Part shown: positions 1-64,000 of the stretch, piece by piece
Numbering within the stretch: position 1 is the stretch's first letter
Layout of the letters: the number at the start of each line of letters is the position of its first letter
From: Lentilactobacillus sunkii DSM 19904
Lineage (GTDB): Bacteria; Bacillota; Bacilli; Lactobacillales; Lactobacillaceae
Reading direction: 5' to 3'
Assembly (NCBI RefSeq): GCF_001435575.1
Contig: NZ_AZEA01000002.1
Coordinates: 186,001-250,000, forward strand
DNA: 64,000 bases
The notes under the pieces: generated by a model
Told to the model about the DNA's origin: nothing
Database searches by the model: none
Seen by the model: only the letters and a program-made list of their open reading frames with translations
Made by a program: the position numbers and the translations under genes

Positions 1-207
1 ATGATGGACACTCTTAATTTGAATCTCTTTACCGACCAATTCACCGGTATCATAATGGCCTTCTTCAGCTTCATCCAGGTAACCTTGAAACGCATCTTCA
101 ATAACCTGTTTCATCAGTCCGTCCCTTGTTGTTTCGGGGTGACGGGCTTTTTCAATTGCGAATCGATCTTCAAATTCATGCATATTTTCTGGATAATCTA
201 AAGACAT
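1..207 (-). CDS. Hypothetical protein, 3' end cut by window edge
   Basis: A minus-strand reading frame of 69 codons starts with ATG at 207 and is still open at position 1, so only the N-terminus is visible. It begins MSLDYPENMHEFEDRF and is acidic and mostly helical in appearance, with no signal peptide or membrane segment. A good ribosome binding site (GGAGG within 211-222, minus strand) sits about 7 bases before the ATG, which supports it as a real gene. The plus-strand frame over the same bases has no such site and is judged a shadow. I do not recognise the family. Confidence 0.7.
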   Translation of the reverse strand, partial: MSLDYPENMHEFEDRFAIEKARHPETTRDGLMKQVIEDAFQGYLDEAEEGHYDTGELVGKEIQIKSVHH

Positions 208-321
208 AATCAAACCTCCAACTTTTCTCTTACAACCTATTATAAGACAGGAAAATCATAAATAACACGGATATTGTTTGTATGCACCCTATTTTTTTAT
301 TACTGGCTTTTACCCTCCTCT

Positions 322-438
322 AAACGTGTGCTGACGAACCAGATGCTCACTTCTAAGGTAACTTTGGCTCAAACCCAAGCCCGGGGTTTAAACCAAAGTT
401 ACCTTAGAAACCGCATCTACCGGTTCTGATTACACTCT
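322..438 (-). repeat. Structured intergenic element, copy 1
   Basis: Read on the minus strand, this copy starts AGAGTGTAATC and ends CAGCACACGTTT, matching the ends of five other copies in the window. The main hairpin has 26-base arms (plus-strand 351-376 and 384-409) around a 7-base loop. The only two arm differences become U-G pairs on the minus strand and C-A mismatches on the plus strand. It lies between two divergent genes (207 and 518) and points toward the minus-strand gene. Function unknown. No long T run follows, so it is not a simple terminator. Confidence 0.8.
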
Positions 439-517
439 TTTCGCTTGCATTTAACTACTGGATAGCCCACCATATAAGGTGTGAACTGCTTTCATCACGA
501 AAATGGGAGGTAATATG

Positions 518-1165
518 ATGACACAATCAATTACAGTCGAAGAATCACGTGAATTAGATGACAAAACCATCAACAAAATCGGCATCCCTTCCCTAGTATT
601 AATGGAACGTGCCGGACTCAAGATTTATGAAGATATGATTAACAACAAAGATTTAAACCTGGACAATGTCCTGATCTTAGCCGGAACCGGCAACAACGGC
701 GGTGACGGCTTGGTAGTTGCCCGCTTACTGGAAACCCACGGCTACAATGTCTCAATCCTAACTGTCGGCAATCCGGATCATGCAAGCCATGACCACAAGG
801 CGCAAGCCCACATTTGTGATTACTATCAAATCAAGAAAGTCTTCATGAACGAAAAATTTGATAAATACACAACGCTGGTCGATGCTCTCTTTGGCAGCGG
901 CTTGTCACGCAATGTTGGCGGTGATTTTGCGACAATTATCGACAAGGCGAATGCTTCTGCAGCGAAGATCCACGCCATTGACATTCCATCCGGCTTAAAC
1001 GGCGACACTGGTGAAGTCATGGGCACGGCAATCAAAGCAGCCTCAACTTCAACCATCGCCTATCCAAAGGTCGGCATGCTCAAAGATGAAGCAAAACCAT
1101 ACACCGGCAAAATTTATGTTGATGATATCGGCATATATCGTGGAAATTCATTTGAAAATGAATAA
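518..1165 (+). CDS. nnrE: NAD(P)H-hydrate epimerase (YjeF N-domain)
   Basis: This 215-residue protein matches the stand-alone YjeF N-terminal domain, which epimerises the R form of damaged, hydrated NAD(P)H so that a separate dehydratase can repair it. Visible signatures are the nucleotide-binding stretch GTGNNGGDGLVVARLL (about residues 50-65), DALFGSGLSR and AIDIPSGLNGDTGEV. The C-terminal ADP-dependent dehydratase domain found in fused homologues is absent, so that partner must be encoded elsewhere. Start choice: GGGAGG at 505-510 lies 7 bases before ATG 518. ATG 515 is a weaker option, and ATG 503 overlaps the binding site. Cytoplasmic housekeeping role. The next gene starts 56 bases downstream on the same strand. 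Confidence 0.9.
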   Translation: MTQSITVEESRELDDKTINKIGIPSLVLMERAGLKIYEDMINNKDLNLDNVLILAGTGNNGGDGLVVARLLETHGYNVSILTVGNPDHASHDHKAQAHICDYYQIKKVFMNEKFDKYTTLVDALFGSGLSRNVGGDFATIIDKANASAAKIHAIDIPSGLNGDTGEVMGTAIKAASTSTIAYPKVGMLKDEAKPYTGKIYVDDIGIYRGNSFENE

Positions 1166-1221
1166 TTATTAATATATTATTAACTTAACTAGATTTCTCT
1201 AATATTAGCGGAGGTGCCCTC

Positions 1222-1785
1222 ATGGCTGACAAAAAGACACAAGGCTACATTAATCTTCACGACGTTGACCCAGACATCATTTTTGACTTGAAGTATGCGA
1301 CAGAAGATAATTTTACCCATCAGGTTGTGTATGATTTTGACCAGGCAATTGCGCGAATTGACACAGCGAAAAAGCTCGCCAATGCAAGTAAGGACCTCAA
1401 AAATCAAGGCTACCGAATTAAGATCTGGGACGCTTACCGACCGACATACGCGCAGAAGCGGTTGTTCGAAGTCTACCCTGACCCAACGTGGGTAGCGGAG
1501 CCGGATCCAAACTTCAGCCATCAAAAAGGCGTGACATTTGATCTGACTTTGACCGATTTAGATGGCAACGAAATCGAGATGCCGACCCCATTTGACGATT
1601 TCAAAGGCGGTGCCAAACGTAGTGAGAAATCATCATGGACACCAACTGCGCAAAAGAACTACGATATTCTTAACGAAGCAATGCTCAAGGCAGGATTCAA
1701 AGGGTATGAAAATGAATGGTGGGACTTCCGCGATTCAGACATGGACGAATTTGGCCCATTAGAGGTCGATCCAAAAGATTATTAA
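1222..1785 (+). CDS. D-Ala-D-Ala dipeptidase, VanX/M15D family
   Basis: A 187-residue cytoplasmic zinc peptidase expected to hydrolyse D-Ala-D-Ala. That favours D-Ala-D-Lac peptidoglycan precursors and fits the intrinsic vancomycin resistance common in these lactobacilli. Seen in the sequence: WDAYRP with the conserved Arg (about 73), the zinc motif SHQKGVTFD with His100 and Asp107, and the catalytic-Glu motif ENEWWDF with Glu165. In VanX the residue after EWW is the third zinc ligand, His; here it is Asp168. Length is close to VanX (about 200). GGAGG at 1210-1214 supports ATG 1222. It follows nnrE by 56 bases and precedes the FAD-binding gene by 24, so it may be cotranscribed. Confidence 0.88.
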   Translation: MADKKTQGYINLHDVDPDIIFDLKYATEDNFTHQVVYDFDQAIARIDTAKKLANASKDLKNQGYRIKIWDAYRPTYAQKRLFEVYPDPTWVAEPDPNFSHQKGVTFDLTLTDLDGNEIEMPTPFDDFKGGAKRSEKSSWTPTAQKNYDILNEAMLKAGFKGYENEWWDFRDSDMDEFGPLEVDPKDY

Positions 1786-1809
1786 TTTGAGATATTGGGA
1801 GTATATGAC

Positions 1810-3690
1810 ATGAAAGTTGGAATTATTGGAGCTGGTCCACGGGGGATCTTGATGACCTCCCAATTATTTAATCAATATAAATATCACAGCGAACAAACCG
1901 AACCATTATCGATCACGCTGTTTGACCCAATCGGAATCGGCGGTCGGGTATGGCGGACTGACCAATCAGACGAACTGATTATGAACAGTGCGGCTGATCA
2001 GATCACTTTGTTTACGGACTCTTCTGTCACAATGTCGAGTAAAGTCTATGATGGCCCTTCTTTGTTTGAATGGGCACGAAGCGACGAAGCTAATTCATAT
2101 CTCGCCTCACACGGCTACTCGTCTGACATCGTTGCCGCAGCGGCTCAGCTGCAGATTAACGGTTACGCACCACGAGTTTTATTTGGCGCCTATATCAAAT
2201 GGTTCTATGATGATTTGATTAGCCAGCAGCCAACCGAAATTTCAACTTCACTGATGAAGGCCCAAGTCACTAGTTTAACGTACAACGATGACCACAAACC
2301 GGTAATCAAAACCGATGATGGCACCTATACGTTTGACAAGGTAGTCATGAGCCTTGGTCAACAGGATAATTACCTCAACGATGAGGAACAAAGATTAGCC
2401 ACATATGCTCAGGAAAACGCCCTGAATTATATCTCACCAACCCACCCAGGCGACGCCGACCTTAGTGCCGTTCCTGCCGGCGAATTGGCCATCATTCGCG
2501 GCTTGGGTCTCAGCTTTATCGATTATGTATCCGAGTTGACCCTTGGCCGTGGCGGACATTACATGCGCAACGAGGATGGCAGTCTGTTCTACCAGCCTTC
2601 CGGTAGAGAACCCCGGATTGTCGCCGGCTCGGGACGCGGTATTCCATACTACCCAAAGCCAATTAACGAAAAGGGCTACGGGGAGTGCGAGGTTCCCAAG
2701 TTCTTAACTAAAGAAAATATTGAAAAGTACTCAAAGGACGGCAAGCTGCCGTTTGATAAATTCATGGACTTACTGTTGTCTGATTTGGAATTAGTCTTCT
2801 ACAAACTCACCATTAACGATAAATATCCATATAAGAGCGCTAATGAATTTGAAAAAGAATTCTTGAGTAATCCCGATAAAAACGCGGTTCTTAAGCAATT
2901 TGGATTCCAAGAAGAAGATTTCTTCGAGTGGGATTATATCATTAATCCGTTTAAAGACGTTCAGGCAGTTGGGACAGAGGATTACCAAACCGTGCTGATC
3001 AACTGGTTGAACGGTGAAATTGTCGATTCAGCCAAGGGTTCAAAGACTGGTCCGCTGGCAGCCGCTAGAGACTTATTGCGAGACTTCCGGCCAACCTTCC
3101 GGCAAATGATCGTCGATGACTGCTTTACCAATCAGGAGTATGTTGAAAAATTCCTGGGAAGCTTAGATTCAGTTATTAACTTCCTGATTATGGGACCACC
3201 AGTTGTCAGAAGTGAACAATTATCCGCGTTGATTCGAAGCGGTGTTGTCACCATTTTGGCACCCGGTATGCAGGTTAAGGGTCAAGACGGCTGGTTCGTA
3301 ACTGCCTCACCAAAACGCAATACGGATAAGTTCAGATCAGCATCCCTCATCGAAGCACGGGTACCCAAAGCAAATCTGGATATCACGGCCAACCCAGTTA
3401 TGGAAAGCTTGGTCAACGCGCAGCTTGCCCGCACCCACAGATTACCGATCAACGGCGAAAATGTTGGTGTGCATGCCGTCGACGTTGATCCAAAGACCGA
3501 CCAATTGTTGGACATTAACGGTGATGTTCAACCCGACGTTTACATCTGGGGTTCTTCACTGGATGGCTTGCGTTATGTAACCAATGCCGCTCCACGTCCT
3601 GGGGTCAATGATACCAATCTTCAGACAGCTGATAAATTAGCTGCTGAAGTGTTGGGATTGCCGGTGGCGGATGATGTTGAAATGGATTAA
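1810..3690 (+). CDS. FAD/NAD(P)-binding protein
   Basis: A 626-residue protein whose N-terminus MKVGIIGAGPRG is a Rossmann dinucleotide-binding motif (GxGxxG type). It continues with FDPIGIGGRVWRTDQSDELIMNSAADQ, typical of the FAD-NAD(P)-binding family (Pfam FAD_NAD_binding_9) found as large uncharacterised proteins in lactic acid bacteria. A second nucleotide-binding-like segment, AIIRGLGLSFIDYV, lies near residue 220. No signal peptide or membrane segment is seen. The start is ATG 1810, with GGGAG at 1797-1801 eight bases upstream; a TTG at 1795 in the same frame lies inside that site. The substrate is unknown. Family assignment is firm and function is not. A bidirectional terminator follows directly. 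Confidence 0.85.
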   Translation: MKVGIIGAGPRGILMTSQLFNQYKYHSEQTEPLSITLFDPIGIGGRVWRTDQSDELIMNSAADQITLFTDSSVTMSSKVYDGPSLFEWARSDEANSYLASHGYSSDIVAAAAQLQINGYAPRVLFGAYIKWFYDDLISQQPTEISTSLMKAQVTSLTYNDDHKPVIKTDDGTYTFDKVVMSLGQQDNYLNDEEQRLATYAQENALNYISPTHPGDADLSAVPAGELAIIRGLGLSFIDYVSELTLGRGGHYMRNEDGSLFYQPSGREPRIVAGSGRGIPYYPKPINEKGYGECEVPKFLTKENIEKYSKDGKLPFDKFMDLLLSDLELVFYKLTINDKYPYKSANEFEKEFLSNPDKNAVLKQFGFQEEDFFEWDYIINPFKDVQAVGTEDYQTVLINWLNGEIVDSAKGSKTGPLAAARDLLRDFRPTFRQMIVDDCFTNQEYVEKFLGSLDSVINFLIMGPPVVRSEQLSALIRSGVVTILAPGMQVKGQDGWFVTASPKRNTDKFRSASLIEARVPKANLDITANPVMESLVNAQLARTHRLPINGENVGVHAVDVDPKTDQLLDINGDVQPDVYIWGSSLDGLRYVTNAAPRPGVNDTNLQTADKLAAEVLGLPVADDVEMD

Positions 3691-3698
3691 TTAAATAC

Positions 3699-3751
3699 AA
3701 ATGCAGTGAAGAGTCGATACAAAATGTATCTTCTCTTCACTGCATTTTTTG
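3699..3751. terminator. Bidirectional Rho-independent terminator
   Basis: A perfect 15-bp stem (3699-3713 with 3733-3747) is followed by a T run on the plus strand. A-rich sequence on the other side gives a weaker T run on the minus strand. It separates the convergent FAD-protein gene and the beta-arabinofuranosidase operon. Confidence 0.9.
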
Positions 3752-3752
3752 T

Positions 3753-6164
3753 TTATCGATTAAACAATCTTATTCCAAATAAACGGGCCGAATCACCACC
3801 AGCACCTTCAAAGCTCAACTTGATGGTCAACTTGTTATTGATCAAGCTTTCAGGAACCGGCATTGTTTCCTGATAGAAGCCCTTCTCGTCAGCTTTATGG
3901 GTCTTATCAACCGTCAAGACCTGATCAAATCGGGGGCTTTCGTCAAATCGGACCACAATTGACCGCCCGGCATCCTCAATGTTTAAAGTCAATGTTAAAG
4001 CAACATCTTGCTTAGCTTTGGCAAGCGGAAATTGATAGCTGAACCAGCCATCCGAATGAGCAATTCTGAAACGTCTTCCTTTAGCATTGTCTGCCTCGGA
4101 ATGACTTTGCTTCAAATGTTTATCGAATTCAAAATTATTATTATCAAAGTTATCCAATTCAGCAACCGTCTTCATCCGATATTCTTTTATCATTTGAAGC
4201 TGTTGTTCGTGTTCCTTGGCTTCTTCTGATCCTGCCTGCTGCCACTGGAAGTATATCCCGTAACGATTGTGATAAGTCTGGTAATACGGAATGAAGATAA
4301 TCCTTTCCTTGATATGGGGTAGTTTTACCTTAACCAGTGAATCGCTTAAATTGACATCAACAATCGCCTCATCAGCAAATGAATGCTTCCATGTTTGCCA
4401 GTCCATCTCAGTCGTCAGGGCCGCCGGAGCTCCTTGATCATGGGTGCTGGTACGGACAAGAATTCCGTTCGGCTGATCAGCGTCCAGTTGATAATCCCCT
4501 AATTGGCCGGCAAGGACAAACGGTCCATACTTAAATGCAAGATAGCGAGGGTTGTCCTTTGCGCTAACAATCCCGAGACTCATTGGCATTTTCATATCAA
4601 TGACTGTCCCGGCGTCAACATTATCGATCTCCCAAAATTCAGCGCTTTCATCTGCATCCTGAGCGATCCCGTCAACAAATAACATCGCCTTTTTGTCCAG
4701 CCATCCGGGATTTCTCAGTTTCAAATTGATCATCTCAAAGCTGTCGTGTACCCTCAGCTTTGACACCGCCATGTGAATCTGTCCGGATTTCCGATTCACT
4801 TCTTCATTGAGTCGCAGATTTTTGGCGTCCAACTGCAAACTGTTTGAAAAATATAAGTTGAGATACAAAGTATCCTTGGAAATGAAGTAATAACTATCAC
4901 CCAACTTGGTAAAGTTCTCAATACCAGTACCAGTACAGCACCAAAACTCATCAAATGGCCGGTTAAATACCTTCGTGTAGCCGGCACCCATGGGTTGAAA
5001 ATAGGTCGTCATTCCCGTCTTGGGATTCTGAGAACCCAGAATTGCGTTGGTATAGGTCTGCTCGTAATAATCCAAATACTTCTTGTCGCCGATTACCCGG
5101 AACAGTTCCCGACTTAACTTCAGCATATTATACGTATTGCAAGTTTCACAGGTTGTTGCCCCATCTTCCAACACTGCATCATGAAATAGTTGATCCGGTT
5201 CGTGGAAATGCTCGCTTTGACTATTGCCGCCGGTCACGTAAGTATGGTGATCAACTACTATCTGCCAGAAATTAACAGCAGCTTTGAAGTACATATCCAA
5301 TGATGATTTTTCATCAGCATTTAAATACTTGTCAGCCATTTTATGATCGCTGAATATTTCATAACGCTGCAATGCCCCAATGAGCTTGGGAATCGTTGTG
5401 TTGGCATGTTTGCCTGATAAGAAATCCTTGCCATCGGCCAATTCTTTAAATAGGGCCGTTTCATCAAAGTAGGTTGCTGCGGTCAAAATGCGCTCGTCTT
5501 GAGTGAGCTCAAACAACTTATAAAGAGCATCATTCATCCCACCGTACTCAGTCTTGAGCATCTGTTTGGCATCTTTTAGATTCAGCATGCGATTATAGAC
5601 GTAAATTCCAAATTTATGGGCGATTGTCAACGCCCTTTCCGCCAAGACAGAATCTACACTTTGAAGATTAGTGCTGATTGCCAAAAGTCCTGCTAATAAT
5701 TTATGCAGATTGTACCAGGGAACCAGCACATTTTCTTTTTGATTTTCAGGAACCGATTTACCTTCGACTTCATCTAACGCAATTTCTCGAAACGCCGATA
5801 CATAACCGGCACTTTCAGGATGCTTTTGCGCATACACTTTCTGCACAGCCTGTAGACCGTTCACCGCCGTTCGAATTTTGTTCAACAGCTGATAGCGGGT
5901 ATCATTGTCTTTTACCGAGACCACTGCTTGAGAGACTGCCGAAAGATAGTGGCCGAAGAAATGACCACGGAAATTCAGTCCATTGGAACGCTCCCATCCC
6001 TGATAGCCAGTTGATTCAGCAGGTGTGACTCCGGCAACCTCGTCAAAGGTCACAAGAAAACGTTGAGGATCAAGGGCCAGCAGATAGTTTACGGTCTGTT
6101 TTTGCGCATTCAATATTTCGGGATCCGTCAGCGTCACGAATTGTGAACTCACATTTTGTTTCAT
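3753..6164 (-). CDS. GH127/GH146-type beta-L-arabinofuranosidase
   Basis: An 803-residue (alpha/alpha)6-barrel enzyme of the former DUF1680 group, expected to release terminal beta-L-arabinofuranose from short oligosaccharides. The characteristic zinc-thiolate catalytic centre is visible. Glu340 and Cys342 lie in CETCNTYNMLKL, and Cys409-Cys410 in EFWCCTGTGIENF, corresponding to Glu338, Cys340, Cys417 and Cys418 of Bifidobacterium HypBA1. A C-terminal beta region of about 300 residues makes it longer than HypBA1 (658) and more like GH146 proteins. No signal peptide, so it acts inside the cell. GGAGG 7 bases before ATG 6164. It is the last gene of the operon running down from 11401. Confidence 0.9.
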   Translation of the reverse strand: MKQNVSSQFVTLTDPEILNAQKQTVNYLLALDPQRFLVTFDEVAGVTPAESTGYQGWERSNGLNFRGHFFGHYLSAVSQAVVSVKDNDTRYQLLNKIRTAVNGLQAVQKVYAQKHPESAGYVSAFREIALDEVEGKSVPENQKENVLVPWYNLHKLLAGLLAISTNLQSVDSVLAERALTIAHKFGIYVYNRMLNLKDAKQMLKTEYGGMNDALYKLFELTQDERILTAATYFDETALFKELADGKDFLSGKHANTTIPKLIGALQRYEIFSDHKMADKYLNADEKSSLDMYFKAAVNFWQIVVDHHTYVTGGNSQSEHFHEPDQLFHDAVLEDGATTCETCNTYNMLKLSRELFRVIGDKKYLDYYEQTYTNAILGSQNPKTGMTTYFQPMGAGYTKVFNRPFDEFWCCTGTGIENFTKLGDSYYFISKDTLYLNLYFSNSLQLDAKNLRLNEEVNRKSGQIHMAVSKLRVHDSFEMINLKLRNPGWLDKKAMLFVDGIAQDADESAEFWEIDNVDAGTVIDMKMPMSLGIVSAKDNPRYLAFKYGPFVLAGQLGDYQLDADQPNGILVRTSTHDQGAPAALTTEMDWQTWKHSFADEAIVDVNLSDSLVKVKLPHIKERIIFIPYYQTYHNRYGIYFQWQQAGSEEAKEHEQQLQMIKEYRMKTVAELDNFDNNNFEFDKHLKQSHSEADNAKGRRFRIAHSDGWFSYQFPLAKAKQDVALTLTLNIEDAGRSIVVRFDESPRFDQVLTVDKTHKADEKGFYQETMPVPESLINNKLTIKLSFEGAGGDSARLFGIRLFNR

Positions 6165-6203
6165 TGTTGGCCTCCATTCAGCATCATTTGTTCAGCCTTC
6201 TCA

Positions 6204-8510
6204 CTATTTTTCAGAAGATTGCCGAGGACTAATTAATACGCTAACAGAGTATGGCGGTAACACAAGCTCCTTACCGGCGAAAGGCTGGCGAACTGCCGAA
6301 ATCTGATTATTCGTTCCAAGCTTGTTCTCCGCATCCGGTTTGCCGGTTAATTGATACAATGAGCCGTTACTAAAGTTCGTAGAATCCACCGCAATTGTTT
6401 TCGGCTGATCGGTGACGTTAACTGCCTTAAAGTAATATTGATCGGTATTTCTGTCATAACTTAGGTTGGTGTACATTGGCTCAATTGTTGTTGGGGTAAT
6501 CACGACGTCGTTAATCTTTTCGCCATCAATAAACGTTTGAACATGACGGTTAGAAACGACTAACTTGCAGTGATATGTTCGGCCTTTTTCCATAGACCAT
6601 GTTGTCTGTGTCCAGTCTGAATCAGCTTTTCCATGGTGAATTCGAACCATTGAATCCGTATTGGCCCAACCTCCAAGGATCCAAACACACCACTTATCAG
6701 AACTTTGTTGACCAAAGCAGAAGTGAGTCCCTTTTGCATCCTGGTCCGGCTTGGTCACGTCAAAGGTGATGGTGTAATCTTTGGCGTCCGTGCTTCCCAA
6801 CTCAGCTTTTTCTTCATGATCGACAGTTTGTGCATCAAATTTTTGCTTCTTACTGCCATCATCAAGAACAATATTTTCAAACTTGGCTTTGGCTTTATCG
6901 CCTTGAACAAAGAACTTTCCGTTAAGCGGCTGATCATCGACAACTTTGGCTGCCGGTAGATTATTCAGCTGATACGAAACATTATCGGTTCCTTGATACT
7001 TCATAAATAGCTGTTGGACGTAATAATTGACGGTTGGTGAAACTTCTTTCTGGTCAAAGTAGATCAAATCGGTTCCCCAATTTTCGTAATCAACATTACA
7101 GAACAGTGGCGCATAACATGCCAGCCCGACTTTGTTTGCATTGCGCTGAAGGCCAATCATATAGCTTGCTTCAACCACTGCGTTATACCATTTATTTGCC
7201 TTTGATGCGTATTCTCCTAAAAATGCCTTTGGTCCCTTTGGATCATATGAATCATATCTGTGCTGATTAGCTAAGAACCATTCCGGTTCCTGATAATAAT
7301 GTTCGTCAACCAGATCAGATTGATTTTCCCGGGCTGATTTCCAGCCCCGGTCAAATTCCTTACCGGCAGCAAATGGGCCGGCGGTGTTAATAATTTTAAT
7401 GTTGGGGTATTTTGCTCGAATGGCTTTATGGAAGTATGGATACCGATCAAAGAATGCCTGGCCAACCTCTTCATTTCCAATCGCAATATATTCCAGGTTA
7501 AATGGCTTGGGATGGCCCAATTCAGCTCGAATTTTCCCCCATTTGGTATCCGTGGAACCGTTGGCAAACTCAATCAAGTCAAGGGCATCGTCAACCCACT
7601 CGTCCAACTGATCAATCGGCGCTTCCCGATCATGATGGGGATCATAACCACCGGGTAAAACGGGCAATGGCTTAGCACCAATGTCTTCGCTTAACTCAAA
7701 ATATTCGAAGTAACCCAATCCAAGGGTTTGATTGTAGCCCCAATTATTTCGTCGTGCCGGCCGTTGTTCAACCGGCCCAATTGAATTTTTCCAACGATAC
7801 ATGGCGCCCCGATCATCAGGATCAAGCTGACCGTCATGGACAAGGCAGCCACCTGGAAACCTAAGAAACTTGGGGTGCAAGGCTTTAAGAGCCTCACCCA
7901 AATCTTTTCGAACATAATTCTTTCGATGGTTAAACGTATCTTCAGGGAATAATGAGATCATATCGACTAAGATATGGGACCCTTCAGGAAACTTCAATGT
8001 CAGCCTTCCGGTGGTTGTTGTCTTATCAGCGGTAAAGGAAGCTGAATACTTCATCCACTGATGACTCTCAACTGGAATGACCGTTGGTACACCTACTTCG
8101 GTATTATCCGCATCGGTCAGACGAACAATGACGTTCTTCGTACCGTTAAGAGCTTTGACGAAGAAAGAGAAATCGTACTTTTTTCCGGCTTCAATGTACA
8201 TCCCTTTGTTATAACCAACATTGGTCAACGTAACATCCTTATTTGTGTCAACCGACAAATAATGAAGGTTCTTCGTATTCAGCGGATTAGCTGTTTCCAC
8301 TTTTAAGCTTTCAGGATCGCTTAATTTCCATGCAGTCGTTGATTGGTAATCCTGTTTATCAATTGGTGCAAATTCAAACGAGCGGTTTTGAACCATTTCA
8401 GCGTACAACCCGCCATCAGCGGCATGATTGATATCTTCAAAAAAGATTCCGAATAAATCGTTGACCGATGATGTTAATTTGTTATTAGTGACTAATTGTG
8501 GTGTATTCAA
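6204..8510 (-). CDS. Large alpha-L-arabinofuranosidase, GH51, with extra binding domains
   Basis: This 768-residue intracellular enzyme should remove alpha-L-arabinofuranosyl side groups. The opening GIFFEDINHAADGGLYAEMV is a GH51 signature. A carbohydrate-binding-like beta domain follows (about 60-190), then the TIM barrel with acid/base Glu347 in IAIGNEEVG and nucleophile Glu433 in FLGEYAS. The region after about 540 contains a LamG/concanavalin-like segment (residues with KWCVWILGGWAN) before the usual C-terminal beta domain. It is about 270 residues longer than the other two GH51 proteins here, implying a different substrate size. No secretion signal. AGAGGT lies about 11 bases before ATG 8510. 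Confidence 0.92.
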   Translation of the reverse strand: MNTPQLVTNNKLTSSVNDLFGIFFEDINHAADGGLYAEMVQNRSFEFAPIDKQDYQSTTAWKLSDPESLKVETANPLNTKNLHYLSVDTNKDVTLTNVGYNKGMYIEAGKKYDFSFFVKALNGTKNVIVRLTDADNTEVGVPTVIPVESHQWMKYSASFTADKTTTTGRLTLKFPEGSHILVDMISLFPEDTFNHRKNYVRKDLGEALKALHPKFLRFPGGCLVHDGQLDPDDRGAMYRWKNSIGPVEQRPARRNNWGYNQTLGLGYFEYFELSEDIGAKPLPVLPGGYDPHHDREAPIDQLDEWVDDALDLIEFANGSTDTKWGKIRAELGHPKPFNLEYIAIGNEEVGQAFFDRYPYFHKAIRAKYPNIKIINTAGPFAAGKEFDRGWKSARENQSDLVDEHYYQEPEWFLANQHRYDSYDPKGPKAFLGEYASKANKWYNAVVEASYMIGLQRNANKVGLACYAPLFCNVDYENWGTDLIYFDQKEVSPTVNYYVQQLFMKYQGTDNVSYQLNNLPAAKVVDDQPLNGKFFVQGDKAKAKFENIVLDDGSKKQKFDAQTVDHEEKAELGSTDAKDYTITFDVTKPDQDAKGTHFCFGQQSSDKWCVWILGGWANTDSMVRIHHGKADSDWTQTTWSMEKGRTYHCKLVVSNRHVQTFIDGEKINDVVITPTTIEPMYTNLSYDRNTDQYYFKAVNVTDQPKTIAVDSTNFSNGSLYQLTGKPDAENKLGTNNQISAVRQPFAGKELVLPPYSVSVLISPRQSSEK

Positions 8511-8592
8511 AATTATTACCTCTTTCTAAAAACGGACGTAGACAACAAAAGAATGAACAAAATCAATATATTCATTCTTTTGCAAGTAACAA

Positions 8593-9879
8593 TTATTTAA
8601 CAGATTTAATTCTAAAGATTAAGAACGCACCGATTAATTCAATTACGAATGAAGCGGGGAATATTGCTTTATATCCGCCAAGATAAGTAACGATCAATGA
8701 TGCAACAACAGTTCCTGAAATTTGTGAGAACGTGTTAGCCAAGTTGATGAATCCCATATCCTTGCCTGAAGTCTCGGCATTTGGCAATACGGCCAAGTTC
8801 AAGGCACCATCAACGGCGTTATAAACACCATTACCAATGGCAGCCAAGACAGCGTATGTCAAGATGGTCCAAGGTTTGTTATCAAAGAACGGGAAGAATT
8901 GAGCAATACCAATTAACATTGTTGATAAGGCAACGGGTGCTTTTAACCGACCGATCTTATCAGCAACAGGTCCTGAAATTGCTGTGAAGACAACTCCGAA
9001 TACCAAGTTAATTAATGAAATTTCTGATAATGTCTTACCGGCTGATTGTTGACCCAAATGCATGTAGTCGGTCAAAATGTATAGCATGTATGCCGTAGCA
9101 ATTGTACCACCCATAACCATCATCAATTTCCCAGCAACAGCGTACCAATAATCCCGGGCACCAACTGTTGGCAGTGAGAAATGTAACCAAAGTGAACGCC
9201 AGGAAAACTTCTCACGTGGTTCATCCAAGTTGCTGCCTTCGTGAGCGAACAAAACATGCAAAATACCCATGACAAATCCACTTCCGGCCATGACATACAT
9301 ACCTAATTTAGGATTTCCCAAGAATTGAGCAGCAATCATTGTCATAACTTGAATAGCAGTATATCCAATTCCGTAAAGTGTCGAAATTGTTCCTCGCCAT
9401 TTTGGTGCAATTCGGTCAGCTTCCTGGGCAACCATGGCTGCAGCAACCGCATTTTCAGCAGCGGCAACGAATCCCCAGACAACGACAATCGCCCAAAGAT
9501 TATGTAAATTGGCAACCAAGCAGATTAACCCGGATTCAACAATCGTTCCACCTAAGATCCAAGGCTTTCGTTTGCCCCATTTAGTTCTGGTGATATCCGA
9601 CAACCCACCAAAAAGAATGTTGGCAATTGCGGCAACAATTGATGATACAGAAGCCATAATCGCAATTGCGGCAACCTTTCCACTTGGATCAATTTGCGAG
9701 AAATACTGTGGAAGTAATGTGTTACGAACGTTTCCGGCTGGTGCCAACCAAACAAATGGTCCAATCAGCATTGCCAGACCGAATAGTTTAGGGAACTTCG
9801 GCTGTTCGGCATTCGTCACTTTGGCGTTTGTTGGTTCGGCAACAGCCTCTTTTGATTCTGATTCATCCTTTTTAGACAT
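8593..9879 (-). CDS. MFS oligosaccharide transporter
   Basis: A 428-residue, 12-helix major facilitator protein with a charged cytoplasmic N-terminus (MSKKDESESKEAVAEP). The loop after helix 2 reads GGLSDITRTKWGKRKPW, the classic MFS/SLC45-like D-x-x-R-x-K-x-G-x-R-K motif, and DKIGRLK repeats it in the second half. Its position between two GH51 genes argues that it imports arabino-oligosaccharides or arabinose; that substrate is inferred from context. GGGGG lies about 6 bases before ATG 9879. A near-perfect cre site lies immediately upstream, so it may have its own promoter. Confidence 0.85.
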   Translation of the reverse strand: MSKKDESESKEAVAEPTNAKVTNAEQPKFPKLFGLAMLIGPFVWLAPAGNVRNTLLPQYFSQIDPSGKVAAIAIMASVSSIVAAIANILFGGLSDITRTKWGKRKPWILGGTIVESGLICLVANLHNLWAIVVVWGFVAAAENAVAAAMVAQEADRIAPKWRGTISTLYGIGYTAIQVMTMIAAQFLGNPKLGMYVMAGSGFVMGILHVLFAHEGSNLDEPREKFSWRSLWLHFSLPTVGARDYWYAVAGKLMMVMGGTIATAYMLYILTDYMHLGQQSAGKTLSEISLINLVFGVVFTAISGPVADKIGRLKAPVALSTMLIGIAQFFPFFDNKPWTILTYAVLAAIGNGVYNAVDGALNLAVLPNAETSGKDMGFINLANTFSQISGTVVASLIVTYLGGYKAIFPASFVIELIGAFLIFRIKSVK

Positions 9880-9909
9880 TTTTCAAACCCCCTATGGATT
9901 TTATATGCT

Positions 9910-9924
9910 AGAAATCGTTTACAT
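9910..9924 (-). promoter_or_regulatory. Catabolite-responsive element (cre)
   Basis: On the minus strand the 15 bases ATGTAAACGATTTCT match the degenerate CcpA consensus WTGNAANCGNWNNCW at every position. It sits in the 70-base gap upstream of the MFS gene, downstream of the preceding GH51 gene, which suggests CcpA control of the second half of the operon. Confidence 0.65.
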
Positions 9925-9949
9925 TTTTTCAAAGCAGTGAATCTAATTA

Positions 9950-11401
9950 CTATTTCACTGTGATCGTGACAACACTCTTCGAAGGTAAGTCCATACTTAA
10001 GCCTTCATCGTTAAGTGTTGCGCCGGAGAAGTCTTTTTCGACAACCTCATCCGGATCGTCAAATGTGTTATGAGCATCCAACTTATTTGCAGTCAGGATC
10101 TTTGCAGAATCGATGGCCTTAAATGGCTTGATTCCAACAAAATTTACATCTTTGGAATCATGAGCATCATAATTACAAATTGAAATGGTCAGTTTGCCAT
10201 CTTTTTGAGATGCAGCGTAGGTGACGTTTTCAGGCACCTCACCAACTCCTTCGACAAATTCGGCATCCATATGCTTTTGATACATGTCGAACACGTAGTA
10301 GGTTGGTGTCTTAATCATCTTGTCGCCTTTGGTCAAAATCATTGACTGTAGAACATTGACCATCTGAGCGATGTTAGCCATGTACACTCGATCGGCATGC
10401 TTCTGAAAAATATTTAAATTGATGGCAGCAACCATTGCATCACGGATTGTGTTTTGTTGGTGAAGAAAGCCTGGATTGGTGCCCTTTTCCACGTCGAACC
10501 AAGTGCCCCATTCATCAACGATTAAGTTAACCCTTTTTTCAGGATCGTATTTATCCATAATCGTTGAATGACGAGTGATCAACTCATCCATGTGCTTTGC
10601 ACGAGTCATGGTTGAGTCCCATTCTGATTCAGGAAAGTCTGTGGCATCACCTTTATTTTGACCCCAGGTACCTTTAGGCAATGTGTAAAAGTGAAGACTG
10701 ATACCGTCAAGATATTTGCCAGCATACTTCATAACTGTATCTGTCCAATTGTAGTCGTCTTCATTCGGACCGCAGGCGACCTTATAAATTGGATGATCCT
10801 TGTCATATTGTGGCATGAATGTCTGATACTGACGATAAACGTCTGAATAATATTCAGGACGCATATTGCCACCGCCACCCCAAGATTCATTGCCGATTCC
10901 GAAAAATTTCACTCTCCACGGATCTTGGCGACCATTTTTCCGGCGCAAGTTGGCCATCGGTGATTCACCCGGCATTGTCATGTATTCAACCCACTCGGCC
11001 ATTTCTTGAACAGTTCCACTGCCGATGTTGGCATTGATGTATGCATCCGCTCCAAGCTGGTGCAATAATTCGAAGTATTCGTGAGTACCAAAGTGGTTGT
11101 TCTCAGTTACATCGCCCCAGTTGGTGTTAACGATTTTCTTTCGAGTATCCATAGGCCCAATCCCATCAACCCAGTGGTAAGTATCCGCGAACAATCCGCC
11201 AGGCCATCTCAAAACTGGCACGTGAATCTTCTTCAATGCATTTACGACATCACTACGCATGCCGTTCACATTAGGAATTTTTGAATTTTTTCCAACGTAT
11301 AGGCTTCCATATATTCCATTTCCTAAATGCTCCGAAAATTGGCCATAAATATATTTACTGATTTGTGGGCCACTTTTCTGAGGTACAAGTTCGATAGTCA
11401 T
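9950..11401 (-). CDS. Alpha-N-arabinofuranosidase, GH51
   Basis: A 483-residue intracellular retaining arabinofuranosidase. Acid/base Glu172 is in FFGIGNESWGGGG and nucleophile Glu297 in LIVDEWGTWFDVE. The sugar-binding stretch LRWPGGLFADTYHW is also typical of GH51. Length fits the usual hexameric enzymes (about 500). Start: AAAGG lies 9 bases before ATG 11401; a TTG three codons earlier overlaps that site and is rejected. It is the first gene of the leftward operon (GH51, MFS, GH51, GH127). It differs clearly from the GH51 at 13755-15257, so the two are not a recent duplication. Confidence 0.93.
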   Translation of the reverse strand: MTIELVPQKSGPQISKYIYGQFSEHLGNGIYGSLYVGKNSKIPNVNGMRSDVVNALKKIHVPVLRWPGGLFADTYHWVDGIGPMDTRKKIVNTNWGDVTENNHFGTHEYFELLHQLGADAYINANIGSGTVQEMAEWVEYMTMPGESPMANLRRKNGRQDPWRVKFFGIGNESWGGGGNMRPEYYSDVYRQYQTFMPQYDKDHPIYKVACGPNEDDYNWTDTVMKYAGKYLDGISLHFYTLPKGTWGQNKGDATDFPESEWDSTMTRAKHMDELITRHSTIMDKYDPEKRVNLIVDEWGTWFDVEKGTNPGFLHQQNTIRDAMVAAINLNIFQKHADRVYMANIAQMVNVLQSMILTKGDKMIKTPTYYVFDMYQKHMDAEFVEGVGEVPENVTYAASQKDGKLTISICNYDAHDSKDVNFVGIKPFKAIDSAKILTANKLDAHNTFDDPDEVVEKDFSGATLNDEGLSMDLPSKSVVTITVK

Positions 11402-11658
11402 TTGACTCAACCTTTCATTCTTTTAATATGTTCTTAGTAACATAAATGTTAATTTACTTTGATAGCATTTGTTAATAATTACCGGTAAAAGTTTTAACGT
11501 CTTTAATATAGCGCTTACAAATCCCAAAGTAAACAAGTTTTTACTAAAACGTTGATTATTTTCATGTATTTAGTATAATGGTTAACAAGAAGCCGCTTTC
11601 AGCCAAATTATCCTTTATAATTGTAATATAAACATTAACAAAAATTAGAGGTCATCTT
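11402..11658. promoter_or_regulatory. Divergent control region of the arabinofuranosidase operon and its regulators
   Basis: Between the leftward GH51 operon and the rightward ArsR-type gene lie several candidate sites. A plus-strand promoter has TTGATT (11552-11557), a 16-base spacer and TATAAT (11574-11579). A cre-like site at 11588-11602 matches the core but not the first base. A second cre-like site at 11508-11522 (minus strand) has one mismatch. TTACCGGTAA at 11479-11488 is a perfect 10-bp palindrome and a possible operator. Which regulator binds which site cannot be told from sequence. Confidence 0.55.
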
Positions 11659-12555
11659 ATGGATATAGATATTTCAGATAAATCATTACCGATATTTGCA
11701 GCTCTCGACAGCAAGGTCCGAGTTGAGATTATTCGCCTGCTATCCAAGAAGAAAATGAATGTCTCCCAAATCTCAAAAGCAATTCATTTGAGTAGCCCAA
11801 TCACCCTCATGCATCTTAACAAGTTGGAAGAAGCTCATATTATAAAGACTCAGAAGAAGGGCAATCAGCGAATTTCCAGCCTCCAGGTTGATACCATTAA
11901 CATCAAGCTTCCCCAACAGCTCTATATTCCTTATGAAAATTGGGACATCGAACTGCCAATTGGTCAGTTTACGAATTTCGATGTTCAGCCGTCATGTGGA
12001 CTTGCCGGCCAAAAAGGCTTCATTGGCAAGGTAGACAACCCCAGCTACTTTATGGACCCAGGGCGTTATGAAGCAGGAATGCTTTGGTTTGCGAAAGGTT
12101 ACGTCGAATACCAGATCCCAAACTACTTGAAAAAAGACCAAGAACTGGAAATGATCGAACTATCATTAGAATTAAGCTCAGAATTTCCATTCTCCAACAA
12201 TCGCTGGCCTTCCGACATCACAATCAGTCTGGATGGCAATGAAATCGGCACTTGGACAAGCCCTGGTGACTTCTCTGATATCCGTGGGCGCTACACTCCG
12301 GATTGGGTATACGATGATATGAACCAATATGGAATGCTCAAATCACTGCGAGTTTCCAAACATGGCTCGTTTATCGATGGCCAGCACTCCGCAGATACAA
12401 CTATTGAAGAGCTTGATACAACAAAGAATTCGTGGACTTTACGCATTGGTGTCAAAGATGATGCCAAGCATGCAGGTGGCTGTACGATCTTTGGTAATAA
12501 GTTTGGAAATCACGATCAAGGGATTAAGGGACGGTTTTATTTTAGTGAGGATTAA
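11659..12555 (+). CDS. ArsR-type HTH regulator with large C-terminal sensor domain
   Basis: A 298-residue protein. Residues about 8-85 form an ArsR-like winged helix (FAALDSKVRVEIIRLLSKKKMNVSQISKAIHLS, then a recognition helix and wing). The remaining about 210 residues are beta-rich (SCGLAGQKGFIGKV, DPGRYEAGMLWF, GGCTIFGNKFGNHDQGI) and look like a ligand-binding sandwich. Similar long ArsR-like proteins (COG4189 type) occur beside carbohydrate genes. No metal-binding Cys pattern of metal-sensing ArsR proteins is present. The location, divergent from the GH51 operon, suggests control of arabino-oligosaccharide use with a sugar as effector; this is inference. AGAGGT 7-8 bases before ATG 11659. 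Confidence 0.75.
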   Translation: MDIDISDKSLPIFAALDSKVRVEIIRLLSKKKMNVSQISKAIHLSSPITLMHLNKLEEAHIIKTQKKGNQRISSLQVDTINIKLPQQLYIPYENWDIELPIGQFTNFDVQPSCGLAGQKGFIGKVDNPSYFMDPGRYEAGMLWFAKGYVEYQIPNYLKKDQELEMIELSLELSSEFPFSNNRWPSDITISLDGNEIGTWTSPGDFSDIRGRYTPDWVYDDMNQYGMLKSLRVSKHGSFIDGQHSADTTIEELDTTKNSWTLRIGVKDDAKHAGGCTIFGNKFGNHDQGIKGRFYFSED

Positions 12556-12727
12556 AAGTTAAGTAATTGCTCACAACCACACAGTAGTTCATTGACACTA
12601 CAAAGCACTGCTTCCAAAAATATTTCCATGTTGATGATCATTCTTCAAAGCAAAGTAATTGGGTTATGAATGTATTCTAAATAAAATTGTGAATCACGCT
12701 TCAAAGTGTACAAGCTAGCATGACCAT

Positions 12728-12769
12728 ACACATTTTATGAGGCTCAATTAAGCGCTTTCCAAAATGTGT
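12728..12769. promoter_or_regulatory. Inverted repeat upstream of the AraC gene
   Basis: ACACATTTT at 12728-12736 and AAAATGTGT at 12761-12769 are perfect inverted 9-mers. They flank a GC-centred LacI/CcpA-like core (AAGCGCTTTCC, 12750-12760) in the 266-base gap between the two regulators. This could be an operator or a small hairpin just before the start of the AraC-type gene. The rest of the gap shows nothing else I recognise. Confidence 0.4.
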
Positions 12770-12821
12770 CCGCTTGAACTATAATGAGCTTATGACCCAA
12801 ATAGCCGAAGGAGTGAAGACA

Positions 12822-13703
12822 GTGGACAACAAGTACATATCAATTTCCTGCTTACCAATCCCAACTTTTATTCAGGGTGGATACGCCATTTTTGACCCTG
12901 GTGAAAATCACCCCAATCGGAACGACTTACAATACTTCGTTCTAATGTTCATTGTCAAAGGCAAATTATTCATATCCGAGGACGATGTTAATTATACTGT
13001 TACCCCCAACGAAATGTTCATTCTCCTTCCGATGCATCACCACTATTCTTGGAAGCCGATTGACTCGCAGACTGAATATTATTGGATTCATTTCTATGCA
13101 AATGGTAAATGGATACAAGACAGCAAGCCTGTTAAGACTGGTTCAAAAGTTGCCATTCCAACGCTCCACTACTTCACACCCAACGTGACGTTGTACCTCA
13201 AGAAACAGCACGCATTCAATAATCAGGAAAGTTTATTTTCCATAATTAATAAGATATTTAAAAGCAGCGCCCAGCAGAACGACGTTGGATTCTGGCAGGC
13301 TCAACACTTATTCATCGATTTACTGCAGATGGTTCAAACTACTACCAATACTGAATCACCTGCAGAGACACTTGCAGGTCGAATTCAGCTCTACCTACGG
13401 GATCATTTTGATGAGAAAATTACTAATGAGACGCTTGCCGATACATTCCACGTTCATCCAAATTCAATTATTTCCAGCATGAAAAAAACATTTGGAATAA
13501 CACCAAATTCCTTCTTGCGTCGATATCGTTCTGAAGAAGCAATCAAGCGTTTACTAACAACCAATGAGCCCGTCAGCACAATTGCGCTCGAGGTCGGCTA
13601 TACAAATGTGTACTACTTTTCCAACGCTTTTAAAAAAGATTATGGTCTTGCTCCCGCAGAGTATCGAAAAAAATATGCAAATAACCAGGTAACAACAAAA
13701 TAG
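12822..13703 (+). CDS. AraC-family transcriptional regulator
   Basis: About 293 residues. The N-terminal half is a cupin-type sensor (YFVLMFIVKGKLFISEDDVNYTVTPNEMFILLPMHHHYSW). The C-terminal about 100 residues carry the two AraC helix-turn-helices (ETLADTFHVHPNSIISSMKKTFG and STIALEVGYTNVYYFSNAFKKDYGLAPAEYRKKY). Start: AAGGAG (12808-12813) lies 8 bases before GTG 12822. The in-frame ATG 12792 and TTG 12774 lack a binding site. It probably activates one of the flanking arabinoside operons, either the one to its right (13755-19026) or the one to the left. Convergent with the GH51 gene at 13755, separated by a shared hairpin. Confidence 0.85.
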   Translation: MDNKYISISCLPIPTFIQGGYAIFDPGENHPNRNDLQYFVLMFIVKGKLFISEDDVNYTVTPNEMFILLPMHHHYSWKPIDSQTEYYWIHFYANGKWIQDSKPVKTGSKVAIPTLHYFTPNVTLYLKKQHAFNNQESLFSIINKIFKSSAQQNDVGFWQAQHLFIDLLQMVQTTTNTESPAETLAGRIQLYLRDHFDEKITNETLADTFHVHPNSIISSMKKTFGITPNSFLRRYRSEEAIKRLLTTNEPVSTIALEVGYTNVYYFSNAFKKDYGLAPAEYRKKYANNQVTTK

Positions 13704-13740
13704 GAACTGCAGCAAATCACACGATTTGCTGCAGTTCCTA
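13701..13740. terminator. Hairpin terminator between convergent genes
   Basis: A perfect 17-bp inverted repeat (13701-13717 with 13724-13740) with a 6-base loop. The minus-strand side is followed by TTTTGTTGTT, so it mainly serves the leftward GH51 operon. The plus-strand side lacks a T run. Confidence 0.8.
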
Positions 13741-13754
13741 TTACGTTACAGTAT

Positions 13755-15257
13755 CTACTTGTTCACTTTAACTCGAATCATATTCCAAGATAACGGTTGA
13801 AGATCGGCTGAAATTTGGTTGCTGTCCATATTAACTTTTAATGGTTGGAGCTTCATCTTACCATCACGATTATCCTGTTTAGGATCATAACCATAAAATT
13901 GTGTTGCTTCAATCACATCAGTAACTTTCAAATCCCTTAACTCGGTAGTAAACTCCAAACGATCTGTTTGGTTTTTGTTTTCTGCAAAAATTGTCATTTC
14001 CCCATTCTGATCATCATAGGTTGCTATGCTATCAAGATAAGGTACTTCAGGAAATTCACGTGACTTGTATGTCTTGACATCAACCTTTGGCGCCAATGCA
14101 ATGCCCTTCCCATAGTTGGAAACTTGCATAAATGGGTAGAAGATTGACTGATACCAAACGCCTTCGTCCGTGGTCATAATTGGCGCAATAACATTAACCA
14201 ATTGTGCAAGACATGCTATCTTTACACGGTCACTATTCTTAAGCAAAGTGATTAGTAAACTTCCAACAAGTAAGGCATCTTCAAAGTTATAAATATCTTC
14301 AAGCATATGTGGTGCTTTTTGCCATGGTTTAACTTTTGTGTCAGCTTCATTTGAGTGATACCAAACATTCCATTCATCCAACGAAAGATTAATTGTCTTG
14401 TCAGATCGTCGTTTTGCCTTTTCGGCGTCACAGATGGCGACAACACCTTTAATGAATTGATCGAGGTCAACGTTTTTTCCCAAATAATTCTTAAGATCGG
14501 TTGGATCGTCATCATTATAAAATCCATAATATCTGTGAAGTGACAGGTAATCGACGTTGTCATAGCACTGGTCCAAAACGATTCGTTCCCAGTCACCAAA
14601 TGTTGGATTGTCCATGGATGAACTTCCACATGCCACCAACTCGAGCGAATCATCAACTGCACGCATGGCTTTGGCGGCTTCATTAGCTAAATGACCATAT
14701 TCATACGCGGTTTTTTGACCGATTTCCCATGGACCATCCATTTCGTTTCCGAGGCACCAAGTCTTGATATTATATGGCTTTTCTTGGCCATTTTTCTTTC
14801 GCAAGTCGCTCCAATAAGACCCACCGGGGAAATTACAATATTCAACTAGATTAGCTGCAGCCATAATTCCACGAGTACCAAGATTCACAGCCATGTTGGC
14901 TTTCGTTCCAACTTTTTCAGCCCAATTCATAAACTCATGAATACCAAATTCATTGGTTTCGATCGACCGCCAAGCTAAATCAAGACGCTTGGGCCGGTCT
15001 TCTTTAGGACCAATTCCGTCTTCCCATTTGTACTGGGATACAAAGTTTCCACCTGGATAACGGACAATGGGAACATTTAGCTTCTTGATGGCATCAATGA
15101 CATCCTGGCGCAACCCGTCTTTATCGGCGGTTGCCTGCCCAGGTTGATAAATTCCGTCATAAACTGCCCGGCCAAGTTGCTCAATAAATGAACCATAAAT
15201 TCTTTCATCAATTTTCGAAATTTGACTGCTTGGATCGACTGTTAATTTTCCTTTCAT
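13755..15257 (-). CDS. Alpha-N-arabinofuranosidase, GH51
   Basis: A 500-residue intracellular GH51 enzyme. Acid/base Glu172 is in WCLGNEMDGPWEIG and nucleophile Glu295 in LSLDEWNVWYH. VRYPGGNFVSQYKWEDGIGP is the conserved substrate-site segment. It resembles the well-studied Geobacillus/Bifidobacterium AbfA lineage more than its neighbour at 9950-11401 does, so the two may have different linkage preferences. It is the last gene of an operon with a GPH transporter and an orphan hydrolase-like gene. AGGAGG lies 8 bases before ATG 15257. Confidence 0.93.
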   Translation of the reverse strand: MKGKLTVDPSSQISKIDERIYGSFIEQLGRAVYDGIYQPGQATADKDGLRQDVIDAIKKLNVPIVRYPGGNFVSQYKWEDGIGPKEDRPKRLDLAWRSIETNEFGIHEFMNWAEKVGTKANMAVNLGTRGIMAAANLVEYCNFPGGSYWSDLRKKNGQEKPYNIKTWCLGNEMDGPWEIGQKTAYEYGHLANEAAKAMRAVDDSLELVACGSSSMDNPTFGDWERIVLDQCYDNVDYLSLHRYYGFYNDDDPTDLKNYLGKNVDLDQFIKGVVAICDAEKAKRRSDKTINLSLDEWNVWYHSNEADTKVKPWQKAPHMLEDIYNFEDALLVGSLLITLLKNSDRVKIACLAQLVNVIAPIMTTDEGVWYQSIFYPFMQVSNYGKGIALAPKVDVKTYKSREFPEVPYLDSIATYDDQNGEMTIFAENKNQTDRLEFTTELRDLKVTDVIEATQFYGYDPKQDNRDGKMKLQPLKVNMDSNQISADLQPLSWNMIRVKVNK

Positions 15258-15267
15258 GATTATCCTC

Positions 15268-16641
15268 CTAATCTTCTGAGTTCAATTGACCACGACGATC
15301 GATAAGTGTTGATCGAATTGATGTTTCATTCCGTTCAAATTTGACATACAGTAAAATCAATAATCCACCAACAACAAAGAAGATAGCTGGCAACCATGAA
15401 ATACTGAATTTAATAGCGGAAAGCGTTGCGGCATTTTGCACAACACCAGCTTTATATCCTGCATGTGCAAGAACGACTGAAGGTGCCCAGCCACCAAGTC
15501 CGGAACCCATCTTGATTGCGAATGAACTTCCGATGGCAGTAAGGAAACCACTGGCACGAATCCCGTTCTTCCATTCACCATAATCAACAGTATCGGCAAG
15601 CATTGCGAACGGCAAAGTAACTGAAATTCCAGTTCCGATTGAAGCTAATGACCATGCAGCCGACAATCCAATCAATGAGTGACCGGTAAATGAAATCAGG
15701 ATCTGACCAAACGCTGCCAGGAACATTCCGGCCATCAATACATAAGACTTGCGGAACTTTTTAACCAAGAATGGAATGGCAACCATCCCGATAATTTGGA
15801 ACATAACCAAGGCATTCAAAATTGAGGCAAAGCCTTTTTGGCCAAGATTATATTGAGTATAGTAAACAACAACTGATGTCCGTGAAGCATTTCCCAACCA
15901 GTAGAAGATAAAGACAATAACCAATATGAACCATGGCCAGTTTGACTTGGCAGCTTTAATTGATTTGAGAATTGAAATACCTTTTTTAGGCTTATTGATT
16001 TCGCGAGTGTCAAAGAACGCAAACATTAACAGGCAAAATCCGATAACTGCCAAGATAAGTGCTGTGTTTCTCCAACCGGTTTGAGCATTGTGGCCAAAGA
16101 ATCCAACAAAGCTCAAAGTAAATGTTGCAGTAATAAAGTAACCAATCATTCCACCAATGCTTCGTGTACTATTTAAGCGAATTCGCTGATCTGAATCGTT
16201 GCTTAAGTTAGGCAGGATCGAAGTGATTGGGGTACCAACACCAGTGTATGAAATACCAAATAACAGGTATGTAACCAGTGCCCACCAGAATTTACCAGTG
16301 GTACTCAAGTCTGGAGACCAGAACATTAGAATGAAGAATATTGCAAACGGAAAGGCCATCCAAAGCCAATATGGTCGACTTTGCCCCCACCGAGTGTGGG
16401 TATGGTCAATAATGAATCCCCAAATTGGTGCATCAAAAGCATCCAGTACACGTGCTGCCAACAGAATGGTTCCTGCGGCTGCGACTGATATTCCAAAAAC
16501 ATCAGTATAGTAATACAAAATAAACGTCGTTACAGTTGTGTAAAGCAGGTTACCTGCCGCATCGGTACTAGCATATGCCAGCATACGGTGAAACGGAATT
16601 TTTACTTTACTATTGATTGCGTCTCCCATCGAACTTTTCAT
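15268..16641 (-). CDS. GPH-family glycoside/pentoside:cation symporter
   Basis: A 457-residue, 12-helix transporter of the glycoside-pentoside-hexuronide family. Visible GPH features are LLAARVLDAFDAPIWGFIIDHTHTRWGQSRPYWLW after helix 2 and the paired DTVDYGEWKNGIRASGF near the end of helix 10. It lacks the C-terminal EIIA-like domain of LacS proteins. Encoded 10 bases upstream of a GH51 gene and 18 bases downstream of the orphan hydrolase-like gene, it likely imports their arabinose-containing substrate (context only). TAGGAGGA precedes ATG 16641. Confidence 0.88.
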   Translation of the reverse strand: MKSSMGDAINSKVKIPFHRMLAYASTDAAGNLLYTTVTTFILYYYTDVFGISVAAAGTILLAARVLDAFDAPIWGFIIDHTHTRWGQSRPYWLWMAFPFAIFFILMFWSPDLSTTGKFWWALVTYLLFGISYTGVGTPITSILPNLSNDSDQRIRLNSTRSIGGMIGYFITATFTLSFVGFFGHNAQTGWRNTALILAVIGFCLLMFAFFDTREINKPKKGISILKSIKAAKSNWPWFILVIVFIFYWLGNASRTSVVVYYTQYNLGQKGFASILNALVMFQIIGMVAIPFLVKKFRKSYVLMAGMFLAAFGQILISFTGHSLIGLSAAWSLASIGTGISVTLPFAMLADTVDYGEWKNGIRASGFLTAIGSSFAIKMGSGLGGWAPSVVLAHAGYKAGVVQNAATLSAIKFSISWLPAIFFVVGGLLILLYVKFERNETSIRSTLIDRRGQLNSED

Positions 16642-16659
16642 TAGTAATTCCTCCTAAAT

Positions 16660-19026
16660 TCATTCATGAAATTGTCCCGTTTTGGGATCTAAAATAACGC
16701 GACGGCTTGATGTAAATAACTTCTCATTTGAACTGAGATTAACGTACTTATGAGTATATGGAGCAAAGCTTTTCAACTCATTACGATCATTAGAAAGCTT
16801 GGTCATCGAACCGTTAATTGCATGATATTGACCCTCGGAATCAGAATATATATACGTAGTTTGGCCAAAACCGTTAAGGTAGGCAACTAGTTCCTCACCC
16901 ATGTCCCAATCATCCTCACCAGTGTATCCGTCAGGGAACAATCGACTGAAAATCCCACCATCGGATGCGAAGATTGACTGGCCAAACCGGTTTCTCGATA
17001 AATCTGGACGGTTCAAGTTTGGTCCCGCAATACTGTACGTAGAAGCCGCTTCACCCGGTTTCAAAACTCTGTCAGTCGTTGATGCATTTGAATCATACAT
17101 ATAGAGAACAGCATTAGTTGCCCGATAACCAGCCTCAACCAATTCAACGTCTTGAAGAGATTCTCCGGTCATCTGGGCGGACGCTGCTGTAACACCACCC
17201 CATAACGAATGAATCATATAGGATAGTGCCTCCCACCAACGATCAGGGCTCTGAGAACGGAAATCATTGCTAAAACCAATATTTGCCTTCAATAGTTCTC
17301 CATAAGTTTTTGCTGCATCGGTCTTTCCAGTTAAGGCTAGCGCACCAGCGGCTGGACCAAATCCAGCATTATCAAAGAAGTGCTCCGTCATAGCTGCTGC
17401 CAGGGTGCTACTGGTTTTCGCGACTCTGTTAGTAACCGCTGCCCATGATTTTGAAATCTCGGAATACTCCTGATCAAGTCCAGCAGCCTTAACATCCCTC
17501 AACAAGTCTTCAATGTACAAGAAGTAAAGACCCAGCATTTGGGCTTCCTCTTTTCCTCGTTGATTATCATGAAGATCCGGATTAACCCGCATGTCGAATA
17601 CTTTTGCAGCCCATGCTAAGTATTCTTTTGGTGAATGGAGTTTTAAATATTTTGCCGGAACTTTGGATAGCATGTAGAATAAGTGACCAATGTATTCAAA
17701 GTCCATTACGCGATAAAATTCGCCATACAACTTGCGTGGATGGATAAAGTCTCCATCAATGAACCACTTTGGTCGAACATATTTAACAGCACTTTCCTCA
17801 ACCTGTTGAATCTTCTTTGCAGGATCACTCACTTGGTCATCAAGAAGACACTCCTGGATGATAAAAGTCATCTTCCCAAGGGATTCACCTTGGTTTGAAA
17901 CCGGGCCAAAACTATATGGAACCTTGCCATTCTTACCAGAATAAGAGTGTTTAGAAACATAATCTGCACGATTTCTAAGTAGTTGCCGAACTGAACTCAT
18001 CACATTAAAGACGCCCATGTCGGAAGTACCGTCGTTAAATGTGACAATAATCTCATGCTCTCCATAGCCGTTTGGAGAATATATCAGCTTCTCGCCATCA
18101 AGACTGTTAGTGATGTCCTCTTCAACAAGTTTGCGGCCATTATTGTATTTAATCACGATCTGACGAATTTTCTGATGATCGGCTAAATGAATTTCAAAAA
18201 TTTGCTTCTGACTTTCTTGGATCAACGGCTCAAAGCTAATCCGTGGATGCCCATATGACATAGCGACATCATAAAAGTCATTCTCATCTTCAAATGGTTG
18301 AAGAGCAAAAGTCCATGAAAGCGATTTGCCAGGTTCAACGGACACCTTATTTTGTGGATAAATCCAATCCTTATGAGGACGCTTATCAGAATCATATCCA
18401 CCTGCTAAGATAATTTCATGAAACAACATGCCGTCCAAAGATGGGGAAACGTTTTCAAAAAAGCGATTGGTATATTCATTGTATGTTCCCACTGATAAGA
18501 CACTGCCACTTAACTGATAGAGCCCCATGTTAGGCTTTGTGTTATCTCTGCGAACTGCTGCGAGCTTGGTATAATTTCGAGAAATAGATGGAAATACGGC
18601 GGCAGACTGGTTCGCATTCCGATGAACATTCTTGTCTCTGAACATGACATAAGCCAAGCTGACCCAAAGTCCAAGATTATCGATAGTCACTTTATCGGTG
18701 CCGATGTTATTGATGCTAAAGTTCCAACGCAATGAATGATCAACCAATTCAAAATGTTGTGTTAACGCCAATTGAGCAATGTGATATGTAATCGAACTGT
18801 CAGTATCATTGATTACAACATCCGGTTTCTCATCGATACTTCGATACTTTTGACCATTGATCGTAATATTAAACTCACCAAATAGTTTATCAAAGTCATC
18901 ATAATTCAATGATTTCAGATATTCCGGGTCAATCACCCAGTTCATATTTGATGAATCATTGGTAATTTGTAAATTTGTAATTGCCCCCCGATCATTCTGG
19001 GAAACATTTAAAAATTTGGACTTCAT
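16660..19026 (-). CDS. Large orphan hydrolase-like protein (DUF5695-like)
   Basis: A 788-residue protein without signal peptide. The first about 330 residues are beta-rich and end in VEPGKSLSWTFALQPFEDENDFYD. The rest is helical with barrel-like segments (DGDFIHPRKLYGEFYRVMDFEYIGHLFYMLSKVP, RWWEALSYMIHSLWGG). This beta-sandwich plus (alpha/alpha)6 layout is that of many glycoside hydrolases and polysaccharide lyases. I think it belongs to DUF5695, but I cannot assign an activity. Strong site AAAGGAGG before ATG 19026 decides the start; an in-frame ATG 12 codons upstream lies before that site. It heads the operon with a GPH symporter and a GH51, which points to an arabinoside. A cre-like site lies 50 bases upstream. 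Confidence 0.72.
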   Translation of the reverse strand: MKSKFLNVSQNDRGAITNLQITNDSSNMNWVIDPEYLKSLNYDDFDKLFGEFNITINGQKYRSIDEKPDVVINDTDSSITYHIAQLALTQHFELVDHSLRWNFSINNIGTDKVTIDNLGLWVSLAYVMFRDKNVHRNANQSAAVFPSISRNYTKLAAVRRDNTKPNMGLYQLSGSVLSVGTYNEYTNRFFENVSPSLDGMLFHEIILAGGYDSDKRPHKDWIYPQNKVSVEPGKSLSWTFALQPFEDENDFYDVAMSYGHPRISFEPLIQESQKQIFEIHLADHQKIRQIVIKYNNGRKLVEEDITNSLDGEKLIYSPNGYGEHEIIVTFNDGTSDMGVFNVMSSVRQLLRNRADYVSKHSYSGKNGKVPYSFGPVSNQGESLGKMTFIIQECLLDDQVSDPAKKIQQVEESAVKYVRPKWFIDGDFIHPRKLYGEFYRVMDFEYIGHLFYMLSKVPAKYLKLHSPKEYLAWAAKVFDMRVNPDLHDNQRGKEEAQMLGLYFLYIEDLLRDVKAAGLDQEYSEISKSWAAVTNRVAKTSSTLAAAMTEHFFDNAGFGPAAGALALTGKTDAAKTYGELLKANIGFSNDFRSQSPDRWWEALSYMIHSLWGGVTAASAQMTGESLQDVELVEAGYRATNAVLYMYDSNASTTDRVLKPGEAASTYSIAGPNLNRPDLSRNRFGQSIFASDGGIFSRLFPDGYTGEDDWDMGEELVAYLNGFGQTTYIYSDSEGQYHAINGSMTKLSNDRNELKSFAPYTHKYVNLSSNEKLFTSSRRVILDPKTGQFHE

Positions 19027-19074
19027 TATTAAATCCTCCTTTGTTTTGTGGAATTGTTTCAAGCATTTAATTTG

Positions 19075-19089
19075 CTGGAAACGCTTACG
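19075..19089 (+). promoter_or_regulatory. cre-like site
   Basis: CTGGAAACGCTTACG fits the core TGNAANCGNWNNC of the CcpA consensus; only the outermost A/T positions differ. It lies just upstream of the operon starting at 19026, a sensible place for glucose repression. Confidence 0.55.
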
Positions 19090-19531
19090 ATGTAATCATA
19101 AAACGTATCAAGTCTGATAGGAATGGGATTTCAGATACAATGTTTATATAATATGTGTGAAATATTTTAAAATAAAATGAATTGTATTTATAAAAATTCA
19201 CAAATTTTACAATACCTTTCAATATATATAAGTTAGTGATTGCTGATGCAAGGCAATCACTGGCTATATTAGTTGACAGGCCCAGTTAAAAAGTATCACA
19301 ATCAATTTATGATTCTTCACAGCAGGTGACCATTTCCGCTATTCTGTGAGGGATTAGTTTGATGACAAAAAGTCATAAAAACCAGTGTTCATCCAACTAA
19401 GTTGGCACTGATCATATGATTCGCTAATGGACTTTTGAATTTTGAATTATGGATACTTCATGAGTTCCTCAGCTGTTATTATCGTTGGTTTTGGTTTCGA
19501 TCCGATTTTAGGTAATTCGTCCTCTCTGAAA
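19090..19531. other. AT-rich non-coding stretch
   Basis: No convincing gene is seen on either strand. The left part should hold the promoter of the 19026 operon. A 9-bp hairpin (AGTGATTGC 19235-19243 with GCAATCACT 19253-19261) lies in the middle. Nothing else stands out before the terminator array begins. Confidence 0.5.
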
Positions 19532-19634
19532 ACGGCCCCTAGTTCCAGATCCCTCCGTTTAAAAAAACAACTGAGACGATAAACAAGACCCGTTTATCAT
19601 CTCAGTTATTCTCTTAATGCTCAGGATCTCCCGA
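19532..19634 (-). terminator. Tandem terminator unit 3 (distal), part of a direct repeat
   Basis: On the minus strand, arms AACTGAGATGATAAAC and GTTTATCGTCTCAGTT enclose a short loop and are followed by seven T residues (plus 19561-19567). The roughly 100-base unit is a near-copy of 19825-19926. Compared with that copy, one stem pair has changed from C-G to T-A on both arms, so pairing is preserved. Confidence 0.8.
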
Positions 19635-19702
19635 GGATGGTTTTTTATTTTCTTTTGGGGTTCAGCCTACTCCGAGGACGGCAAATAAACTCAGATCCTT
19701 GC

Positions 19703-19764
19703 ATGTAACCAAAAAAATCCGACGGGAAACACAGGTTCGTTTCCCATCGAATTTTTCCGGTTAC
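19703..19764 (-). terminator. Tandem terminator unit 2 (middle)
   Basis: On the minus strand TTCGATGGGAAAC pairs with GTTTCCCGTCGGA, then comes TTTTTTT. Outer TGTAACC/GGTTACA also pairs. Two differences between arms are U-G pairs only on the minus strand. It shares flanking sequence (GGATCTCCCGG on the plus strand and CAGATCC) with the units on either side, but its hairpin sequence differs. Confidence 0.75.
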
Positions 19765-19824
19765 ACTCCAGGATCTCCCGGATGGGACGTTAATGTCATT
19801 TTGCGATTCAGTCTACTCTGAGGA

Positions 19825-19926
19825 CGGCTCCTAGCTCCAGATCCCTCCGCTTAAAAAAATAACCGAGACGATAAACAGAGCCCGTTTATCATCTCGGTTA
19901 TTCTCTTAATGCTCAGGATCTCCCGG
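19825..19926 (-). terminator. Tandem terminator unit 1 (gene-proximal), part of a direct repeat
   Basis: The minus-strand hairpin (arms plus 19861-19876 and 19884-19899) is followed by a T run (plus A residues 19853-19859). It is a canonical terminator directly after the membrane-protein gene that ends at 19929. It is about 100 bases long and near-identical to 19532-19634. Confidence 0.85.
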
Positions 19927-19928
19927 AG

Positions 19929-20558
19929 CTACTCGCCCACTGTATTCATAAACGACTTATCCGGTATCCGGATCAAGCTAAACCGATCGGCCTGTCTTCC
20001 GGCATGCAATCCGATTCCGTTGAACAAGTTCTTCTTATACGTGGTGGTAACGGTCGCTACCCACGCCTTCTGGTATCTGGTATCCAAATGGTCCAGCCAC
20101 TCCTTGTTCCACTTGTAGCTTTCGGCCTGAACGTTCAAATTACTCTTGCCGTAAACCACTGTGGCATTCGTGCTGTTCACCAGGTACTTGCCGCCATCAA
20201 CGTAAAATGTATAGTTTTGGATCGGCTTTCGACCGACACCATTCTTGACCGTTACATAATCGGACTGGTCGGCCCGGTAGCGGATAATCAATGGTTTATA
20301 CGAATAACTGGTGGTAATTCGGTTCTGGTCCATTTTTTTAACATCCAGGAAGAATGTTGAATATGACATTCCCCACAAGAATACTAAAAATATTGCCAAT
20401 TCACTAAATGAAATCCAAAAATTGTGCCACGAGAAACTCTTTTTTTCAGTCACGATTAACCGCAGGCGGCGTGCCCGCATATCGTGAATAATGTATGCAA
20501 AGTAAACAATCAGGAGCAGCCACAAAGCCATTCCCACTAAATTCCAGGCGGATTTCAT
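19929..20558 (-). CDS. Membrane protein with extracytoplasmic domain, unknown function
   Basis: A 209-residue protein. Two N-terminal membrane segments are visible (about residues 4-24 and 46-66, with SELAIFLVFLWGMSYSTFFL), followed by a roughly 140-residue soluble domain rich in Tyr, Lys and Asn. That domain probably faces outside. It resembles a small lactobacillus-specific membrane family (possibly the LVIS_2131 type); I cannot confirm this. Start: AGGGGA lies 7 bases before ATG 20558. The ATG two codons upstream (20564) is too close to that site. It stands alone and is followed by three consecutive terminators. Structured element copy 2 lies upstream, pointing away. Confidence 0.65.
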   Translation of the reverse strand: MKSAWNLVGMALWLLLIVYFAYIIHDMRARRLRLIVTEKKSFSWHNFWISFSELAIFLVFLWGMSYSTFFLDVKKMDQNRITTSYSYKPLIIRYRADQSDYVTVKNGVGRKPIQNYTFYVDGGKYLVNSTNATVVYGKSNLNVQAESYKWNKEWLDHLDTRYQKAWVATVTTTYKKNLFNGIGLHAGRQADRFSLIRIPDKSFMNTVGE

Positions 20559-20608
20559 AATCATTCCCCTTTTTCTCTTTGATAGCTTAAGTTTACACTA
20601 AAAAATTA

Positions 20609-20727
20609 TAGAGTGCGAGCAGGAGCGGGAATAATCGGAGCATAAGTCTGCCGCGGTCAAAATCGAGTTTGATTTTGATTGTGGTAGGCTTATGTGCAGA
20701 TTATTGCTCCTGGGAGCACGTTTTTGC
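20609..20727 (+). repeat. Structured intergenic element, copy 2
   Basis: Begins TAGAGTGCGAGC and ends GGGAGCACGTTTTT. The inner hairpin has 24-base arms (20641-20664, 20671-20694) closed by the loop GAGTTT. All five arm differences are G-U or U-G on the plus strand. An outer stem pairs GGAGC...AATAATC with GATTATTGCTCC. It lies between divergent genes (20558 and 20865) and points toward the latter. The same GAGTTT loop is found in copy 3. Confidence 0.82.
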
Positions 20728-20730
20728 TTT

Positions 20731-20790
20731 CGTCTAATGCTGGCTTGGACGTAGATTGCTGGTCCGACGAGCACGTTTAGTGTAAGCCAA
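20731..20790 (+). repeat. Possible 3'-end remnant of the structured element
   Basis: Directly after copy 2, GTCCGACGAGCACGTTTAG repeats the conserved 3' end of the family (GTCGGAGCACRTTT in copy 4), but no matching 5' end or long hairpin precedes it. Probably a decayed copy. Confidence 0.4.
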
Positions 20791-20864
20791 ACACCACTCC
20801 ACATGATTCGTGTTATATTTGATGTATATCGTACCAACTAAAATCAACCAACGAGGTGACCCAC

Positions 20865-21800
20865 ATGTGCACCAGTCTCACACTACAAACATTGAACGAA
20901 CACGTCCTGTTGGCCCGAACCATGGACTTTCCTGTTAAAGCGGCATGGCGACCAGTTCTCATTAATCAGCCAAATTATGAAACCGCTTTATCTGGAACCC
21001 GTCCCATTAAGTATCCATACATTGGCGGAGGCCGGACTGAAGAAAATGACAACATTTTGGTTGCCGACGGCGTCAACACGCAGGGTCTAAGCTGTGCGGA
21101 ATTGATGTTTCCGCTGAAAGCTCATTACTTGGATAAAGAAGTCGACGACAAGCTCAATTTAACACCTCAGGACTTTTTACCATGGGTATTGGGCGAGCAT
21201 GCCTCACTTGATGAGGTTAAGTCTGATCTCGATAACATCGCACTAATCGGCAAATATTGGATGGCTGGCCGTGAAGTTTTCTCGTTTCACTGGATTTTAA
21301 CCGATAAGACCGGTCAAACTCTGATCATTGAGCCAACCATTAACGGCTTGGAAGTCATCGACAACTCGATTGGTGTCATGACCAACTCACCGACTTACCC
21401 GGAACACATGCAGAAATTAGAGAAGAAACTGCAGGCAACATCCGAACAAGAATTGGCTGATAAAGCCGAACAGCTTATTCTCACCCAAGACCTGCCAAAG
21501 GCAACCAACACGCCAACCACCCGTTTTCTGGTAGCAGCTGTCAACAAACTTGGTGGCCAGGAAAGCCACACTCAGTTTGAGGCTAGAAATCGCCTGTTCA
21601 ATGTACTGGATGAAGTCTCCATCCCTTACAAGCCATCGATGAACGACCATCCCAGCTTCAACTATACGCATTACATTTCCGTATTGGATTCCACCGATCA
21701 GACTTACTACTTCAGGTATCATGATTCTGAGCAGCTGCTTAGTTTCTCATTAAGCGACTTGGTTAAATTATACCCAGATGCCAGCCGATTCTTAGCTTAG
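20865..21800 (+). CDS. Choloylglycine hydrolase family (bile salt hydrolase/penicillin V acylase-like)
   Basis: A 311-residue Ntn-hydrolase with start MCTSLTL, so Cys2 becomes the catalytic N-terminus after Met removal. That dictates ATG 20865 over the GTG three codons upstream. Family residues are present: Cys2, Arg18, Asp21, Asn71 (DGVN), Asn174 (MTNSP) and Arg220 (TTRF). Such enzymes cut linear amide bonds in bile salts, penicillin V or acyl-homoserine lactones. Sequence alone does not settle the substrate. No signal peptide, so cytoplasmic. AACGAGGTG provides the ribosome site. Its end overlaps the convergent HAD gene by 9 bases. Confidence 0.88.
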   Translation: MCTSLTLQTLNEHVLLARTMDFPVKAAWRPVLINQPNYETALSGTRPIKYPYIGGGRTEENDNILVADGVNTQGLSCAELMFPLKAHYLDKEVDDKLNLTPQDFLPWVLGEHASLDEVKSDLDNIALIGKYWMAGREVFSFHWILTDKTGQTLIIEPTINGLEVIDNSIGVMTNSPTYPEHMQKLEKKLQATSEQELADKAEQLILTQDLPKATNTPTTRFLVAAVNKLGGQESHTQFEARNRLFNVLDEVSIPYKPSMNDHPSFNYTHYISVLDSTDQTYYFRYHDSEQLLSFSLSDLVKLYPDASRFLA

Positions 21801-22598
21801 ATACTCGTCGATTTTTCGTTGGACGCCCTGATCATTATTGGAATACTCAGTCACATTTTCAACTTTCTGCAGTAAATCCGCTGCAGAATTTTTCATTGCA
21901 TAGCCTTCTTGAACAGCATTGACCATTTCAAAATCGTTGCCGTTGTCACCAAAGGCTGCCACGTCGTTAAGACTCAGGTCCCATGATTCAAGCAGCATCT
22001 CAACCCCGGTCAGCTTATCGGTGCCATCGGCCATGATGTCCAGCCCATTCATACCGGAAGAAATAGCGTTCAATCGGCCGCTGAATTTGTGATTAAATTC
22101 ATCTTGGCGTTTGAGAACCCCGCCTTCTTCCCAGGTAATATCCAGCTTATAAATTGAGTCGAAGACCAGCCGCAAATCGGCCATTGACTGCATGTCTTCA
22201 TAGAAATATTTAGACGCTTGGAAACGATCGGAATCTTCGGGCAAGTTGCAGTATGTCCCATTTCGTCCTACCAGAATCACCTCGGCACCTGCAAAGCTGG
22301 GCTCACTGAAGATCCAATCCAAGGCCTTTTTCAAAATCAGATGATCAATAATTTCTTCATGAACAATCACGCCGCGCTCATCGATGACCAGTGCGCCGTT
22401 GTTACAAACATATGAGATGGGGCCGTGGACATTCTTGAATAATCCCAACAGATGCTGGTATTGATTGCTGGAAGCCGAGATGAAGTGCATCCCTTTTTCC
22501 CCCAGCTGATCCAGCTGCTGCTGGAATTGATCCTCGTCAAAAGTTCCCTGATCATTTAAAAAAGTGCCGTCCATGTCGCTCGCGATAACTTTCACCAC
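21792..22598 (-). CDS. Cof-type HAD-superfamily phosphatase
   Basis: A 268-residue cytoplasmic phosphatase of the Cof/YbjI/SupH kind acting on sugar phosphates or similar metabolites. Motif I is ASDMDGTFL (nucleophile Asp8, Asp10), motif II the Ser in FISASSNQ, motif III the Lys near DKLTGVEMLLES, and motif IV AAFGDNGNDFEMV. The C2B-type cap lies between. AGGAGG stands 7 bases before the GTG start at 22598, with a second GTG directly after it as residue 2. Single-gene unit, convergent with the hydrolase gene. The physiological substrate is unknown. Confidence 0.9.
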   Translation of the reverse strand: MVKVIASDMDGTFLNDQGTFDEDQFQQQLDQLGEKGMHFISASSNQYQHLLGLFKNVHGPISYVCNNGALVIDERGVIVHEEIIDHLILKKALDWIFSEPSFAGAEVILVGRNGTYCNLPEDSDRFQASKYFYEDMQSMADLRLVFDSIYKLDITWEEGGVLKRQDEFNHKFSGRLNAISSGMNGLDIMADGTDKLTGVEMLLESWDLSLNDVAAFGDNGNDFEMVNAVQEGYAMKNSAADLLQKVENVTEYSNNDQGVQRKIDEYLS

Positions 22599-22667
22599 AA
22601 TGGCTCCTCCTAAATATTTTAAATTTCAAAAATTGGTTACACTCTTATTTTAAGGGAATAGTTTCGT

Positions 22668-22696
22668 TTGTAAATTAATTTTATATCTTGTATACT
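22668..22696 (+). promoter_or_regulatory. Promoter of the thiamine ECF operon
   Basis: TTGTAA at 22668-22673, a 17-base spacer and TATACT at 22691-22696. The start site would fall just before the TPP riboswitch, as expected. Confidence 0.75.
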
Positions 22697-22706
22697 AAAT
22701 TTGATC

Positions 22707-22796
22707 ATACAACTATCTGGGGTGCCTTATCGGCTGAGAAAAACCCATCGAACCTGATCTGGATAATACCAGCGAAGGGAGCATGTTCCGTTGTAT
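22707..22796 (+). promoter_or_regulatory. TPP riboswitch (THI element)
   Basis: Conserved thi-box segments are present in order: GGGGTGCC, CGGCTGAGA, ACCC, GAACCTGATCTGGATAATAC and CGAAGGGA. The closing stem P1 is formed by ATACAAC (22707-22713) and GTTGTAT (22790-22796). It precedes the ykoEDC genes, consistent with shutdown of precursor uptake when thiamine pyrophosphate is plentiful. Confidence 0.95.
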
Positions 22797-22829
22797 TCAG
22801 ATGGATTAATTGCATTTAGATGATTTTCT

Positions 22830-22872
22830 GAGGTCAGGGCAAAACAACAGTTTTGTACCTGGCCTCTTTGTG
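22830..22872 (+). terminator. Riboswitch expression-platform terminator (putative)
   Basis: GAGGTCAGG (22830-22838) pairs with CCTGGCCTC (22858-22866), with further CAAAAC/GTTTTG pairing inside, followed by TTTGTG. It lies between the aptamer and the ykoE start, so transcription attenuation is the likely mechanism. An antiterminator pairing was not worked out. Confidence 0.6.
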
Positions 22873-22932
22873 TGCTCAGCGGTAAGGCTTCCAGAGAACG
22901 ATTCGATCAAAATTTTATTTGGAGGTCTTGTT

Positions 22933-23523
22933 ATGGATAACAAGAATCAGGCAACCACTGGCAAAAAGCAAAGCCAATGGACGCTTAGAAACATTATTTT
23001 AATTGCATTAATTGCTATTTTTACTGGTATTATTTTTTGGGGAGCCGGCTTCCTGTACACCGCTTTGACCGTTGCTCTTACCCCATTTGGAATGGCTCCA
23101 TTCGCCAATGACTTGTTAATGGGTCTTTGGTGCATGGCCGGCCCACTGACAGGATTTATTATCCGCACATTCGGTTCAGCCTTTCTTGGTGAATTCCTGG
23201 GCGCTTCTGTTGAAGTCTTTCTCGGTGGCCAATGGGGTGCCGGTGCCTTTATTTCCGGACTGGTTCAAGGAATTGCATCCGAACTTGGATTTACTTTGAC
23301 AGCCTACAAACGTTACGACTGGTTCGGTCTGAACGCATCAATCTTTACGACTGTTGTTGTGACATTTGCCTGGGACATGATTCGAAATGGTTATGACAAA
23401 TTCAGTCTGCCATTGCTCTTGGGATTATTTGTTACCCGTTATATCTCAACCTTCATCTTTGCCGGCGTTTTGACCAAGATGATCGTTAAGTTATTGGATC
23501 GTAGTAAAGCAATCAATTTGTAA
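22933..23523 (+). CDS. ykoE: ECF transporter S component YkoE (HMP/thiamine)
   Basis: A 196-residue membrane protein with about six hydrophobic segments, starting after a short polar N-terminus. FWGAGFLYTALTVALTPFGMAPFANDLLMGLWCMAGPL and GEFLGASVEVFLGGQWG are typical of YkoE. This substrate-binding unit takes up hydroxymethylpyrimidine or thiamine together with YkoD and YkoC. GGAGG sits 7-8 bases before ATG 22933. It is the first gene after the TPP riboswitch, which confirms the thiamine link. The ykoD gene follows after 17 bases. Confidence 0.93.
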   Translation: MDNKNQATTGKKQSQWTLRNIILIALIAIFTGIIFWGAGFLYTALTVALTPFGMAPFANDLLMGLWCMAGPLTGFIIRTFGSAFLGEFLGASVEVFLGGQWGAGAFISGLVQGIASELGFTLTAYKRYDWFGLNASIFTTVVVTFAWDMIRNGYDKFSLPLLLGLFVTRYISTFIFAGVLTKMIVKLLDRSKAINL

Positions 23524-23540
23524 TTATAGGGGTTTTGATA

Positions 23541-24971
23541 ATGACTGATGTTTCGATTAACCACTTCACTTTCCACTATCCGGAGAGTGACGTTAAAGTA
23601 TTGAACGATATTAATATCACATTCAAGAGTCATCACTTCTCATTGCTTTCAGGCCCTTCCGGCAGCGGCAAATCAACCTTATTGTACTTTATTGCTGGAT
23701 TGTATCCGCACTTTAGCGGCAATGACGCGGTTGGGGAAATCAAATTTGGCGATACCAATATCAAGGATATCCCCAGAGAAAAGGTCAGCCAATCTGTCGC
23801 AATGATGTTCCAGAATCCCAACCAGCAGTTTGCCATGGACACGGTCGTTCACGAAATGACCTTTGTTTTGGAAAATCTGCGAATTGCCCCGGATAAGATG
23901 GATGATATTATCACCCATGCCCTGGAATTCTGTGGCATCAAACGACTGCGGTCGCGGGTCATCAACACCTTATCCGGTGGTGAAAAGCAGCGGGTCGCGT
24001 TGGCCTGTATCGTGGCAATGGATCCACAAGTCATCGTCTTGGACGAACCATTCGCCAGCATTGACCCGGACTCACGTGAGGATCTGATCAACAAATTGAA
24101 GATCCTCCAGGAAAAACATGGGAAAACCATCATTCTGGCCGATCATGATTTGACCAGTTACCGCAATTTGGTCGATGAATTCTACTACTTGGATCCCGAT
24201 ACCCACCACATCAATCTTTTGGATGATGAGCAGGCCGAACATTTCTTCAAGAATTTTGAGTCAACTCAAACCATCAACAAGAAAGTTGAGGTGCCAAGTG
24301 GTGATGACAATTCCATTCTTAAAATCAATGATTTTAAGTTGGAACCCCATCACTCTTTGTTATTAAAGCTGAATCATTTGGACTTTTATAAACAAAAAAC
24401 AACTTTGATCACCGGTGCCAATGGAATTGGTAAATCAACCCTGTTCAACGCTTTAACCAAACTCCTGCCATATGAAGGCACCATTGTCTTTGACGGCAAG
24501 GATATCAAGAAAATCCGGCCGTTACCATATGCAAAAAATGTGACGCTGCTCTTTCAGGATGCAGAAAATCAATTTTTGAACATTACTGTTAAAGAAGAGC
24601 TTGACCTGTCGCTGGCTAATCGAACCAACACCGACTATACCCAAGCTGACGTTGACGACATGCTCAACAAGCTTGATATGGCTGGCCGAGACGACCGGAT
24701 CGTCTATTCACTCAGTGAAGGACAGAAGAAGAAGCTTCAGATTATCGAAATGTTAATCATGAATCCACCGGTATTATTGATGGACGAACCCTTTAAAGGA
24801 CTGGATTACCATTCATTGGAAGTCGTTGTCGGTTTCTTGAACCGTGCCAAAAAGGATTTCCACCAAACCCAGATCATTATTTCTCATCAATTATCCGGTT
24901 TGGACACTCTGATTGATTATCACGCAACTTTTAAAAATCAAAATCTGGCTTACCAGGAGGTTATCAAATGA
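23541..24971 (+). CDS. ykoD: ECF transporter double ATPase YkoD
   Basis: A 476-residue protein with two ABC ATPase domains in one chain. First domain: Walker A GPSGSGKSTLL (about residue 38), signature LSGGEKQRVALAC, Walker B VIVLDEPFASIDP, H-loop ADHD. Second domain: Walker A GANGIGKSTLF, signature SLSEGQKKKLQII, Walker B VLLMDEPFKGLD. The second signature is degenerate (LSEGQ instead of LSGGQ), seen in several ECF ATPases. It powers YkoE/YkoC. ATG 23541 is chosen over a TTG two codons upstream, with GGGG about 7 bases ahead. The stop overlaps the ykoC start by 4 bases. Confidence 0.93.
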   Translation: MTDVSINHFTFHYPESDVKVLNDINITFKSHHFSLLSGPSGSGKSTLLYFIAGLYPHFSGNDAVGEIKFGDTNIKDIPREKVSQSVAMMFQNPNQQFAMDTVVHEMTFVLENLRIAPDKMDDIITHALEFCGIKRLRSRVINTLSGGEKQRVALACIVAMDPQVIVLDEPFASIDPDSREDLINKLKILQEKHGKTIILADHDLTSYRNLVDEFYYLDPDTHHINLLDDEQAEHFFKNFESTQTINKKVEVPSGDDNSILKINDFKLEPHHSLLLKLNHLDFYKQKTTLITGANGIGKSTLFNALTKLLPYEGTIVFDGKDIKKIRPLPYAKNVTLLFQDAENQFLNITVKEELDLSLANRTNTDYTQADVDDMLNKLDMAGRDDRIVYSLSEGQKKKLQIIEMLIMNPPVLLMDEPFKGLDYHSLEVVVGFLNRAKKDFHQTQIIISHQLSGLDTLIDYHATFKNQNLAYQEVIK

Positions 24972-25621
24972 ATCCTGGAATGAAACTATTATTAGTGATG
25001 CTGATAGCTTTGGAAATTTCATTTACCCAGAGCTTAATTGTTAACTGTATCTTAATTGCGGTCAGTTTTGTGTATATCTTGACCCAGCATATCAGAATGA
25101 AAGCCTTACTGGGCATCATCTTCTGGCCGCTGTTTCCTGCCGTTGGACTTTTCGTATCTCAATGGCTGTATGGTAGTGCCGGCATTCACTTTGCATGGAT
25201 CCTGTTCACCCGTATCTATGCCTATGTATTTTTAGGTGCCACATTCACGCTTACCAGCAGTATTACCGACCTGTCACTAACACTGGAGCAGGATTTTCAC
25301 CTGCCTTCCAAATTTGCGTACGGTGTTCTGGCCGCATTTAACCTGATGCCAAAAATTGTCGAGGAAGTTCAAATCATCAAAACATCGGCATTAATGCGTG
25401 GCGAGGCGCTTCACTTCTGGTCACCAAAGCTGTATTTCAAGTCCATTCTGTCAGCCATTCAGTGGTCGCAAAATCTTGCTGAAGCCATGACTTCTCACGG
25501 ATTTGTAGAAGATTATGAGCGGACTCATTATAAGATAATCCGCATCACAGCCCTCGACTGGACACTGTTCTTTGTTTTACTGATAATCGTTCAAGTCCTG
25601 TTATTCTTCATCAGATACTAA
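24968..25621 (+). CDS. ykoC: ECF transporter T component YkoC
   Basis: A 217-residue CbiQ-like membrane protein with about five to six membrane segments. It has the coupling-helix motif KTSALMRGEALHF, the A-R-G type signature that docks onto the ATPase pair. It overlaps ykoD by the classic ATGA, showing translational coupling, with an AGGAGG site within the ykoD end. Together with ykoE and ykoD it forms a complete dedicated ECF importer. Transcription is set by the upstream riboswitch. Confidence 0.92.
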   Translation: MNPGMKLLLVMLIALEISFTQSLIVNCILIAVSFVYILTQHIRMKALLGIIFWPLFPAVGLFVSQWLYGSAGIHFAWILFTRIYAYVFLGATFTLTSSITDLSLTLEQDFHLPSKFAYGVLAAFNLMPKIVEEVQIIKTSALMRGEALHFWSPKLYFKSILSAIQWSQNLAEAMTSHGFVEDYERTHYKIIRITALDWTLFFVLLIIVQVLLFFIRY

Positions 25622-25696
25622 ACGCTGTTATTCCAACATTTCATTTTTTGACTTATAATTAAATCAGAGAGTGAAAATTGGAAGAAGGCGTTTTTT

Positions 25697-26011
25697 ATGC
25701 GGGCAAATCTATTTGCATTTGCGTTTGGTATTTTTTCGTTGGTCGTAGGACTTATTGTTGATATTTATGGGTTGGTCAATCAGTTTGGCTCGCTGGACAG
25801 CGCCAAGGTCGTCTTGATCGGTTCGATCATTTTAGCGATCGGATTGGCATTCCTGTCCCTGCCCAACCGGTGGGAACGATATGCCGGTCAGGCTGTGGTT
25901 GGATTAGGCCTACTGTACTACTTTTATATTCAAACCAATAAGCTGTGGGTCGCAATTGTGATTGCTCTGATCGCGATGGCATTAATGGAATATGGGCTCA
26001 AGCATCGTTAA
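25697..26011 (+). CDS. Small four-helix membrane protein, unknown
   Basis: 104 residues, almost entirely hydrophobic, with four predicted membrane segments (about 4-24, 35-54, 61-78, 84-99) and short charged loops (NRWERYAG, QTNKL). A modest GAAGG site lies 9 bases upstream. It is 75 bases after ykoC with a possible promoter between, so it is probably not part of the thiamine operon. I do not recognise the family and infer no function beyond membrane location. Confidence 0.65.
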   Translation: MRANLFAFAFGIFSLVVGLIVDIYGLVNQFGSLDSAKVVLIGSIILAIGLAFLSLPNRWERYAGQAVVGLGLLYYFYIQTNKLWVAIVIALIAMALMEYGLKHR

Positions 26012-26087
26012 TCTGTGTCAAAATTTCAATTATTGGTATAATGGATTTATAGAACATCGTTGAAATGCGAATTGATGGAGGAGAATT

Positions 26088-26273
26088 ATGATGGCAGAAA
26101 AATTTAGTACCTTAGCAGAAGAAATTATCAATTATCAAAAGAAGAACGATATGCCCGATACAGCGTTAGCATTTAACCTGCACATATCAGTTGAACGCCT
26201 CCACAATATCAAGTCAATGGAATCAGACCCCACACCGGACGAAAAGAGAACGATTGAACAGTTTGTTCGGTAG
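26088..26273 (+). CDS. Small helical DNA-binding-like protein
   Basis: 61 residues (MMAEKFSTLAEEIINYQKKNDMPDTALAFNLHISVERLHNIKSMES...). The pattern helix, turn, helix (DTALAFNLHISVERLHNIKS) resembles a minimal XRE-like fold in which ALAFNLHIS would be the turn. GGAGG lies 6 bases before ATG 26088; a second ATG follows directly and could also serve. Function is not known. Its TAG stop is also the first three bases of structured element copy 3, so the element begins exactly at the end of this gene. Confidence 0.65.
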   Translation: MMAEKFSTLAEEIINYQKKNDMPDTALAFNLHISVERLHNIKSMESDPTPDEKRTIEQFVR

Positions 26274-26390
26274 AGTGCGGACTGGGGCGGTTAGCAACCA
26301 GTGTCTAAGGTACTTTGGACGGAAATCGAGTTTGATTTTCGTTCGAAGTGCCTTAGATGCAGGTTGCTGCCCCAGGGAGCACGTTTCGGC
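26271..26390 (+). repeat. Structured intergenic element, copy 3
   Basis: Begins TAGAGTGCGG at the stop codon of the preceding gene and ends GGGAGCACGTTTCGGC. The inner hairpin has 24-base arms (26304-26327, 26334-26357) with loop GAGTTT. All four arm differences are G-U type on the plus strand. An outer stem joins CTGGGGC and GGTTAGCAACC to GGTTGCTGCCCCAG. It has the same orientation as the upstream gene, so it would be its 3' untranslated region. Confidence 0.85.
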
Positions 26391-26454
26391 TAGAGAGAAG
26401 CAAAGCACAGAAGAAGCTCCACTCAAATCTAAAACCACAAACAAATTCCACAAA

Positions 26455-26488
26455 ACAAAAGGGACTGAAGCCAACCGCTTCAGTCCTT
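26455..26488 (-). terminator. Terminator of the lipase/acyltransferase operon
   Basis: GGACTGAAG (26462-26470) pairs with CTTCAGTCC (26478-26486). On the minus strand it is followed by CTTTTGTTTT. It closes the leftward operon 28136-26520. Confidence 0.85.
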
Positions 26489-26519
26489 ATTTCATACATA
26501 TTAACTTTCATTACACCCA

Positions 26520-27569
26520 TTACCGACTACCCGAAGCATCCCGAGCCACCGCCAACGACAGCAGCTGAACAGTCGTTTTAAACAACTTTCGTTTGGTTTC
26601 CGCATCGGTTTGTAAAAACCTTTGAACTACCAGCCAGCCATTCCGAGTGGTCATGACTTCCCGCCAATAAGTATTTTCATTAATCGAAATCATACTGAAC
26701 AACTTGTCCAAGTAAAACTCTTTTGCGGAATCTTCCAAATCAACCACAAATTTGCTGGATAATGAGCTGACGCCTTTTGAGAGCCTGCTGATATCTGGTT
26801 CTTCAATGAAGGCCGTTCCGGAAACCTGCCATGTAAACAAATCGTGTTGACGAATGCCGACTTTGGAACTTTTTACAACTTGGTAATCTGAACTTTCATC
26901 AAGAATGGCCCCAATCACTGAATTTTTTGGCATCATCTTCAGCACTTTCGCGTCTGTCTTTGATGATAGATCATTCCGAAACCCAGGACCATCAAGATTA
27001 TAAACCATCTTAATTTTGTCTTTTAAATCATTGGGAAGTTGAGCCGCAACAAATTCTGCCAAATTGCCGCCTTTGGAATGCCCGCCGAGGATGAACTGAC
27101 AATTTGGGTTCTTCTTGTTAACAGCCATGAAATAGGCCACTGCCATCTTTTGGGATGGAATTGTCTGCATGAACGACATGTTCAAATCTTCTTTCCAGCC
27201 AACAACACTGGCCACCGTGCCACGGTAGGCAATAAAGCAAAGATTATCGCTCAGGTGATAGGTAACGGCGGAAAACTGGTATTGCTTGTCGCAATCTGTG
27301 ACATTTACAAATTCAGTCCACCTAATACCACCAAATCTTTTGCTGCTTTGGAATGCTTCAACCAGGTCTCGGTTGCCTTGAGGGTTCCAAGTCCCTTCGT
27401 ACAAGTTCTCCGACCGGCTGCTGACAGCTAGTTCACCCAATGTCTTCCCACTAGCCACGTTAAAGTCCAGGTAACTGGCTTGAGAGAGAACGGCACTGTC
27501 AACTTGGTTAAATGGCAGATCCTGAAAACTTGTATTTGCATTTTTGATAACGTAATCGACTAAATTCAT
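26520..27569 (-). CDS. Mbeg1-like/DUF2974 alpha-beta hydrolase
   Basis: A 349-residue protein of the lipase-like DUF2974 family. The nucleophile elbow is LGGHSKGGN (Ser165), after the strand CQFI and before a helix. FIAYRGT and NLDGPGF are family landmarks. These proteins are suspected lipid or ester hydrolases, but the substrate is unproven. The N-terminus has no signal. Start: AAGGAG is 8 bases before ATG 27569; an ATG two codons upstream is only 2 bases from that site. It lies 12 bases after the acyltransferase gene, so both should be translated from one mRNA and could act on membrane lipids. Confidence 0.85.
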   Translation of the reverse strand: MNLVDYVIKNANTSFQDLPFNQVDSAVLSQASYLDFNVASGKTLGELAVSSRSENLYEGTWNPQGNRDLVEAFQSSKRFGGIRWTEFVNVTDCDKQYQFSAVTYHLSDNLCFIAYRGTVASVVGWKEDLNMSFMQTIPSQKMAVAYFMAVNKKNPNCQFILGGHSKGGNLAEFVAAQLPNDLKDKIKMVYNLDGPGFRNDLSSKTDAKVLKMMPKNSVIGAILDESSDYQVVKSSKVGIRQHDLFTWQVSGTAFIEEPDISRLSKGVSSLSSKFVVDLEDSAKEFYLDKLFSMISINENTYWREVMTTRNGWLVVQRFLQTDAETKRKLFKTTVQLLSLAVARDASGSR

Positions 27570-27581
27570 TAACATAACTCC

Positions 27582-28136
27582 TTAAGCTCCGATGCTTTCG
27601 TATGCATCCAACAGATTCTGATAGTGATTCTCCTTGGTTCGGCTATTAACTGCCTCGTTGACGAAATACGGTCTACCAATTTCAATGACAGTTTGTCCCC
27701 ACTTGGAATGCTTGATTGTTGCCGGAACAACCGGTACCTGACTCGCATGGGCAATCATTAGATAACCAGGTTTGATTTGAGTTGAAAACCGGGAACCAGT
27801 TGGAAAGATGATCATCGACTTTGAACCACGTCTTAATTCTCTGATCGGCATTTTAATACTTCGGGTTCCAGGCTTTTTACGGTCAACCGGGAATGCATTC
27901 AAATGACCAAGAAGGGTTCCGAAAAAGAAGTTTGAAAACAATTCCTTTTTGGCCATGAAGAAGAACGTGGTTGAAACGAGTGTCACTGCAAGAACCGGTG
28001 CATCCCACAAATAATGATGAGGTGCCACAAGAATAAAGTTGATGTCGGGTAAATTCTCTTTACCGACAATTTTGATTGGTCCAAGATAGATGGCAAAATA
28101 CATTTTTAGAAGAACTCTGGCAAAATGATATAACAT
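27582..28136 (-). CDS. Lysophospholipid acyltransferase, PlsC-like
   Basis: 184 residues, somewhat short for PlsC (about 200-245). Motif I is APHHYLWDAP with the H-x4-D pair His40/Asp45. Motif II is around FPVDRKKPG. Motif III reads FPTGSRF where FPEGTRS is usual, with Glu replaced by Thr. It probably transfers an acyl chain to lysophosphatidic acid or a related lipid at the membrane; a weakly hydrophobic N-terminal helix may anchor it. GGAGGG lies 5 bases before ATG 28136. It is first in a two-gene operon whose promoter overlaps two palindromes shared with a divergent tetR gene, so TetR repression is likely. Confidence 0.85.
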   Translation of the reverse strand: MLYHFARVLLKMYFAIYLGPIKIVGKENLPDINFILVAPHHYLWDAPVLAVTLVSTTFFFMAKKELFSNFFFGTLLGHLNAFPVDRKKPGTRSIKMPIRELRRGSKSMIIFPTGSRFSTQIKPGYLMIAHASQVPVVPATIKHSKWGQTVIEIGRPYFVNEAVNSRTKENHYQNLLDAYESIGA

Positions 28137-28168
28137 TATTTCCCTCCACTATTCACGTCAAATATGAT

Positions 28169-28208
28169 ACTATACTAGTATAAGAGCATCTTTTTATACT
28201 AGTATAGT
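28169..28208. promoter_or_regulatory. Twin TetR-type operators
   Basis: ACTATACTAGTATAA (28169-28183) and its exact inverse TTATACTAGTATAGT (28194-28208). Each contains the palindrome TATACTAGTATA, with centres 25 bp apart. They lie between the divergent plsC-like and tetR genes, where a dimeric repressor would control both directions. Confidence 0.85.
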
Positions 28209-28239
28209 GACAATTCAAATTAATGCAAGAGGTATCTCC

Positions 28240-28878
28240 ATGAAAAAAACAAAAGACAATCAAAATTTAAGAGTCGAAATATTGAGTGCAACTGAAAATC
28301 TCTTTATTCAACACGGTTATAGTGCAGTTACCTACAGTCAGATTGCCAAAGAAGTCGGTATCAGCAAATCACTTCTTCAATACTATTTCCCCAAAAAATC
28401 GCTCCTGCTGGAGCAAATTATGTATGCGAATTTCAATCAATGGATTGCCAGCATTCCCGTAGAGGAAACTTATGCCAAGCTGGCGACATTTTTAATGATG
28501 TTTTTCAAATTTATTTCCCAAAACCCGCAAATCCACAAATTTATTATTGAGATCATCGAGAACAATGAACTTTTTGACATCTTTATCAACTATTTCCAAA
28601 AATGGTTAACCAAACACGACCTTCTGACGGGTAATCAAAGTAAGATCCGGTCTGCATTGCTATTTGCGTTAAGTGGTGGCCTACAGCTTTATCGCTTCAA
28701 AGATAATTTGAAGCTGCCAATCAATCGCATTACGTCAACCATCATGACAAGCTTTCTCAGTATGCTGGACGTGCCAGCCAGCCTAATCAAAAATACGCTG
28801 ACAATTGCCACAGATACTTTTGATCAGTTAAGTTCCACTACTTGGGAATTCACCACTGATTTTAAGCAAGCTGATTGA
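28240..28878 (+). CDS. TetR-family regulator
   Basis: 212 residues. The N-terminal TetR HTH is clear: RVEILSATENLFIQHGYSAVTYSQIAKEVGISKSLLQYYFPKKSLLLEQI. The C-terminal domain is helical and family-specific and binds an unknown ligand. GAGGT lies 7 bases before ATG 28240; upstream in-frame codons carry no site and overlap the operator. Divergent to the acyltransferase/hydrolase operon with two perfect palindromes between, so it most likely represses both itself and that operon. The ligand could be a fatty acid or membrane-active compound (inference). Confidence 0.9.
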   Translation: MKKTKDNQNLRVEILSATENLFIQHGYSAVTYSQIAKEVGISKSLLQYYFPKKSLLLEQIMYANFNQWIASIPVEETYAKLATFLMMFFKFISQNPQIHKFIIEIIENNELFDIFINYFQKWLTKHDLLTGNQSKIRSALLFALSGGLQLYRFKDNLKLPINRITSTIMTSFLSMLDVPASLIKNTLTIATDTFDQLSSTTWEFTTDFKQAD

Positions 28879-28919
28879 TCAATTGGTGTCGACTGGTTCA
28901 CAAAACTCAAAAATCACGA

Positions 28920-28972
28920 AATCGGATCCATTCAAAGTTCAAACGAATTTTGAATGGATCCGATTCTTTTTA
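28920..28972. terminator. Rho-independent terminator after tetR
   Basis: A 17-bp stem (28920-28936 with 28949-28965) followed by CTTTTT on the plus strand. The minus side also has a run of T (GATTTTTG), so it may work both ways. Confidence 0.88.
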
Positions 28973-28993
28973 AGGAACTTATGTCACATTCGC

Positions 28994-29200
28994 TTACTTT
29001 GTGTTTATGGTTGCAACAAAATCATCAACAATTGACCAGGAGCCTCTTTGGTTCGCCTCAGCGATAACAATCCGGTACATCAACCCATGCAAAGCAGGAA
29101 TTGTCACTTTAGGCCAAGATACATCATAAGTAAACTGCCGAATATTCTTCCACTTACAAGATAGTTTATGTGCGTCTCGCCATTCAAAACACTTGGACAC
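28994..29200 (-). pseudogene. Possible gene fragment
   Basis: A 68-codon minus-strand frame (…FTYDVSWPKVTIPALHGLMYRIVIAEANQRGSWSIVDDFVATINTK) has plausible protein-like composition at its C-terminal part. The only start is a GTG without a ribosome binding site, and the frame is closed by TGA about 15 codons further upstream. It reads like the tail of a larger extracellular or enzyme domain left behind after deletion. Treat as uncertain. Confidence 0.25.
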
Positions 29201-29352
29201 TATCGGCCTTCGTAATTTCTGGAAAATGGTTGATTGTCAAACACAACATTTTCTAAAAAAACAGTTCAGGTCAATATATTTAAAATCGTATAAAATATTA
29301 CATGATCTTAACCGAAAGGCTCCAAAGTATTCCTATACCGGCAATCGTCCGT

Positions 29353-29379
29353 TATAATCAATTCAAGAAAGCGCTTTCT
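29353..29379 (+). promoter_or_regulatory. Promoter -10 and overlapping cre-like palindrome
   Basis: TATAAT at 29353-29358 is followed by the perfect palindrome AGAAAGCGCTTTCT (29366-29379), which matches the CcpA consensus with one mismatch. Placed at the expected transcription start of the 29491 operon, it would block transcription when bound. The rest of the gap back to 28973 holds only the possible gene fragment above. Confidence 0.6.
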
Positions 29380-29490
29380 ATATCGTAACAAAGTTTTACC
29401 TGCTATATGTCCAATGTTTTTTAAAAAAGTCGCAATAATTTTAACTATTTTGATTATTGAACACCCTTTAATCAATTACAGGAGGATCGA

Positions 29491-31428
29491 ATGAAAACAA
29501 TTCATTATTCACCCTTATCTGGAGAATCGAAAAATTTTGAATTACAGACAAACTCTGAAAATCAAATTATCAGCATCGGAAACCCACACGACCAACATCA
29601 TATGGATTGGGTTAAGCCTGGTGCAGTTTGGGGTAAAGTCCATTGTAAATATGACCTGGACGTGAAAGTCACTAGAAGGTTCACCGACGCAGGCGATCTC
29701 GAGGAAACAATGGTGTTTACTAATAACACAAGTTTTGACATCTATACGCTTAGCGACGGTATTGGTATTTACACGCCATTCCCCGATTATTACACGAAAG
29801 CCAGCATTGGTCTGACCAAATGCTGTAATGCCCATATTTGGTGCGGAAATACTTCAAGCTACATCATGGGCCTTCGGCAAGGCGGTGAGGCTCCCAACTT
29901 GGGATTGATTGTGCAACATGGCGGCATACAAAGCTACAGCATTGAGAGAGGATATGATTTTAAAGGCCGAGAGGAGGAAGTCAGCAATAATCGTGGGCTG
30001 ATGATTCTTCATCCGGACAACTTTATTCTTCATCCAGGAGAATCATACGAACTCGTTTGGAAATTGACTTGGTTCCAAGATAAAGCAGACTTCCAAAAGC
30101 GGTTATTAAACACCCAAGATTACATTCACGTCTCTTCTCCTGCCTTTGTGACAATCGGTAATGAACCAATTCAATTTCAGGCTCAGTTTGGAGGCAACTT
30201 ACCTGAAACCCCACCGACAATCTTATGCAACGGGGAAAGAGCCGAGTACGAGATTCAAGGTTCAGCTGTTTCGGTAAAATATCCGGTGATTCAATCAGGA
30301 GAATATACCTTTACAATCACCTGGGGTGGTGCGAAAACGAAAGCCAAGTTTTTGGCAACACTGCCATTGAGCCAGATTGCAAAGTCACGGGTCAATTTCA
30401 TTGTTAATAAACAACAGTGTATAGATCCCAAGGGCCACTTAAATGGTGCGTATTTAATTTATGACAATGAGGAACAGGCCCAATATTACAGTCATCTTAA
30501 CGACCATAACGGTGGCAGAGAACGGGTTGGCATGGGAGCGTTAATCGCTCTCTATCTTCAAACGCATCCTGATAAAAAGCTTCACGCCAGCCTATCAAAA
30601 TACGTTGACTACGTTACGAGGGAATTATTTAATCCGGATGACGGAACCGTGTATAACGATGTACAACGAAATAATGATCAGCCCCGCCTATATAACTACC
30701 CATGGATTGGAATCCTCTTTTTGGAAATGTACAAGTTGGAAAAGGACAGCCAATACCTGAACTGGTACTTTAAGTTGATGGTTCACTTCTATTCACTTGG
30801 TGGTGACAAATTTTATCCCATTGGACTGCCAATGCGCGAATCCATTAAAACATTCCGTCAAGCTGGACAAACCGACCTCGCCGATAAACTACTCAAAATG
30901 TACAAAAGACACGCTGATTTTATCGAAGAAACCGGACAAAATTATCCTGAAAGCGAAGTTTCCTATGAACAGAGCATTGTCGCTCCAGCTGCGAGATATC
31001 TTTCAGACATGTATCTCATGACCGATGAAGAAAAGTATCAACAAGGAGCTCAACTTCAGCTTATGGGGTTAGATTTATTTGAAGGATTCCAACCAGACTA
31101 TCACATGAATGAAGTTGCCATTAGGCATTGGGACGGTTATTGGTTTGGAAAACGTCGAATGCTCGGTGACACCTTCCCTCACTATTGGACAACCCTTTCC
31201 GGACTTGCCTTTTACGATTCAGAATTGGTGATCGGGACTGATCAATATACTCACAAGGCCCGAAAATCATTCCGTTCAATCCTCAGTCTGTTTAGAAAAG
31301 ATGGCAGTGCTTCAAATGCCATGATTTACCCAATGACAGTAAACGGTGAAGTTGCCCACTTTTATGATCCCTGGGCAAACGATCAAGATTGGGGATTATA
31401 CTATATCCTCAAACATAATGAATTTTAG
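29491..31428 (+). CDS. Orphan (alpha/alpha)6-barrel hydrolase-like protein
   Basis: 645 residues, no signal peptide. The N-terminal about 200 residues form a beta-rich domain (VTRRFTDAGDLEETMVFTNNTSFDIYTLSDGIGIYTPFPDYY) ending NFILHPGESYELVWKLTWFQDKADFQ. A short Ig-like beta segment follows (about 215-290). The last 350 residues are helical barrel-type (YSHLNDHNGGRERVGMGALIALYLQ, YNYPWIGILFLEMYKLEKDSQYLNWYFKLMVHFYSLGGDKFYPIGLPM, YEQSIVAPAARYLSDMYL). This is the six-hairpin glycosidase or polysaccharide-lyase architecture. I cannot name the family. It shares weak but ordered similarity with the protein at 16660-19026. AGGAGGAT 5 bases before the start. A GPH transporter gene follows after 12 bases, so a glycoside substrate is probable. 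Confidence 0.72.
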   Translation: MKTIHYSPLSGESKNFELQTNSENQIISIGNPHDQHHMDWVKPGAVWGKVHCKYDLDVKVTRRFTDAGDLEETMVFTNNTSFDIYTLSDGIGIYTPFPDYYTKASIGLTKCCNAHIWCGNTSSYIMGLRQGGEAPNLGLIVQHGGIQSYSIERGYDFKGREEEVSNNRGLMILHPDNFILHPGESYELVWKLTWFQDKADFQKRLLNTQDYIHVSSPAFVTIGNEPIQFQAQFGGNLPETPPTILCNGERAEYEIQGSAVSVKYPVIQSGEYTFTITWGGAKTKAKFLATLPLSQIAKSRVNFIVNKQQCIDPKGHLNGAYLIYDNEEQAQYYSHLNDHNGGRERVGMGALIALYLQTHPDKKLHASLSKYVDYVTRELFNPDDGTVYNDVQRNNDQPRLYNYPWIGILFLEMYKLEKDSQYLNWYFKLMVHFYSLGGDKFYPIGLPMRESIKTFRQAGQTDLADKLLKMYKRHADFIEETGQNYPESEVSYEQSIVAPAARYLSDMYLMTDEEKYQQGAQLQLMGLDLFEGFQPDYHMNEVAIRHWDGYWFGKRRMLGDTFPHYWTTLSGLAFYDSELVIGTDQYTHKARKSFRSILSLFRKDGSASNAMIYPMTVNGEVAHFYDPWANDQDWGLYYILKHNEF

Positions 31429-31440
31429 GAGGAAATCATA

Positions 31441-32997
31441 ATGGATCAACAAAATCTACATGACGGTTGGGATGAATACCGTTCAAAACGGATCTATCAA
31501 TCAAAGAAGAAGATTGGTTTCTGGCGCTCGATTGGCTTTGGTGTCTTCTCATCATATAGCCAGGCGATGCAGGGTATGGTGGTTACATGGCTCCTTTTCT
31601 TCTACACAAATTTTTGTGGTCTAAGTGCCGTAGAGGGTGCTTCGATATTCGCAATTGGCCGTGTAATAGATGCATTCACAACCCTACTGGCAGGAAATAT
31701 TTCTGATAAGCTGTATAAATTTAAGTTTGGCCGTCGGTTTGGTCGACGACACTTCTTCATCTTTATGGCTGCCCCTGCCGCACTGTTAGCCATTACTCAA
31801 TGGGTTCCGGACATGAATTACCTCTATTACCTGTTAACTTATTTGTTCACAAATATGCTTCTCTCATTTCTTGAGATCCCATATGATACACTTTCAAATG
31901 AGATGACAAAAGATTACAATCAGAGGACCAAATTATCCACTTCTCGAATGGTCTTTGCCGGGGCGTTTGCACCAGTCATCCAGTGGGTTATCGCACAAAT
32001 GTTTAAAATGTGGCCAAAATCAAGCCCAATTCCATACATCACTGCTCAAACCATTTTCTCTGCAGGAGCATTTGTTCTTATCTTGGTTACTTATTTCACC
32101 ACATGGGAACATTTCGTGTCAAAAGAAGAGGCTGCAATTGAAGCTTCCCATTCACAACAACACAAAAATATCTGGTCATTATTTATGTCAGCAGTCAAAA
32201 GTTACGTTTCAACTTTCAAAATTAAAGCATTTCGGATTCATCTGCTTATTTTTGGTGCCTCGTACTTAGCTGCCTCAGTTTGGGGAACCGTATTTGCATA
32301 CTACATTATTGATGTCATGGGTCAATCATCATCGACTGCAGCTTATCTGAGTATGTTTAGTCTCGTCTCAATTCCAGTAACCATCATTGCTGGATGGGCA
32401 ATCACAAAGATCACCCCAAAAGCATTATATATGTATGCATACTTACCAATCTTAGTAGCATGTGGGGCGACTGCCGCAATTGCATTCATTCAACCGCCGC
32501 ATGTGATCATTTGGCTAAGTATCACCTGCTTCTTGTATAACGTTGGCCAATATATCCTCTGGTTCATTCCGTGGAATGTGTTCCCATTCATCCCCGATAT
32601 TGATACAGCTGTCACTGGTGAAAACCGTTCAGGGGTATTTGCATCGGTAATGATGTTCATTATGCAAACATTCATCGCGTTGGGAACGATCGTGGTAGGT
32701 TTATTGTTAGATGCCGCTGGCTTTGTCCAGTCCAAAACGGGTATCTTGGTACAACCAACAAGTGCTAAGCTGATGATCATCGGAATCATTAGTTTGGTGG
32801 TTGGAGCTTTGATTATCGTTGCGATGCTTGGTGCATTCAAGTTCAAAGTTAACCGTCAAACCTCACAAATTGTTAACGCAGAAGTTAATCGTCTTAAAGA
32901 TGGTGGGAGCATGTCATCCGCAGATCCCGCAGTAAAGAAAGTTATCACCGAGCTATCTGGAATGGATTATGATAGTATCACAGTTTGGAAAAAATAA
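31441..32997 (+). CDS. GPH-family sugar:cation symporter
   Basis: A 518-residue, 12-helix transporter. FAIGRVIDAFTTLLAGNISDKLYKFKFGRRFGRRHFF after helix 2 is the GPH/MFS loop, here with an unusually basic run. The N-terminal 25 residues are hydrophilic and a 50-residue polar tail follows helix 12; there is no EIIA domain. TAGGAGGA precedes ATG 31441. Cotranscribed with the orphan hydrolase-like gene 12 bases upstream; it presumably imports that enzyme's substrate. It is only distantly similar to the other two GPH proteins in the window. Confidence 0.87.
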   Translation: MDQQNLHDGWDEYRSKRIYQSKKKIGFWRSIGFGVFSSYSQAMQGMVVTWLLFFYTNFCGLSAVEGASIFAIGRVIDAFTTLLAGNISDKLYKFKFGRRFGRRHFFIFMAAPAALLAITQWVPDMNYLYYLLTYLFTNMLLSFLEIPYDTLSNEMTKDYNQRTKLSTSRMVFAGAFAPVIQWVIAQMFKMWPKSSPIPYITAQTIFSAGAFVLILVTYFTTWEHFVSKEEAAIEASHSQQHKNIWSLFMSAVKSYVSTFKIKAFRIHLLIFGASYLAASVWGTVFAYYIIDVMGQSSSTAAYLSMFSLVSIPVTIIAGWAITKITPKALYMYAYLPILVACGATAAIAFIQPPHVIIWLSITCFLYNVGQYILWFIPWNVFPFIPDIDTAVTGENRSGVFASVMMFIMQTFIALGTIVVGLLLDAAGFVQSKTGILVQPTSAKLMIIGIISLVVGALIIVAMLGAFKFKVNRQTSQIVNAEVNRLKDGGSMSSADPAVKKVITELSGMDYDSITVWKK

Positions 32998-33023
32998 TCA
33001 CCTAATTTAGCGCTTATGTATAA

Positions 33024-33062
33024 AAATGTGGCTGAGATTTAAACAATCTCAGCCACATTTTT
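33024..33062. terminator. Bidirectional terminator
   Basis: Perfect 16-bp stem (33024-33039 with 33045-33060) flanked by A residues on the left and T residues on the right. It serves the GPH operon and the convergent AraC gene. Confidence 0.9.
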
Positions 33063-33090
33063 GTGTTATTGAATATGTTGTAGGTAATAT

Positions 33091-34008
33091 CTACTCATCA
33101 TTTAAATGCAGCTTATCTAACAGCCTTTTTGATTTAAGGTTTCGGTTGTTATAATCATTTTCCAACTGGTTTGTGATTTTGACAAATTCCCGATACTTTC
33201 TGGGAGACATCCCAGTTTCATTTTTAAAAACTGTACTAAAGTAGGAAGTGCTTTGAAATCCCAGTTCATCCGCAATTTTTGCGATGGAATCTTCAGTTGA
33301 ATTCAGCAACTCCTTGGCAGTCCGAGATTTTGAAAGATTAATATACTTTTGAACAGTTGTATTTTTATATTTCTTAAACATCCGACTCAGATATTCCCGT
33401 GTTACAAACAATTCCTTACTTATATCGGCAAGCGACAAGCTAACAGCGGGGTGTTCCTCGATATATTCAATGGCGGTCTGAACCAGTTGTTCTGGTGAGG
33501 ACGCCTTCCGATTACGATCAGACTTAACATCCCTATTGATTTGTAAGAATAACTGGCAAAGTTTGCAGACAATCATCTCAAGATAACCGGGACGCTTATT
33601 AATTTGTTCATCTACAATTACCGTCATTGTCCTTTGAATATTCTGTAAAATAGAACTTGGCAGTTGATATACCCCGGTAAATTTATCAAAGAAATCAAAT
33701 GTTCCAAAACCGATTAATTCCTTCATCTTCGTATCTGTATAATTTCCATCAAATTCGATCACAATTCGAGTGTGACTTTTCGAGTTCATCATATCAATTC
33801 TGTGAGGAATATTAGGCTTAATAATAAATAAAGAACCTGGTTGGGCAGGATAGGTACGCCCATTGTAAATAAACTCACCATCGCCATCAAGAATCAGCAT
33901 CAGTTCACATTCAGGATGATAATGCATATCTCTTTGAGCTTGTGGGTGGTCAATATAATTGAGTTCAGTTCGAATAAACGTATCTCTGACAACATGTGCT
34001 TTGATCAT
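33091..34008 (-). CDS. AraC-family transcriptional regulator
   Basis: 305 residues with an N-terminal cupin sensor (DMHYHPECELMLILDGDGEFIYNGRTYPAQPGSLFIIKPNIPHRI) and a C-terminal AraC domain (SLADISKELFVTREYLSRMFKKYKNTTVQKYINLSKSRTAKELL; KIADELGFQSTSYFSTVFKNETGMSPRKYREF). AGGTGA lies 5 bases before ATG 34008. It is the likely regulator of the convergent 29491-32997 operon or of an unlinked target. A perfect cre site upstream suggests that the regulator itself is under glucose repression. Confidence 0.88.
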   Translation of the reverse strand: MIKAHVVRDTFIRTELNYIDHPQAQRDMHYHPECELMLILDGDGEFIYNGRTYPAQPGSLFIIKPNIPHRIDMMNSKSHTRIVIEFDGNYTDTKMKELIGFGTFDFFDKFTGVYQLPSSILQNIQRTMTVIVDEQINKRPGYLEMIVCKLCQLFLQINRDVKSDRNRKASSPEQLVQTAIEYIEEHPAVSLSLADISKELFVTREYLSRMFKKYKNTTVQKYINLSKSRTAKELLNSTEDSIAKIADELGFQSTSYFSTVFKNETGMSPRKYREFVKITNQLENDYNNRNLKSKRLLDKLHLNDE

Positions 34009-34040
34009 TTTATCACCTGAAATTTCATTTGCAGTATTCT

Positions 34041-34055
34041 AGTAAACGCTTACAT
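34041..34055 (-). promoter_or_regulatory. cre site upstream of araC-type gene
   Basis: On the minus strand ATGTAAGCGTTTACT matches WTGNAANCGNWNNCW at all positions and is close to a palindrome. It lies 33 bases before the regulator's start codon. Confidence 0.7.
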
Positions 34056-34080
34056 TCTTATTCTACATACTTTTTATTAA

Positions 34081-34140
34081 AATGACTACTTAATTAACAA
34101 AGTCGTCATTTACATTCCCCCACCAACCGAGGGAATGTAA
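34081..34140. other. Two adjacent hairpins in a regulatory gap
   Basis: AATGAC/GTCATT (34081-34086, 34105-34110) and a perfect 10-bp TTACATTCCC/GGGAATGTAA (34110-34119, 34131-34140). They lie between the AraC gene and the SMR gene and might be a terminator or operator. No gene is seen in 34009-34253. Confidence 0.4.
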
Positions 34141-34253
34141 GCTAGGTTCTTTAGATTACTGTTAATAGAGGACATCATCAATTAACCTTCTCCCAAAGGA
34201 AAATATCTGACATGCCAACTCATTCCTGCAAAAAATTTAGTTGATGAAAACCT

Positions 34254-34302
34254 AAAAACTGAGATAAGGTTTCCAAAAAGCAGGGAAACCTCATCTCAGT
34301 TT
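34254..34302 (-). terminator. Terminator of the SMR gene
   Basis: 19-bp stem (34256-34274 with 34284-34302) with one G-U pair on the minus strand, followed by TTTTT (plus 34254-34258). Confidence 0.85.
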
Positions 34303-34332
34303 ATTTTGGTTGTTCGTCAACCTTATTGGTAA

Positions 34333-34656
34333 TTAGTGACTGGGGCCATACAGATTCAAAACGACAACCCCAACCAAAATCAAACCAATTCCAATAATGC
34401 TCGCAGCGTTGATCGGCTCTTTCCACAAGACAATCGAGATAACAGTGGTCATGACAATTCCGATGCCGCTCCATAATGCGTATGCAAGATTTAGACTAAG
34501 ACTTTCCATTGCAATCGCCAGGAAAACAAAGCAAAGTCCATAAGCACCGAGGGCCCCAACGGAAGGCCAAAAAATGGTAAATCCGGTAGATGCCTTCAGC
34601 AAATTCGTTCCCAACAGCTCGCCAACAATGGCAATTATTAAAAATACATATCCCAT
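34333..34656 (-). CDS. SMR-family multidrug/guanidinium exporter
   Basis: A 107-residue four-helix membrane protein. The catalytic membrane Glu is in IVGELLGTNLLKAS (Glu13), equivalent to Glu14 of EmrE, and AYALWSGIGIVMTT is the conserved helix-3 segment. SMR proteins work as dimers that exchange protons for quaternary ammonium compounds or guanidinium. Nothing upstream resembles a guanidine riboswitch. A promoter is visible on the minus strand (TTGGTC, TATACT) about 100 bases before the start. AGGTG precedes ATG 34656. Single gene with its own terminator. Confidence 0.9.
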   Translation of the reverse strand: MGYVFLIIAIVGELLGTNLLKASTGFTIFWPSVGALGAYGLCFVFLAIAMESLSLNLAYALWSGIGIVMTTVISIVLWKEPINAASIIGIGLILVGVVVLNLYGPSH

Positions 34657-35657
34657 GTTTTCACCTCAAAGTGATGAATAGCTTATTAATTTATTCAGCA
34701 ATGAGGTCGTTTACCAAAGAACATCCCATGCAAGTGCCAAGTATAATGTTTTATCCATTACTTTGACCAATCCTTTTTGATAGTGAAAATAGTATACCAT
34801 TCGAAGATACAGAAATGTCAGGAAAACTTTGAAATTCAATATATAAACTTGCCGTCAATAAATGACACGACTCCAAATTCTGCCGGGTCGTGCCATTTAT
34901 TGCCGTGGAGATTACTCGTATTGTTACTTTAAGATGATCGCAAGTGATGACCAGCTGTCAGAAAGCTGGTATTACAATCTACTGAATTTGTAATAATGAT
35001 CCATCTTACGGTCAACAAAAATGAGTGCGTTGAATGATTGCAACTGTTCATGTATTTATAGACTACTCGAAAATACCAATTTCCTTCTTCTAATATTCCG
35101 TTTTCTCTTAAGTTGTTCATCGTTCTGTGATTTCTTTTCGAAATTCTGCCTTAGGTATCAAACCCACCTTCAATTTTGAATATCTTTCCTGAGATCTTGT
35201 TAAGCAAGCCACCATGGATCATAAGTGTAAGGTATTATGGCAAAAATCGTTTTAACGAAGTTTAAATGTCATTGCCCATGTTGACATAAGGATCTACAGA
35301 TATAAAAATACTGTTCAATAAACTAAAACGTCCGGTGGAAAAGATCTCCAAAGGCTCAATAATATGTGGCAACACCTCCCGATGCCATCTAACAAGTGGG
35401 TTAGATGATCTATGGGAAAAGTGTAAGCCCTTGCAAAAAGATTTTTAATGCAAATTATTTGATATCTAATTACCTTTTTTGACATTGAGATTTCCTTAAC
35501 AGTTTTAAAAGGTTATACCGAAAATTATCCGTATAATTTTAAAGTAGCAAAACATTTATTAATTCGTTAGTCATGGGGGATTCAGAACAACACAATTTAA
35601 AGAGCTAAGCGTTAAGTCGGAAACTTCACATAATTATTCGGATAAATAAAAAACATC
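34657..35657. other. About 1 kb non-coding region with repeats
   Basis: No frame here has a ribosome binding site and convincing composition; the best (minus 35120-34929, 63 codons) is rejected. Present are an 18-base inverted repeat (34854-34871 with 34887-34904, two mismatches), a short hairpin ACCAGCT/AAGCTGGT near 34970-34990, GCAAAAATCGTTTTAA at 35240-35255 (repeated exactly at 35705-35720), and CGGATAAATAAAA near 35638-35650, repeated near 35668. The left end carries the SMR promoter. This may be the scar of lost genes. Confidence 0.45.
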
Positions 35658-35705
35658 TTGACTTATGCGGATAAATAAAATAATATTTGCCTGTAAGCGT
35701 ATTCG
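35658..35705 (+). promoter_or_regulatory. Strong promoter with cre at the start site
   Basis: TTGACT (35658-35663), a 17-base spacer, TAATAT (35681-35686), then the cre-like CTGTAAGCGTATTCG (35691-35705) right where transcription should begin. This shows that coding must start downstream, and predicts CcpA repression of the GPH-galM operon. Confidence 0.75.
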
Positions 35706-35769
35706 CAAAAATCGTTTTAATGCTGGTTCAGTCTGGGTACTGAATACTAATAGAAAGAAGGATTCTATT

Positions 35770-37158
35770 TTGGCATCTAATTCGATTTCAGGAAAAACAA
35801 ATTTTAGGGAGAAACTACATTTTTGGGATTACCTTGGCTTTGGAGCTGGGGATATGGCCATCAACTTCACCTTTGGTTCATTAGGAGTGTTTGTCGTTTA
35901 CTTCTACACGAACGTCGTTGGACTGTCAGCTGGTGTTGTTGGGACAATGATGTTAATATCACGGTCATTTGACGGGATCATCGATATGGTTATCGGTGGT
36001 TTGGTTGACCGTACACGAAGCCGTTGGGGGAAAACTCGTCCCTGGCTTTTATTTGGCGCCATTCCGTTTGCTGTATTAACAGTATTAATCTTCGCAGTTC
36101 CAACAAATATTTCTGGTGTTGGCAAGATTGCTTATGCGTTTGTTTCGTATAACGTCTTGATGATTTCTTTCTCATCCATTGCCATTCCATTTGGAACTTT
36201 GAACTCACTGGTTACTCGGGATCGACACCAGCGAGAAACATTTAACATTTTCCGAATGACAGAAGCTCAGATTGGTTTGATTATTGTTACCAACCTGACA
36301 ATGCCATTGGTTCAAATGTTTGGCGGTCAACAATTTGGCTGGATCTTAGCATATGCATGTCTGGGTGTTGGTTCAATTGCCCTACTGTGGATCGTATTCT
36401 TTACACAGCGTGAACGTGTTCAAATCACTGAAAAGCAGGAAGAAACGCTCACAGTCCGCAAGCAATTATCATTGATCTTCAAAAACAAGTTTTGGATCCT
36501 TGCCTTCCTGTTTGCGGTCACATTCAGTGTTACAACCGCTTTTAATCAATCAACAATGGTTTATTTTGCTCAGTATATTTTGCATGATAAAAATTTAGTT
36601 GGAATTATGAATGTTTTATACTACGTTCCAACTATCTTAGGGTTCTTTGTTTCTGTTAAACTGTTCGATAAGTTTGGTAAAACAAAGATGATGGTTGTAG
36701 GTGCTGTTATCAGTATCATCGGCTATGCGATGCCACTGATCATGCCAAAAAGTGTTGGCTTTAATGAATTTGCTCAAGTCATTAAAGGCTTGGGTCAAGC
36801 CCCACTTCTTGGTTCATTATGGGCATTATTCCCTGACACCATTGAATATGGTCATTGGAAAACTGGTCACAGAATCGAAGGATTACTTTATTCCGGTGGT
36901 AGTTTAGGTCAAAAGCTTGGTCTGGGTATTGGTACTGCTGCTGTTGGTTGGGTATTAGGTATGGGCCATTACAACGGAGCCGTTGCCACCCAATCAGCCA
37001 GTGCGGTCCACGCAATTTACTGGATTTTCATCTACCTACCAGTTCTCTTCTTTATTCTTCAGTTGATTATTCTCCACTTCTACACGATTGATAAAATATA
37101 TCCAAAAATCATGGATGATTTGAGAAATGATAGATTTGCAGACGGTGCGGACAAATAG
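35770..37158 (+). CDS. GPH-family sugar:cation symporter
   Basis: A 462-residue, 12-helix symporter (FWDYLGFGAGDMAINFTFGSLGVFVVYFYTNVVGL; RSFDGIIDMVIGGLVDRTRSRWGKTRPWLLF; DTIEYGHWKTGHRIEGLLYS), the last being the conserved GPH helix-10 motif. No EIIA domain. Start: TTG 35770 with AGAAGGA (35756-35762) 7 bases upstream. The frame is open back to an ATG at 35665, but that lies inside the promoter, between the -35 and -10 boxes, so it cannot be the start on this transcript. Cotranscribed with galM, so the substrate is probably a glycoside or aldose yielding a beta-anomer. Confidence 0.85.
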   Translation: MASNSISGKTNFREKLHFWDYLGFGAGDMAINFTFGSLGVFVVYFYTNVVGLSAGVVGTMMLISRSFDGIIDMVIGGLVDRTRSRWGKTRPWLLFGAIPFAVLTVLIFAVPTNISGVGKIAYAFVSYNVLMISFSSIAIPFGTLNSLVTRDRHQRETFNIFRMTEAQIGLIIVTNLTMPLVQMFGGQQFGWILAYACLGVGSIALLWIVFFTQRERVQITEKQEETLTVRKQLSLIFKNKFWILAFLFAVTFSVTTAFNQSTMVYFAQYILHDKNLVGIMNVLYYVPTILGFFVSVKLFDKFGKTKMMVVGAVISIIGYAMPLIMPKSVGFNEFAQVIKGLGQAPLLGSLWALFPDTIEYGHWKTGHRIEGLLYSGGSLGQKLGLGIGTAAVGWVLGMGHYNGAVATQSASAVHAIYWIFIYLPVLFFILQLIILHFYTIDKIYPKIMDDLRNDRFADGADK

Positions 37159-37180
37159 ATATTTGGAGGCAATTATAACA

Positions 37181-38233
37181 ATGGATAACAAAGTTACAGG
37201 AAAAATCGATCAGTTTGATGATTATCAGGGTCATCCGATCAAAAAACTGACGTTGAAAAATTCAAATAATGTTTCAATTTCCGTTATCACGTTAGGATCG
37301 ACGCTGTATGAGTTAAATGTCCCCGATGAGAACGGTCAACCTCATAACATCGTCTTGAACTACCAGCATAGTGAGGATTATCTCAAAAATCCGTTTTATG
37401 TATGTATGGGAATTGGCCGGGTAGCTGGTCGGATAGCTGACGGGAAATTGGTCATCGATCAAAACAAGTACAATTTGCCAACCAACGAAGGAAGTACAAC
37501 GCTGCATGGCGGCCCGCATGGATTTAATACTCAAATTTGGGATGGCAAAATTGAAACCCAAAATGGTCAAGACGTCATCGTGCTTCAGCATCTCCAAAGA
37601 TCAGAGGATGATGGTTTCCCTGGTGATATGGATGTCACAATCACTTATTCACTTTCAGACGATGATGTGGTTTCAATTAAGTTCACTGCCAAGAGCACAG
37701 AAGATACTGTTTTCAACCCAACTCAGCACACCTATTTCAATCTCGGAGATGGCAACACCATCAACGATCAACTTCTTAAGATCAATTCAAGTCAGGCACT
37801 CAAACTGGATGATAAAAAGATTCCCACCAAAGAAAGAATTGATGTCAATAACACCCCTTACGATTTTAATGGCTTCAAAAAGTTAGGTGAGTCTATTGCT
37901 GCGATGGGGAAAACTAAGGAAAAAGGGTTCGACGATGTGTTTCCTGTTAATCCGGACACCAATAACATCATTGCGGAATTAAGAGATCCGGCCACTAACC
38001 GTGGTGTGACTGTGGAGTCATCCCGTGACGGCATGATCTTGTTCACTGCAAACTCATTTACTCACGAAAATATGAATTTCGTTCGTACGAATGGTGTTGG
38101 TAACCCATACTTAGGTGTCGCTCTTGAACCAATGTTTTTAGCTAAACCTGGTCAAGATAGAGATTTTTCAGAAATGAAAGTTCCTAAGAATCACCCAGTT
38201 ACTCACACGATCAAATACCACCTCAGTTATTAG
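37181..38233 (+). CDS. galM: Aldose 1-epimerase (mutarotase)
   Basis: A 350-residue cytoplasmic enzyme that interconverts alpha and beta anomers of free aldoses. Signature segments: GRVAGRIADGKLVIDQNKYNLPTNEGSTTLHGGPHGF (first catalytic His region), FNPTQHTYFNLGDG (catalytic His) and YLGVALEPMF (catalytic Glu). GGAGG at 37165-37169 lies 11 bases before ATG 37181; in-frame upstream codons overlap the transporter end without a site. It is 22 bases after the GPH gene and ends with its own terminator. The role is to funnel imported sugar to kinases or isomerases. Confidence 0.92.
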   Translation: MDNKVTGKIDQFDDYQGHPIKKLTLKNSNNVSISVITLGSTLYELNVPDENGQPHNIVLNYQHSEDYLKNPFYVCMGIGRVAGRIADGKLVIDQNKYNLPTNEGSTTLHGGPHGFNTQIWDGKIETQNGQDVIVLQHLQRSEDDGFPGDMDVTITYSLSDDDVVSIKFTAKSTEDTVFNPTQHTYFNLGDGNTINDQLLKINSSQALKLDDKKIPTKERIDVNNTPYDFNGFKKLGESIAAMGKTKEKGFDDVFPVNPDTNNIIAELRDPATNRGVTVESSRDGMILFTANSFTHENMNFVRTNGVGNPYLGVALEPMFLAKPGQDRDFSEMKVPKNHPVTHTIKYHLSY

Positions 38234-38267
38234 TTGTCATTAACTCTCATTAACATTTTTAACTTAA

Positions 38268-38325
38268 TTCGCTCAATATTAGCACTCTGCTTTCCTTTCA
38301 GTGCTGGTATTGGGCGAATGTTTTT
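38268..38325 (+). terminator. Terminator of the GPH-galM operon
   Basis: Long stem (38268-38286 with 38300-38318). Its three differences are U-G pairs on the plus strand. TGTTTTTAT follows. Confidence 0.85.
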
Positions 38326-38517
38326 ATATCGACTCTTTTGCGAAGTAATATAAATTAGACTGGCATAATGACACTTATCAGAAATTGATCGTCAAAAAAG
38401 AACAAACGCGTTATAATATGAGTGTAATTCAGATTGATATTCTAATATGTCAAACAAGATCAGCGCTGCAATTTAGTCCACAAAAACGATTTAAACGGTG
38501 TTAACGGGGGTATCTTA

Positions 38518-39453
38518 ATGAAATGCTTAATCTCATCAACACAGTTTCCAGTAACGTTCACAGTCGGAGGAGAATTCAGGACGTCATTACCATGGAAGCA
38601 TGACGTTGTCTGTAATGAAGACTATGAATTATTTATCATGCTGAAGGGATCATTGTATCTAAACCTTGACGACCGATCAGTCACTCTGAAACATAATGAA
38701 ATTTTGCTCGTTCCAAGCGGCGTCACAATCAGTGGCAGAGAAAAATCCAGCAACTTATCCTTCCTGTGGCTACATTTCCTTCCGTCAAAAGATTCAGACC
38801 TCAGAGAATTCGATAACCAAGAAATCAAACCAATGCTCGCCAAAGATGGTTATCGGCAATACGTGCTACCCGTTCGAACGAAAGTTGAGAACACTGACCA
38901 CCTGGTGATAGCAGCTTATGATCTCCTAAATCGTGTACATAACGACGTTTATGAATTTGAGAAAAGAAATTTTTTGATGACCAATATATTATTGATAATT
39001 AGTTCAGAATTTTCCCAAAGAATATTGGCTGAAGACGCCGATCGTCAATCAGCAAGAATTTCTCAAATAAAAAAATGGATCTGTGAACATCTGGATAGCT
39101 CGCTTAGAGTTTCTAAAATAAGTCAAATATTTGGGTTGTCAGAAGAATATCTATCAAGAACTTTTAGAGAACATGAGGGTATGACAATCGTTCAGTACAT
39201 GAATGTTCAAAAGATCAAAGTGGCCAAAGTTCTACTCCTACAAAGTTCACTGTCAATCAAGGAAGTTAGCAACTTTTCATATTTCCAGAATGAGAAACAA
39301 TTCTTTCTTCAATTTAAAAGAATCACCGGAACAACCCCACTCAGCTTTCGGGAAGCTCATAACGGAATCCATACAAACGATTCACTCATTGACCCTGATC
39401 TCCCAATTCCCAAACGTGCCAAGTTTATCTTAAGGGGCTTGGAGGAGAAATAA
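38518..39453 (+). CDS. AraC-family transcriptional regulator
   Basis: 311 residues. The N-terminal cupin-like sensor (YELFIMLKGSLYLNLDDRSVTLKHNEILLVPSGVTISGR) is followed by the AraC HTH pair (LRVSKISQIFGLSEEYLSRTFREHEGMTIVQYMNVQKIKVAKVLLLQSSLSIKEVSNFSYFQNEKQFFLQFKRITGTTPLSFREAH). GGGGG lies 7 bases before ATG 38518. A site AAAACGATTTAAAC (38483-38496) upstream resembles, in inverse, the AAATCGTTTT repeats near the GPH-galM promoter, so this protein may regulate that operon and itself. Confidence 0.88.
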   Translation: MKCLISSTQFPVTFTVGGEFRTSLPWKHDVVCNEDYELFIMLKGSLYLNLDDRSVTLKHNEILLVPSGVTISGREKSSNLSFLWLHFLPSKDSDLREFDNQEIKPMLAKDGYRQYVLPVRTKVENTDHLVIAAYDLLNRVHNDVYEFEKRNFLMTNILLIISSEFSQRILAEDADRQSARISQIKKWICEHLDSSLRVSKISQIFGLSEEYLSRTFREHEGMTIVQYMNVQKIKVAKVLLLQSSLSIKEVSNFSYFQNEKQFFLQFKRITGTTPLSFREAHNGIHTNDSLIDPDLPIPKRAKFILRGLEEK

Positions 39454-39567
39454 GCAGATATATTCTTAGTGAGAGTTGCTGCTGTTTTTCTACTGAAAAA
39501 TCAGTCGAGATATTTGCACAAGATCATATTCGCTTAATTACCAAAACATGATCTACGATTACAACTG

Positions 39568-39617
39568 AAAAGGGAATTGAGCAATAACAGCTATCTGCTA
39601 TTACTCAGTTCCCTTTT
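39568..39617 (+). terminator. Terminator after araC-type gene
   Basis: AAAAGGGAATTGAG pairs with CTCAGTTCCCTTTT, with one U-G pair on the plus strand. It may also end the opposite zinc-ribbon operon. Confidence 0.7.
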
Positions 39618-39667
39618 ACTTACATATTTAGTTGGCATCAAGACAGTTGATGATTATGGAAAAATGG

Positions 39668-39904
39668 TTATCTTTTTGTCTTGTTACCCTTGGATTTTTT
39701 CTCCGCCTGATATCGGCTCATGCCCTCTTTATAGGGATTACCAAACAACTTGCTCAACCCCGTCCACCATGAATTGGAACTAGTGGGCTCTTCGCTGTGA
39801 CCGTCATCTATCGGCAATTTCTTGCCACAGTTCGGGCACACAACATCATCAGGCTTCAACTTCGCTCCACAATACGGACAAAATAAAAATTTCTGTTCGG
39901 CCAT
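39668..39904 (-). CDS. Zinc-ribbon protein
   Basis: A 78-residue protein starting MAEQKFLFCPYCGAKLKPDDVVCPNCGKKLPID, a double CxxC zinc ribbon, followed by a low-complexity linker and a basic tail (YQAEKKSKGNKTKR). Such small ribbons usually mediate protein or nucleic-acid contacts. GAGGT lies 7 bases before ATG 39904. It is the third gene of a leftward operon with a small membrane protein and the four-repeat protein, only 5 bases behind the membrane gene. Confidence 0.8.
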   Translation of the reverse strand: MAEQKFLFCPYCGAKLKPDDVVCPNCGKKLPIDDGHSEEPTSSNSWWTGLSKLFGNPYKEGMSRYQAEKKSKGNKTKR

Positions 39905-39909
39905 TTTGC

Positions 39910-40284
39910 TTACCTCGATTGTTGCTTGTTGCGGTTACGATTGGTGTTTCGCTGACGGCGCTTTTCAGCTTCTGCTTTTTCTTGGACAGCACTCGCTTCA
40001 CGAATCTGTTGTTCGCGTTTTTGACGTTCTTCCTTTGCTTTATCGTCAGCCACCATCTGATTATGAATGATGTTCGCCCGATGAGAAAGAAAGTTCCAGC
40101 CGCCAATCAGGAATAGTGCAGAAACGATTGAGTATGGGAAGGTATACCACGGAAAATAAGTTCCGCTTTTGTATATCATCGGGCCAAAATAATTATACGC
40201 CGCCATCAAAACGGTGATCATAATCGTCATCTTCAGCGTATTAGTCAGCCATTTGGGAAATTTGAATTTCTTCTTTTTTGCCAA
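39910..40284 (-). CDS. Small membrane protein with charged coiled tail
   Basis: 124 residues: a basic N-terminus (MAKKKKFKFPKWL), two membrane helices (about 17-36 and 48-66), then a very charged, probably coiled-coil tail (KAKEERQKREQQIREASAVQEKAEAEKRRQRNTNRNRNKQQSR), probably cytoplasmic. The start is TTG at 40284. AGGAGG, which overlaps the preceding stop codon, lies 7 bases before it, whereas the ATG next to the site is too close. Function unknown. Operon partners are a zinc ribbon and the four-repeat protein. Confidence 0.72.
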   Translation of the reverse strand: MAKKKKFKFPKWLTNTLKMTIMITVLMAAYNYFGPMIYKSGTYFPWYTFPYSIVSALFLIGGWNFLSHRANIIHNQMVADDKAKEERQKREQQIREASAVQEKAEAEKRRQRNTNRNRNKQQSR

Positions 40285-40295
40285 AGCGCATCCTC

Positions 40296-41459
40296 CTAAT
40301 CAATTTCATTTTCCGTCAAGAATGCTTTGAAATAATCAAAAGCCATCTCGCGGATATTTTCAATCCCGATTTGTTGGGTCGGCAGCTCGCCGTCATCGTC
40401 AACATCCAATAGTTCAACGGTTAAAACACCAGTGTCAAGGTTAATAGCAGTCGGGTATCCAGCGAAGTTTTCTTCGTCAGCCGTTTCAAAGCGAATCACT
40501 TTTTGATACTGAATCGATTGAGTAATAATATTAATCAAAATATTATCGGCATTATCAAAAGCCCGGTCTGAATTCAGCACGGACAACGCAAAATGCTTGT
40601 TGCTTTTATTTTCGGCGACAAATTTATCAATTACTCGAAGGTAATCGGAATCTGTAATCAGCCTTGCAATATCATCATACCTGATCCAGACGTATCCGCC
40701 AAATCGACCATTCATGTCGACCACCATCATCACAAGTTCATTGTGGTTGCTGGAGATAATCTTGCCGACATAAAAGTATTTACGGTCATCATTGGTATCA
40801 ATAACCAGCCAATCACCGGAATTCCTGAACTTGGTCACGACATCGCGGAATGCCGTTGGATCTGAAATAATTGTATTTACAATATGATTTTCCGGCTTCA
40901 CCATATCCAACACGTTCTGCAATAATTGTAATTCGGTACCGCCAAATTCAATCCCACGAATATCGTCAAATTGAATGTTAAAAACAGGCCGTTTTGAAAA
41001 ATCGAATTTATTAATGTTGGTAAAAGTCATCCCGTCTTCATGAATTTCGGAGATGAGGCCTTCGTTGTACTTAAGCTTGCCGGCTTCTTCAGTGATAATG
41101 AGGCCAACTTTTGATTCATCGTGAAGGGTTTGAATAACCCGATCGAATAATGAATCACTCATCTTAATTGGCAGGTCAAATGCCGGCTGGGAATTGAGAT
41201 GATGCTTTTCATCAAATTCAATTCGGTCCTCCATATTTGCCAGATCATAACTGTCAGTTTCAACCGACTTAACCGATGACAACTTTAAATAAACCTCACC
41301 GTCCTGAATACCATAGTCATTATAGGTCAGCATGATGAAATCTTTGTCACTTAAAAATTGAATGACACCGGTATACACGATGTCGGAATCATTTTGAAAG
41401 GCGTTAATTAACTGCTCATCGATTTGGGCGGTGCGGAGCTTGTCGTATAGGGCTTTCAT
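40296..41459 (-). CDS. Four-repeat Sm/beta-barrel-like protein, unknown
   Basis: A 387-residue soluble acidic protein. Four units of about 70-75 residues each read: helix, then a Y/F-x-G-x-I strand, a hydrophobic strand, a Gly-rich turn, an I-x-x-D-D-I-x-x-I strand and a final Tyr/Leu helix. Approximate positions are 10-72, 105-178, 203-275 and 308-379; examples are YTGVIQFLSDKDFIMLTYND, YVGKIISSNHNELVMMVVDM and IRYDDIARLITDSDYL. This resembles tandem small beta-barrels (Sm or KOW-like). I know no characterised homologue. Weak GAAAG site before ATG 41459. First gene of the operon with the membrane and zinc-ribbon genes. Structured element copy 4 lies just upstream. Confidence 0.7.
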   Translation of the reverse strand: MKALYDKLRTAQIDEQLINAFQNDSDIVYTGVIQFLSDKDFIMLTYNDYGIQDGEVYLKLSSVKSVETDSYDLANMEDRIEFDEKHHLNSQPAFDLPIKMSDSLFDRVIQTLHDESKVGLIITEEAGKLKYNEGLISEIHEDGMTFTNINKFDFSKRPVFNIQFDDIRGIEFGGTELQLLQNVLDMVKPENHIVNTIISDPTAFRDVVTKFRNSGDWLVIDTNDDRKYFYVGKIISSNHNELVMMVVDMNGRFGGYVWIRYDDIARLITDSDYLRVIDKFVAENKSNKHFALSVLNSDRAFDNADNILINIITQSIQYQKVIRFETADEENFAGYPTAINLDTGVLTVELLDVDDDGELPTQQIGIENIREMAFDYFKAFLTENEID

Positions 41460-41550
41460 GGTGTCACTTCTTTCTTGTTGGGGTGGGGGTGGGGGTATTA
41501 GTTTGTGGTTTTAGATTTTAGTGGAGATTCTTTTGAGTCCTACTTTTATC

Positions 41551-41676
41551 TTGCCGAAATGTGCTCCGACGACCCAGATGCTAACCTCTAAGAGCGCTTC
41601 AACTAAAGCCCCAAAGACCAGGGCTTCAGTCAAAGCACTCTTAGAGACCGCATCTCCCGGGTCTCGTCGCACTCTA
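41551..41676 (-). repeat. Structured intergenic element, copy 4
   Basis: On the minus strand it begins TAGAGTGCGACGAG, where TAG is the stop codon of the asparaginase gene, and ends GTCGGAGCACATTTCGGC. The hairpin arms are 26 bases (plus 41586-41611 and 41621-41646). All four differences are G-U type on the minus strand only. Further outer pairing: AGATGC/GCATCT, ACCC/GGGT and GACGA/TCGTC. It bridges two genes of the same strand. Confidence 0.87.
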
Positions 41677-42648
41677 CGAGATTGCATTCCCCATAAATTC
41701 TCTCAACTCGTCTCCATGCATATTATCACTCAATCCCACTAAAAGCTTGATTCTTGCCTTTTGACCATTCAGCCCCTGGCACAGAATTGTTCCCATTTTT
41801 CCTAATTGGATGCCGCCGCCTTGATAATCGTATATTTCTTGGGCAACACCGTTATAACATCTGGAGACCAGGACGATCGGGATACCGTTGTCAATTAAGC
41901 TTTGAATGGCTGGTAGTGTCTTTGGTGGGACATTTCCCGCACCCAGACCTTCCAGCACTAATCCTTTGGTATTTTTATTATTAATTGCTTCAAATAACGA
42001 ACCGTCCATTCCTGCATATGCCTTAATCAAATAAACGCCCTCAACCACATGATTGATATCACACACTTCAGTCTGAATTAACTCCTGGAAGTATTTTGCT
42101 TTGTTTTGCGTTACAATTCCAATTGGCCCAAAAGTTGGCGTCCGGAATGTGGCCACGTTGGTTGTATGCGTCTTGGTCACATATCTGGCAGTGTGAATTT
42201 CGTCGTTCATCACAACTAATACACCTTTACCGTAAGATTCGTCGGTTGCCGCAACCATGATTGCATTTCTAAAATTATACAATCCGTCAGAACCAATTTC
42301 GTTGGATGAGCGCATTGCTCCCGTAAGTACTACAGGGATGGTGTTGGGTAATGTCAAATCCAAAAAGTAGGCTGTTTCTTCCAATGTATCGGTTCCATGG
42401 GTAATCACGACGCCGTCAACACCTTCGTCAATTGCTTTCATAATCCGCTGCTTAATTTTTAACATCACTTCAGGGGTCACGTGGGGTGATGGCAAATTGA
42501 ACATTTCGTCAGTGATCAGGTTAATCTGACCCTTTAAAATAACTTGTTCTTCTGCGATTGGGTTCTCATCGTTGGGAACCACTTCGCCCTTTTCATTTTG
42601 AGACATTGAAATTGTGCCGCCTGTGTGAATTGCAAGAATTGTTTTCAT
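41674..42648 (-). CDS. ansA: Type I-like L-asparaginase
   Basis: A 324-residue cytoplasmic amidohydrolase converting asparagine to aspartate and ammonia. Both catalytic threonine motifs are visible: IHTGGTISM near the N-terminus and VITHGTDTLEETAYFLDL (about residue 85). GAMRSSNEIGSDG is a further family stretch. Start: GGAGG is 9 bases before ATG 42648; the ATG three codons upstream abuts the site. Its stop codon is inside structured element copy 4. No signal peptide. Confidence 0.93.
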   Translation of the reverse strand: MKTILAIHTGGTISMSQNEKGEVVPNDENPIAEEQVILKGQINLITDEMFNLPSPHVTPEVMLKIKQRIMKAIDEGVDGVVITHGTDTLEETAYFLDLTLPNTIPVVLTGAMRSSNEIGSDGLYNFRNAIMVAATDESYGKGVLVVMNDEIHTARYVTKTHTTNVATFRTPTFGPIGIVTQNKAKYFQELIQTEVCDINHVVEGVYLIKAYAGMDGSLFEAINNKNTKGLVLEGLGAGNVPPKTLPAIQSLIDNGIPIVLVSRCYNGVAQEIYDYQGGGIQLGKMGTILCQGLNGQKARIKLLVGLSDNMHGDELREFMGNAIS

Positions 42649-42738
42649 TAATTTCATCCTCCGTCAACCTGTTAATCTATACCATTGTACCGTAAAATGG
42701 AACTTGTAAACTTACAATCAAGAAAGAAGTCGACAGAT

Positions 42739-43110
42739 ATGCCAAATTCCGACCGATACTACACGCCGCAAGATTCAAAAGACGCTATGCGACAGATCGA
42801 AAAGCTGTTCAATAAATACAAGGACGCCCCCATCACGCAAGAACTCGTTACCTACCACCAGAATTTGGTAAACCGTCTGAAGACCGATATCATGGCAGCT
42901 GCCAAGCAGGAAAATGTCCCGGCACGAATCGACTCAATCAACTCAATGATTGACGTCATGGAACGCTGGCTGAAAGTCCGACTGGCAGGAAATCCATTTA
43001 ACGGCAAGATGAAGAATTTCAAATTTGTCGGTGCTGAATCACTGCCCAAATTTAAGCGCCACGTCCATAAAATGAATGGCAGTTCGGAACATAGATCATC
43101 GCGACACTAA
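42739..43110 (+). CDS. Hypothetical helical protein
   Basis: A 123-residue, strongly helical, basic protein (MPNSDRYYTPQDSKDAMRQIEKLFNKYKDAPITQELVTYHQNLVNRLKTDIMAAAKQ ... VMERWLKVRLAGNPFNG). No motif recognised. Start is uncertain. ATG 42739 follows a weak AGAAAGAAG site. An in-frame ATG at 42697 would add 14 residues but overlaps a likely promoter of this divergent gene. It stands alone between ansA and the pot operon. Confidence 0.6.
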   Translation: MPNSDRYYTPQDSKDAMRQIEKLFNKYKDAPITQELVTYHQNLVNRLKTDIMAAAKQENVPARIDSINSMIDVMERWLKVRLAGNPFNGKMKNFKFVGAESLPKFKRHVHKMNGSSEHRSSRH

Positions 43111-43114
43111 AACC

Positions 43115-43176
43115 GGAGTGCGAAACAAAACGCCTAGTCGCTTTCCTTGTTGCGACTCGCATTCAATCGTTATAAT
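43115..43176 (+). promoter_or_regulatory. Small hairpin and promoter before pot operon
   Basis: GAGTGCGA directly after the previous gene pairs partly with TCGCATTC, and AGTCGC/GCGACT (43136-43141, 43152-43157) forms an inner stem. The 5' end resembles the structured-element family, but the 3' end is missing. TATAAT at 43171-43176, with TTGTTG 18 bases upstream, is a plausible pot promoter. Confidence 0.45.
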
Positions 43177-43208
43177 TATTATATCCAATTATATTAGGAG
43201 GAAGACCG

Positions 43209-44297
43209 TTGAGCAAAACCATTGTTGAATTAAAAAACGTCTACAAAAAGTACGACGACGGCTTTACCGCTCTGAAGAACATCAGCTTTAAATTACAGGA
43301 AGGTGAATTCTACACGCTCCTGGGCCCCTCCGGCTGTGGTAAAACCACCATCCTTCAATCAATTGCCGGCTTTACCGAAGTCACGTCTGGCCAGGTCTTA
43401 TTTGACGGCAAGAAAATTAATGACATCCCGGCAAATAAACGACAACTCAATACTGTCTTTCAAGATTACGCATTATTCCCAAACATGAACGTTTTTGAAA
43501 ACGTCGCTTTTGGCTTGGTGGTCCACAATGCCAAAAAAGATGAAATTCAAACTCGGGTTCACGATGCTTTAAAAATGGTTCAGCTTGAGCAATACGCCAA
43601 CCGAGAAATCAGTGAGCTCTCTGGTGGCCAGCAGCAGCGAATTGCGATTGCCAGAGCGATTGTTAACCGGCCCAAGGTATTGTTGTTAGACGAGCCGTTA
43701 TCGGCCTTAGACGCCAAGTTACGCAAGGATATGCAGTACGAATTGCGTGAGCTCCAGCAAGACCTTGGGATCACCTTTTTATTTGTGACCCATGATCAAG
43801 AAGAAGCCCTAGCAATGAGTGACGAAATCTTTGTCATGAACAAGGGTGAAATTCTTCAAAAGGGCTCACCCGTTGATATTTACGATGAACCAATTAACCA
43901 CTTTGTCGCCGACTTTATCGGTGAGAGCAACATCATTGAGGGAAAGATGGTTGAAGATTATCAAGTTGCCTTCCTGGGGCATCAGTTCGAATGTTCCGAT
44001 GCCGGCATGCGGCCCAATGAACCGGTTGAAGTTGTTATCCGGCCAGAAGATTTGGTGATCACAACACCGGAAAAGGGCAAGCTGCAGGTCAAGGTTGATA
44101 CCCAGCTGTTCCGTGGCGACTACTATGAAATTCTCGCGTACGACAAAGCCGGCAACGAATGGCTGATTCATTCGACCAACGCCAGTACTGATGACGCCAT
44201 TGTCGGCCTAACCTTTGGGCCTGACGATATGCATATTATGCGATTTAACGAAACTGAAGCCAAATTCAATCACCGGCTTGAAAGTTATGAAGATTAG
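43209..44297 (+). CDS. potA: Spermidine/putrescine ABC importer ATPase PotA
   Basis: A 362-residue ATPase with Walker [12 protein letters not shown], signature [14 protein letters not shown], Walker [13 protein letters not shown], and a C-terminal TOBE domain ([16 protein letters not shown]). It energises polyamine uptake with PotB, PotC and PotD. The start is TTG 43209, with AGGAGGA 7-8 bases upstream. First gene of the complete potABCD operon; potB follows after 11 bases. Confidence 0.95.
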
Positions 44298-44308
44298 GGG
44301 GCTGAGAG

Positions 44309-45118
44309 ATGAAGAAAAACTTTCGGGGATTATTTTTCACGCCCTATGTTTTGTGGCTGGGCATGTTTGTAATCGCACCCGTCGCTTTGATTTTTTACTA
44401 TTCATTTTTTGATATTCACCACAACTTCACCCTGTCCAACTACCAGGAGTTTTTCACTTCGGGAACATACCTGACAATGACGGCCAATTCGGTGCTTTAT
44501 GCATTTTTAATTACGTTATTCGCCATTCTGATCAGCTACCCGATGGCGTTGGTGATCAGTAAGCTCAAGCACCGGAATTTGTGGATTCTGTTGATTATTC
44601 TGCCAACCTGGATTAACCTGCTGCTCAAGGCATACGCATTTATCGGCCTATTAAGCCACGATGGTCTGGTCAATGAACTGTTCCAATTCTTTGGGCTCCC
44701 GGTTCAACACATGCTGTTTACGGATGCCAGCTTCATTCTGGTTGCCGCCTATATTCAAATTCCATTTATGATTCTGCCAATCTTTAATTCATTAACCGAC
44801 ATCAGTGATTCTTATATTCGTGCCAGTCGCGATTTAGGCGCTACCAAATGGCAGACGTTAACCAAAGTCATCATCCCAATGACGATGCCTGGGATTAAAT
44901 CCGGCATTCAAATTGTCTTCATCCCTTCGCTATCACTCTTCATGCTTTCACGCCTGATCGGTGGTAACAAGGTCATCACTCTAGGAACTGCCGTTGAGGA
45001 GCATTTTCTCACGACAATGAACTGGGGCATGGGCTCAACCATTGGTGTGGTCCTGATCATTTCAATGGTCATCGTCATGCTGCTGACCAACACCAAGCGT
45101 AAAAGGAGGCGGGCATAA
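44309..45118 (+). CDS. potB: Polyamine ABC permease PotB
   Basis: A 269-residue, six-helix permease. The EAA coupling loop is DSYIRASRDLGATKWQTLTKVIIPMTMPGI. AGGGGG lies before ATG 44309. Its stop overlaps the potC ATG by one base (TAATG), giving translational coupling. It pairs with PotC in the membrane to form the polyamine channel. Confidence 0.94.
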   Translation: MKKNFRGLFFTPYVLWLGMFVIAPVALIFYYSFFDIHHNFTLSNYQEFFTSGTYLTMTANSVLYAFLITLFAILISYPMALVISKLKHRNLWILLIILPTWINLLLKAYAFIGLLSHDGLVNELFQFFGLPVQHMLFTDASFILVAAYIQIPFMILPIFNSLTDISDSYIRASRDLGATKWQTLTKVIIPMTMPGIKSGIQIVFIPSLSLFMLSRLIGGNKVITLGTAVEEHFLTTMNWGMGSTIGVVLIISMVIVMLLTNTKRKRRRA

Positions 45119-45939
45119 TGGAAAACAAAGCCTCCAAAACCGGTAAAATTTATATCACAATCGTCTTTTTGCTATTATATATTCCAATTGTTTATCTGAT
45201 CCTGTACTCATTCAGCAAAGGCACCACCATGACCAATTTTCAGGGTTTCTCTTTAAAACATTATGGAGAACTTTTCGCCGACAAACGCATGCTGGCAATC
45301 TTTCTAAACACGATTTTAATTGCCCTTCTATCATCCGTTTGTTCAACCATCATCGGAACTATGGGTGCTTTGGCTGTACATAATGCCAAACGCCGTCACG
45401 AAAGGGAAACCTTGCTGTCACTGAACAGTATCCTGTTGGTTTCACCCGACGTTATCATCGGTGCCAGCTTCCTGATCTTCTTTACCGCATTGAAGCTGCC
45501 GCTGGGATTTTGGTCAGTGCTCCTAAGCCACATTGCCTTTGAAATCCCCATTGTGCTTCTGTTGGTCTTGCCACGATTGGACGAAATGAGCCCGTCAATG
45601 ACCAACGCAGCCATGGATTTGGGCGCCAGTCCGTCACAGATTCTGAGCAAGATTATCCTGCCGTATATCCAGCCGGGAATCATTGCCGGCTTCTTCATGG
45701 CGATCACCTATTCACTGGATGATTTTGCAGTTACCTTCTTCGTCACTGGTAACGGCTTCACCACCCTGTCAGTTGAAATTTACTCACGGGCCCGTCAGGG
45801 AATCAGCTTGGAAATCAACGCACTTGCTGGCATCATGTTCATCTTCTCGTTGATTTTGGTCGGCGTTTACTATGTGATCGAAACCCACAATACCGGCAAT
45901 GGTGATAAGAAGAACATTGTGGAGGTGACTGATCGATGA
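45118..45939 (+). CDS. potC: Polyamine ABC permease PotC
   Basis: A 273-residue, six-helix permease with EAA loop PSMTNAAMDLGASPSQILSKIILPYIQPGI and the helix-5 stretch SLDDFAVTFFVTGNGFTTLSVEIYSRARQG typical of PotC. AGGAGG precedes ATG 45118. Its stop overlaps potD by 4 bases (ATGA). Confidence 0.94.
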   Translation: MENKASKTGKIYITIVFLLLYIPIVYLILYSFSKGTTMTNFQGFSLKHYGELFADKRMLAIFLNTILIALLSSVCSTIIGTMGALAVHNAKRRHERETLLSLNSILLVSPDVIIGASFLIFFTALKLPLGFWSVLLSHIAFEIPIVLLLVLPRLDEMSPSMTNAAMDLGASPSQILSKIILPYIQPGIIAGFFMAITYSLDDFAVTFFVTGNGFTTLSVEIYSRARQGISLEINALAGIMFIFSLILVGVYYVIETHNTGNGDKKNIVEVTDR

Positions 45940-47006
45940 AGAAATTTCTCGCAGCATTCATTGCAATCCTGGCGATCTGTGCCGGCTTGGCCTATGGCAG
46001 TAATCAGTTAACCAAATCAACCGGCGATACCGGCAATAAAGTTCTTAACCTCTACAATTGGGGCGATTATATCGACCCGGCCCTCCTGACCAAATTTCAA
46101 AAGGAAACCGGTTATCACGTCAACGTTGAAACTTTCGACAGCAATGAAGCCATGTATACGAAAATCAAGCAAGGCGGCACCAGTTATGACATCACCGTTC
46201 CTAGTGATTACATGGTTCAAAAAATGAAAGCTGACCACATGCTGATCCCACTGGATAAATCCAAGCTTAAGGGCATGAACAACTATGGTTCTTCATTTAT
46301 GAACAAGTCCTTTGACCCCGGTAACAAGTATTCAATCCCCTACTTCTGGGGAACACTTGGCATTATTTACAATGATCAGTCGGTTAAACCCGGTTCGCTT
46401 ACCCACTGGAATCAGCTTTGGAGCAAGAAGTACCGCAATGATATTATGTTGATTGATTCATCTCGTGATATCCTGGGATTCTCGTTGATTTCAATGGGAC
46501 ATTCGGTGAATACAACCAACTCGACCGAACTGGTCGCAGCCAAAAACAAGTTGAATCGACTATCTCCCAACGTCAAAGCAGTGGTTGCCGATGAAATTAA
46601 GATGTACATGGCTGAAGGTGAAGCCCCGGTTGCCGTTGACTGGTCGGGTGAGGCGTCAGAAATGATGTCGCAGAACTCGCATTTGCATTACGTTGTACCG
46701 ACAGAAGGCAGTAACATGTGGTTCGATGATTTGGCCATCCCAAAGACCGCCAAGCATTTCAAAGCAATTTATGCCTTTTTGAACTTCATGAACAAACCGG
46801 AAAATGCCGCTCAAAATGCTGAATATATTGGTTATTCAACACCAAACATGGCAGCATATAAGCTGTTGCCAAAGAACGTCAGAGACGACAAACAGTTCTA
46901 TCCGGATCAACAGGTGCTTGACCGACTGCAGGTTTACAGCAACCTCAGCCCACAAAAAGTGCAGGAGTATAATGACTTGTATTTGGAATTCAAGATGCAC
47001 CATTAA
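45936..47006 (+). CDS. potD: Polyamine-binding protein PotD
   Basis: A 356-residue extracytoplasmic binding protein. The N-terminal signal segment is MKKFLAAFIAILAICAGLAYG, and mature-domain landmarks are LNLYNWGDYIDPALLTKF, TYDITVPSDYMV-like YDITVPSDYMVQKM and PYFWGTLGIIYN. It binds spermidine or putrescine and delivers it to PotBC. The only Cys near the signal (LAIC) is not a canonical lipobox, since Ile precedes it. The protein is therefore either an atypical lipoprotein or kept near the membrane by an uncleaved signal helix. GGAGG before ATG 45936. The 3' end of the operon shows no strong terminator. Confidence 0.92.
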   Translation: MKKFLAAFIAILAICAGLAYGSNQLTKSTGDTGNKVLNLYNWGDYIDPALLTKFQKETGYHVNVETFDSNEAMYTKIKQGGTSYDITVPSDYMVQKMKADHMLIPLDKSKLKGMNNYGSSFMNKSFDPGNKYSIPYFWGTLGIIYNDQSVKPGSLTHWNQLWSKKYRNDIMLIDSSRDILGFSLISMGHSVNTTNSTELVAAKNKLNRLSPNVKAVVADEIKMYMAEGEAPVAVDWSGEASEMMSQNSHLHYVVPTEGSNMWFDDLAIPKTAKHFKAIYAFLNFMNKPENAAQNAEYIGYSTPNMAAYKLLPKNVRDDKQFYPDQQVLDRLQVYSNLSPQKVQEYNDLYLEFKMHH

Positions 47007-47074
47007 CACTGGTTAATCATTCTTAATTGGTCTTTATACCCGAAATGCATTAAACTTATTACGAGGTGAAAATA

Positions 47075-47404
47075 ATGGCAAAGAAAAACATGCGACAAGA
47101 GATCATTATCGATATGGACGAATTCATCGTCACATACGCAGCAACACTGTTGGATCCAAATGAAAATCTTTCAAAATTGGTGTACGACACAGCAAAAGAA
47201 GATATCACAAAGTGGGACGACTTGTTCCACGATCAAGGATTCGGAAGAAAAAACAAGTTTCTTAACATCGGCCGAGGCTATCTGAGAGATGCACTCAACT
47301 TGGACGCCGAAGAAGCAGAAAAGCAAGGTGACCAATTAGCCCAAGAAGCCATCGAGTACTTAGGAAAGCACACCGACTTCTTTGAGAACTGGAGAACAGA
47401 CTAG
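47075..47404 (+). CDS. Hypothetical protein
   Basis: A 109-residue soluble acidic protein (MAKKNMRQEIIIDMDEFIVTYAATLLDPNENLSKLVYDTAKEDITKWDDLFHDQGFGRKNKFLNIGRGYLRDALNLDAEEAEKQ...). It looks helical; no motif is recognised. GAGGTGA lies 7 bases before ATG 47075; an upstream GTG is inside that site. Own gene after the pot operon. Structured element copy 5 begins directly after its TAG stop. Confidence 0.7.
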   Translation: MAKKNMRQEIIIDMDEFIVTYAATLLDPNENLSKLVYDTAKEDITKWDDLFHDQGFGRKNKFLNIGRGYLRDALNLDAEEAEKQGDQLAQEAIEYLGKHTDFFENWRTD

Positions 47405-47527
47405 AGAGTGTGACAAGCCCCGGGTGACCCCGGAGTGTAAGACGAAAATATCAATGATGAACGGTCCTTGTTCATCGTTGATATTTTTGACTTACACAGT
47501 AGGGGTCAGGGGTATCGGAACACGTTT
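47405..47527 (+). repeat. Structured intergenic element, copy 5
   Basis: Begins AGAGTGTGACAAG right after the stop codon at 47402-47404 and ends GGAACACGTTT. The hairpin has 28-base arms (47435-47462, 47470-47497) and loop GGTCCTT. There are two G-U type differences, plus one A-A mismatch. Outer stem: GACCCC with GGGGTC. It abuts copy 6 head to tail. Confidence 0.83.
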
Positions 47528-47645
47528 AGAGCGCGACGAGCAACGGGTGAGGCGGTTTCTAAGAGTGCTTTGACTGAAACCCCGGTTTTGGGTTTTAGTT
47601 AAAGTGCACTTAGAAGTAAGCCTCAGTTGCGTCGGAGCGTATTTC
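47528..47645 (+). repeat. Structured intergenic element, copy 6
   Basis: Begins AGAGCGCGACGAG and ends GTCGGAGCGTATTTC. The hairpin has 26-base arms (47557-47582, 47590-47615) and loop CGGTTTT. Four differences are G-U type on the plus strand, plus one A-A mismatch. Its stem sequence resembles copy 4 although it lies 6 kb away in the opposite orientation. Confidence 0.83.
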
Positions 47646-47738
47646 AGAAGCAGCCTGGACCTGAAAACAAGCGAAAAGCTGTTGCCTCTTGGGCCATGTA
47701 GGTTAGGCAGGCTTTCAGCCGGCCGTCGGAACACGTTT
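47646..47738 (+). repeat. Probable decayed element copy
   Basis: CCGTCGGAACACGTTT at the right end matches the family 3' terminus. The interior has only short stems (CTGAAA/TTTCAG, GCCT/AGGC). It follows copy 6 directly, making a cluster of three. A short hairpin (CCGTCCCACTGGAT and its inverse, about 47797-47831) comes after it, before the MFS gene. Confidence 0.4.
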
Positions 47739-47936
47739 CCACTAGATAACAGCCAACAATCCCCAAAAGAAATTCAGAATACCAAACAAAAACAGCCGTC
47801 CCACTGGATACACAACATCCAGTGGGACGGCTATTTTGCACCCAAATCCGCAAGCTTTTTCCACCAACTTCCCCCAACTTTGTATCATAATAGACCTGTT
47901 TAAGTTGTACACAACTCTACAAGGAGGTCATCCAAA

Positions 47937-49373
47937 ATGAACAACGCACCTGCACAAACAACAACCCAAAAGAACGGTTGGTGGATCCTAGTATCAATCG
48001 GCATGTTTGCTTTCATGTCCAACTTGGATTCAAGTATTGTCAACATTGCCATGCCGATCATGGCAAAGCAGCTCCATGTACCAATGAATCAAATCGAATG
48101 GGTGGTTTCCTCATACCTGATCGTCCTAACAGCGTTATTGCTATTTTTCGGTAAATTAGGGGACATCTATGGTAAAGTCAAAGTTTTCAGAATTGGGACA
48201 GTCGTCTTTCTTCTCGGATCCTTCCTATCAGGCCTGCAAATGAATTTTCCGTTTCTACTGGTTGGTCGGTTCATTCAGGGAACCGGGGCTGCCATGACTC
48301 TTTCAAACACTTACGGCATCACGACTTCCACTTTTGGCATCAAGGAACGTGGCCGGGCAATGGGATTTGTCGGCACTTTCGTTGCCCTGGGTGCAATCGC
48401 CGGACCCGGACTTGGTGGTCTGATTTTATCCCAGTTATCCTGGGGATACATTTTCTGGGTCAACCTGCCAATTGGAATCATCGCCATCATTTTGGGCGCA
48501 ATTGTCATGCCGAAGGCTTATCAAACAGTTCCAGGGACAATTGACTGGTTGGGGTTTATCAACTTCTCACTGATGATTATCGGCCTGTTCCTGGGGGTCT
48601 TCATTGGCCAGGAAATTGGATACACGAAGCCTGTCCCACTGGCATTATTTGCATTGGGAATCGTGACGCTCTGGGGATTCCTCCACGCTGAGAAGCGGGC
48701 TAAGAATCCACTGATGCCACTATCTTTATTCAAAATCAAGCCATTTTCATACGGCCTTGGGGCTGCGGTATTGATTTTCCTATCCAACTTCTTCACTGTT
48801 GTTATCGTGCCCTTCTACCTCGAAGATGCGCGCAGACTCACTGCCGGTCAGGCCGGTGCCTTGTTAATCATTTTCCCCATCATAATGGTCTTTTCAGGAC
48901 CGTTTGGCGGTTGGCTGGCCGATCATTTTTCACCTGCCCGGATTGCCTCGATTGGCTTGTTAATCGTAGCGGTGGCCCAGGCAATGTACATCTTCTTGAC
49001 CTTAACCAGTCCAATGTGGGTCTATGTCGTGATCACGATTATCATGGCCTTTGGAACCGGGCTGTTCCAGTCGCCGAACAGTGATATTGTCATGTCGGTC
49101 GTTCCAAAAGATTCGTTGGGGAGTGCCGGAAGTTTAAATGCCCTCGCCCGAAATGTCGGTATGATTTCAGGAACTGCTCTTTCTACAAGTGCCTTGTTTA
49201 TCGCCATGAGCATCAAGGCCGGGTTCCATGTAACTAATTATCTGCCACAGCAGCCGGAAGTCTTCATCTTTGGTATGCATATCGCATTTGCAGTATCGCT
49301 GGTCATTATTCTTGGCGCCCTGGGACTGTCAGTCATGCAGGGACGAACAGTTAAACCTGGCGATTTAAAATAG
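47937..49373 (+). CDS. DHA2-family 14-helix drug exporter
   Basis: A 478-residue EmrB/QacA-type major facilitator. The DHA2 motif LDSSIVNIAMPIMAKQL is in helix 1, GKLGDIYGKVKVFRIG is the loop 2-3 motif A, and motif C (antiporter) is FVALGAIAGPGLGGLI. It exports drugs or toxic organic compounds in exchange for protons. AAGGAGGT lies before ATG 47937. No dedicated regulator gene adjoins it. Confidence 0.92.
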   Translation: MNNAPAQTTTQKNGWWILVSIGMFAFMSNLDSSIVNIAMPIMAKQLHVPMNQIEWVVSSYLIVLTALLLFFGKLGDIYGKVKVFRIGTVVFLLGSFLSGLQMNFPFLLVGRFIQGTGAAMTLSNTYGITTSTFGIKERGRAMGFVGTFVALGAIAGPGLGGLILSQLSWGYIFWVNLPIGIIAIILGAIVMPKAYQTVPGTIDWLGFINFSLMIIGLFLGVFIGQEIGYTKPVPLALFALGIVTLWGFLHAEKRAKNPLMPLSLFKIKPFSYGLGAAVLIFLSNFFTVVIVPFYLEDARRLTAGQAGALLIIFPIIMVFSGPFGGWLADHFSPARIASIGLLIVAVAQAMYIFLTLTSPMWVYVVITIIMAFGTGLFQSPNSDIVMSVVPKDSLGSAGSLNALARNVGMISGTALSTSALFIAMSIKAGFHVTNYLPQQPEVFIFGMHIAFAVSLVIILGALGLSVMQGRTVKPGDLK

Positions 49374-49387
49374 TACAACACAAAGTA

Positions 49388-49425
49388 AAACAGAGAATCG
49401 GAAAAATCCGATTCTCTGTTTTTTA
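49388..49425. terminator. Bidirectional terminator
   Basis: 15-bp stem (49388-49402 with 49407-49421) followed by TTTTTT on the plus strand. It lies between the convergent exporter and P-type ATPase genes. Confidence 0.9.
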
Positions 49426-52149
49426 TTATTCTTTAATTGTTGTTGCTTGCCCTTTTCGTTTCCGATATTCAATCCGTCCAAGCTTGATGATTTCCGTGAT
49501 CACCAGCACGATAAATCCGGCAATGGTTGGAACTACCCAGCCATAGAAGAAGTTGATGCTGCCGGTGTGGAAGACGTCCTGCATAAATGGAATGTAGAAC
49601 ATTGCAGCTTGCAGTGCCAGCAAGATGCCGATGATGATAAACGCCATCTTGTTTTCGAAGAAATGCTTCGAAATGATTGGATATGAGTTTCGGATATTGA
49701 ACAGGTAGAAAATCTTACCAAAGATAATGATGTTGACAGCCATGGTACTACCCAGAACGGCCGTCAGGACACCTGAATCGACGAATCGATCGAAGGTAAA
49801 GATACCCAAGGCGGCAATCATAATTGAGACATAGGTAATCTCAAAGACATCCATCTTGCCGAGAATCCCTTTCCTAACATCACGAGGCCCCCGGACCATG
49901 ATTGACTCTTCGGCCGGTTCAAAAATAAACGCGAACTGAATTGTCAGCGCTGAAACCGTGTTAATCCACAGCAATTGAGTCGGGAAAAGTGGTAGTTCCT
50001 GGCCCATGATCATACTAATCAAGACAACCAAACCTTCAGCAAAACTGGTTGGCAGCAAGAATCGAATTGTCTTTTGAATGTTGTCAAAGACGTGTCGGCC
50101 TTCCGCAACCGCCGAAACAATGGTTGTAAAGCTGTCATTAACCAAGACCATATCGGCCGCCTCTTTGGCAACGGCGGTTCCTTTGATCCCCATGGCAATT
50201 CCGATGTTGGCTTGCTTTAAAGCAGCCGCATCGTTAACACCGTCACCGGTCATGGCAACGATCTTGCTGTTAGCTTGTTGAGCTTTGACAATTCGCAGTT
50301 TATTGGCCGGAGTTGTTCTGGCAAAGACGTTATAACGGCCAATATTCTTGACCAACTCTTCATCGGACATTTCATCAACTTCAGGTCCAGTAATCGCATG
50401 AATACTTTCATCCAAATCAAGCTTGCGGGCAATTGCCGAAGCAGTATCCGGATGATCGCCGGTGATCATGTTAACTTTAACGCCCGCACGGCGAAGGCTT
50501 TGAATGGAAGGAATTACTTCTTCACGAGGTGGATCAATGATCCCGACAACCCCGCTCAACTTAATGCCATCAGAAATCTTTTCCTGATCAATTTCATCAA
50601 CGTTGGCCGGGACATCTTTGTATCCCAGAGCAACCACCCGAAGGCCCTGCTCAGTCAGCTCGGCCACTCTGGCATACCAAGTCTTGTCATCAAAGCTTGG
50701 GTCACTTTCCTTTGCCATATCGAAAATGGTTCCGGGAGCGCCCTTGACCATCAATTCATTATGGTCAGTTTCTTTAATCAACCGAGCACTGTATCGGTAG
50801 GCCGAGTCAAATGGCAGCGTATCCAGTTCGTCCACTTCCGGCTCACGACCGATCAGCTTATGGAATAAAGTGGTCAACGCACCATCGGTCGGTTCACCGT
50901 TTAACTGCCATTCGCCGTCAGTCTGAACCAACTCGGCATCAGTGGTTGTTCCGGCAATATCAACCAAATCACGGAAATGTTGATCATTCTTCCAGTCATA
51001 TTTCTGACCATCCAACAGCACATCACCGTCAACGCCTTTGTCGTTGTTAACAAAGCCAATTCCAGTAACTTCATAATGATGTTCAGCCGTAATTACGTCG
51101 GTAACCGTCATTTCATTTTTCGTCAAAGTACCGGTCTTATCTGTATCGACAATATCCACGGCACCAAGGGTTTCAACGGCCGGAAGAGTTTTGACAATCG
51201 CACCCTTTTTAGTCATTACCTGAACACCACGAGCCAGGACAACCGAAGTTGATGCCGGCAGCCCTTCAGGAATTGAACCCACAACCATTGTGATAATCGC
51301 AATCGTCAGGGTTGGTAAACTATAAATTTTAGTGTACAGTCCAAGAACAAACAACAGGACCGCGATTGCCACAATAAAGAGTGACAGGTTCACGCCTAAC
51401 TTGTTCAGATTTTTCATCAACGGTGTGACCTGAGACTTAACCTCGGCAACACTCTGCTGAATCTGACCGATTTGGGTATCTTTCCCAGTTGCAATCACAA
51501 TTCCGACACCGGATCCTTGAGTAACCGCGGTTGACGCAAATGCCATATTTGAACGCTCTGCCAACGGCACCGAATCCTTATTAATCGGATCTTCGGTCTT
51601 TTCAACGGAATTGCTTTCACCAGTTAACGTTGATTCCTGTGCCCGCATGTTATCGGCGGAAATTAATCTTAAGTCGGCAGGAACTGCATCCCCGGCTTCC
51701 AAATTAACCAGATCACCCACAACCAATTCCCGTGCCGGCACTTCAATCTTGTGCCCCTCACGAATCACATAGTTCTGGCTGACCAGCAGCTCTTTAATCT
51801 TACTTAACGCATTGTCAGCCTGCATTTCCTGGAAAAATCCAATAAATGCGTTGGCAATAATAACGATCCCAATAACCGCTGAGTCTGAATAATGGTGCAT
51901 AAACAGTGTGATGACGGCAGCAGCAATCAAAATGTAAATGATGCTGTTGTTAAATTGAAGTAAAAACTGCAGCAGCTTGCTCTTCTTCTTGGCCGTTAAT
52001 TCATTGTAGCCATCCCGAGCCAACCGCTTACCTGCCTCTTGTTCAGTTATACCGTCTTCCGCGTCGGTCTGATACTTCTTAACCAACTCGTCCGTGCTGT
52101 TCTGCCACAACTTTTGATCGGGAGGAACCTCGTTCATATTGTCTGCCAT
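49426..52149 (-). CDS. P-type cation-transporting ATPase (P2-like)
   Basis: A 907-residue pump. N-terminal cation-ATPase domain, actuator TLTGES, membrane motif IPEGLPAS in M4, phosphorylation site DKTGTLTKNE, hinge MITGDHPDTASAIA and MTGDGVNDAAALKQANIG are all visible. The residue pair before DKTGT is DT rather than the usual CS. In M6, where SERCA-type calcium pumps have N-x-x-x-D-G-x-P-A, this protein reads WINTVSALTIQFAFIFEPAEE, without the Asp. The ion is therefore uncertain and calcium is doubtful. AAAGGTGA precedes ATG 52149. Monocistronic. Confidence 0.9.
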   Translation of the reverse strand: MADNMNEVPPDQKLWQNSTDELVKKYQTDAEDGITEQEAGKRLARDGYNELTAKKKSKLLQFLLQFNNSIIYILIAAAVITLFMHHYSDSAVIGIVIIANAFIGFFQEMQADNALSKIKELLVSQNYVIREGHKIEVPARELVVGDLVNLEAGDAVPADLRLISADNMRAQESTLTGESNSVEKTEDPINKDSVPLAERSNMAFASTAVTQGSGVGIVIATGKDTQIGQIQQSVAEVKSQVTPLMKNLNKLGVNLSLFIVAIAVLLFVLGLYTKIYSLPTLTIAIITMVVGSIPEGLPASTSVVLARGVQVMTKKGAIVKTLPAVETLGAVDIVDTDKTGTLTKNEMTVTDVITAEHHYEVTGIGFVNNDKGVDGDVLLDGQKYDWKNDQHFRDLVDIAGTTTDAELVQTDGEWQLNGEPTDGALTTLFHKLIGREPEVDELDTLPFDSAYRYSARLIKETDHNELMVKGAPGTIFDMAKESDPSFDDKTWYARVAELTEQGLRVVALGYKDVPANVDEIDQEKISDGIKLSGVVGIIDPPREEVIPSIQSLRRAGVKVNMITGDHPDTASAIARKLDLDESIHAITGPEVDEMSDEELVKNIGRYNVFARTTPANKLRIVKAQQANSKIVAMTGDGVNDAAALKQANIGIAMGIKGTAVAKEAADMVLVNDSFTTIVSAVAEGRHVFDNIQKTIRFLLPTSFAEGLVVLISMIMGQELPLFPTQLLWINTVSALTIQFAFIFEPAEESIMVRGPRDVRKGILGKMDVFEITYVSIMIAALGIFTFDRFVDSGVLTAVLGSTMAVNIIIFGKIFYLFNIRNSYPIISKHFFENKMAFIIIGILLALQAAMFYIPFMQDVFHTGSINFFYGWVVPTIAGFIVLVITEIIKLGRIEYRKRKGQATTIKE

Positions 52150-52262
52150 TTAATGTATCACCTTTCCTTTTATAAAAATAAGATTGTTGTTAAGAGTATT
52201 ATAATATATCCCACACCCTTTTTGGTAAATAAAAATCTTTCAGTCAATAATTTAATATTTGC

Positions 52263-52292
52263 AACAAAAAACAGCCGATGCCATCAGCTGTT
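52263..52292 (-). terminator. Terminator of the 52302 gene
   Basis: AACAGCTGATG pairs with CATCGGCTGTT on the minus strand, then TTTTTTGTTGC. Compact, canonical layout. Confidence 0.8.
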
Positions 52293-52301
52293 CATTCGAC
52301 T

Positions 52302-53066
52302 CTATTCTTTGACAACGGTCCATTCGTTAATTGACTTGCCGGAATCATCCTTCAAGACCAGCCAGCTGTTGGTACCGCCAAAATACAGGAACAGTCCAAC
52401 CTCATTAACCGACTTCAAAACGATATCCTCAGTGGTCGTAAAATCATCAAAGCTATCAGCATGTTCAGCACGTAAGCGTTCCGCAAATCGGGCTGAAAAG
52501 CCAAGCGAGCCGTCTTTATTAAGCTCAGGATCAGGCTTCATGACTGCTCCTGCTTTAATCAACATCTCATTACGTTTCTGCCAATAAACTGTGGCTTTGG
52601 CACCGTCATGATCAACATGAAATGGAATCTGACTAACCTGCTTCGTAAATCGGTGACGGGGCTTGCCCTTAAACTTCTTCTTCGGCATGAATATGGATCT
52701 GAACCCGAGGCCATTTAAGACAGTTAAGATTAAATCCCGAAACTTCTCAACCGTTGGCCTCTGACTGCCAGGAAGCTTGATATTCTCCAGTTGATCAGCT
52801 TTAGTCATTCCCTGTTCCAGCGCATATTCAGAAAAGCTCTTCGCCAGGTAATCAGTTTCCAAGTCCCATGCTGGTTCAATGACAATCACCCCGTCGAACT
52901 TCTTGTCAACCGGTTCATCTTGGACACTGACCAATTTGCCGTTCTTCAAATACAGGTTGACTGTGCCAGGATTCGACAAATTCTCGCTGGTAATCAAAAT
53001 TTTACCTTGGCCCTTCGGTAACTCGATGACTGTAGAGCTTTCGTTGATTTCAACATTTAACTTCAT
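52302..53066 (-). CDS. Hypothetical protein
   Basis: A 254-residue soluble protein of mixed structure. The N-terminal beta region (MKLNVEINESSTVIELPKGQGKILITSENLSNPGTVNLYLKNGKLVSV) is followed by a helical part (ENIKLPGSQRPTVEKFRDLILTVLNGLGF), a basic segment (MPKKKFKGKPRHRFTKQ) and a C-terminal part (KATVYWQKRNEMLIKAGAVM, FGGTNSWLVLKDDSGKSINEW). No family is recognised. GGGAGGG lies before ATG 53066. It has its own terminator. Confidence 0.65.
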   Translation of the reverse strand: MKLNVEINESSTVIELPKGQGKILITSENLSNPGTVNLYLKNGKLVSVQDEPVDKKFDGVIVIEPAWDLETDYLAKSFSEYALEQGMTKADQLENIKLPGSQRPTVEKFRDLILTVLNGLGFRSIFMPKKKFKGKPRHRFTKQVSQIPFHVDHDGAKATVYWQKRNEMLIKAGAVMKPDPELNKDGSLGFSARFAERLRAEHADSFDDFTTTEDIVLKSVNEVGLFLYFGGTNSWLVLKDDSGKSINEWTVVKE

Positions 53067-53185
53067 TTGACGCCCTCCCCAACAACCTTTTTAATCAAAT
53101 TCATCATACCATTAATACAAAAAAATAAGCTCATCACCCTCATTTTCGGGCAATGAACCTATTTTCAATCGAAGAAGAAAGTTTG

Positions 53186-55585
53186 TTATTCAGTTGTTAC
53201 CTTGTTAGTCAGATTACCAGACCATTTCCAATTTTTAACTTCTGGAATATCGGTTCCGTTTTCGCGGATGTAATCGTGGTGCTTTTGAAGCATTTGATCC
53301 ATCTTGGCCACAAAGTCATCGGCCTCATCAGCAAATTTGGTTCTGCCAATCGCATCCTTAGCCAAATGGTAACGGTCAAGTTCGTTCAAGACCCGCATAT
53401 CAAATGGTGTGGTAATATCACCGTTCTCACGGTAACCGTGGAAGCTGATGTTGTGATTGTGCCGGTTATATACCAAGCCACGGAAGGTATTTTCAAAGCC
53501 GTGGAATGCAAAGATAACTGGTTTATCAGTGGTAAAGTACTTGTCAAATTCAGCTTGAGTTAAGCCGCGACTGTCCTGATCTTCGTTGCTTGGACGTAAT
53601 CTCAAGATGTCGATAACGTTGATAAAGCGAACTTTCAGCTGTGGGAATGTTTCATGAAGCATATCAATGGCAGCTAAACTTTCCATTGTGGCTTCAGTTC
53701 CGGCAGTGGCAAAGATAATGTCAGGGTCGCCTTCGTCATTTGATGCCCAAGGAATGATGCCTAAGCCGTCGTTAACCAGCTTGGTAGCTTCATCCATTGA
53801 GAACCATTGTGGGCGTGGATGCTTGGAAGCAACGATCAAGTTGATCTTCTCACGGGTTTGTAATGCTGTATTCATAACAGCCAACAATGAATTGGCATCG
53901 GCTGGAACGTACTCATTTACAAGTTCATGACCTTTTTCAGCCAAATGACCAAGCATTCCTGGATCTTGATGGGTATAACCATTGTGATCTTGCTGGAAAG
54001 CGTGGGAAACGTTCATGATGTTCAATGAAGGATAATCATGACGCCATGACTGTTCGTTGGCCTTTCTGAGCCACTTGTAGTGCTGAGTGAGCATTGAATC
54101 AATAACCCGGGTAAATGCTTCATATGAAGCAAAGAATCCGTGACGACCGCTTAATACGTATCCTTCAAGCCAGCCTTCAGCTTGGTGTTCTGAAAGCTGT
54201 GAGTCAATAACCCGGCCTTCAGGAGCCATGTTTTCGTCATTAGGGCTCTTGATTGGTTCTTCCCATTGACGTTTACCGTAATCAAGCATTGAGAAGAACT
54301 TGTTGGATTTGGTTTCGTCTGGGCCAAATGCTCTGAATGACTTGCCGTTGCGCTTCATAATTTCGGTGTAGAAGTTGGATAATACTTCAGTATCTTGCGC
54401 TTCCTTGTCACCTGGCTTGTCAATCTTCAAGGCATAGTCTGCTGGATCAGGCATATCCAACTTTTTGGGGTTGATACCGCCGTTGACGATTGGGTTCATC
54501 GCCATGCGTTGATCGCCTTCAGGAGTGGTTGCTTTGATTTCTGCCTTAACAGAACCATTGCTGTTAAATAGTTTTTCAGGTTCATATGATTTGAGCCAGT
54601 TAATGAGTAAATCTTTATGTTCCATTTGACCGGCACTGACAGGAATCGGTACTTGGTGAGCTCGGAACGAGCCGGCGATTGGATTGCCATCAAGGTCAAA
54701 CTTGGGACCTGTCCAACCCTTTGGTGAGCGAAGAACCAGCATTGGCCAGTGTGGTAAAGTGTCGTCATTGTTGTCACGGGCGTTCTTTTGAATGCTCTTG
54801 ATTTCAGTGATAATTGCATCCATTGTCTTGGCCATTGTCTGATGAACTCGAGCATAATCTTCAGGATCGCCTTTGGTCTCAACAAAGTATGGCTCCCAGC
54901 CCATGCCTTCAAAGTACTTGGTCAAGTCGGCATCGCTCATCCGGGACAGAATGGTTGGATTGGAAATCTTGAATCCGTTCAGGTTCAACATTGGCAGGAT
55001 GGCACCGTCATGGATCGGGTTGATAAATTTGTTGGAGAACCATGATGCAGCTAATGGGCCGGTTTCGGCTTCACCATCACCAATTTCAACTGCGGCAATA
55101 ACGTCGGGGTTGTCTAAAATTGCTCCGGTACCGTGGGCGATGGAGTAACCCAACTCGCCGCCTTCATGCATTGAACCTGGTGTTTCTGGAGCCGCATGAG
55201 AAGCAACGCCACCTGGGAACGAGAATTGTTTGAACAGTCTTTGAAGACCAGTTTCATTCTGGGCAATCTTTGGATAAATTTCACTGTAACTGCCGTCAAG
55301 ATATGAATTGGAAACCATGACCTGACCACCGTGACCGGAACCTTCGATGTAAAACATGTTCAAATTATATTTTTTAATAACCCGATTTAAGTGGGCATAC
55401 ATAAAGTTCTGTGAAGCAATCGTGCCCCAATGGCCAATCGGCTTGATTTTAACGTCGTCAGCGGTCAAATCACGTTTGAGCAACGGATTGTCTCGCAGGA
55501 ACAATTGTCCAACGGATAAGTAGTTGGCAGCTTTCCAGTACATGTTGACTTTTTGCAGGTATTCATCGGAATCGAAGTTCGTCAT
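53186..55585 (-). CDS. xfp: Xylulose-5-P/fructose-6-P phosphoketolase
   Basis: A 799-residue thiamine-diphosphate enzyme that splits xylulose-5-phosphate (and often fructose-6-phosphate) with phosphate into acetyl phosphate plus glyceraldehyde-3-P or erythrose-4-P. It is the core step of heterolactic and pentose fermentation. Signatures: [76 protein letters not shown] (ThDP/Mg site) and [12 protein letters not shown]. Full length for the family (about 790-825). AGGAGG lies 7 bases before ATG 55585. It connects directly with the arabinosidase islands, whose arabinose ends up as xylulose-5-P. Monocistronic with a distinct palindrome in its leader. Confidence 0.96.
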
Positions 55586-55633
55586 ATTAGTAACCTCCTG
55601 AATTTAACAGTAACGTTATTACCAATTTGATTA

Positions 55634-55692
55634 TTGGACCGGTCCAAATCAAATTACAAGTTTATTGTATGCCTGCATGACTGATAATTCAA
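55634..55692 (-). promoter_or_regulatory. xfp promoter with palindromic operator
   Basis: Minus-strand -35 TTGAAT (plus 55687-55692), 17-base spacer and -10 TACAAT (plus 55664-55669). Downstream, in the untranslated leader, lies the perfect 14-bp palindrome TTGGACCGGTCCAA (55634-55647), a candidate repressor roadblock. It does not resemble a cre site. Confidence 0.75.
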
Positions 55693-55776
55693 TGGTTTAA
55701 GCATTGTGATATTTTATTTTGATATAGACAGAATTTATATTAAAATCATTTTGTATAAATGGTTCATTAATAAATG

Positions 55777-55802
55777 CCCCCATCATCTTTCTTGATGGGA
55801 GC
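55777..55802 (-). terminator. Weak hairpin after small ORF
   Basis: CCCATCA (55779-55785) pairs with TGATGGG (55793-55799). On the minus strand it follows the 27-codon ORF and could end the metallophosphoesterase transcript, but only a broken T run follows. Confidence 0.45.
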
Positions 55803-55808
55803 TTTGTG

Positions 55809-55892
55809 CTAATAATGTTTTGACCGGTGAACGTGGAGATACTTTGCTAGAAAATAAGCCAGGTCACAATACAAGGTTTCAATTTCTTTCAT
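55809..55892 (-). CDS. 27-residue small protein
   Basis: The minus-strand frame ATG 55892 to TAG 55809 encodes MKEIETLYCDLAYFLAKYLH followed by VHRSKHY. The ribosome binding site GGAGG is formed by the last codons of the upstream metallophosphoesterase gene, 7 bases before the ATG. Only 2 bases separate that gene's TGA from this start, so translation is probably coupled. It has an amphipathic or weakly hydrophobic helix with a basic end and one Cys. Function unknown. The spacing and binding site argue for real translation. Confidence 0.6.
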   Translation of the reverse strand: MKEIETLYCDLAYFLAKYLHVHRSKHY

Positions 55893-55894
55893 CG

Positions 55895-56743
55895 TCAGTC
55901 CTCCAATACATACATGACGCGTTTCAGTTCATTCAATGCATCCCCGGGATTCTGCCACTGAAAATCATAGCCCAGCGATAGGTTTCGGTAGCGAATACCG
56001 CTTTCCAGCACGCTGTTAGGCATGTGTGAATGGCCGCTTAACGACAAGCTGACATGGTTGTGCTCGAAAATTTGTCGATAACGGTCACTGCCTAACTGAT
56101 ACATAAAACGATCGTAAAATGGGATTGGCATCTGGCGGGCCAACTTCTTAGTTGGCAGCATGTGACTTGCCACCAGCAACTTCTTGCCGACGACATTCAT
56201 CTGATTGATTTGGTGCTGCCAGTCAAAAATCTGTTGAGTTACCCAAAGCCGATCACGACGATAGCTGATTTGATTGCCATTAATATACATTTGGTCAGGC
56301 CAAACATGCTTGGCGACAAAATTGTCAGCGTAACGCGATCCTTTAGCTTCCGAAAAGCCGTTTGCGAATGTGTAATCATACCAGCCGTTGATGCCGGTGA
56401 TTACCCAATGATCGGTTTCAATTGGATGCTTGGTCAACGACATCGGCAGGTTATCCAGGTCATGGTAGGCATTTCTTGAAGCCTGCTGGATCTCATGCAC
56501 GGTCTTTTCGCGTGGATGATCAACATATAAGTCATGATTACCAACCAGCGTGTAAAACGGAATTGAAATATTGTCTTCCAGCCGTTCATAAAACAGCAGA
56601 TTCCGCTGGAGACCATTTGCCGAATCACCCATAATCACTAATTGGTCTAATCGTTCATCCTTGATCAGCTGCTGCAGAACAGTCACGAAATCATATTGGC
56701 GGTTAAAGTCCGTATGTAAATCCGACACAAATCCGATGCGCAT
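55895..56743 (-). CDS. Metallophosphoesterase
   Basis: A 282-residue calcineurin-like phosphoesterase. All metal motifs are present: FVSDLHTDF (DxH), VIMGDSANG (GD), TLVGNHDLY (GNHD), LLVASHMLP (H) and LSGHSHMPN (GHSH). The substrate (nucleotide, phosphodiester or protein phosphate) is not evident. GAAGG lies 6 bases before ATG 56743. Followed by the 27-codon ORF. Confidence 0.88.
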   Translation of the reverse strand: MRIGFVSDLHTDFNRQYDFVTVLQQLIKDERLDQLVIMGDSANGLQRNLLFYERLEDNISIPFYTLVGNHDLYVDHPREKTVHEIQQASRNAYHDLDNLPMSLTKHPIETDHWVITGINGWYDYTFANGFSEAKGSRYADNFVAKHVWPDQMYINGNQISYRRDRLWVTQQIFDWQHQINQMNVVGKKLLVASHMLPTKKLARQMPIPFYDRFMYQLGSDRYRQIFEHNHVSLSLSGHSHMPNSVLESGIRYRNLSLGYDFQWQNPGDALNELKRVMYVLED

Positions 56744-56855
56744 GGTTAGCCTTCTTCCAAATATTATATTATTTTCTTTTATTGTATCTCACAGAGTCAT
56801 TTCATCGACAATATCTGATCATCTTAAAAAATTCATTATTAATAAATCATCTATC

Positions 56856-56930
56856 ACTAATTTACGTAATTAGTAATCAGACACAAATCAAAAATAGATT
56901 GATTCATTTGATTATATCATTTATGATATA
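56856..56930 (+). promoter_or_regulatory. Operator palindromes of the toxin-antitoxin operon
   Basis: TATATCAT and ATGATATA (56913-56930) form an 8-bp-arm inverted repeat 24 bases before the toxin start, a typical place for antitoxin autorepression. A second near-palindrome, ACTAATT...AATTAGT, lies at 56856-56874. The rest of the gap from 56744 is AT-rich with nothing further recognised. Confidence 0.65.
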
Positions 56931-56953
56931 GACAGATGGTAGAGGTAAACAAA

Positions 56954-57310
56954 ATGAAGTTTCACTACTATGATTATAAAGAGTTCCGGAAGTTCCTTGA
57001 TAACCTTTCTGAAGAAGATATGTCAATTATCCTTTCAAAAATCAGAATGGCTGAAAGGATTGGTATTGTTTCAGCTATGAAATATCAGTTCATCAAAAAA
57101 CTGGAACCAAATTTGTATGAAATTAGAATTTATTTATCACATGATATCAGTAGATCCATCTACTTCAAGTCCGTGGAAGGGAACTACGTAATCAGCAATT
57201 CATTTATCAAGAAGACTCAAAAGACACCTCAATCTGAGCTAAAGAAAGCTCGCCATCGCAGGAGGAAATTTAATGACAGAAACAGAGAACCTAATCAAAG
57301 ATCTCAGTAA
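56954..57310 (+). CDS. higB: RelE/HigB-type toxin (Gp49-like)
   Basis: A 118-residue basic protein of the phage Gp49-like/HigB group. The central region KYQFIKKLEPNLYEIRIYLSHDISRSIYFKSVEGNYVISNSFIKKTQKTP follows the RelE-fold pattern (leucine-rich helices, then LYEIR and R-I-x-Y-F strands, then HxFxKKxxKTP-like, here NSFIKKTQKTP). Such toxins are ribosome-dependent mRNA interferases. AGAGG lies 8 bases before ATG 56954; the in-frame ATG six codons upstream has no site. Its 3' end overlaps the antitoxin gene by 38 bases, the toxin-first order typical of HigBA. Confidence 0.87.
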   Translation: MKFHYYDYKEFRKFLDNLSEEDMSIILSKIRMAERIGIVSAMKYQFIKKLEPNLYEIRIYLSHDISRSIYFKSVEGNYVISNSFIKKTQKTPQSELKKARHRRRKFNDRNREPNQRSQ

Positions 57311-57548
57311 AACTCATCCTGGATTAAAGGAAAAAATTGCTGTCCACGATGAACAATTCAACTATGCAATGGCGATCATTGATTTGAGAAAAGAATCCGG
57401 ATTAACTCAACAGCAGCTTGCCGATAAGATTGGCGTTCCACAGCCGACTGTTGCCCGTTGGGAAGCCGGAAATGGCAATATCACCATAAAAAACTTGGAA
57501 AAGATTGGCCGTGCAGTTCATAAAAGGCTAGTCATATCATTCGAATAA
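57273..57548 (+). CDS. higA: XRE-family antitoxin (HigA-like)
   Basis: 91 residues with a clear XRE helix-turn-helix: IDLRKESGLTQQQLADKIGVPQPTVARWEAGNGNITIKNLEKIGRAV. The N-terminal 40 residues would wrap the toxin. AGGAGG precedes ATG 57273. Overlap with the toxin frame suggests coupled translation. Likely autorepresses through the TATATCAT palindrome upstream. Confidence 0.9.
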   Translation: MTETENLIKDLSKTHPGLKEKIAVHDEQFNYAMAIIDLRKESGLTQQQLADKIGVPQPTVARWEAGNGNITIKNLEKIGRAVHKRLVISFE

Positions 57549-57559
57549 TCATTAAAATC

Positions 57560-57605
57560 AAAACCGGAAAATCACGACTTTAATCGTGACTTCCCGGTTT
57601 TCTTG
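57560..57605. terminator. Two-part hairpin terminator
   Basis: AAAACCGG (57560-57567) pairs with CCGGTTTT (57594-57601), with TCACGA/TCGTGA inside. It serves the toxin-antitoxin operon and probably the convergent CPBP gene. Confidence 0.8.
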
Positions 57606-57606
57606 T

Positions 57607-58212
57607 CTACAGATAGAACATTAAAAAGACTGTGCTGGCAACATTTGAACAACCGTGAATGATCCAACTTGGGAGGATTGACCCACCGGCTAATTGTTCG
57701 TTGATGTAACCCATCAAATATCCAACGAGACCAGTGAAGATAAATACGCCGAGAATGGTGAAGATACCTGAGGAACTTACGATTCCAAATACATGAATCG
57801 TGGCGAAACAGGCTGCCTGTGCTAAATTCCCCACCAAGAATCCAAAGTAGCTGATCAACCGTTTACCAAGGAACCCCCGAAACAGAATCTCTTCAGCCAA
57901 GGCGGTTTGAATAAACGCATAAAACAGCATCGCAATCATGGCGGCTGGAGTTGCTTTGGCAAACTGAGTGTTGGCAAGGTTCTTAGTGCCTGTCACAAAT
58001 ATGATCAACAAAAGCCCAAGGGCAACTAAAACCGCAAACACAATAACCCCCATCCCCCAGATTTTTGATCGATCTCCAACAACTTTTTTGAGTCCGATCC
58101 ACTGGAAAAAGGACACCTTTTTGTCAGTGAATAACCACCAAATGAGAGGGAATAATGAAAATAAGATCAATTGCAGAAATGAAGTCATTATTTCGTTTAA
58201 TAAAACGATCAT
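57607..58212 (-). CDS. CPBP-family intramembrane metalloprotease
   Basis: A 201-residue membrane protein with about six to seven hydrophobic segments. Motif 1 is ALAEEILFRGFLGKRL (EExxxR, Glu107/108, Arg112), motif 2 is CFATIHVFG with its His, and motif 3 is SWIIHGCSNVAS. This is the Abi/Rce1-type protease family, which in lactobacilli often serves bacteriocin immunity or membrane-protein processing. No bacteriocin gene is visible nearby. GGGGG lies before ATG 58212. Confidence 0.87.
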   Translation of the reverse strand: MIVLLNEIMTSFLQLILFSLFPLIWWLFTDKKVSFFQWIGLKKVVGDRSKIWGMGVIVFAVLVALGLLLIIFVTGTKNLANTQFAKATPAAMIAMLFYAFIQTALAEEILFRGFLGKRLISYFGFLVGNLAQAACFATIHVFGIVSSSGIFTILGVFIFTGLVGYLMGYINEQLAGGSILPSWIIHGCSNVASTVFLMFYL

Positions 58213-58295
58213 AAAAAGCCCCCTTTATTTGAATCAAATGATTATGTTTAGTCCATTGTATCAGGGTTTGAGAGCATCTGACCATATTCAGGTAT

Positions 58296-58327
58296 CAAAA
58301 AAGCCTATCGACCAGGCCGACAGGCTT
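58296..58327 (-). terminator. Terminator of the lysine operon
   Basis: AAGCCTGTCG pairs with CGATAGGCTT on the minus strand, followed by TTTTTTGATA. It lies 22 bases after asd. Confidence 0.85.
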
Positions 58328-58348
58328 ACAAACAATATTTATTTAATA

Positions 58349-59428
58349 TTAACCGAGGTAAGGATTATCAGGTACGCGAACCAAATCGTCAGCAACCAAG
58401 CGCTCAGCAATCTGGACAGCATTCCAAGCAGCACCCTTCAAGAGGTTATCGGAAACAACCCACATGTTGAATGCTCCTTCGTTTTCAAAGTCGGGACGAA
58501 CACGGCCGACAAAGGTTTCGCGCTTGCCTTCAGCTTCGATAGATTGAGGATAGATTTGGTGGGCAGTGTCATCTTGTAAGACAACGCCATCTGCGCCATC
58601 CAAAGCAGCCTTGATTTGATCGGCTGTGGCATTCTTATCAGCAACTTCAAAGTAGACTGACTCACCATGGGCAATCCGAATTGGCACCCGGACACAAGTT
58701 GCAGTAACCTTGATGTCCTTGGCATCCATGTCATCCAACATGATCTTCTTGGTTTCATGGATCATCTTCCACTCTTCGTGAGTGTAGTAACCGTCTGATT
58801 CAAAGACGTCAATTTGTGGTAAGAGGTTAAAGGCCATTTGATAGTGCTTCTTGTCACCTTTAGTTGGCAGAATCTTTGGATCAGTTGGTTCACCATTCAA
58901 GACTTGTTGAGATTCTTCCATCAATTCGTTCAATGCTGATTGACCGGCACCCGAAACGGCCTGATAAGTCGAAACAATGACCTGCTTCAAACCATACTTC
59001 TTGTAAATAGGTTCAAGACAGACCACCATTTGAATGGTTGAACAGTTGGGGTTGGCAATAATGCCGCGATGATTGTAAAGCGCCTTTTCGTTAACTTCGG
59101 GGATAACCAACGGAACTTCTTTTTCCATTCGGAAGGCACTGGTATTATCAACACAGACAGCCCCGCGTTTAACAGCTTCCGGTAAAAACTTCTTGGAAGT
59201 TGAACCACCAGCTGAAGACAAAACCAAATCAATCCCGTTGAATGAGTCCGGTGTGGTTTCTTCAACCGTGTGATCTTCACCACGGAATTGCAATACCTTG
59301 CCCGCTGAACGTGATGAGGCCAACAGCTTAACACTCTTAACCGGAATGGTTGACTGCTCTAATTGTTGAATCATGCGGGTTCCAACAGCTCCCGTAGCAC
59401 CTAAAATTGCGACGTTAAACTCTTTCAT
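58349..59428 (-). CDS. asd: Aspartate-semialdehyde dehydrogenase
   Basis: A 359-residue NADPH enzyme reducing aspartyl phosphate to aspartate semialdehyde, the branch to lysine, threonine and methionine. N-terminal [10 protein letters not shown] binds NADP, the active-site Cys is in [11 protein letters not shown], and the catalytic His is in [19 protein letters not shown] lies before ATG 59428. Last gene of the operon dapH, deacetylase, dapA, dapB, patA, asd. Confidence 0.95.
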
Positions 59429-59447
59429 CTAACTAATCCCCTTTTCG

Positions 59448-60635
59448 TTATTTCGTTAATGCAAGTAAATAATCGTTCATGCGATCCATGGCCAACTTGA
59501 TGTCATCATCAGAAGCAGCGTAAGACATCCGAATCCAGCCTTCACCACCGGGACCAAATGCTGATCCGGGGGTGACGCCGACTTTGGCGTCCTTTGCCAA
59601 ATGAGTTGAAAATTCAACTGATGTTTCGTTTATTGTATCAGGAATCTTGGCAAAAATGTAAAATGCGCCTTGAGGCATGACAATATGCATCCCCATTTTC
59701 TCCAACCGATCGGCAATATAGTCCCGGCGTTTGTGGTAGGCAGCCCGCATTGGGACTGGATCTTCCAGCCCATTATTCAAGGCTTCGGCAGCCGCATATT
59801 GGGCTGGATTGGATGGTGCAGTTACCACAAATGCATGCATCTTGGAGGCGTTGGTAACAAAATCCTTTGGAGCTGCAATGTAGCCGATTCGATAACCGGT
59901 CATCGCATGGGATTTTGAGAGACCATTAATTAAGATTGTTTGTCCGGGAATCATCGTGGCGATTGAATGATGTTCAACACCGTAAGTCAATTCACTATAG
60001 ATTTCATCGGCCAACACAAACATTTTGTGTTGAGAAATAATATCAGCGAGGGCTTTTAACTGCTCCGCGGTGTATTCAACACCAGTTGGATTTGATGGAT
60101 AGTTCAAAATAATGGCTTTAACGCTATCACCATTTTCATCGAGCGCTTTTTGAAGCTTTTCAGGAGTTAAAACAAAACCGTCATCAGACGTATCAATTGT
60201 GATCAGTTCAGCGCCGGCCACCTTGATAATAGGGAAATACAACGCAAAGGCAGGGGTTGGCACGATGACCTTGTCACCTGGATTAAGAATTGCGGTCAAT
60301 GATGAATAGATGGCTTCAGTTGCACCGACAGTGACCACAATTTCAGTATCCGGATCATAATCCAATCCGGTTCGCTGCTTGAGGTAATTGCTAATTCCAC
60401 TTCGCAATTCCGGAATTCCTTTTTGAGCGGAATAATGAGATTTATTTTCTTCAATACTCTTAATGGCCGCCTGTTTGGCGTGTTCCGGAACATCAAAATC
60501 CGGTTCACCAATGGTTAATTTGACGATCCCGGGAATTGATGAAATTTCCTGATCAAATTCACGAATTCCTGAAGGCCCTACTGATTTCACATTTTCATTA
60601 ATAACATCTGAAAGTTTGCTATCTAACTGTGGCAT
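59448..60635 (-). CDS. patA: PLP aminotransferase, probable N-acetyl-LL-diaminopimelate aminotransferase
   Basis: A 395-residue class I/II aminotransferase. The PLP lysine is in INGLSKSHAMTGYRIGY; LNYPSNPTGVEY and VLADEIYSELTYG are conserved. PatA-type enzymes aminate N-acetyl-2-amino-6-ketopimelate in the acetylase lysine route, and the operon supplies exactly the steps before and after, so this role is well supported by context. AGGAGG 8 bases before ATG 60635. Confidence 0.92.
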   Translation of the reverse strand: MPQLDSKLSDVINENVKSVGPSGIREFDQEISSIPGIVKLTIGEPDFDVPEHAKQAAIKSIEENKSHYSAQKGIPELRSGISNYLKQRTGLDYDPDTEIVVTVGATEAIYSSLTAILNPGDKVIVPTPAFALYFPIIKVAGAELITIDTSDDGFVLTPEKLQKALDENGDSVKAIILNYPSNPTGVEYTAEQLKALADIISQHKMFVLADEIYSELTYGVEHHSIATMIPGQTILINGLSKSHAMTGYRIGYIAAPKDFVTNASKMHAFVVTAPSNPAQYAAAEALNNGLEDPVPMRAAYHKRRDYIADRLEKMGMHIVMPQGAFYIFAKIPDTINETSVEFSTHLAKDAKVGVTPGSAFGPGGEGWIRMSYAASDDDIKLAMDRMNDYLLALTK

Positions 60636-60654
60636 GTTTTCCTCCTGATTTTAA

Positions 60655-61428
60655 TTACATAATATTTTCTAGGCCAACGATTAACTTGGTTGCTTTGGCT
60701 GCTGCTGGGACGGCCAGTTCAACACCGCTCATAAATGAGCCGCGGTCAAACGAATCCTGCCTGATGGTCAAAGCTTCACCCTTACTGCCGAAGAGAACTT
60801 GTTCATGGGCAACGTATCCGGGCAAACGAACCGAATGAATCTTAATACCGTCATAATCACCGCCACGAACACCTTTTAACGTTTCTTCGGTCGCCGGAGC
60901 CGGCTTCTTGCCTCGGACTTCATCGATCATCTTTGCAGTGGCCAATGCGGTTCCTGACGGCGCATCAAGTTTGTCGTCGTGGTGCATTTCAATGATTTCA
61001 ACACCGGGCATATACTTGGCAGCTTCCTTGGCGAATTTCATCAAGAGAACGGCTGAGATACCAAAGTTGGGTGCGAGAATCCCACCAACGTGGGTTTCAT
61101 CTGCTAACTTGATCAACTCATCGACTTGGTCATCGGTCATCCCCGATGTTCCAATCACTGGGTGGATGCCGTGTTGAATGGCAAACTTGGCGTTGTCAAA
61201 AGCTGCTGTCGGAACCGTAAAATCGATCCAAACATCAGCGTCAGTTTGGATGTCGTCCAAGCTGGCGAACAACTTCACGCTGTCATCCATGCCCATCCCT
61301 TTGAGATGAACCGTGTCAATTCCAGGATTATAGGCACCAACCATTTCAAATTCATCATTCTGATTGACCATCTGAACCGTTTTTTGCCCCATCGATCCCA
61401 TAAAGCCGGCCACTAAAACTTTAATCAT
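60655..61428 (-). CDS. dapB: 4-hydroxy-tetrahydrodipicolinate reductase
   Basis: 257 residues. The N-terminal VLVAGFMGSMGQKTVQMV is the dinucleotide-binding loop, the substrate site is EIIEMHHDDKLDAPSGTAL, and the C-terminal part is SFMSGVELA. It reduces the DapA product using NAD(P)H. AAGGAG lies before ATG 61428, 50 bases after dapA. Confidence 0.95.
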   Translation of the reverse strand: MIKVLVAGFMGSMGQKTVQMVNQNDEFEMVGAYNPGIDTVHLKGMGMDDSVKLFASLDDIQTDADVWIDFTVPTAAFDNAKFAIQHGIHPVIGTSGMTDDQVDELIKLADETHVGGILAPNFGISAVLLMKFAKEAAKYMPGVEIIEMHHDDKLDAPSGTALATAKMIDEVRGKKPAPATEETLKGVRGGDYDGIKIHSVRLPGYVAHEQVLFGSKGEALTIRQDSFDRGSFMSGVELAVPAAAKATKLIVGLENIM

Positions 61429-61478
61429 TGAGAAAACTCCTTCGTTTATCTATATAAATGATTCCAAATCATCTGAAA

Positions 61479-62393
61479 TTAGCTTTGTGCCATTTCAGTT
61501 CCGTCAACAGGAATATCTTCGAGGCTCTTTACACCTAACTTGGCAGCCAGGGTTGCTTTTTCCTCATCGTTTAATGAAACGATTGGCAGACGGCAGTCAC
61601 CGGCACCGAAGCCCTGAACATTCAAAATTGCTTTGATGCATGATGGTGATGGGTACATGAACAAGGCTTGAACTTTAGGGGTTAAGAAACGCATCAAATC
61701 TCCTGCAGTTTCAACATCGCCGGATTCAAGGGCATCGTACATTTTCCGCATTTCTCTACCATAGATATGGCTGGTAACGGAAATGACACCGTTGGCACCA
61801 ACTGCTTTGGCAGATAATGCCTGAGCATCTTCACCGGTGTAGACATTGAAGTCATCCGGTGTATTTTGAACCAGATATTCCAAATCTTCTAATGAAGTAC
61901 ACTGCTTAACCCCGGCAATGTTTTCGTTGTGTGATAATTCAACAACCGTATCATTGGCCATGGTAACGCCGGTTCTGCCTGGGATATTATAGATGATCAA
62001 TGGAATTGGTGACTGTTCGGCAACTGCCGTGTAATGAGCGATCATCCCGCGTTGATTTGGTTTGTTATAGTATGGCACAACGACCAATGCGTAATCAATG
62101 CCGGGAATGCTGCCAACTTCAGCGGTCAATTGAACTGTTTCGGCAGTGTTGTTGCTGCCTGTTCCGGCGATGATGGTCCCACGGCCGTCCACGATTTGGG
62201 CAAACCGCGTGTATAATTCAATCTTCTCATCATGGCTTAAAGTTGGCGTTTCACCAGTGGTTCCGCCGATAACAAAGCCTCGGCTGCCTGTTTCGATCAA
62301 ATGATTGGTCAATTTTTCCAAACCTTCAAAGTTGATGTTCCCGTCTTCGCCAAATGGTGTCACAATCGCTGTCATAATATCTGCACTAATCAT
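61479..62393 (-). CDS. dapA: 4-hydroxy-tetrahydrodipicolinate synthase
   Basis: A 304-residue TIM-barrel aldolase condensing pyruvate with aspartate semialdehyde. [15 protein letters not shown], the conserved Tyr in [12 protein letters not shown] and [14 protein letters not shown] are visible. The position usually held by the Schiff-base Lys is the segment [17 protein letters not shown], where VKQCT carries the Lys. GGGA lies before ATG 62393, 27 bases after the deacetylase gene. Confidence 0.95.
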
Positions 62394-62420
62394 AAAAATC
62401 CCTACTTTCTTTTTATTGGT

Positions 62421-63572
62421 TTAATTGTTCATCCTATATTCAAGAAATCTGGTAATTGAGTTGATGCCCTTTGGAATGGAAGATTCCTTCGGGTTCAATG
62501 TGGCTGAATGAAGCTGTGAAGTATCATCCACACCCAGCCAAAACATGGTGCCTGGAATCTTTGATAAGAGATAGCCAAAATCTTCTCCGGTCATTGCCGG
62601 TTCAGTTTCCACAAATTCGGTTTCCGGATCCTGTTTGGCAAACTCAATGAAACGTTTGGTCAACTCATCGTTGTTTTCGACTGGTAAATAACCGCCTTGG
62701 TTAAATTGAATGTTGACCTCGGCGCCATAACTGGTTGCCACTCCATTGGCGACCATTTTCAGTCGATCAACGATATGTTCGATCATCTTTTGAGTTAGAC
62801 CCCGAATTGTTCCTTCGATGCGGGCCTTTCCGGCAATCACATTACGAATCGTGCCGGCATCTAATTTACCAAAGGTGATTACACCACCTTCAATTGGATC
62901 AACACTTCTGGAAACAATCGTCTGAACCTGACCGATAAACTCAGCCGCGGCAACCACCATGTCGTTCGCATTTTGCGGGTATGCAGCATGGCCGCTCTTA
63001 CCAATCAAATCGACGTTGACTTCGGTGGTACCGGCAAACAACGTACCCATCCGACAGCCAATCGCACCGGCTGGTAGGCCAGGATTATCATGGAGCCCAT
63101 AGAATTCATCGGGTCGCCATTTACCTTTAAACACGCCCAGTTCGTAAGCAACCTTACCGCCGTTTTCGCTTTCTTCGGCAGGCTGGAAGAAAAAGATCAT
63201 ATTATCTCTAGGCTGATGTTCCGTGAACCAATTCAGAACCCCCAAAGCCACGGTCATGTGAATATCATGCCCACAAGCATGCATCACACCGGCATTCTTG
63301 GATGAGAACGGAAGCCCGGTCTGCTCAGTGACTGGCAGTGCATCAATGTCGGTCCGATAACCAATCGTTCGCTTGGGATCGGAACCATTAACGTATACCA
63401 GAAGGGCAGTTGGTAAATCCGGAATCTCTTTTATTTCAATGTATTCTTGATTAAAAGATTCAATCGTCTTCAGCAGGTAATCGTGAGTGGCCGTTTCATG
63501 CATTGCCAACTCGGGATATTCGTGTAAATGTCTGCGAATTTGAATTAAATCTTCCTTATTAAGTTGACTCAT
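62421..63572 (-). CDS. N-acetyldiaminopimelate deacetylase (M20D)
   Basis: A 383-residue amidohydrolase of the M20D group (YkuR-like). HRHLHEYPEL-like IRRHLHEYPELAMHE opens it; HACGHDIHMTVA, FQPAEESENGG and EPAMTGEDFGYLLSKIPG carry the metal and catalytic residues. It removes acetate from N-acetyl-LL-diaminopimelate. The start ATG 63572 is only 4 bases from the upstream stop, with the weak site inside that gene's end, so translation is coupled. Operon context makes the assignment firmer than sequence alone, since M20D also includes hippurate hydrolases. Confidence 0.9.
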   Translation of the reverse strand: MSQLNKEDLIQIRRHLHEYPELAMHETATHDYLLKTIESFNQEYIEIKEIPDLPTALLVYVNGSDPKRTIGYRTDIDALPVTEQTGLPFSSKNAGVMHACGHDIHMTVALGVLNWFTEHQPRDNMIFFFQPAEESENGGKVAYELGVFKGKWRPDEFYGLHDNPGLPAGAIGCRMGTLFAGTTEVNVDLIGKSGHAAYPQNANDMVVAAAEFIGQVQTIVSRSVDPIEGGVITFGKLDAGTIRNVIAGKARIEGTIRGLTQKMIEHIVDRLKMVANGVATSYGAEVNIQFNQGGYLPVENNDELTKRFIEFAKQDPETEFVETEPAMTGEDFGYLLSKIPGTMFWLGVDDTSQLHSATLNPKESSIPKGINSITRFLEYRMNN

Positions 63573-63576
63573 TGAA

Positions 63577-64000
63577 TCACAACTTTCTTAAATCGTCTTC
63601 AAGTCCAGTCTCTGAGGTGGTCTTTTCGTCAACATCTTTGACTTTTCGGGCAGGCACGCCGGCAACCACTGTGTGGGGTGCAACATCTTTGGTCACGATT
63701 GAACCTGCAGCGACAACCGCACCTTCTCCAACGTGAACGCCTTCGATTACCACGGCGTTTGCACCAACCAACACGTTGTCGTCAACTTGAACCGGTTTGG
63801 CTGAGGCTGGTTCAACAACCCCTGCCAAGACGGCCCCGGCACCAATGTGGGAATGCTTTCCAACAATCGCCCGGCCGCCTAAAACAACGCCCATGTCGAT
63901 CATGGTGTCATCGCCGATTTCGGCACCGATATTGATGATTGCGCCCATCATGATCACTGCGTTGTTTCCTATTGTAACGTGGTCACGGATGATGGCACCC
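63577..64000 (-). CDS. dapH: Tetrahydrodipicolinate N-acetyltransferase, 5' end outside window
   Basis: 141 codons of a left-handed beta-helix acyltransferase are visible. Hexapeptide repeats such as [50 protein letters not shown] and [45 protein letters not shown] continue to the window edge with no start. The ATG at 63957 is internal to the helix. The full family length is about 230-240 residues. It uses acetyl-CoA in the first committed step of the acetylated diaminopimelate route. Operon promoter and any leader lie outside. Confidence 0.93.

Follow-up and report, generated by a model that had tools for sequence, protein, structure and literature searches.

Operon-encoded microproteins such as CydX and KdpF assist the enzyme of the neighbouring gene. 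The 27-residue peptide of Lentilactobacillus considered here resembles them in its length (fewer than 40 residues), in its predicted single helix, in the position of its gene beside that of the candidate partner and in being easily missed by annotation. CydX and KdpF are membrane-spanning and become part of membrane complexes, whereas the Lentilactobacillus peptide carries charged residues in the middle of its helix and its neighbour, a metallophosphoesterase (MPE), has no apparent membrane segment. No sequence relation to known microproteins such as these was found in Pfam, NCBIfam, PHROGs or PADLOC, in none of which the peptide has a match, and its short length limits the sensitivity of these comparisons.

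On the enzyme side, the closest described system is PptH (Rv2795c) of Mycobacterium tuberculosis, which removes 4'-phosphopantetheine from holo-carrier proteins (PMC8557913). The available portion of that paper gives its physiological function as undetermined, describes it as apparently limited to mycobacteria and mentions no microprotein partner (PMC8557913); MPE, in contrast, is adjoined by a 27-aa ORF. The two enzymes share 16-18% identity. A phosphopantetheinyl transferase gene, Rv2794c, lies beside Rv2795c, which is a habit of that locus and not a definition of the enzyme. At the 11 MPE loci, inspection by eye of the first 60 residues of the neighbouring ORFs revealed no such transferase gene.

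Organization of the locus

The window is a stretch of 64,000 nucleotides from Lentilactobacillus sunkii DSM 19904 (contig NZ_AZEA01000002.1, positions 186,001 to 250,000). Within it, the MPE gene occupies positions 55895-56743 of the minus strand (282 aa) and is the constant upstream neighbour of the small ORF, which follows on the same strand at 55809-55892 (84 nt including the stop, 27 aa, MKEIETLYCDLAYFLAKYLHVHRSKHY). The minus-strand junction between the two reads TTGGAGGACTGACGATG. The MPE stop codon, TGA (55897-55895), is separated by 2 nt from the ATG of the small ORF (55892-55890), and a ribosome-binding sequence, GGAGGA (55899-55904, minus strand), lies within the last MPE codons, 6 nt 5' of this ATG; its GGAGG core (55904-55900) is 7 nt away and also inside the MPE gene. 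The initial annotation had described an overlooked 27-residue protein with this spacing and this core, and its coordinates, sequence and start context were all correct. Common gene finders drop ORFs shorter than 90 nt.

The start context is conserved with variations. Ten of 11 species have GGAGGA at a gap of 6-11 nt from the start. The exception is L. fungorum, whose MPE tail is without this sequence; there the start is shifted, and the longer spacer contains a weaker GAGGA at a distance of 10 nt from it. Measured from the end of the MPE stop, the small ORF begins at -4, +1, +2, +3, +7 or +13 in the 11 species, the -4 arrangement (three species) being an overlapping ATGA. In two species the aligned start is TTG, and an ATG in the same frame lies 9 nt 5' of it.

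Downstream, a terminator-like hairpin with a T-rich tail (55776-55802, minus strand; 10 pairs, loop of 7) begins 6 nt 3' of the stop of the small ORF, so that this ORF is probably the final gene of its unit. The hairpin likely marks the end of a two-gene unit, even though the terminator pattern scan by itself is weak (2 sites in the region vs 1.1 expected from shuffles).

Coding status and selection

In all 11 genomes that have an MPE ortholog, the small ORF is intact directly behind it, with 27 codons from the aligned start (28 in MAG UBA5807). Frameshifts or stops in relatives had been named at the outset as counter-evidence; none was present in the 11 genomes, and over the 11 sequences the two other forward frames contain 10 and 21 stops against 0 in the frame of the small ORF. 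The codon-conservation comparison across orthologous loci, also proposed at the outset, points to purifying selection in this frame: with all pairs summed, pN/pS is 0.34, whereas the two other forward frames have 1.45 and 1.20; for comparison, the value for the MPE gene is 0.26. Differences fall at codon positions 1, 2 and 3 in the ratio 33/24/67 (binomial p = 1.7e-6 for position 3) over five species pairs picked with non-overlapping tree paths, UBA5807 being left out. The amino-acid identity of 0.62 was reached by none of 2000 shuffles of the nucleotide columns (mean 0.37, maximum 0.45). Four residues of the peptide, C9, A12, A16 and R23, are invariant in the 11 species, and K2, E5, D10 (10 of 11), F14, H26 and Y27 are nearly so.

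Because the frame is intact throughout and pN/pS, the codon-position bias and the shuffles agree, we hold it to be nearly certain that the small ORF is, as the initial annotation had proposed, a real coding gene, kept by selection on its protein. Short ORFs are common (104 of at least 20 aa in the six-frame list of positions 52500-59500), but a product of chance, of sequencing error or of a frameshifted MPE tail would hardly be intact in 11 of 11 genomes, occupy three frames relative to MPE and exceed every one of 2000 shuffles, and it deserves almost no credence.

The relative frame is 0 in one species, +1 in five and +2 in five. As it takes all three values among the 11 species, a frameshifted or readthrough MPE tail was rejected; the same freedom fits translational coupling, which was likewise part of the initial annotation. 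The position of the small ORF directly before the hairpin might suggest that the act of translation alone matters, through mRNA stability or transcription termination behind MPE, and not the peptide. Selection at the amino-acid level, with its low pN/pS and the four invariant residues, makes this very improbable.

Properties of the peptide

AF2 predicts one helix, spanning residues 3-29 of the 30-aa L. raoultii homolog (mean pLDDT 77). The predicted helix is aromatic and aliphatic around C9, A12 and A16 and is followed by an end with many His, Arg and Lys residues; the net charge ranges from +1 to +6. The initial annotation had described an aromatic amphipathic helix with a basic end. The predicted helix and the basic end agree with this, while the amphipathicity is weaker than claimed: the hydrophobic moment is modest, the window peptide having a shuffle P of 0.03 and 4 of 11 homologs falling below P = 0.05. 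Position 10 is D or E and position 17 is K or R. Because these charges lie in the middle of the helix, the peptide does not look membrane-spanning; it reads as a helix that would pack on a protein or on a membrane surface. A peptide profile searched against PDB sequences gave only two matches, near E 1.

Distribution and history of the gene pair

MPE orthologs occur in 11 of 24 Lentilactobacillus genomes (64-100% identity over 282 aa), and the small ORF is found in exactly those 11; the remaining 13 have neither. A profile of the 11 peptides returned exactly 11 full-length matches (E 2.9e-20 to 2.0e-15) and none of full length in the other 13 genomes of the genus. Over the 150 genomes searched, 55 had a match at E <= 1, a full-length one in 11; in 397 genomes of the family, 33 matched at E <= 0.1, comprising the 11 full-length matches and 22 partial ones (E 0.015-0.095) that are taken as chance. 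A search of 395 genomes of the order, a sample that overlaps that of the family, gave two matches at E <= 0.001: one is that of the window itself, and the other lies in genome G091. The latter (E 9.4e-5) covers 13 residues within a 190-aa ORF that by eye resembles a membrane transport component, and it was rejected as a coincidence. The plasmid search did not match the small protein, and of 42 pattern matches in viral contigs none was confirmed. No credible homolog was thus found outside the genus in the 397 family and 395 order genomes, the plasmids and the viral contigs. Literature searches on Lactobacillus and Lentilactobacillus small proteins, phosphoesterases, coupling and microproteins gave nothing on the peptide among the matches listed, in the portions of those papers that were available.

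Comparison of 6-12 kb regions at the 11 loci, using ORFs of at least 70 aa, showed that MPE is the sole such ORF common to all, in surroundings of several different kinds. The asd gene lies upstream at six loci (the window, L. kefiri, genome G006, L. parabuchneri, L. rapi and L. fungorum), and four of these six have xpkA downstream. L. hilgardii, L. raoultii and L. diolivorans have a different downstream gene, common to the three, and yet other surroundings are found in L. parafarraginis and UBA5807. Upstream of MPE, three of the species, L. hilgardii, L. parafarraginis and L. raoultii, encode a conserved protein of 95-115 aa (..LQLSFEDYNQAAKKQ..; L154 4687-4977, L153 4843-5130 and L152 1816-2163).

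Genomes G005 and G022 retain asd near xpkA and lack both MPE and the small ORF; other absences, several of them in fragmented drafts, may be assembly gaps. On an Asd tree of 20 genomes of the genus (the 4 of 24 without an Asd match at the threshold were left out), the presence of the pair takes 6 changes, compared with a mean of 6.9 for shuffled labels. Because 184 of 500 shuffles need 6 changes or fewer, presence is no more clustered on this tree than are shuffled labels. Resolution of the MPE gene tree is poor, good support being limited to 3 of its 8 inner branches; given this and the unclustered presence, repeated loss and repeated gain are indistinguishable. Distances between MPE orthologs follow Asd distances (r 0.79, 0 of 5000 permutations as high), as do those between the peptides (r 0.73, 20 of 5000), and the mean amino-acid difference between species is greater for the peptide (0.38) than for MPE (0.29). 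Vertical descent with joint losses of MPE and the small ORF is favoured; joint loss of adjacent genes can reflect a single deletion and not a functional bond.

On the plus strand of the window, divergent from MPE, a small gene (56936-57310) overlaps an HTH gene (57273-57548), and by eye the two look like a HigBA-type toxin-antitoxin pair. At E 0.001, NCBIfam has no match for the product of the first gene; that of the second matches antitoxin-type regulators below the cut-off. A similar pair is present in G005, which has neither MPE nor the small ORF. By eye, L. parabuchneri has a HicBA-like pair between asd and MPE (L019 2212-2864) and G022 a HicB-like ORF between asd and xpkA (L148 1597-2022). 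This spot seems to collect toxin-antitoxin-like modules.

Such modules adjoin the pair in the window and in L. parabuchneri, and its presence is patchy (the 6 changes on the Asd tree), which might suggest a small toxic peptide with MPE as its counter-agent, in the manner of a toxin-antitoxin pair. This we judge quite improbable: the peptide belongs to no PADLOC or PHROGs family, its mid-helix charges are ill-suited to a membrane-spanning toxin, and MPE comes first in the pair and keeps its catalytic motifs.

The phosphoesterase and its likeness to PptH

The window MPE is 89% identical to its L. kefiri ortholog and passes the model of the calcineurin-like phosphoesterases, PF00149 (56.7 bits vs a cut-off of 21.5). 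Among phage families, it matches phrog_1649 (E 5.8e-21), which bears the name metallo-phosphoesterase. Residues D8, H10, D40, N69, H70, H194, H238 and H240, which we take to be the metal ligands, are invariant in 30 aligned sequences. To judge from its sequence, MPE retains the motifs typical of a two-metal phosphodiesterase that is active.

The putative phosphoesterases of TIGR03729 belong to the same superfamily and have in common with MPE an NGWYDYTF-type motif and the metal-ligand motifs. MPE nevertheless falls below the cut-off of that family (148.25), with 116.7 (window), 115.9 and 124.6 bits for three orthologs, whereas a TIGR03729 paralog from L. kefiri scores 300.3 bits. Unlike MPE, this paralog, the only one tried, has no PptH match up to E 1. 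The literature set searched contains no paper that mentions TIGR03729.

By fold and by sequence, the nearest solved relative of MPE is PptH. The query for the fold search was a predicted L. rapi model of enzyme plus peptide, made from the in-frame arrangement of that species with the stop read as Q. PptH of M. tuberculosis (PDB 6unc) took Foldseek ranks 1-4 for this model, and VIA-align gave it a Z of 24.0 (rmsd 3.0, 255 aligned), the next entry having a Z of 16.5. Among solved structures, PptH was also the only phmmer match under E 0.01 for the window MPE (E 7.1e-5), and a profile of 30 MPE sequences ranked it best (E 1.2e-7), followed by two Mre11 sequences (8e-4). A shared fold by itself shows no activity or function. 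Because MPE has motifs of the active type and PptH as its closest solved structure, a phosphopantetheinylated carrier protein is a plausible substrate; that MPE really has a PptH-like substrate is, on the basis of sequence and model, a tentative and somewhat doubtful proposition.

Within MPE, residues ~139-159 (ADNFVAKHVWPDQMYINGNQI) show strong conservation in the genus, but the L. rapi model is less confident here than anywhere else in the enzyme (block pLDDT 59 and 56). The segment may be a mobile lid or a loop that binds a partner.

Proposed partnership between peptide and enzyme

The preferred explanation of the locus is that a genus-specific, 27-residue helical microprotein and MPE form a two-gene unit whose products work together, which the gene arrangement and conservation suggest with moderate probability. 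Ribosomes that finish MPE would re-initiate at the small ORF, or would load at the GGAGGA in the last MPE codons, and the coupled translation would yield enzyme and peptide in linked amounts before the terminator-like hairpin ends the unit. The peptide would then bind MPE, serving it as a small subunit with an accessory or regulatory role, or would tether it to the membrane or to a partner.

The main rival is a microprotein that is real but independent, acting elsewhere as a membrane-surface or partner-binding helix and merely sharing the transcript and the ribosome-binding arrangement of MPE. A predicted aromatic helix with a basic end would suit such a role, and the direct contact with MPE is something that we infer. 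Furthermore, the small ORF is seen behind MPE orthologs and not behind distant phosphoesterases: inspection by eye of the loci of 28 distant MPE homologs (~22-30% identical) revealed no similar ORF behind them, so the MPE fold does not need the peptide. On the other hand, the small ORF never occurs without MPE in the 24 genomes of the genus, nor in full length in the family sample, and the pair stays together while its surroundings differ. These last observations weigh towards partnership, and independence is a possible but distinctly less probable reading.

Returning to a peptide that works with MPE, the L. rapi fold places the peptide in a helix but offers no sign of docking on the enzyme: the middle block of the peptide has a pLDDT of 91, vs 88 for the middle block when the L. 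raoultii homolog is folded by itself. In the alignment behind this fold, the last residues of enzyme-only rows fell under the peptide columns. In a more specific version of the partnership, MPE would be a carrier-protein phosphopantetheinyl hydrolase and the 27-residue peptide its dedicated regulatory subunit. Docked on the PptH-like enzyme, the helix would control when acyl or D-alanyl carrier proteins are stripped of their prosthetic group. This combination is speculative and, at present, unlikely.

Biological significance

Bacterial proteins with fewer than 30 residues are a poorly mapped class, to which the small ORF adds a clean case that can be tested. It represents a genus-level family that has no match in four libraries, a fixed enzyme neighbour and a signature of strong selection. 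We know of no earlier PptH-type hydrolase with a microprotein partner, and the Lentilactobacillus pair, if it proves to be one, would be the first. Should MPE be a PptH-type hydrolase, it would bear on why bacteria remove phosphopantetheine from carrier proteins, a function given as undetermined in the available portion of the PptH paper (PMC8557913), and would place such an enzyme outside the mycobacteria, to which that text describes it as apparently limited (PMC8557913). If this is true, food bacteria would carry out phosphopantetheine removal, with a possible built-in regulator.
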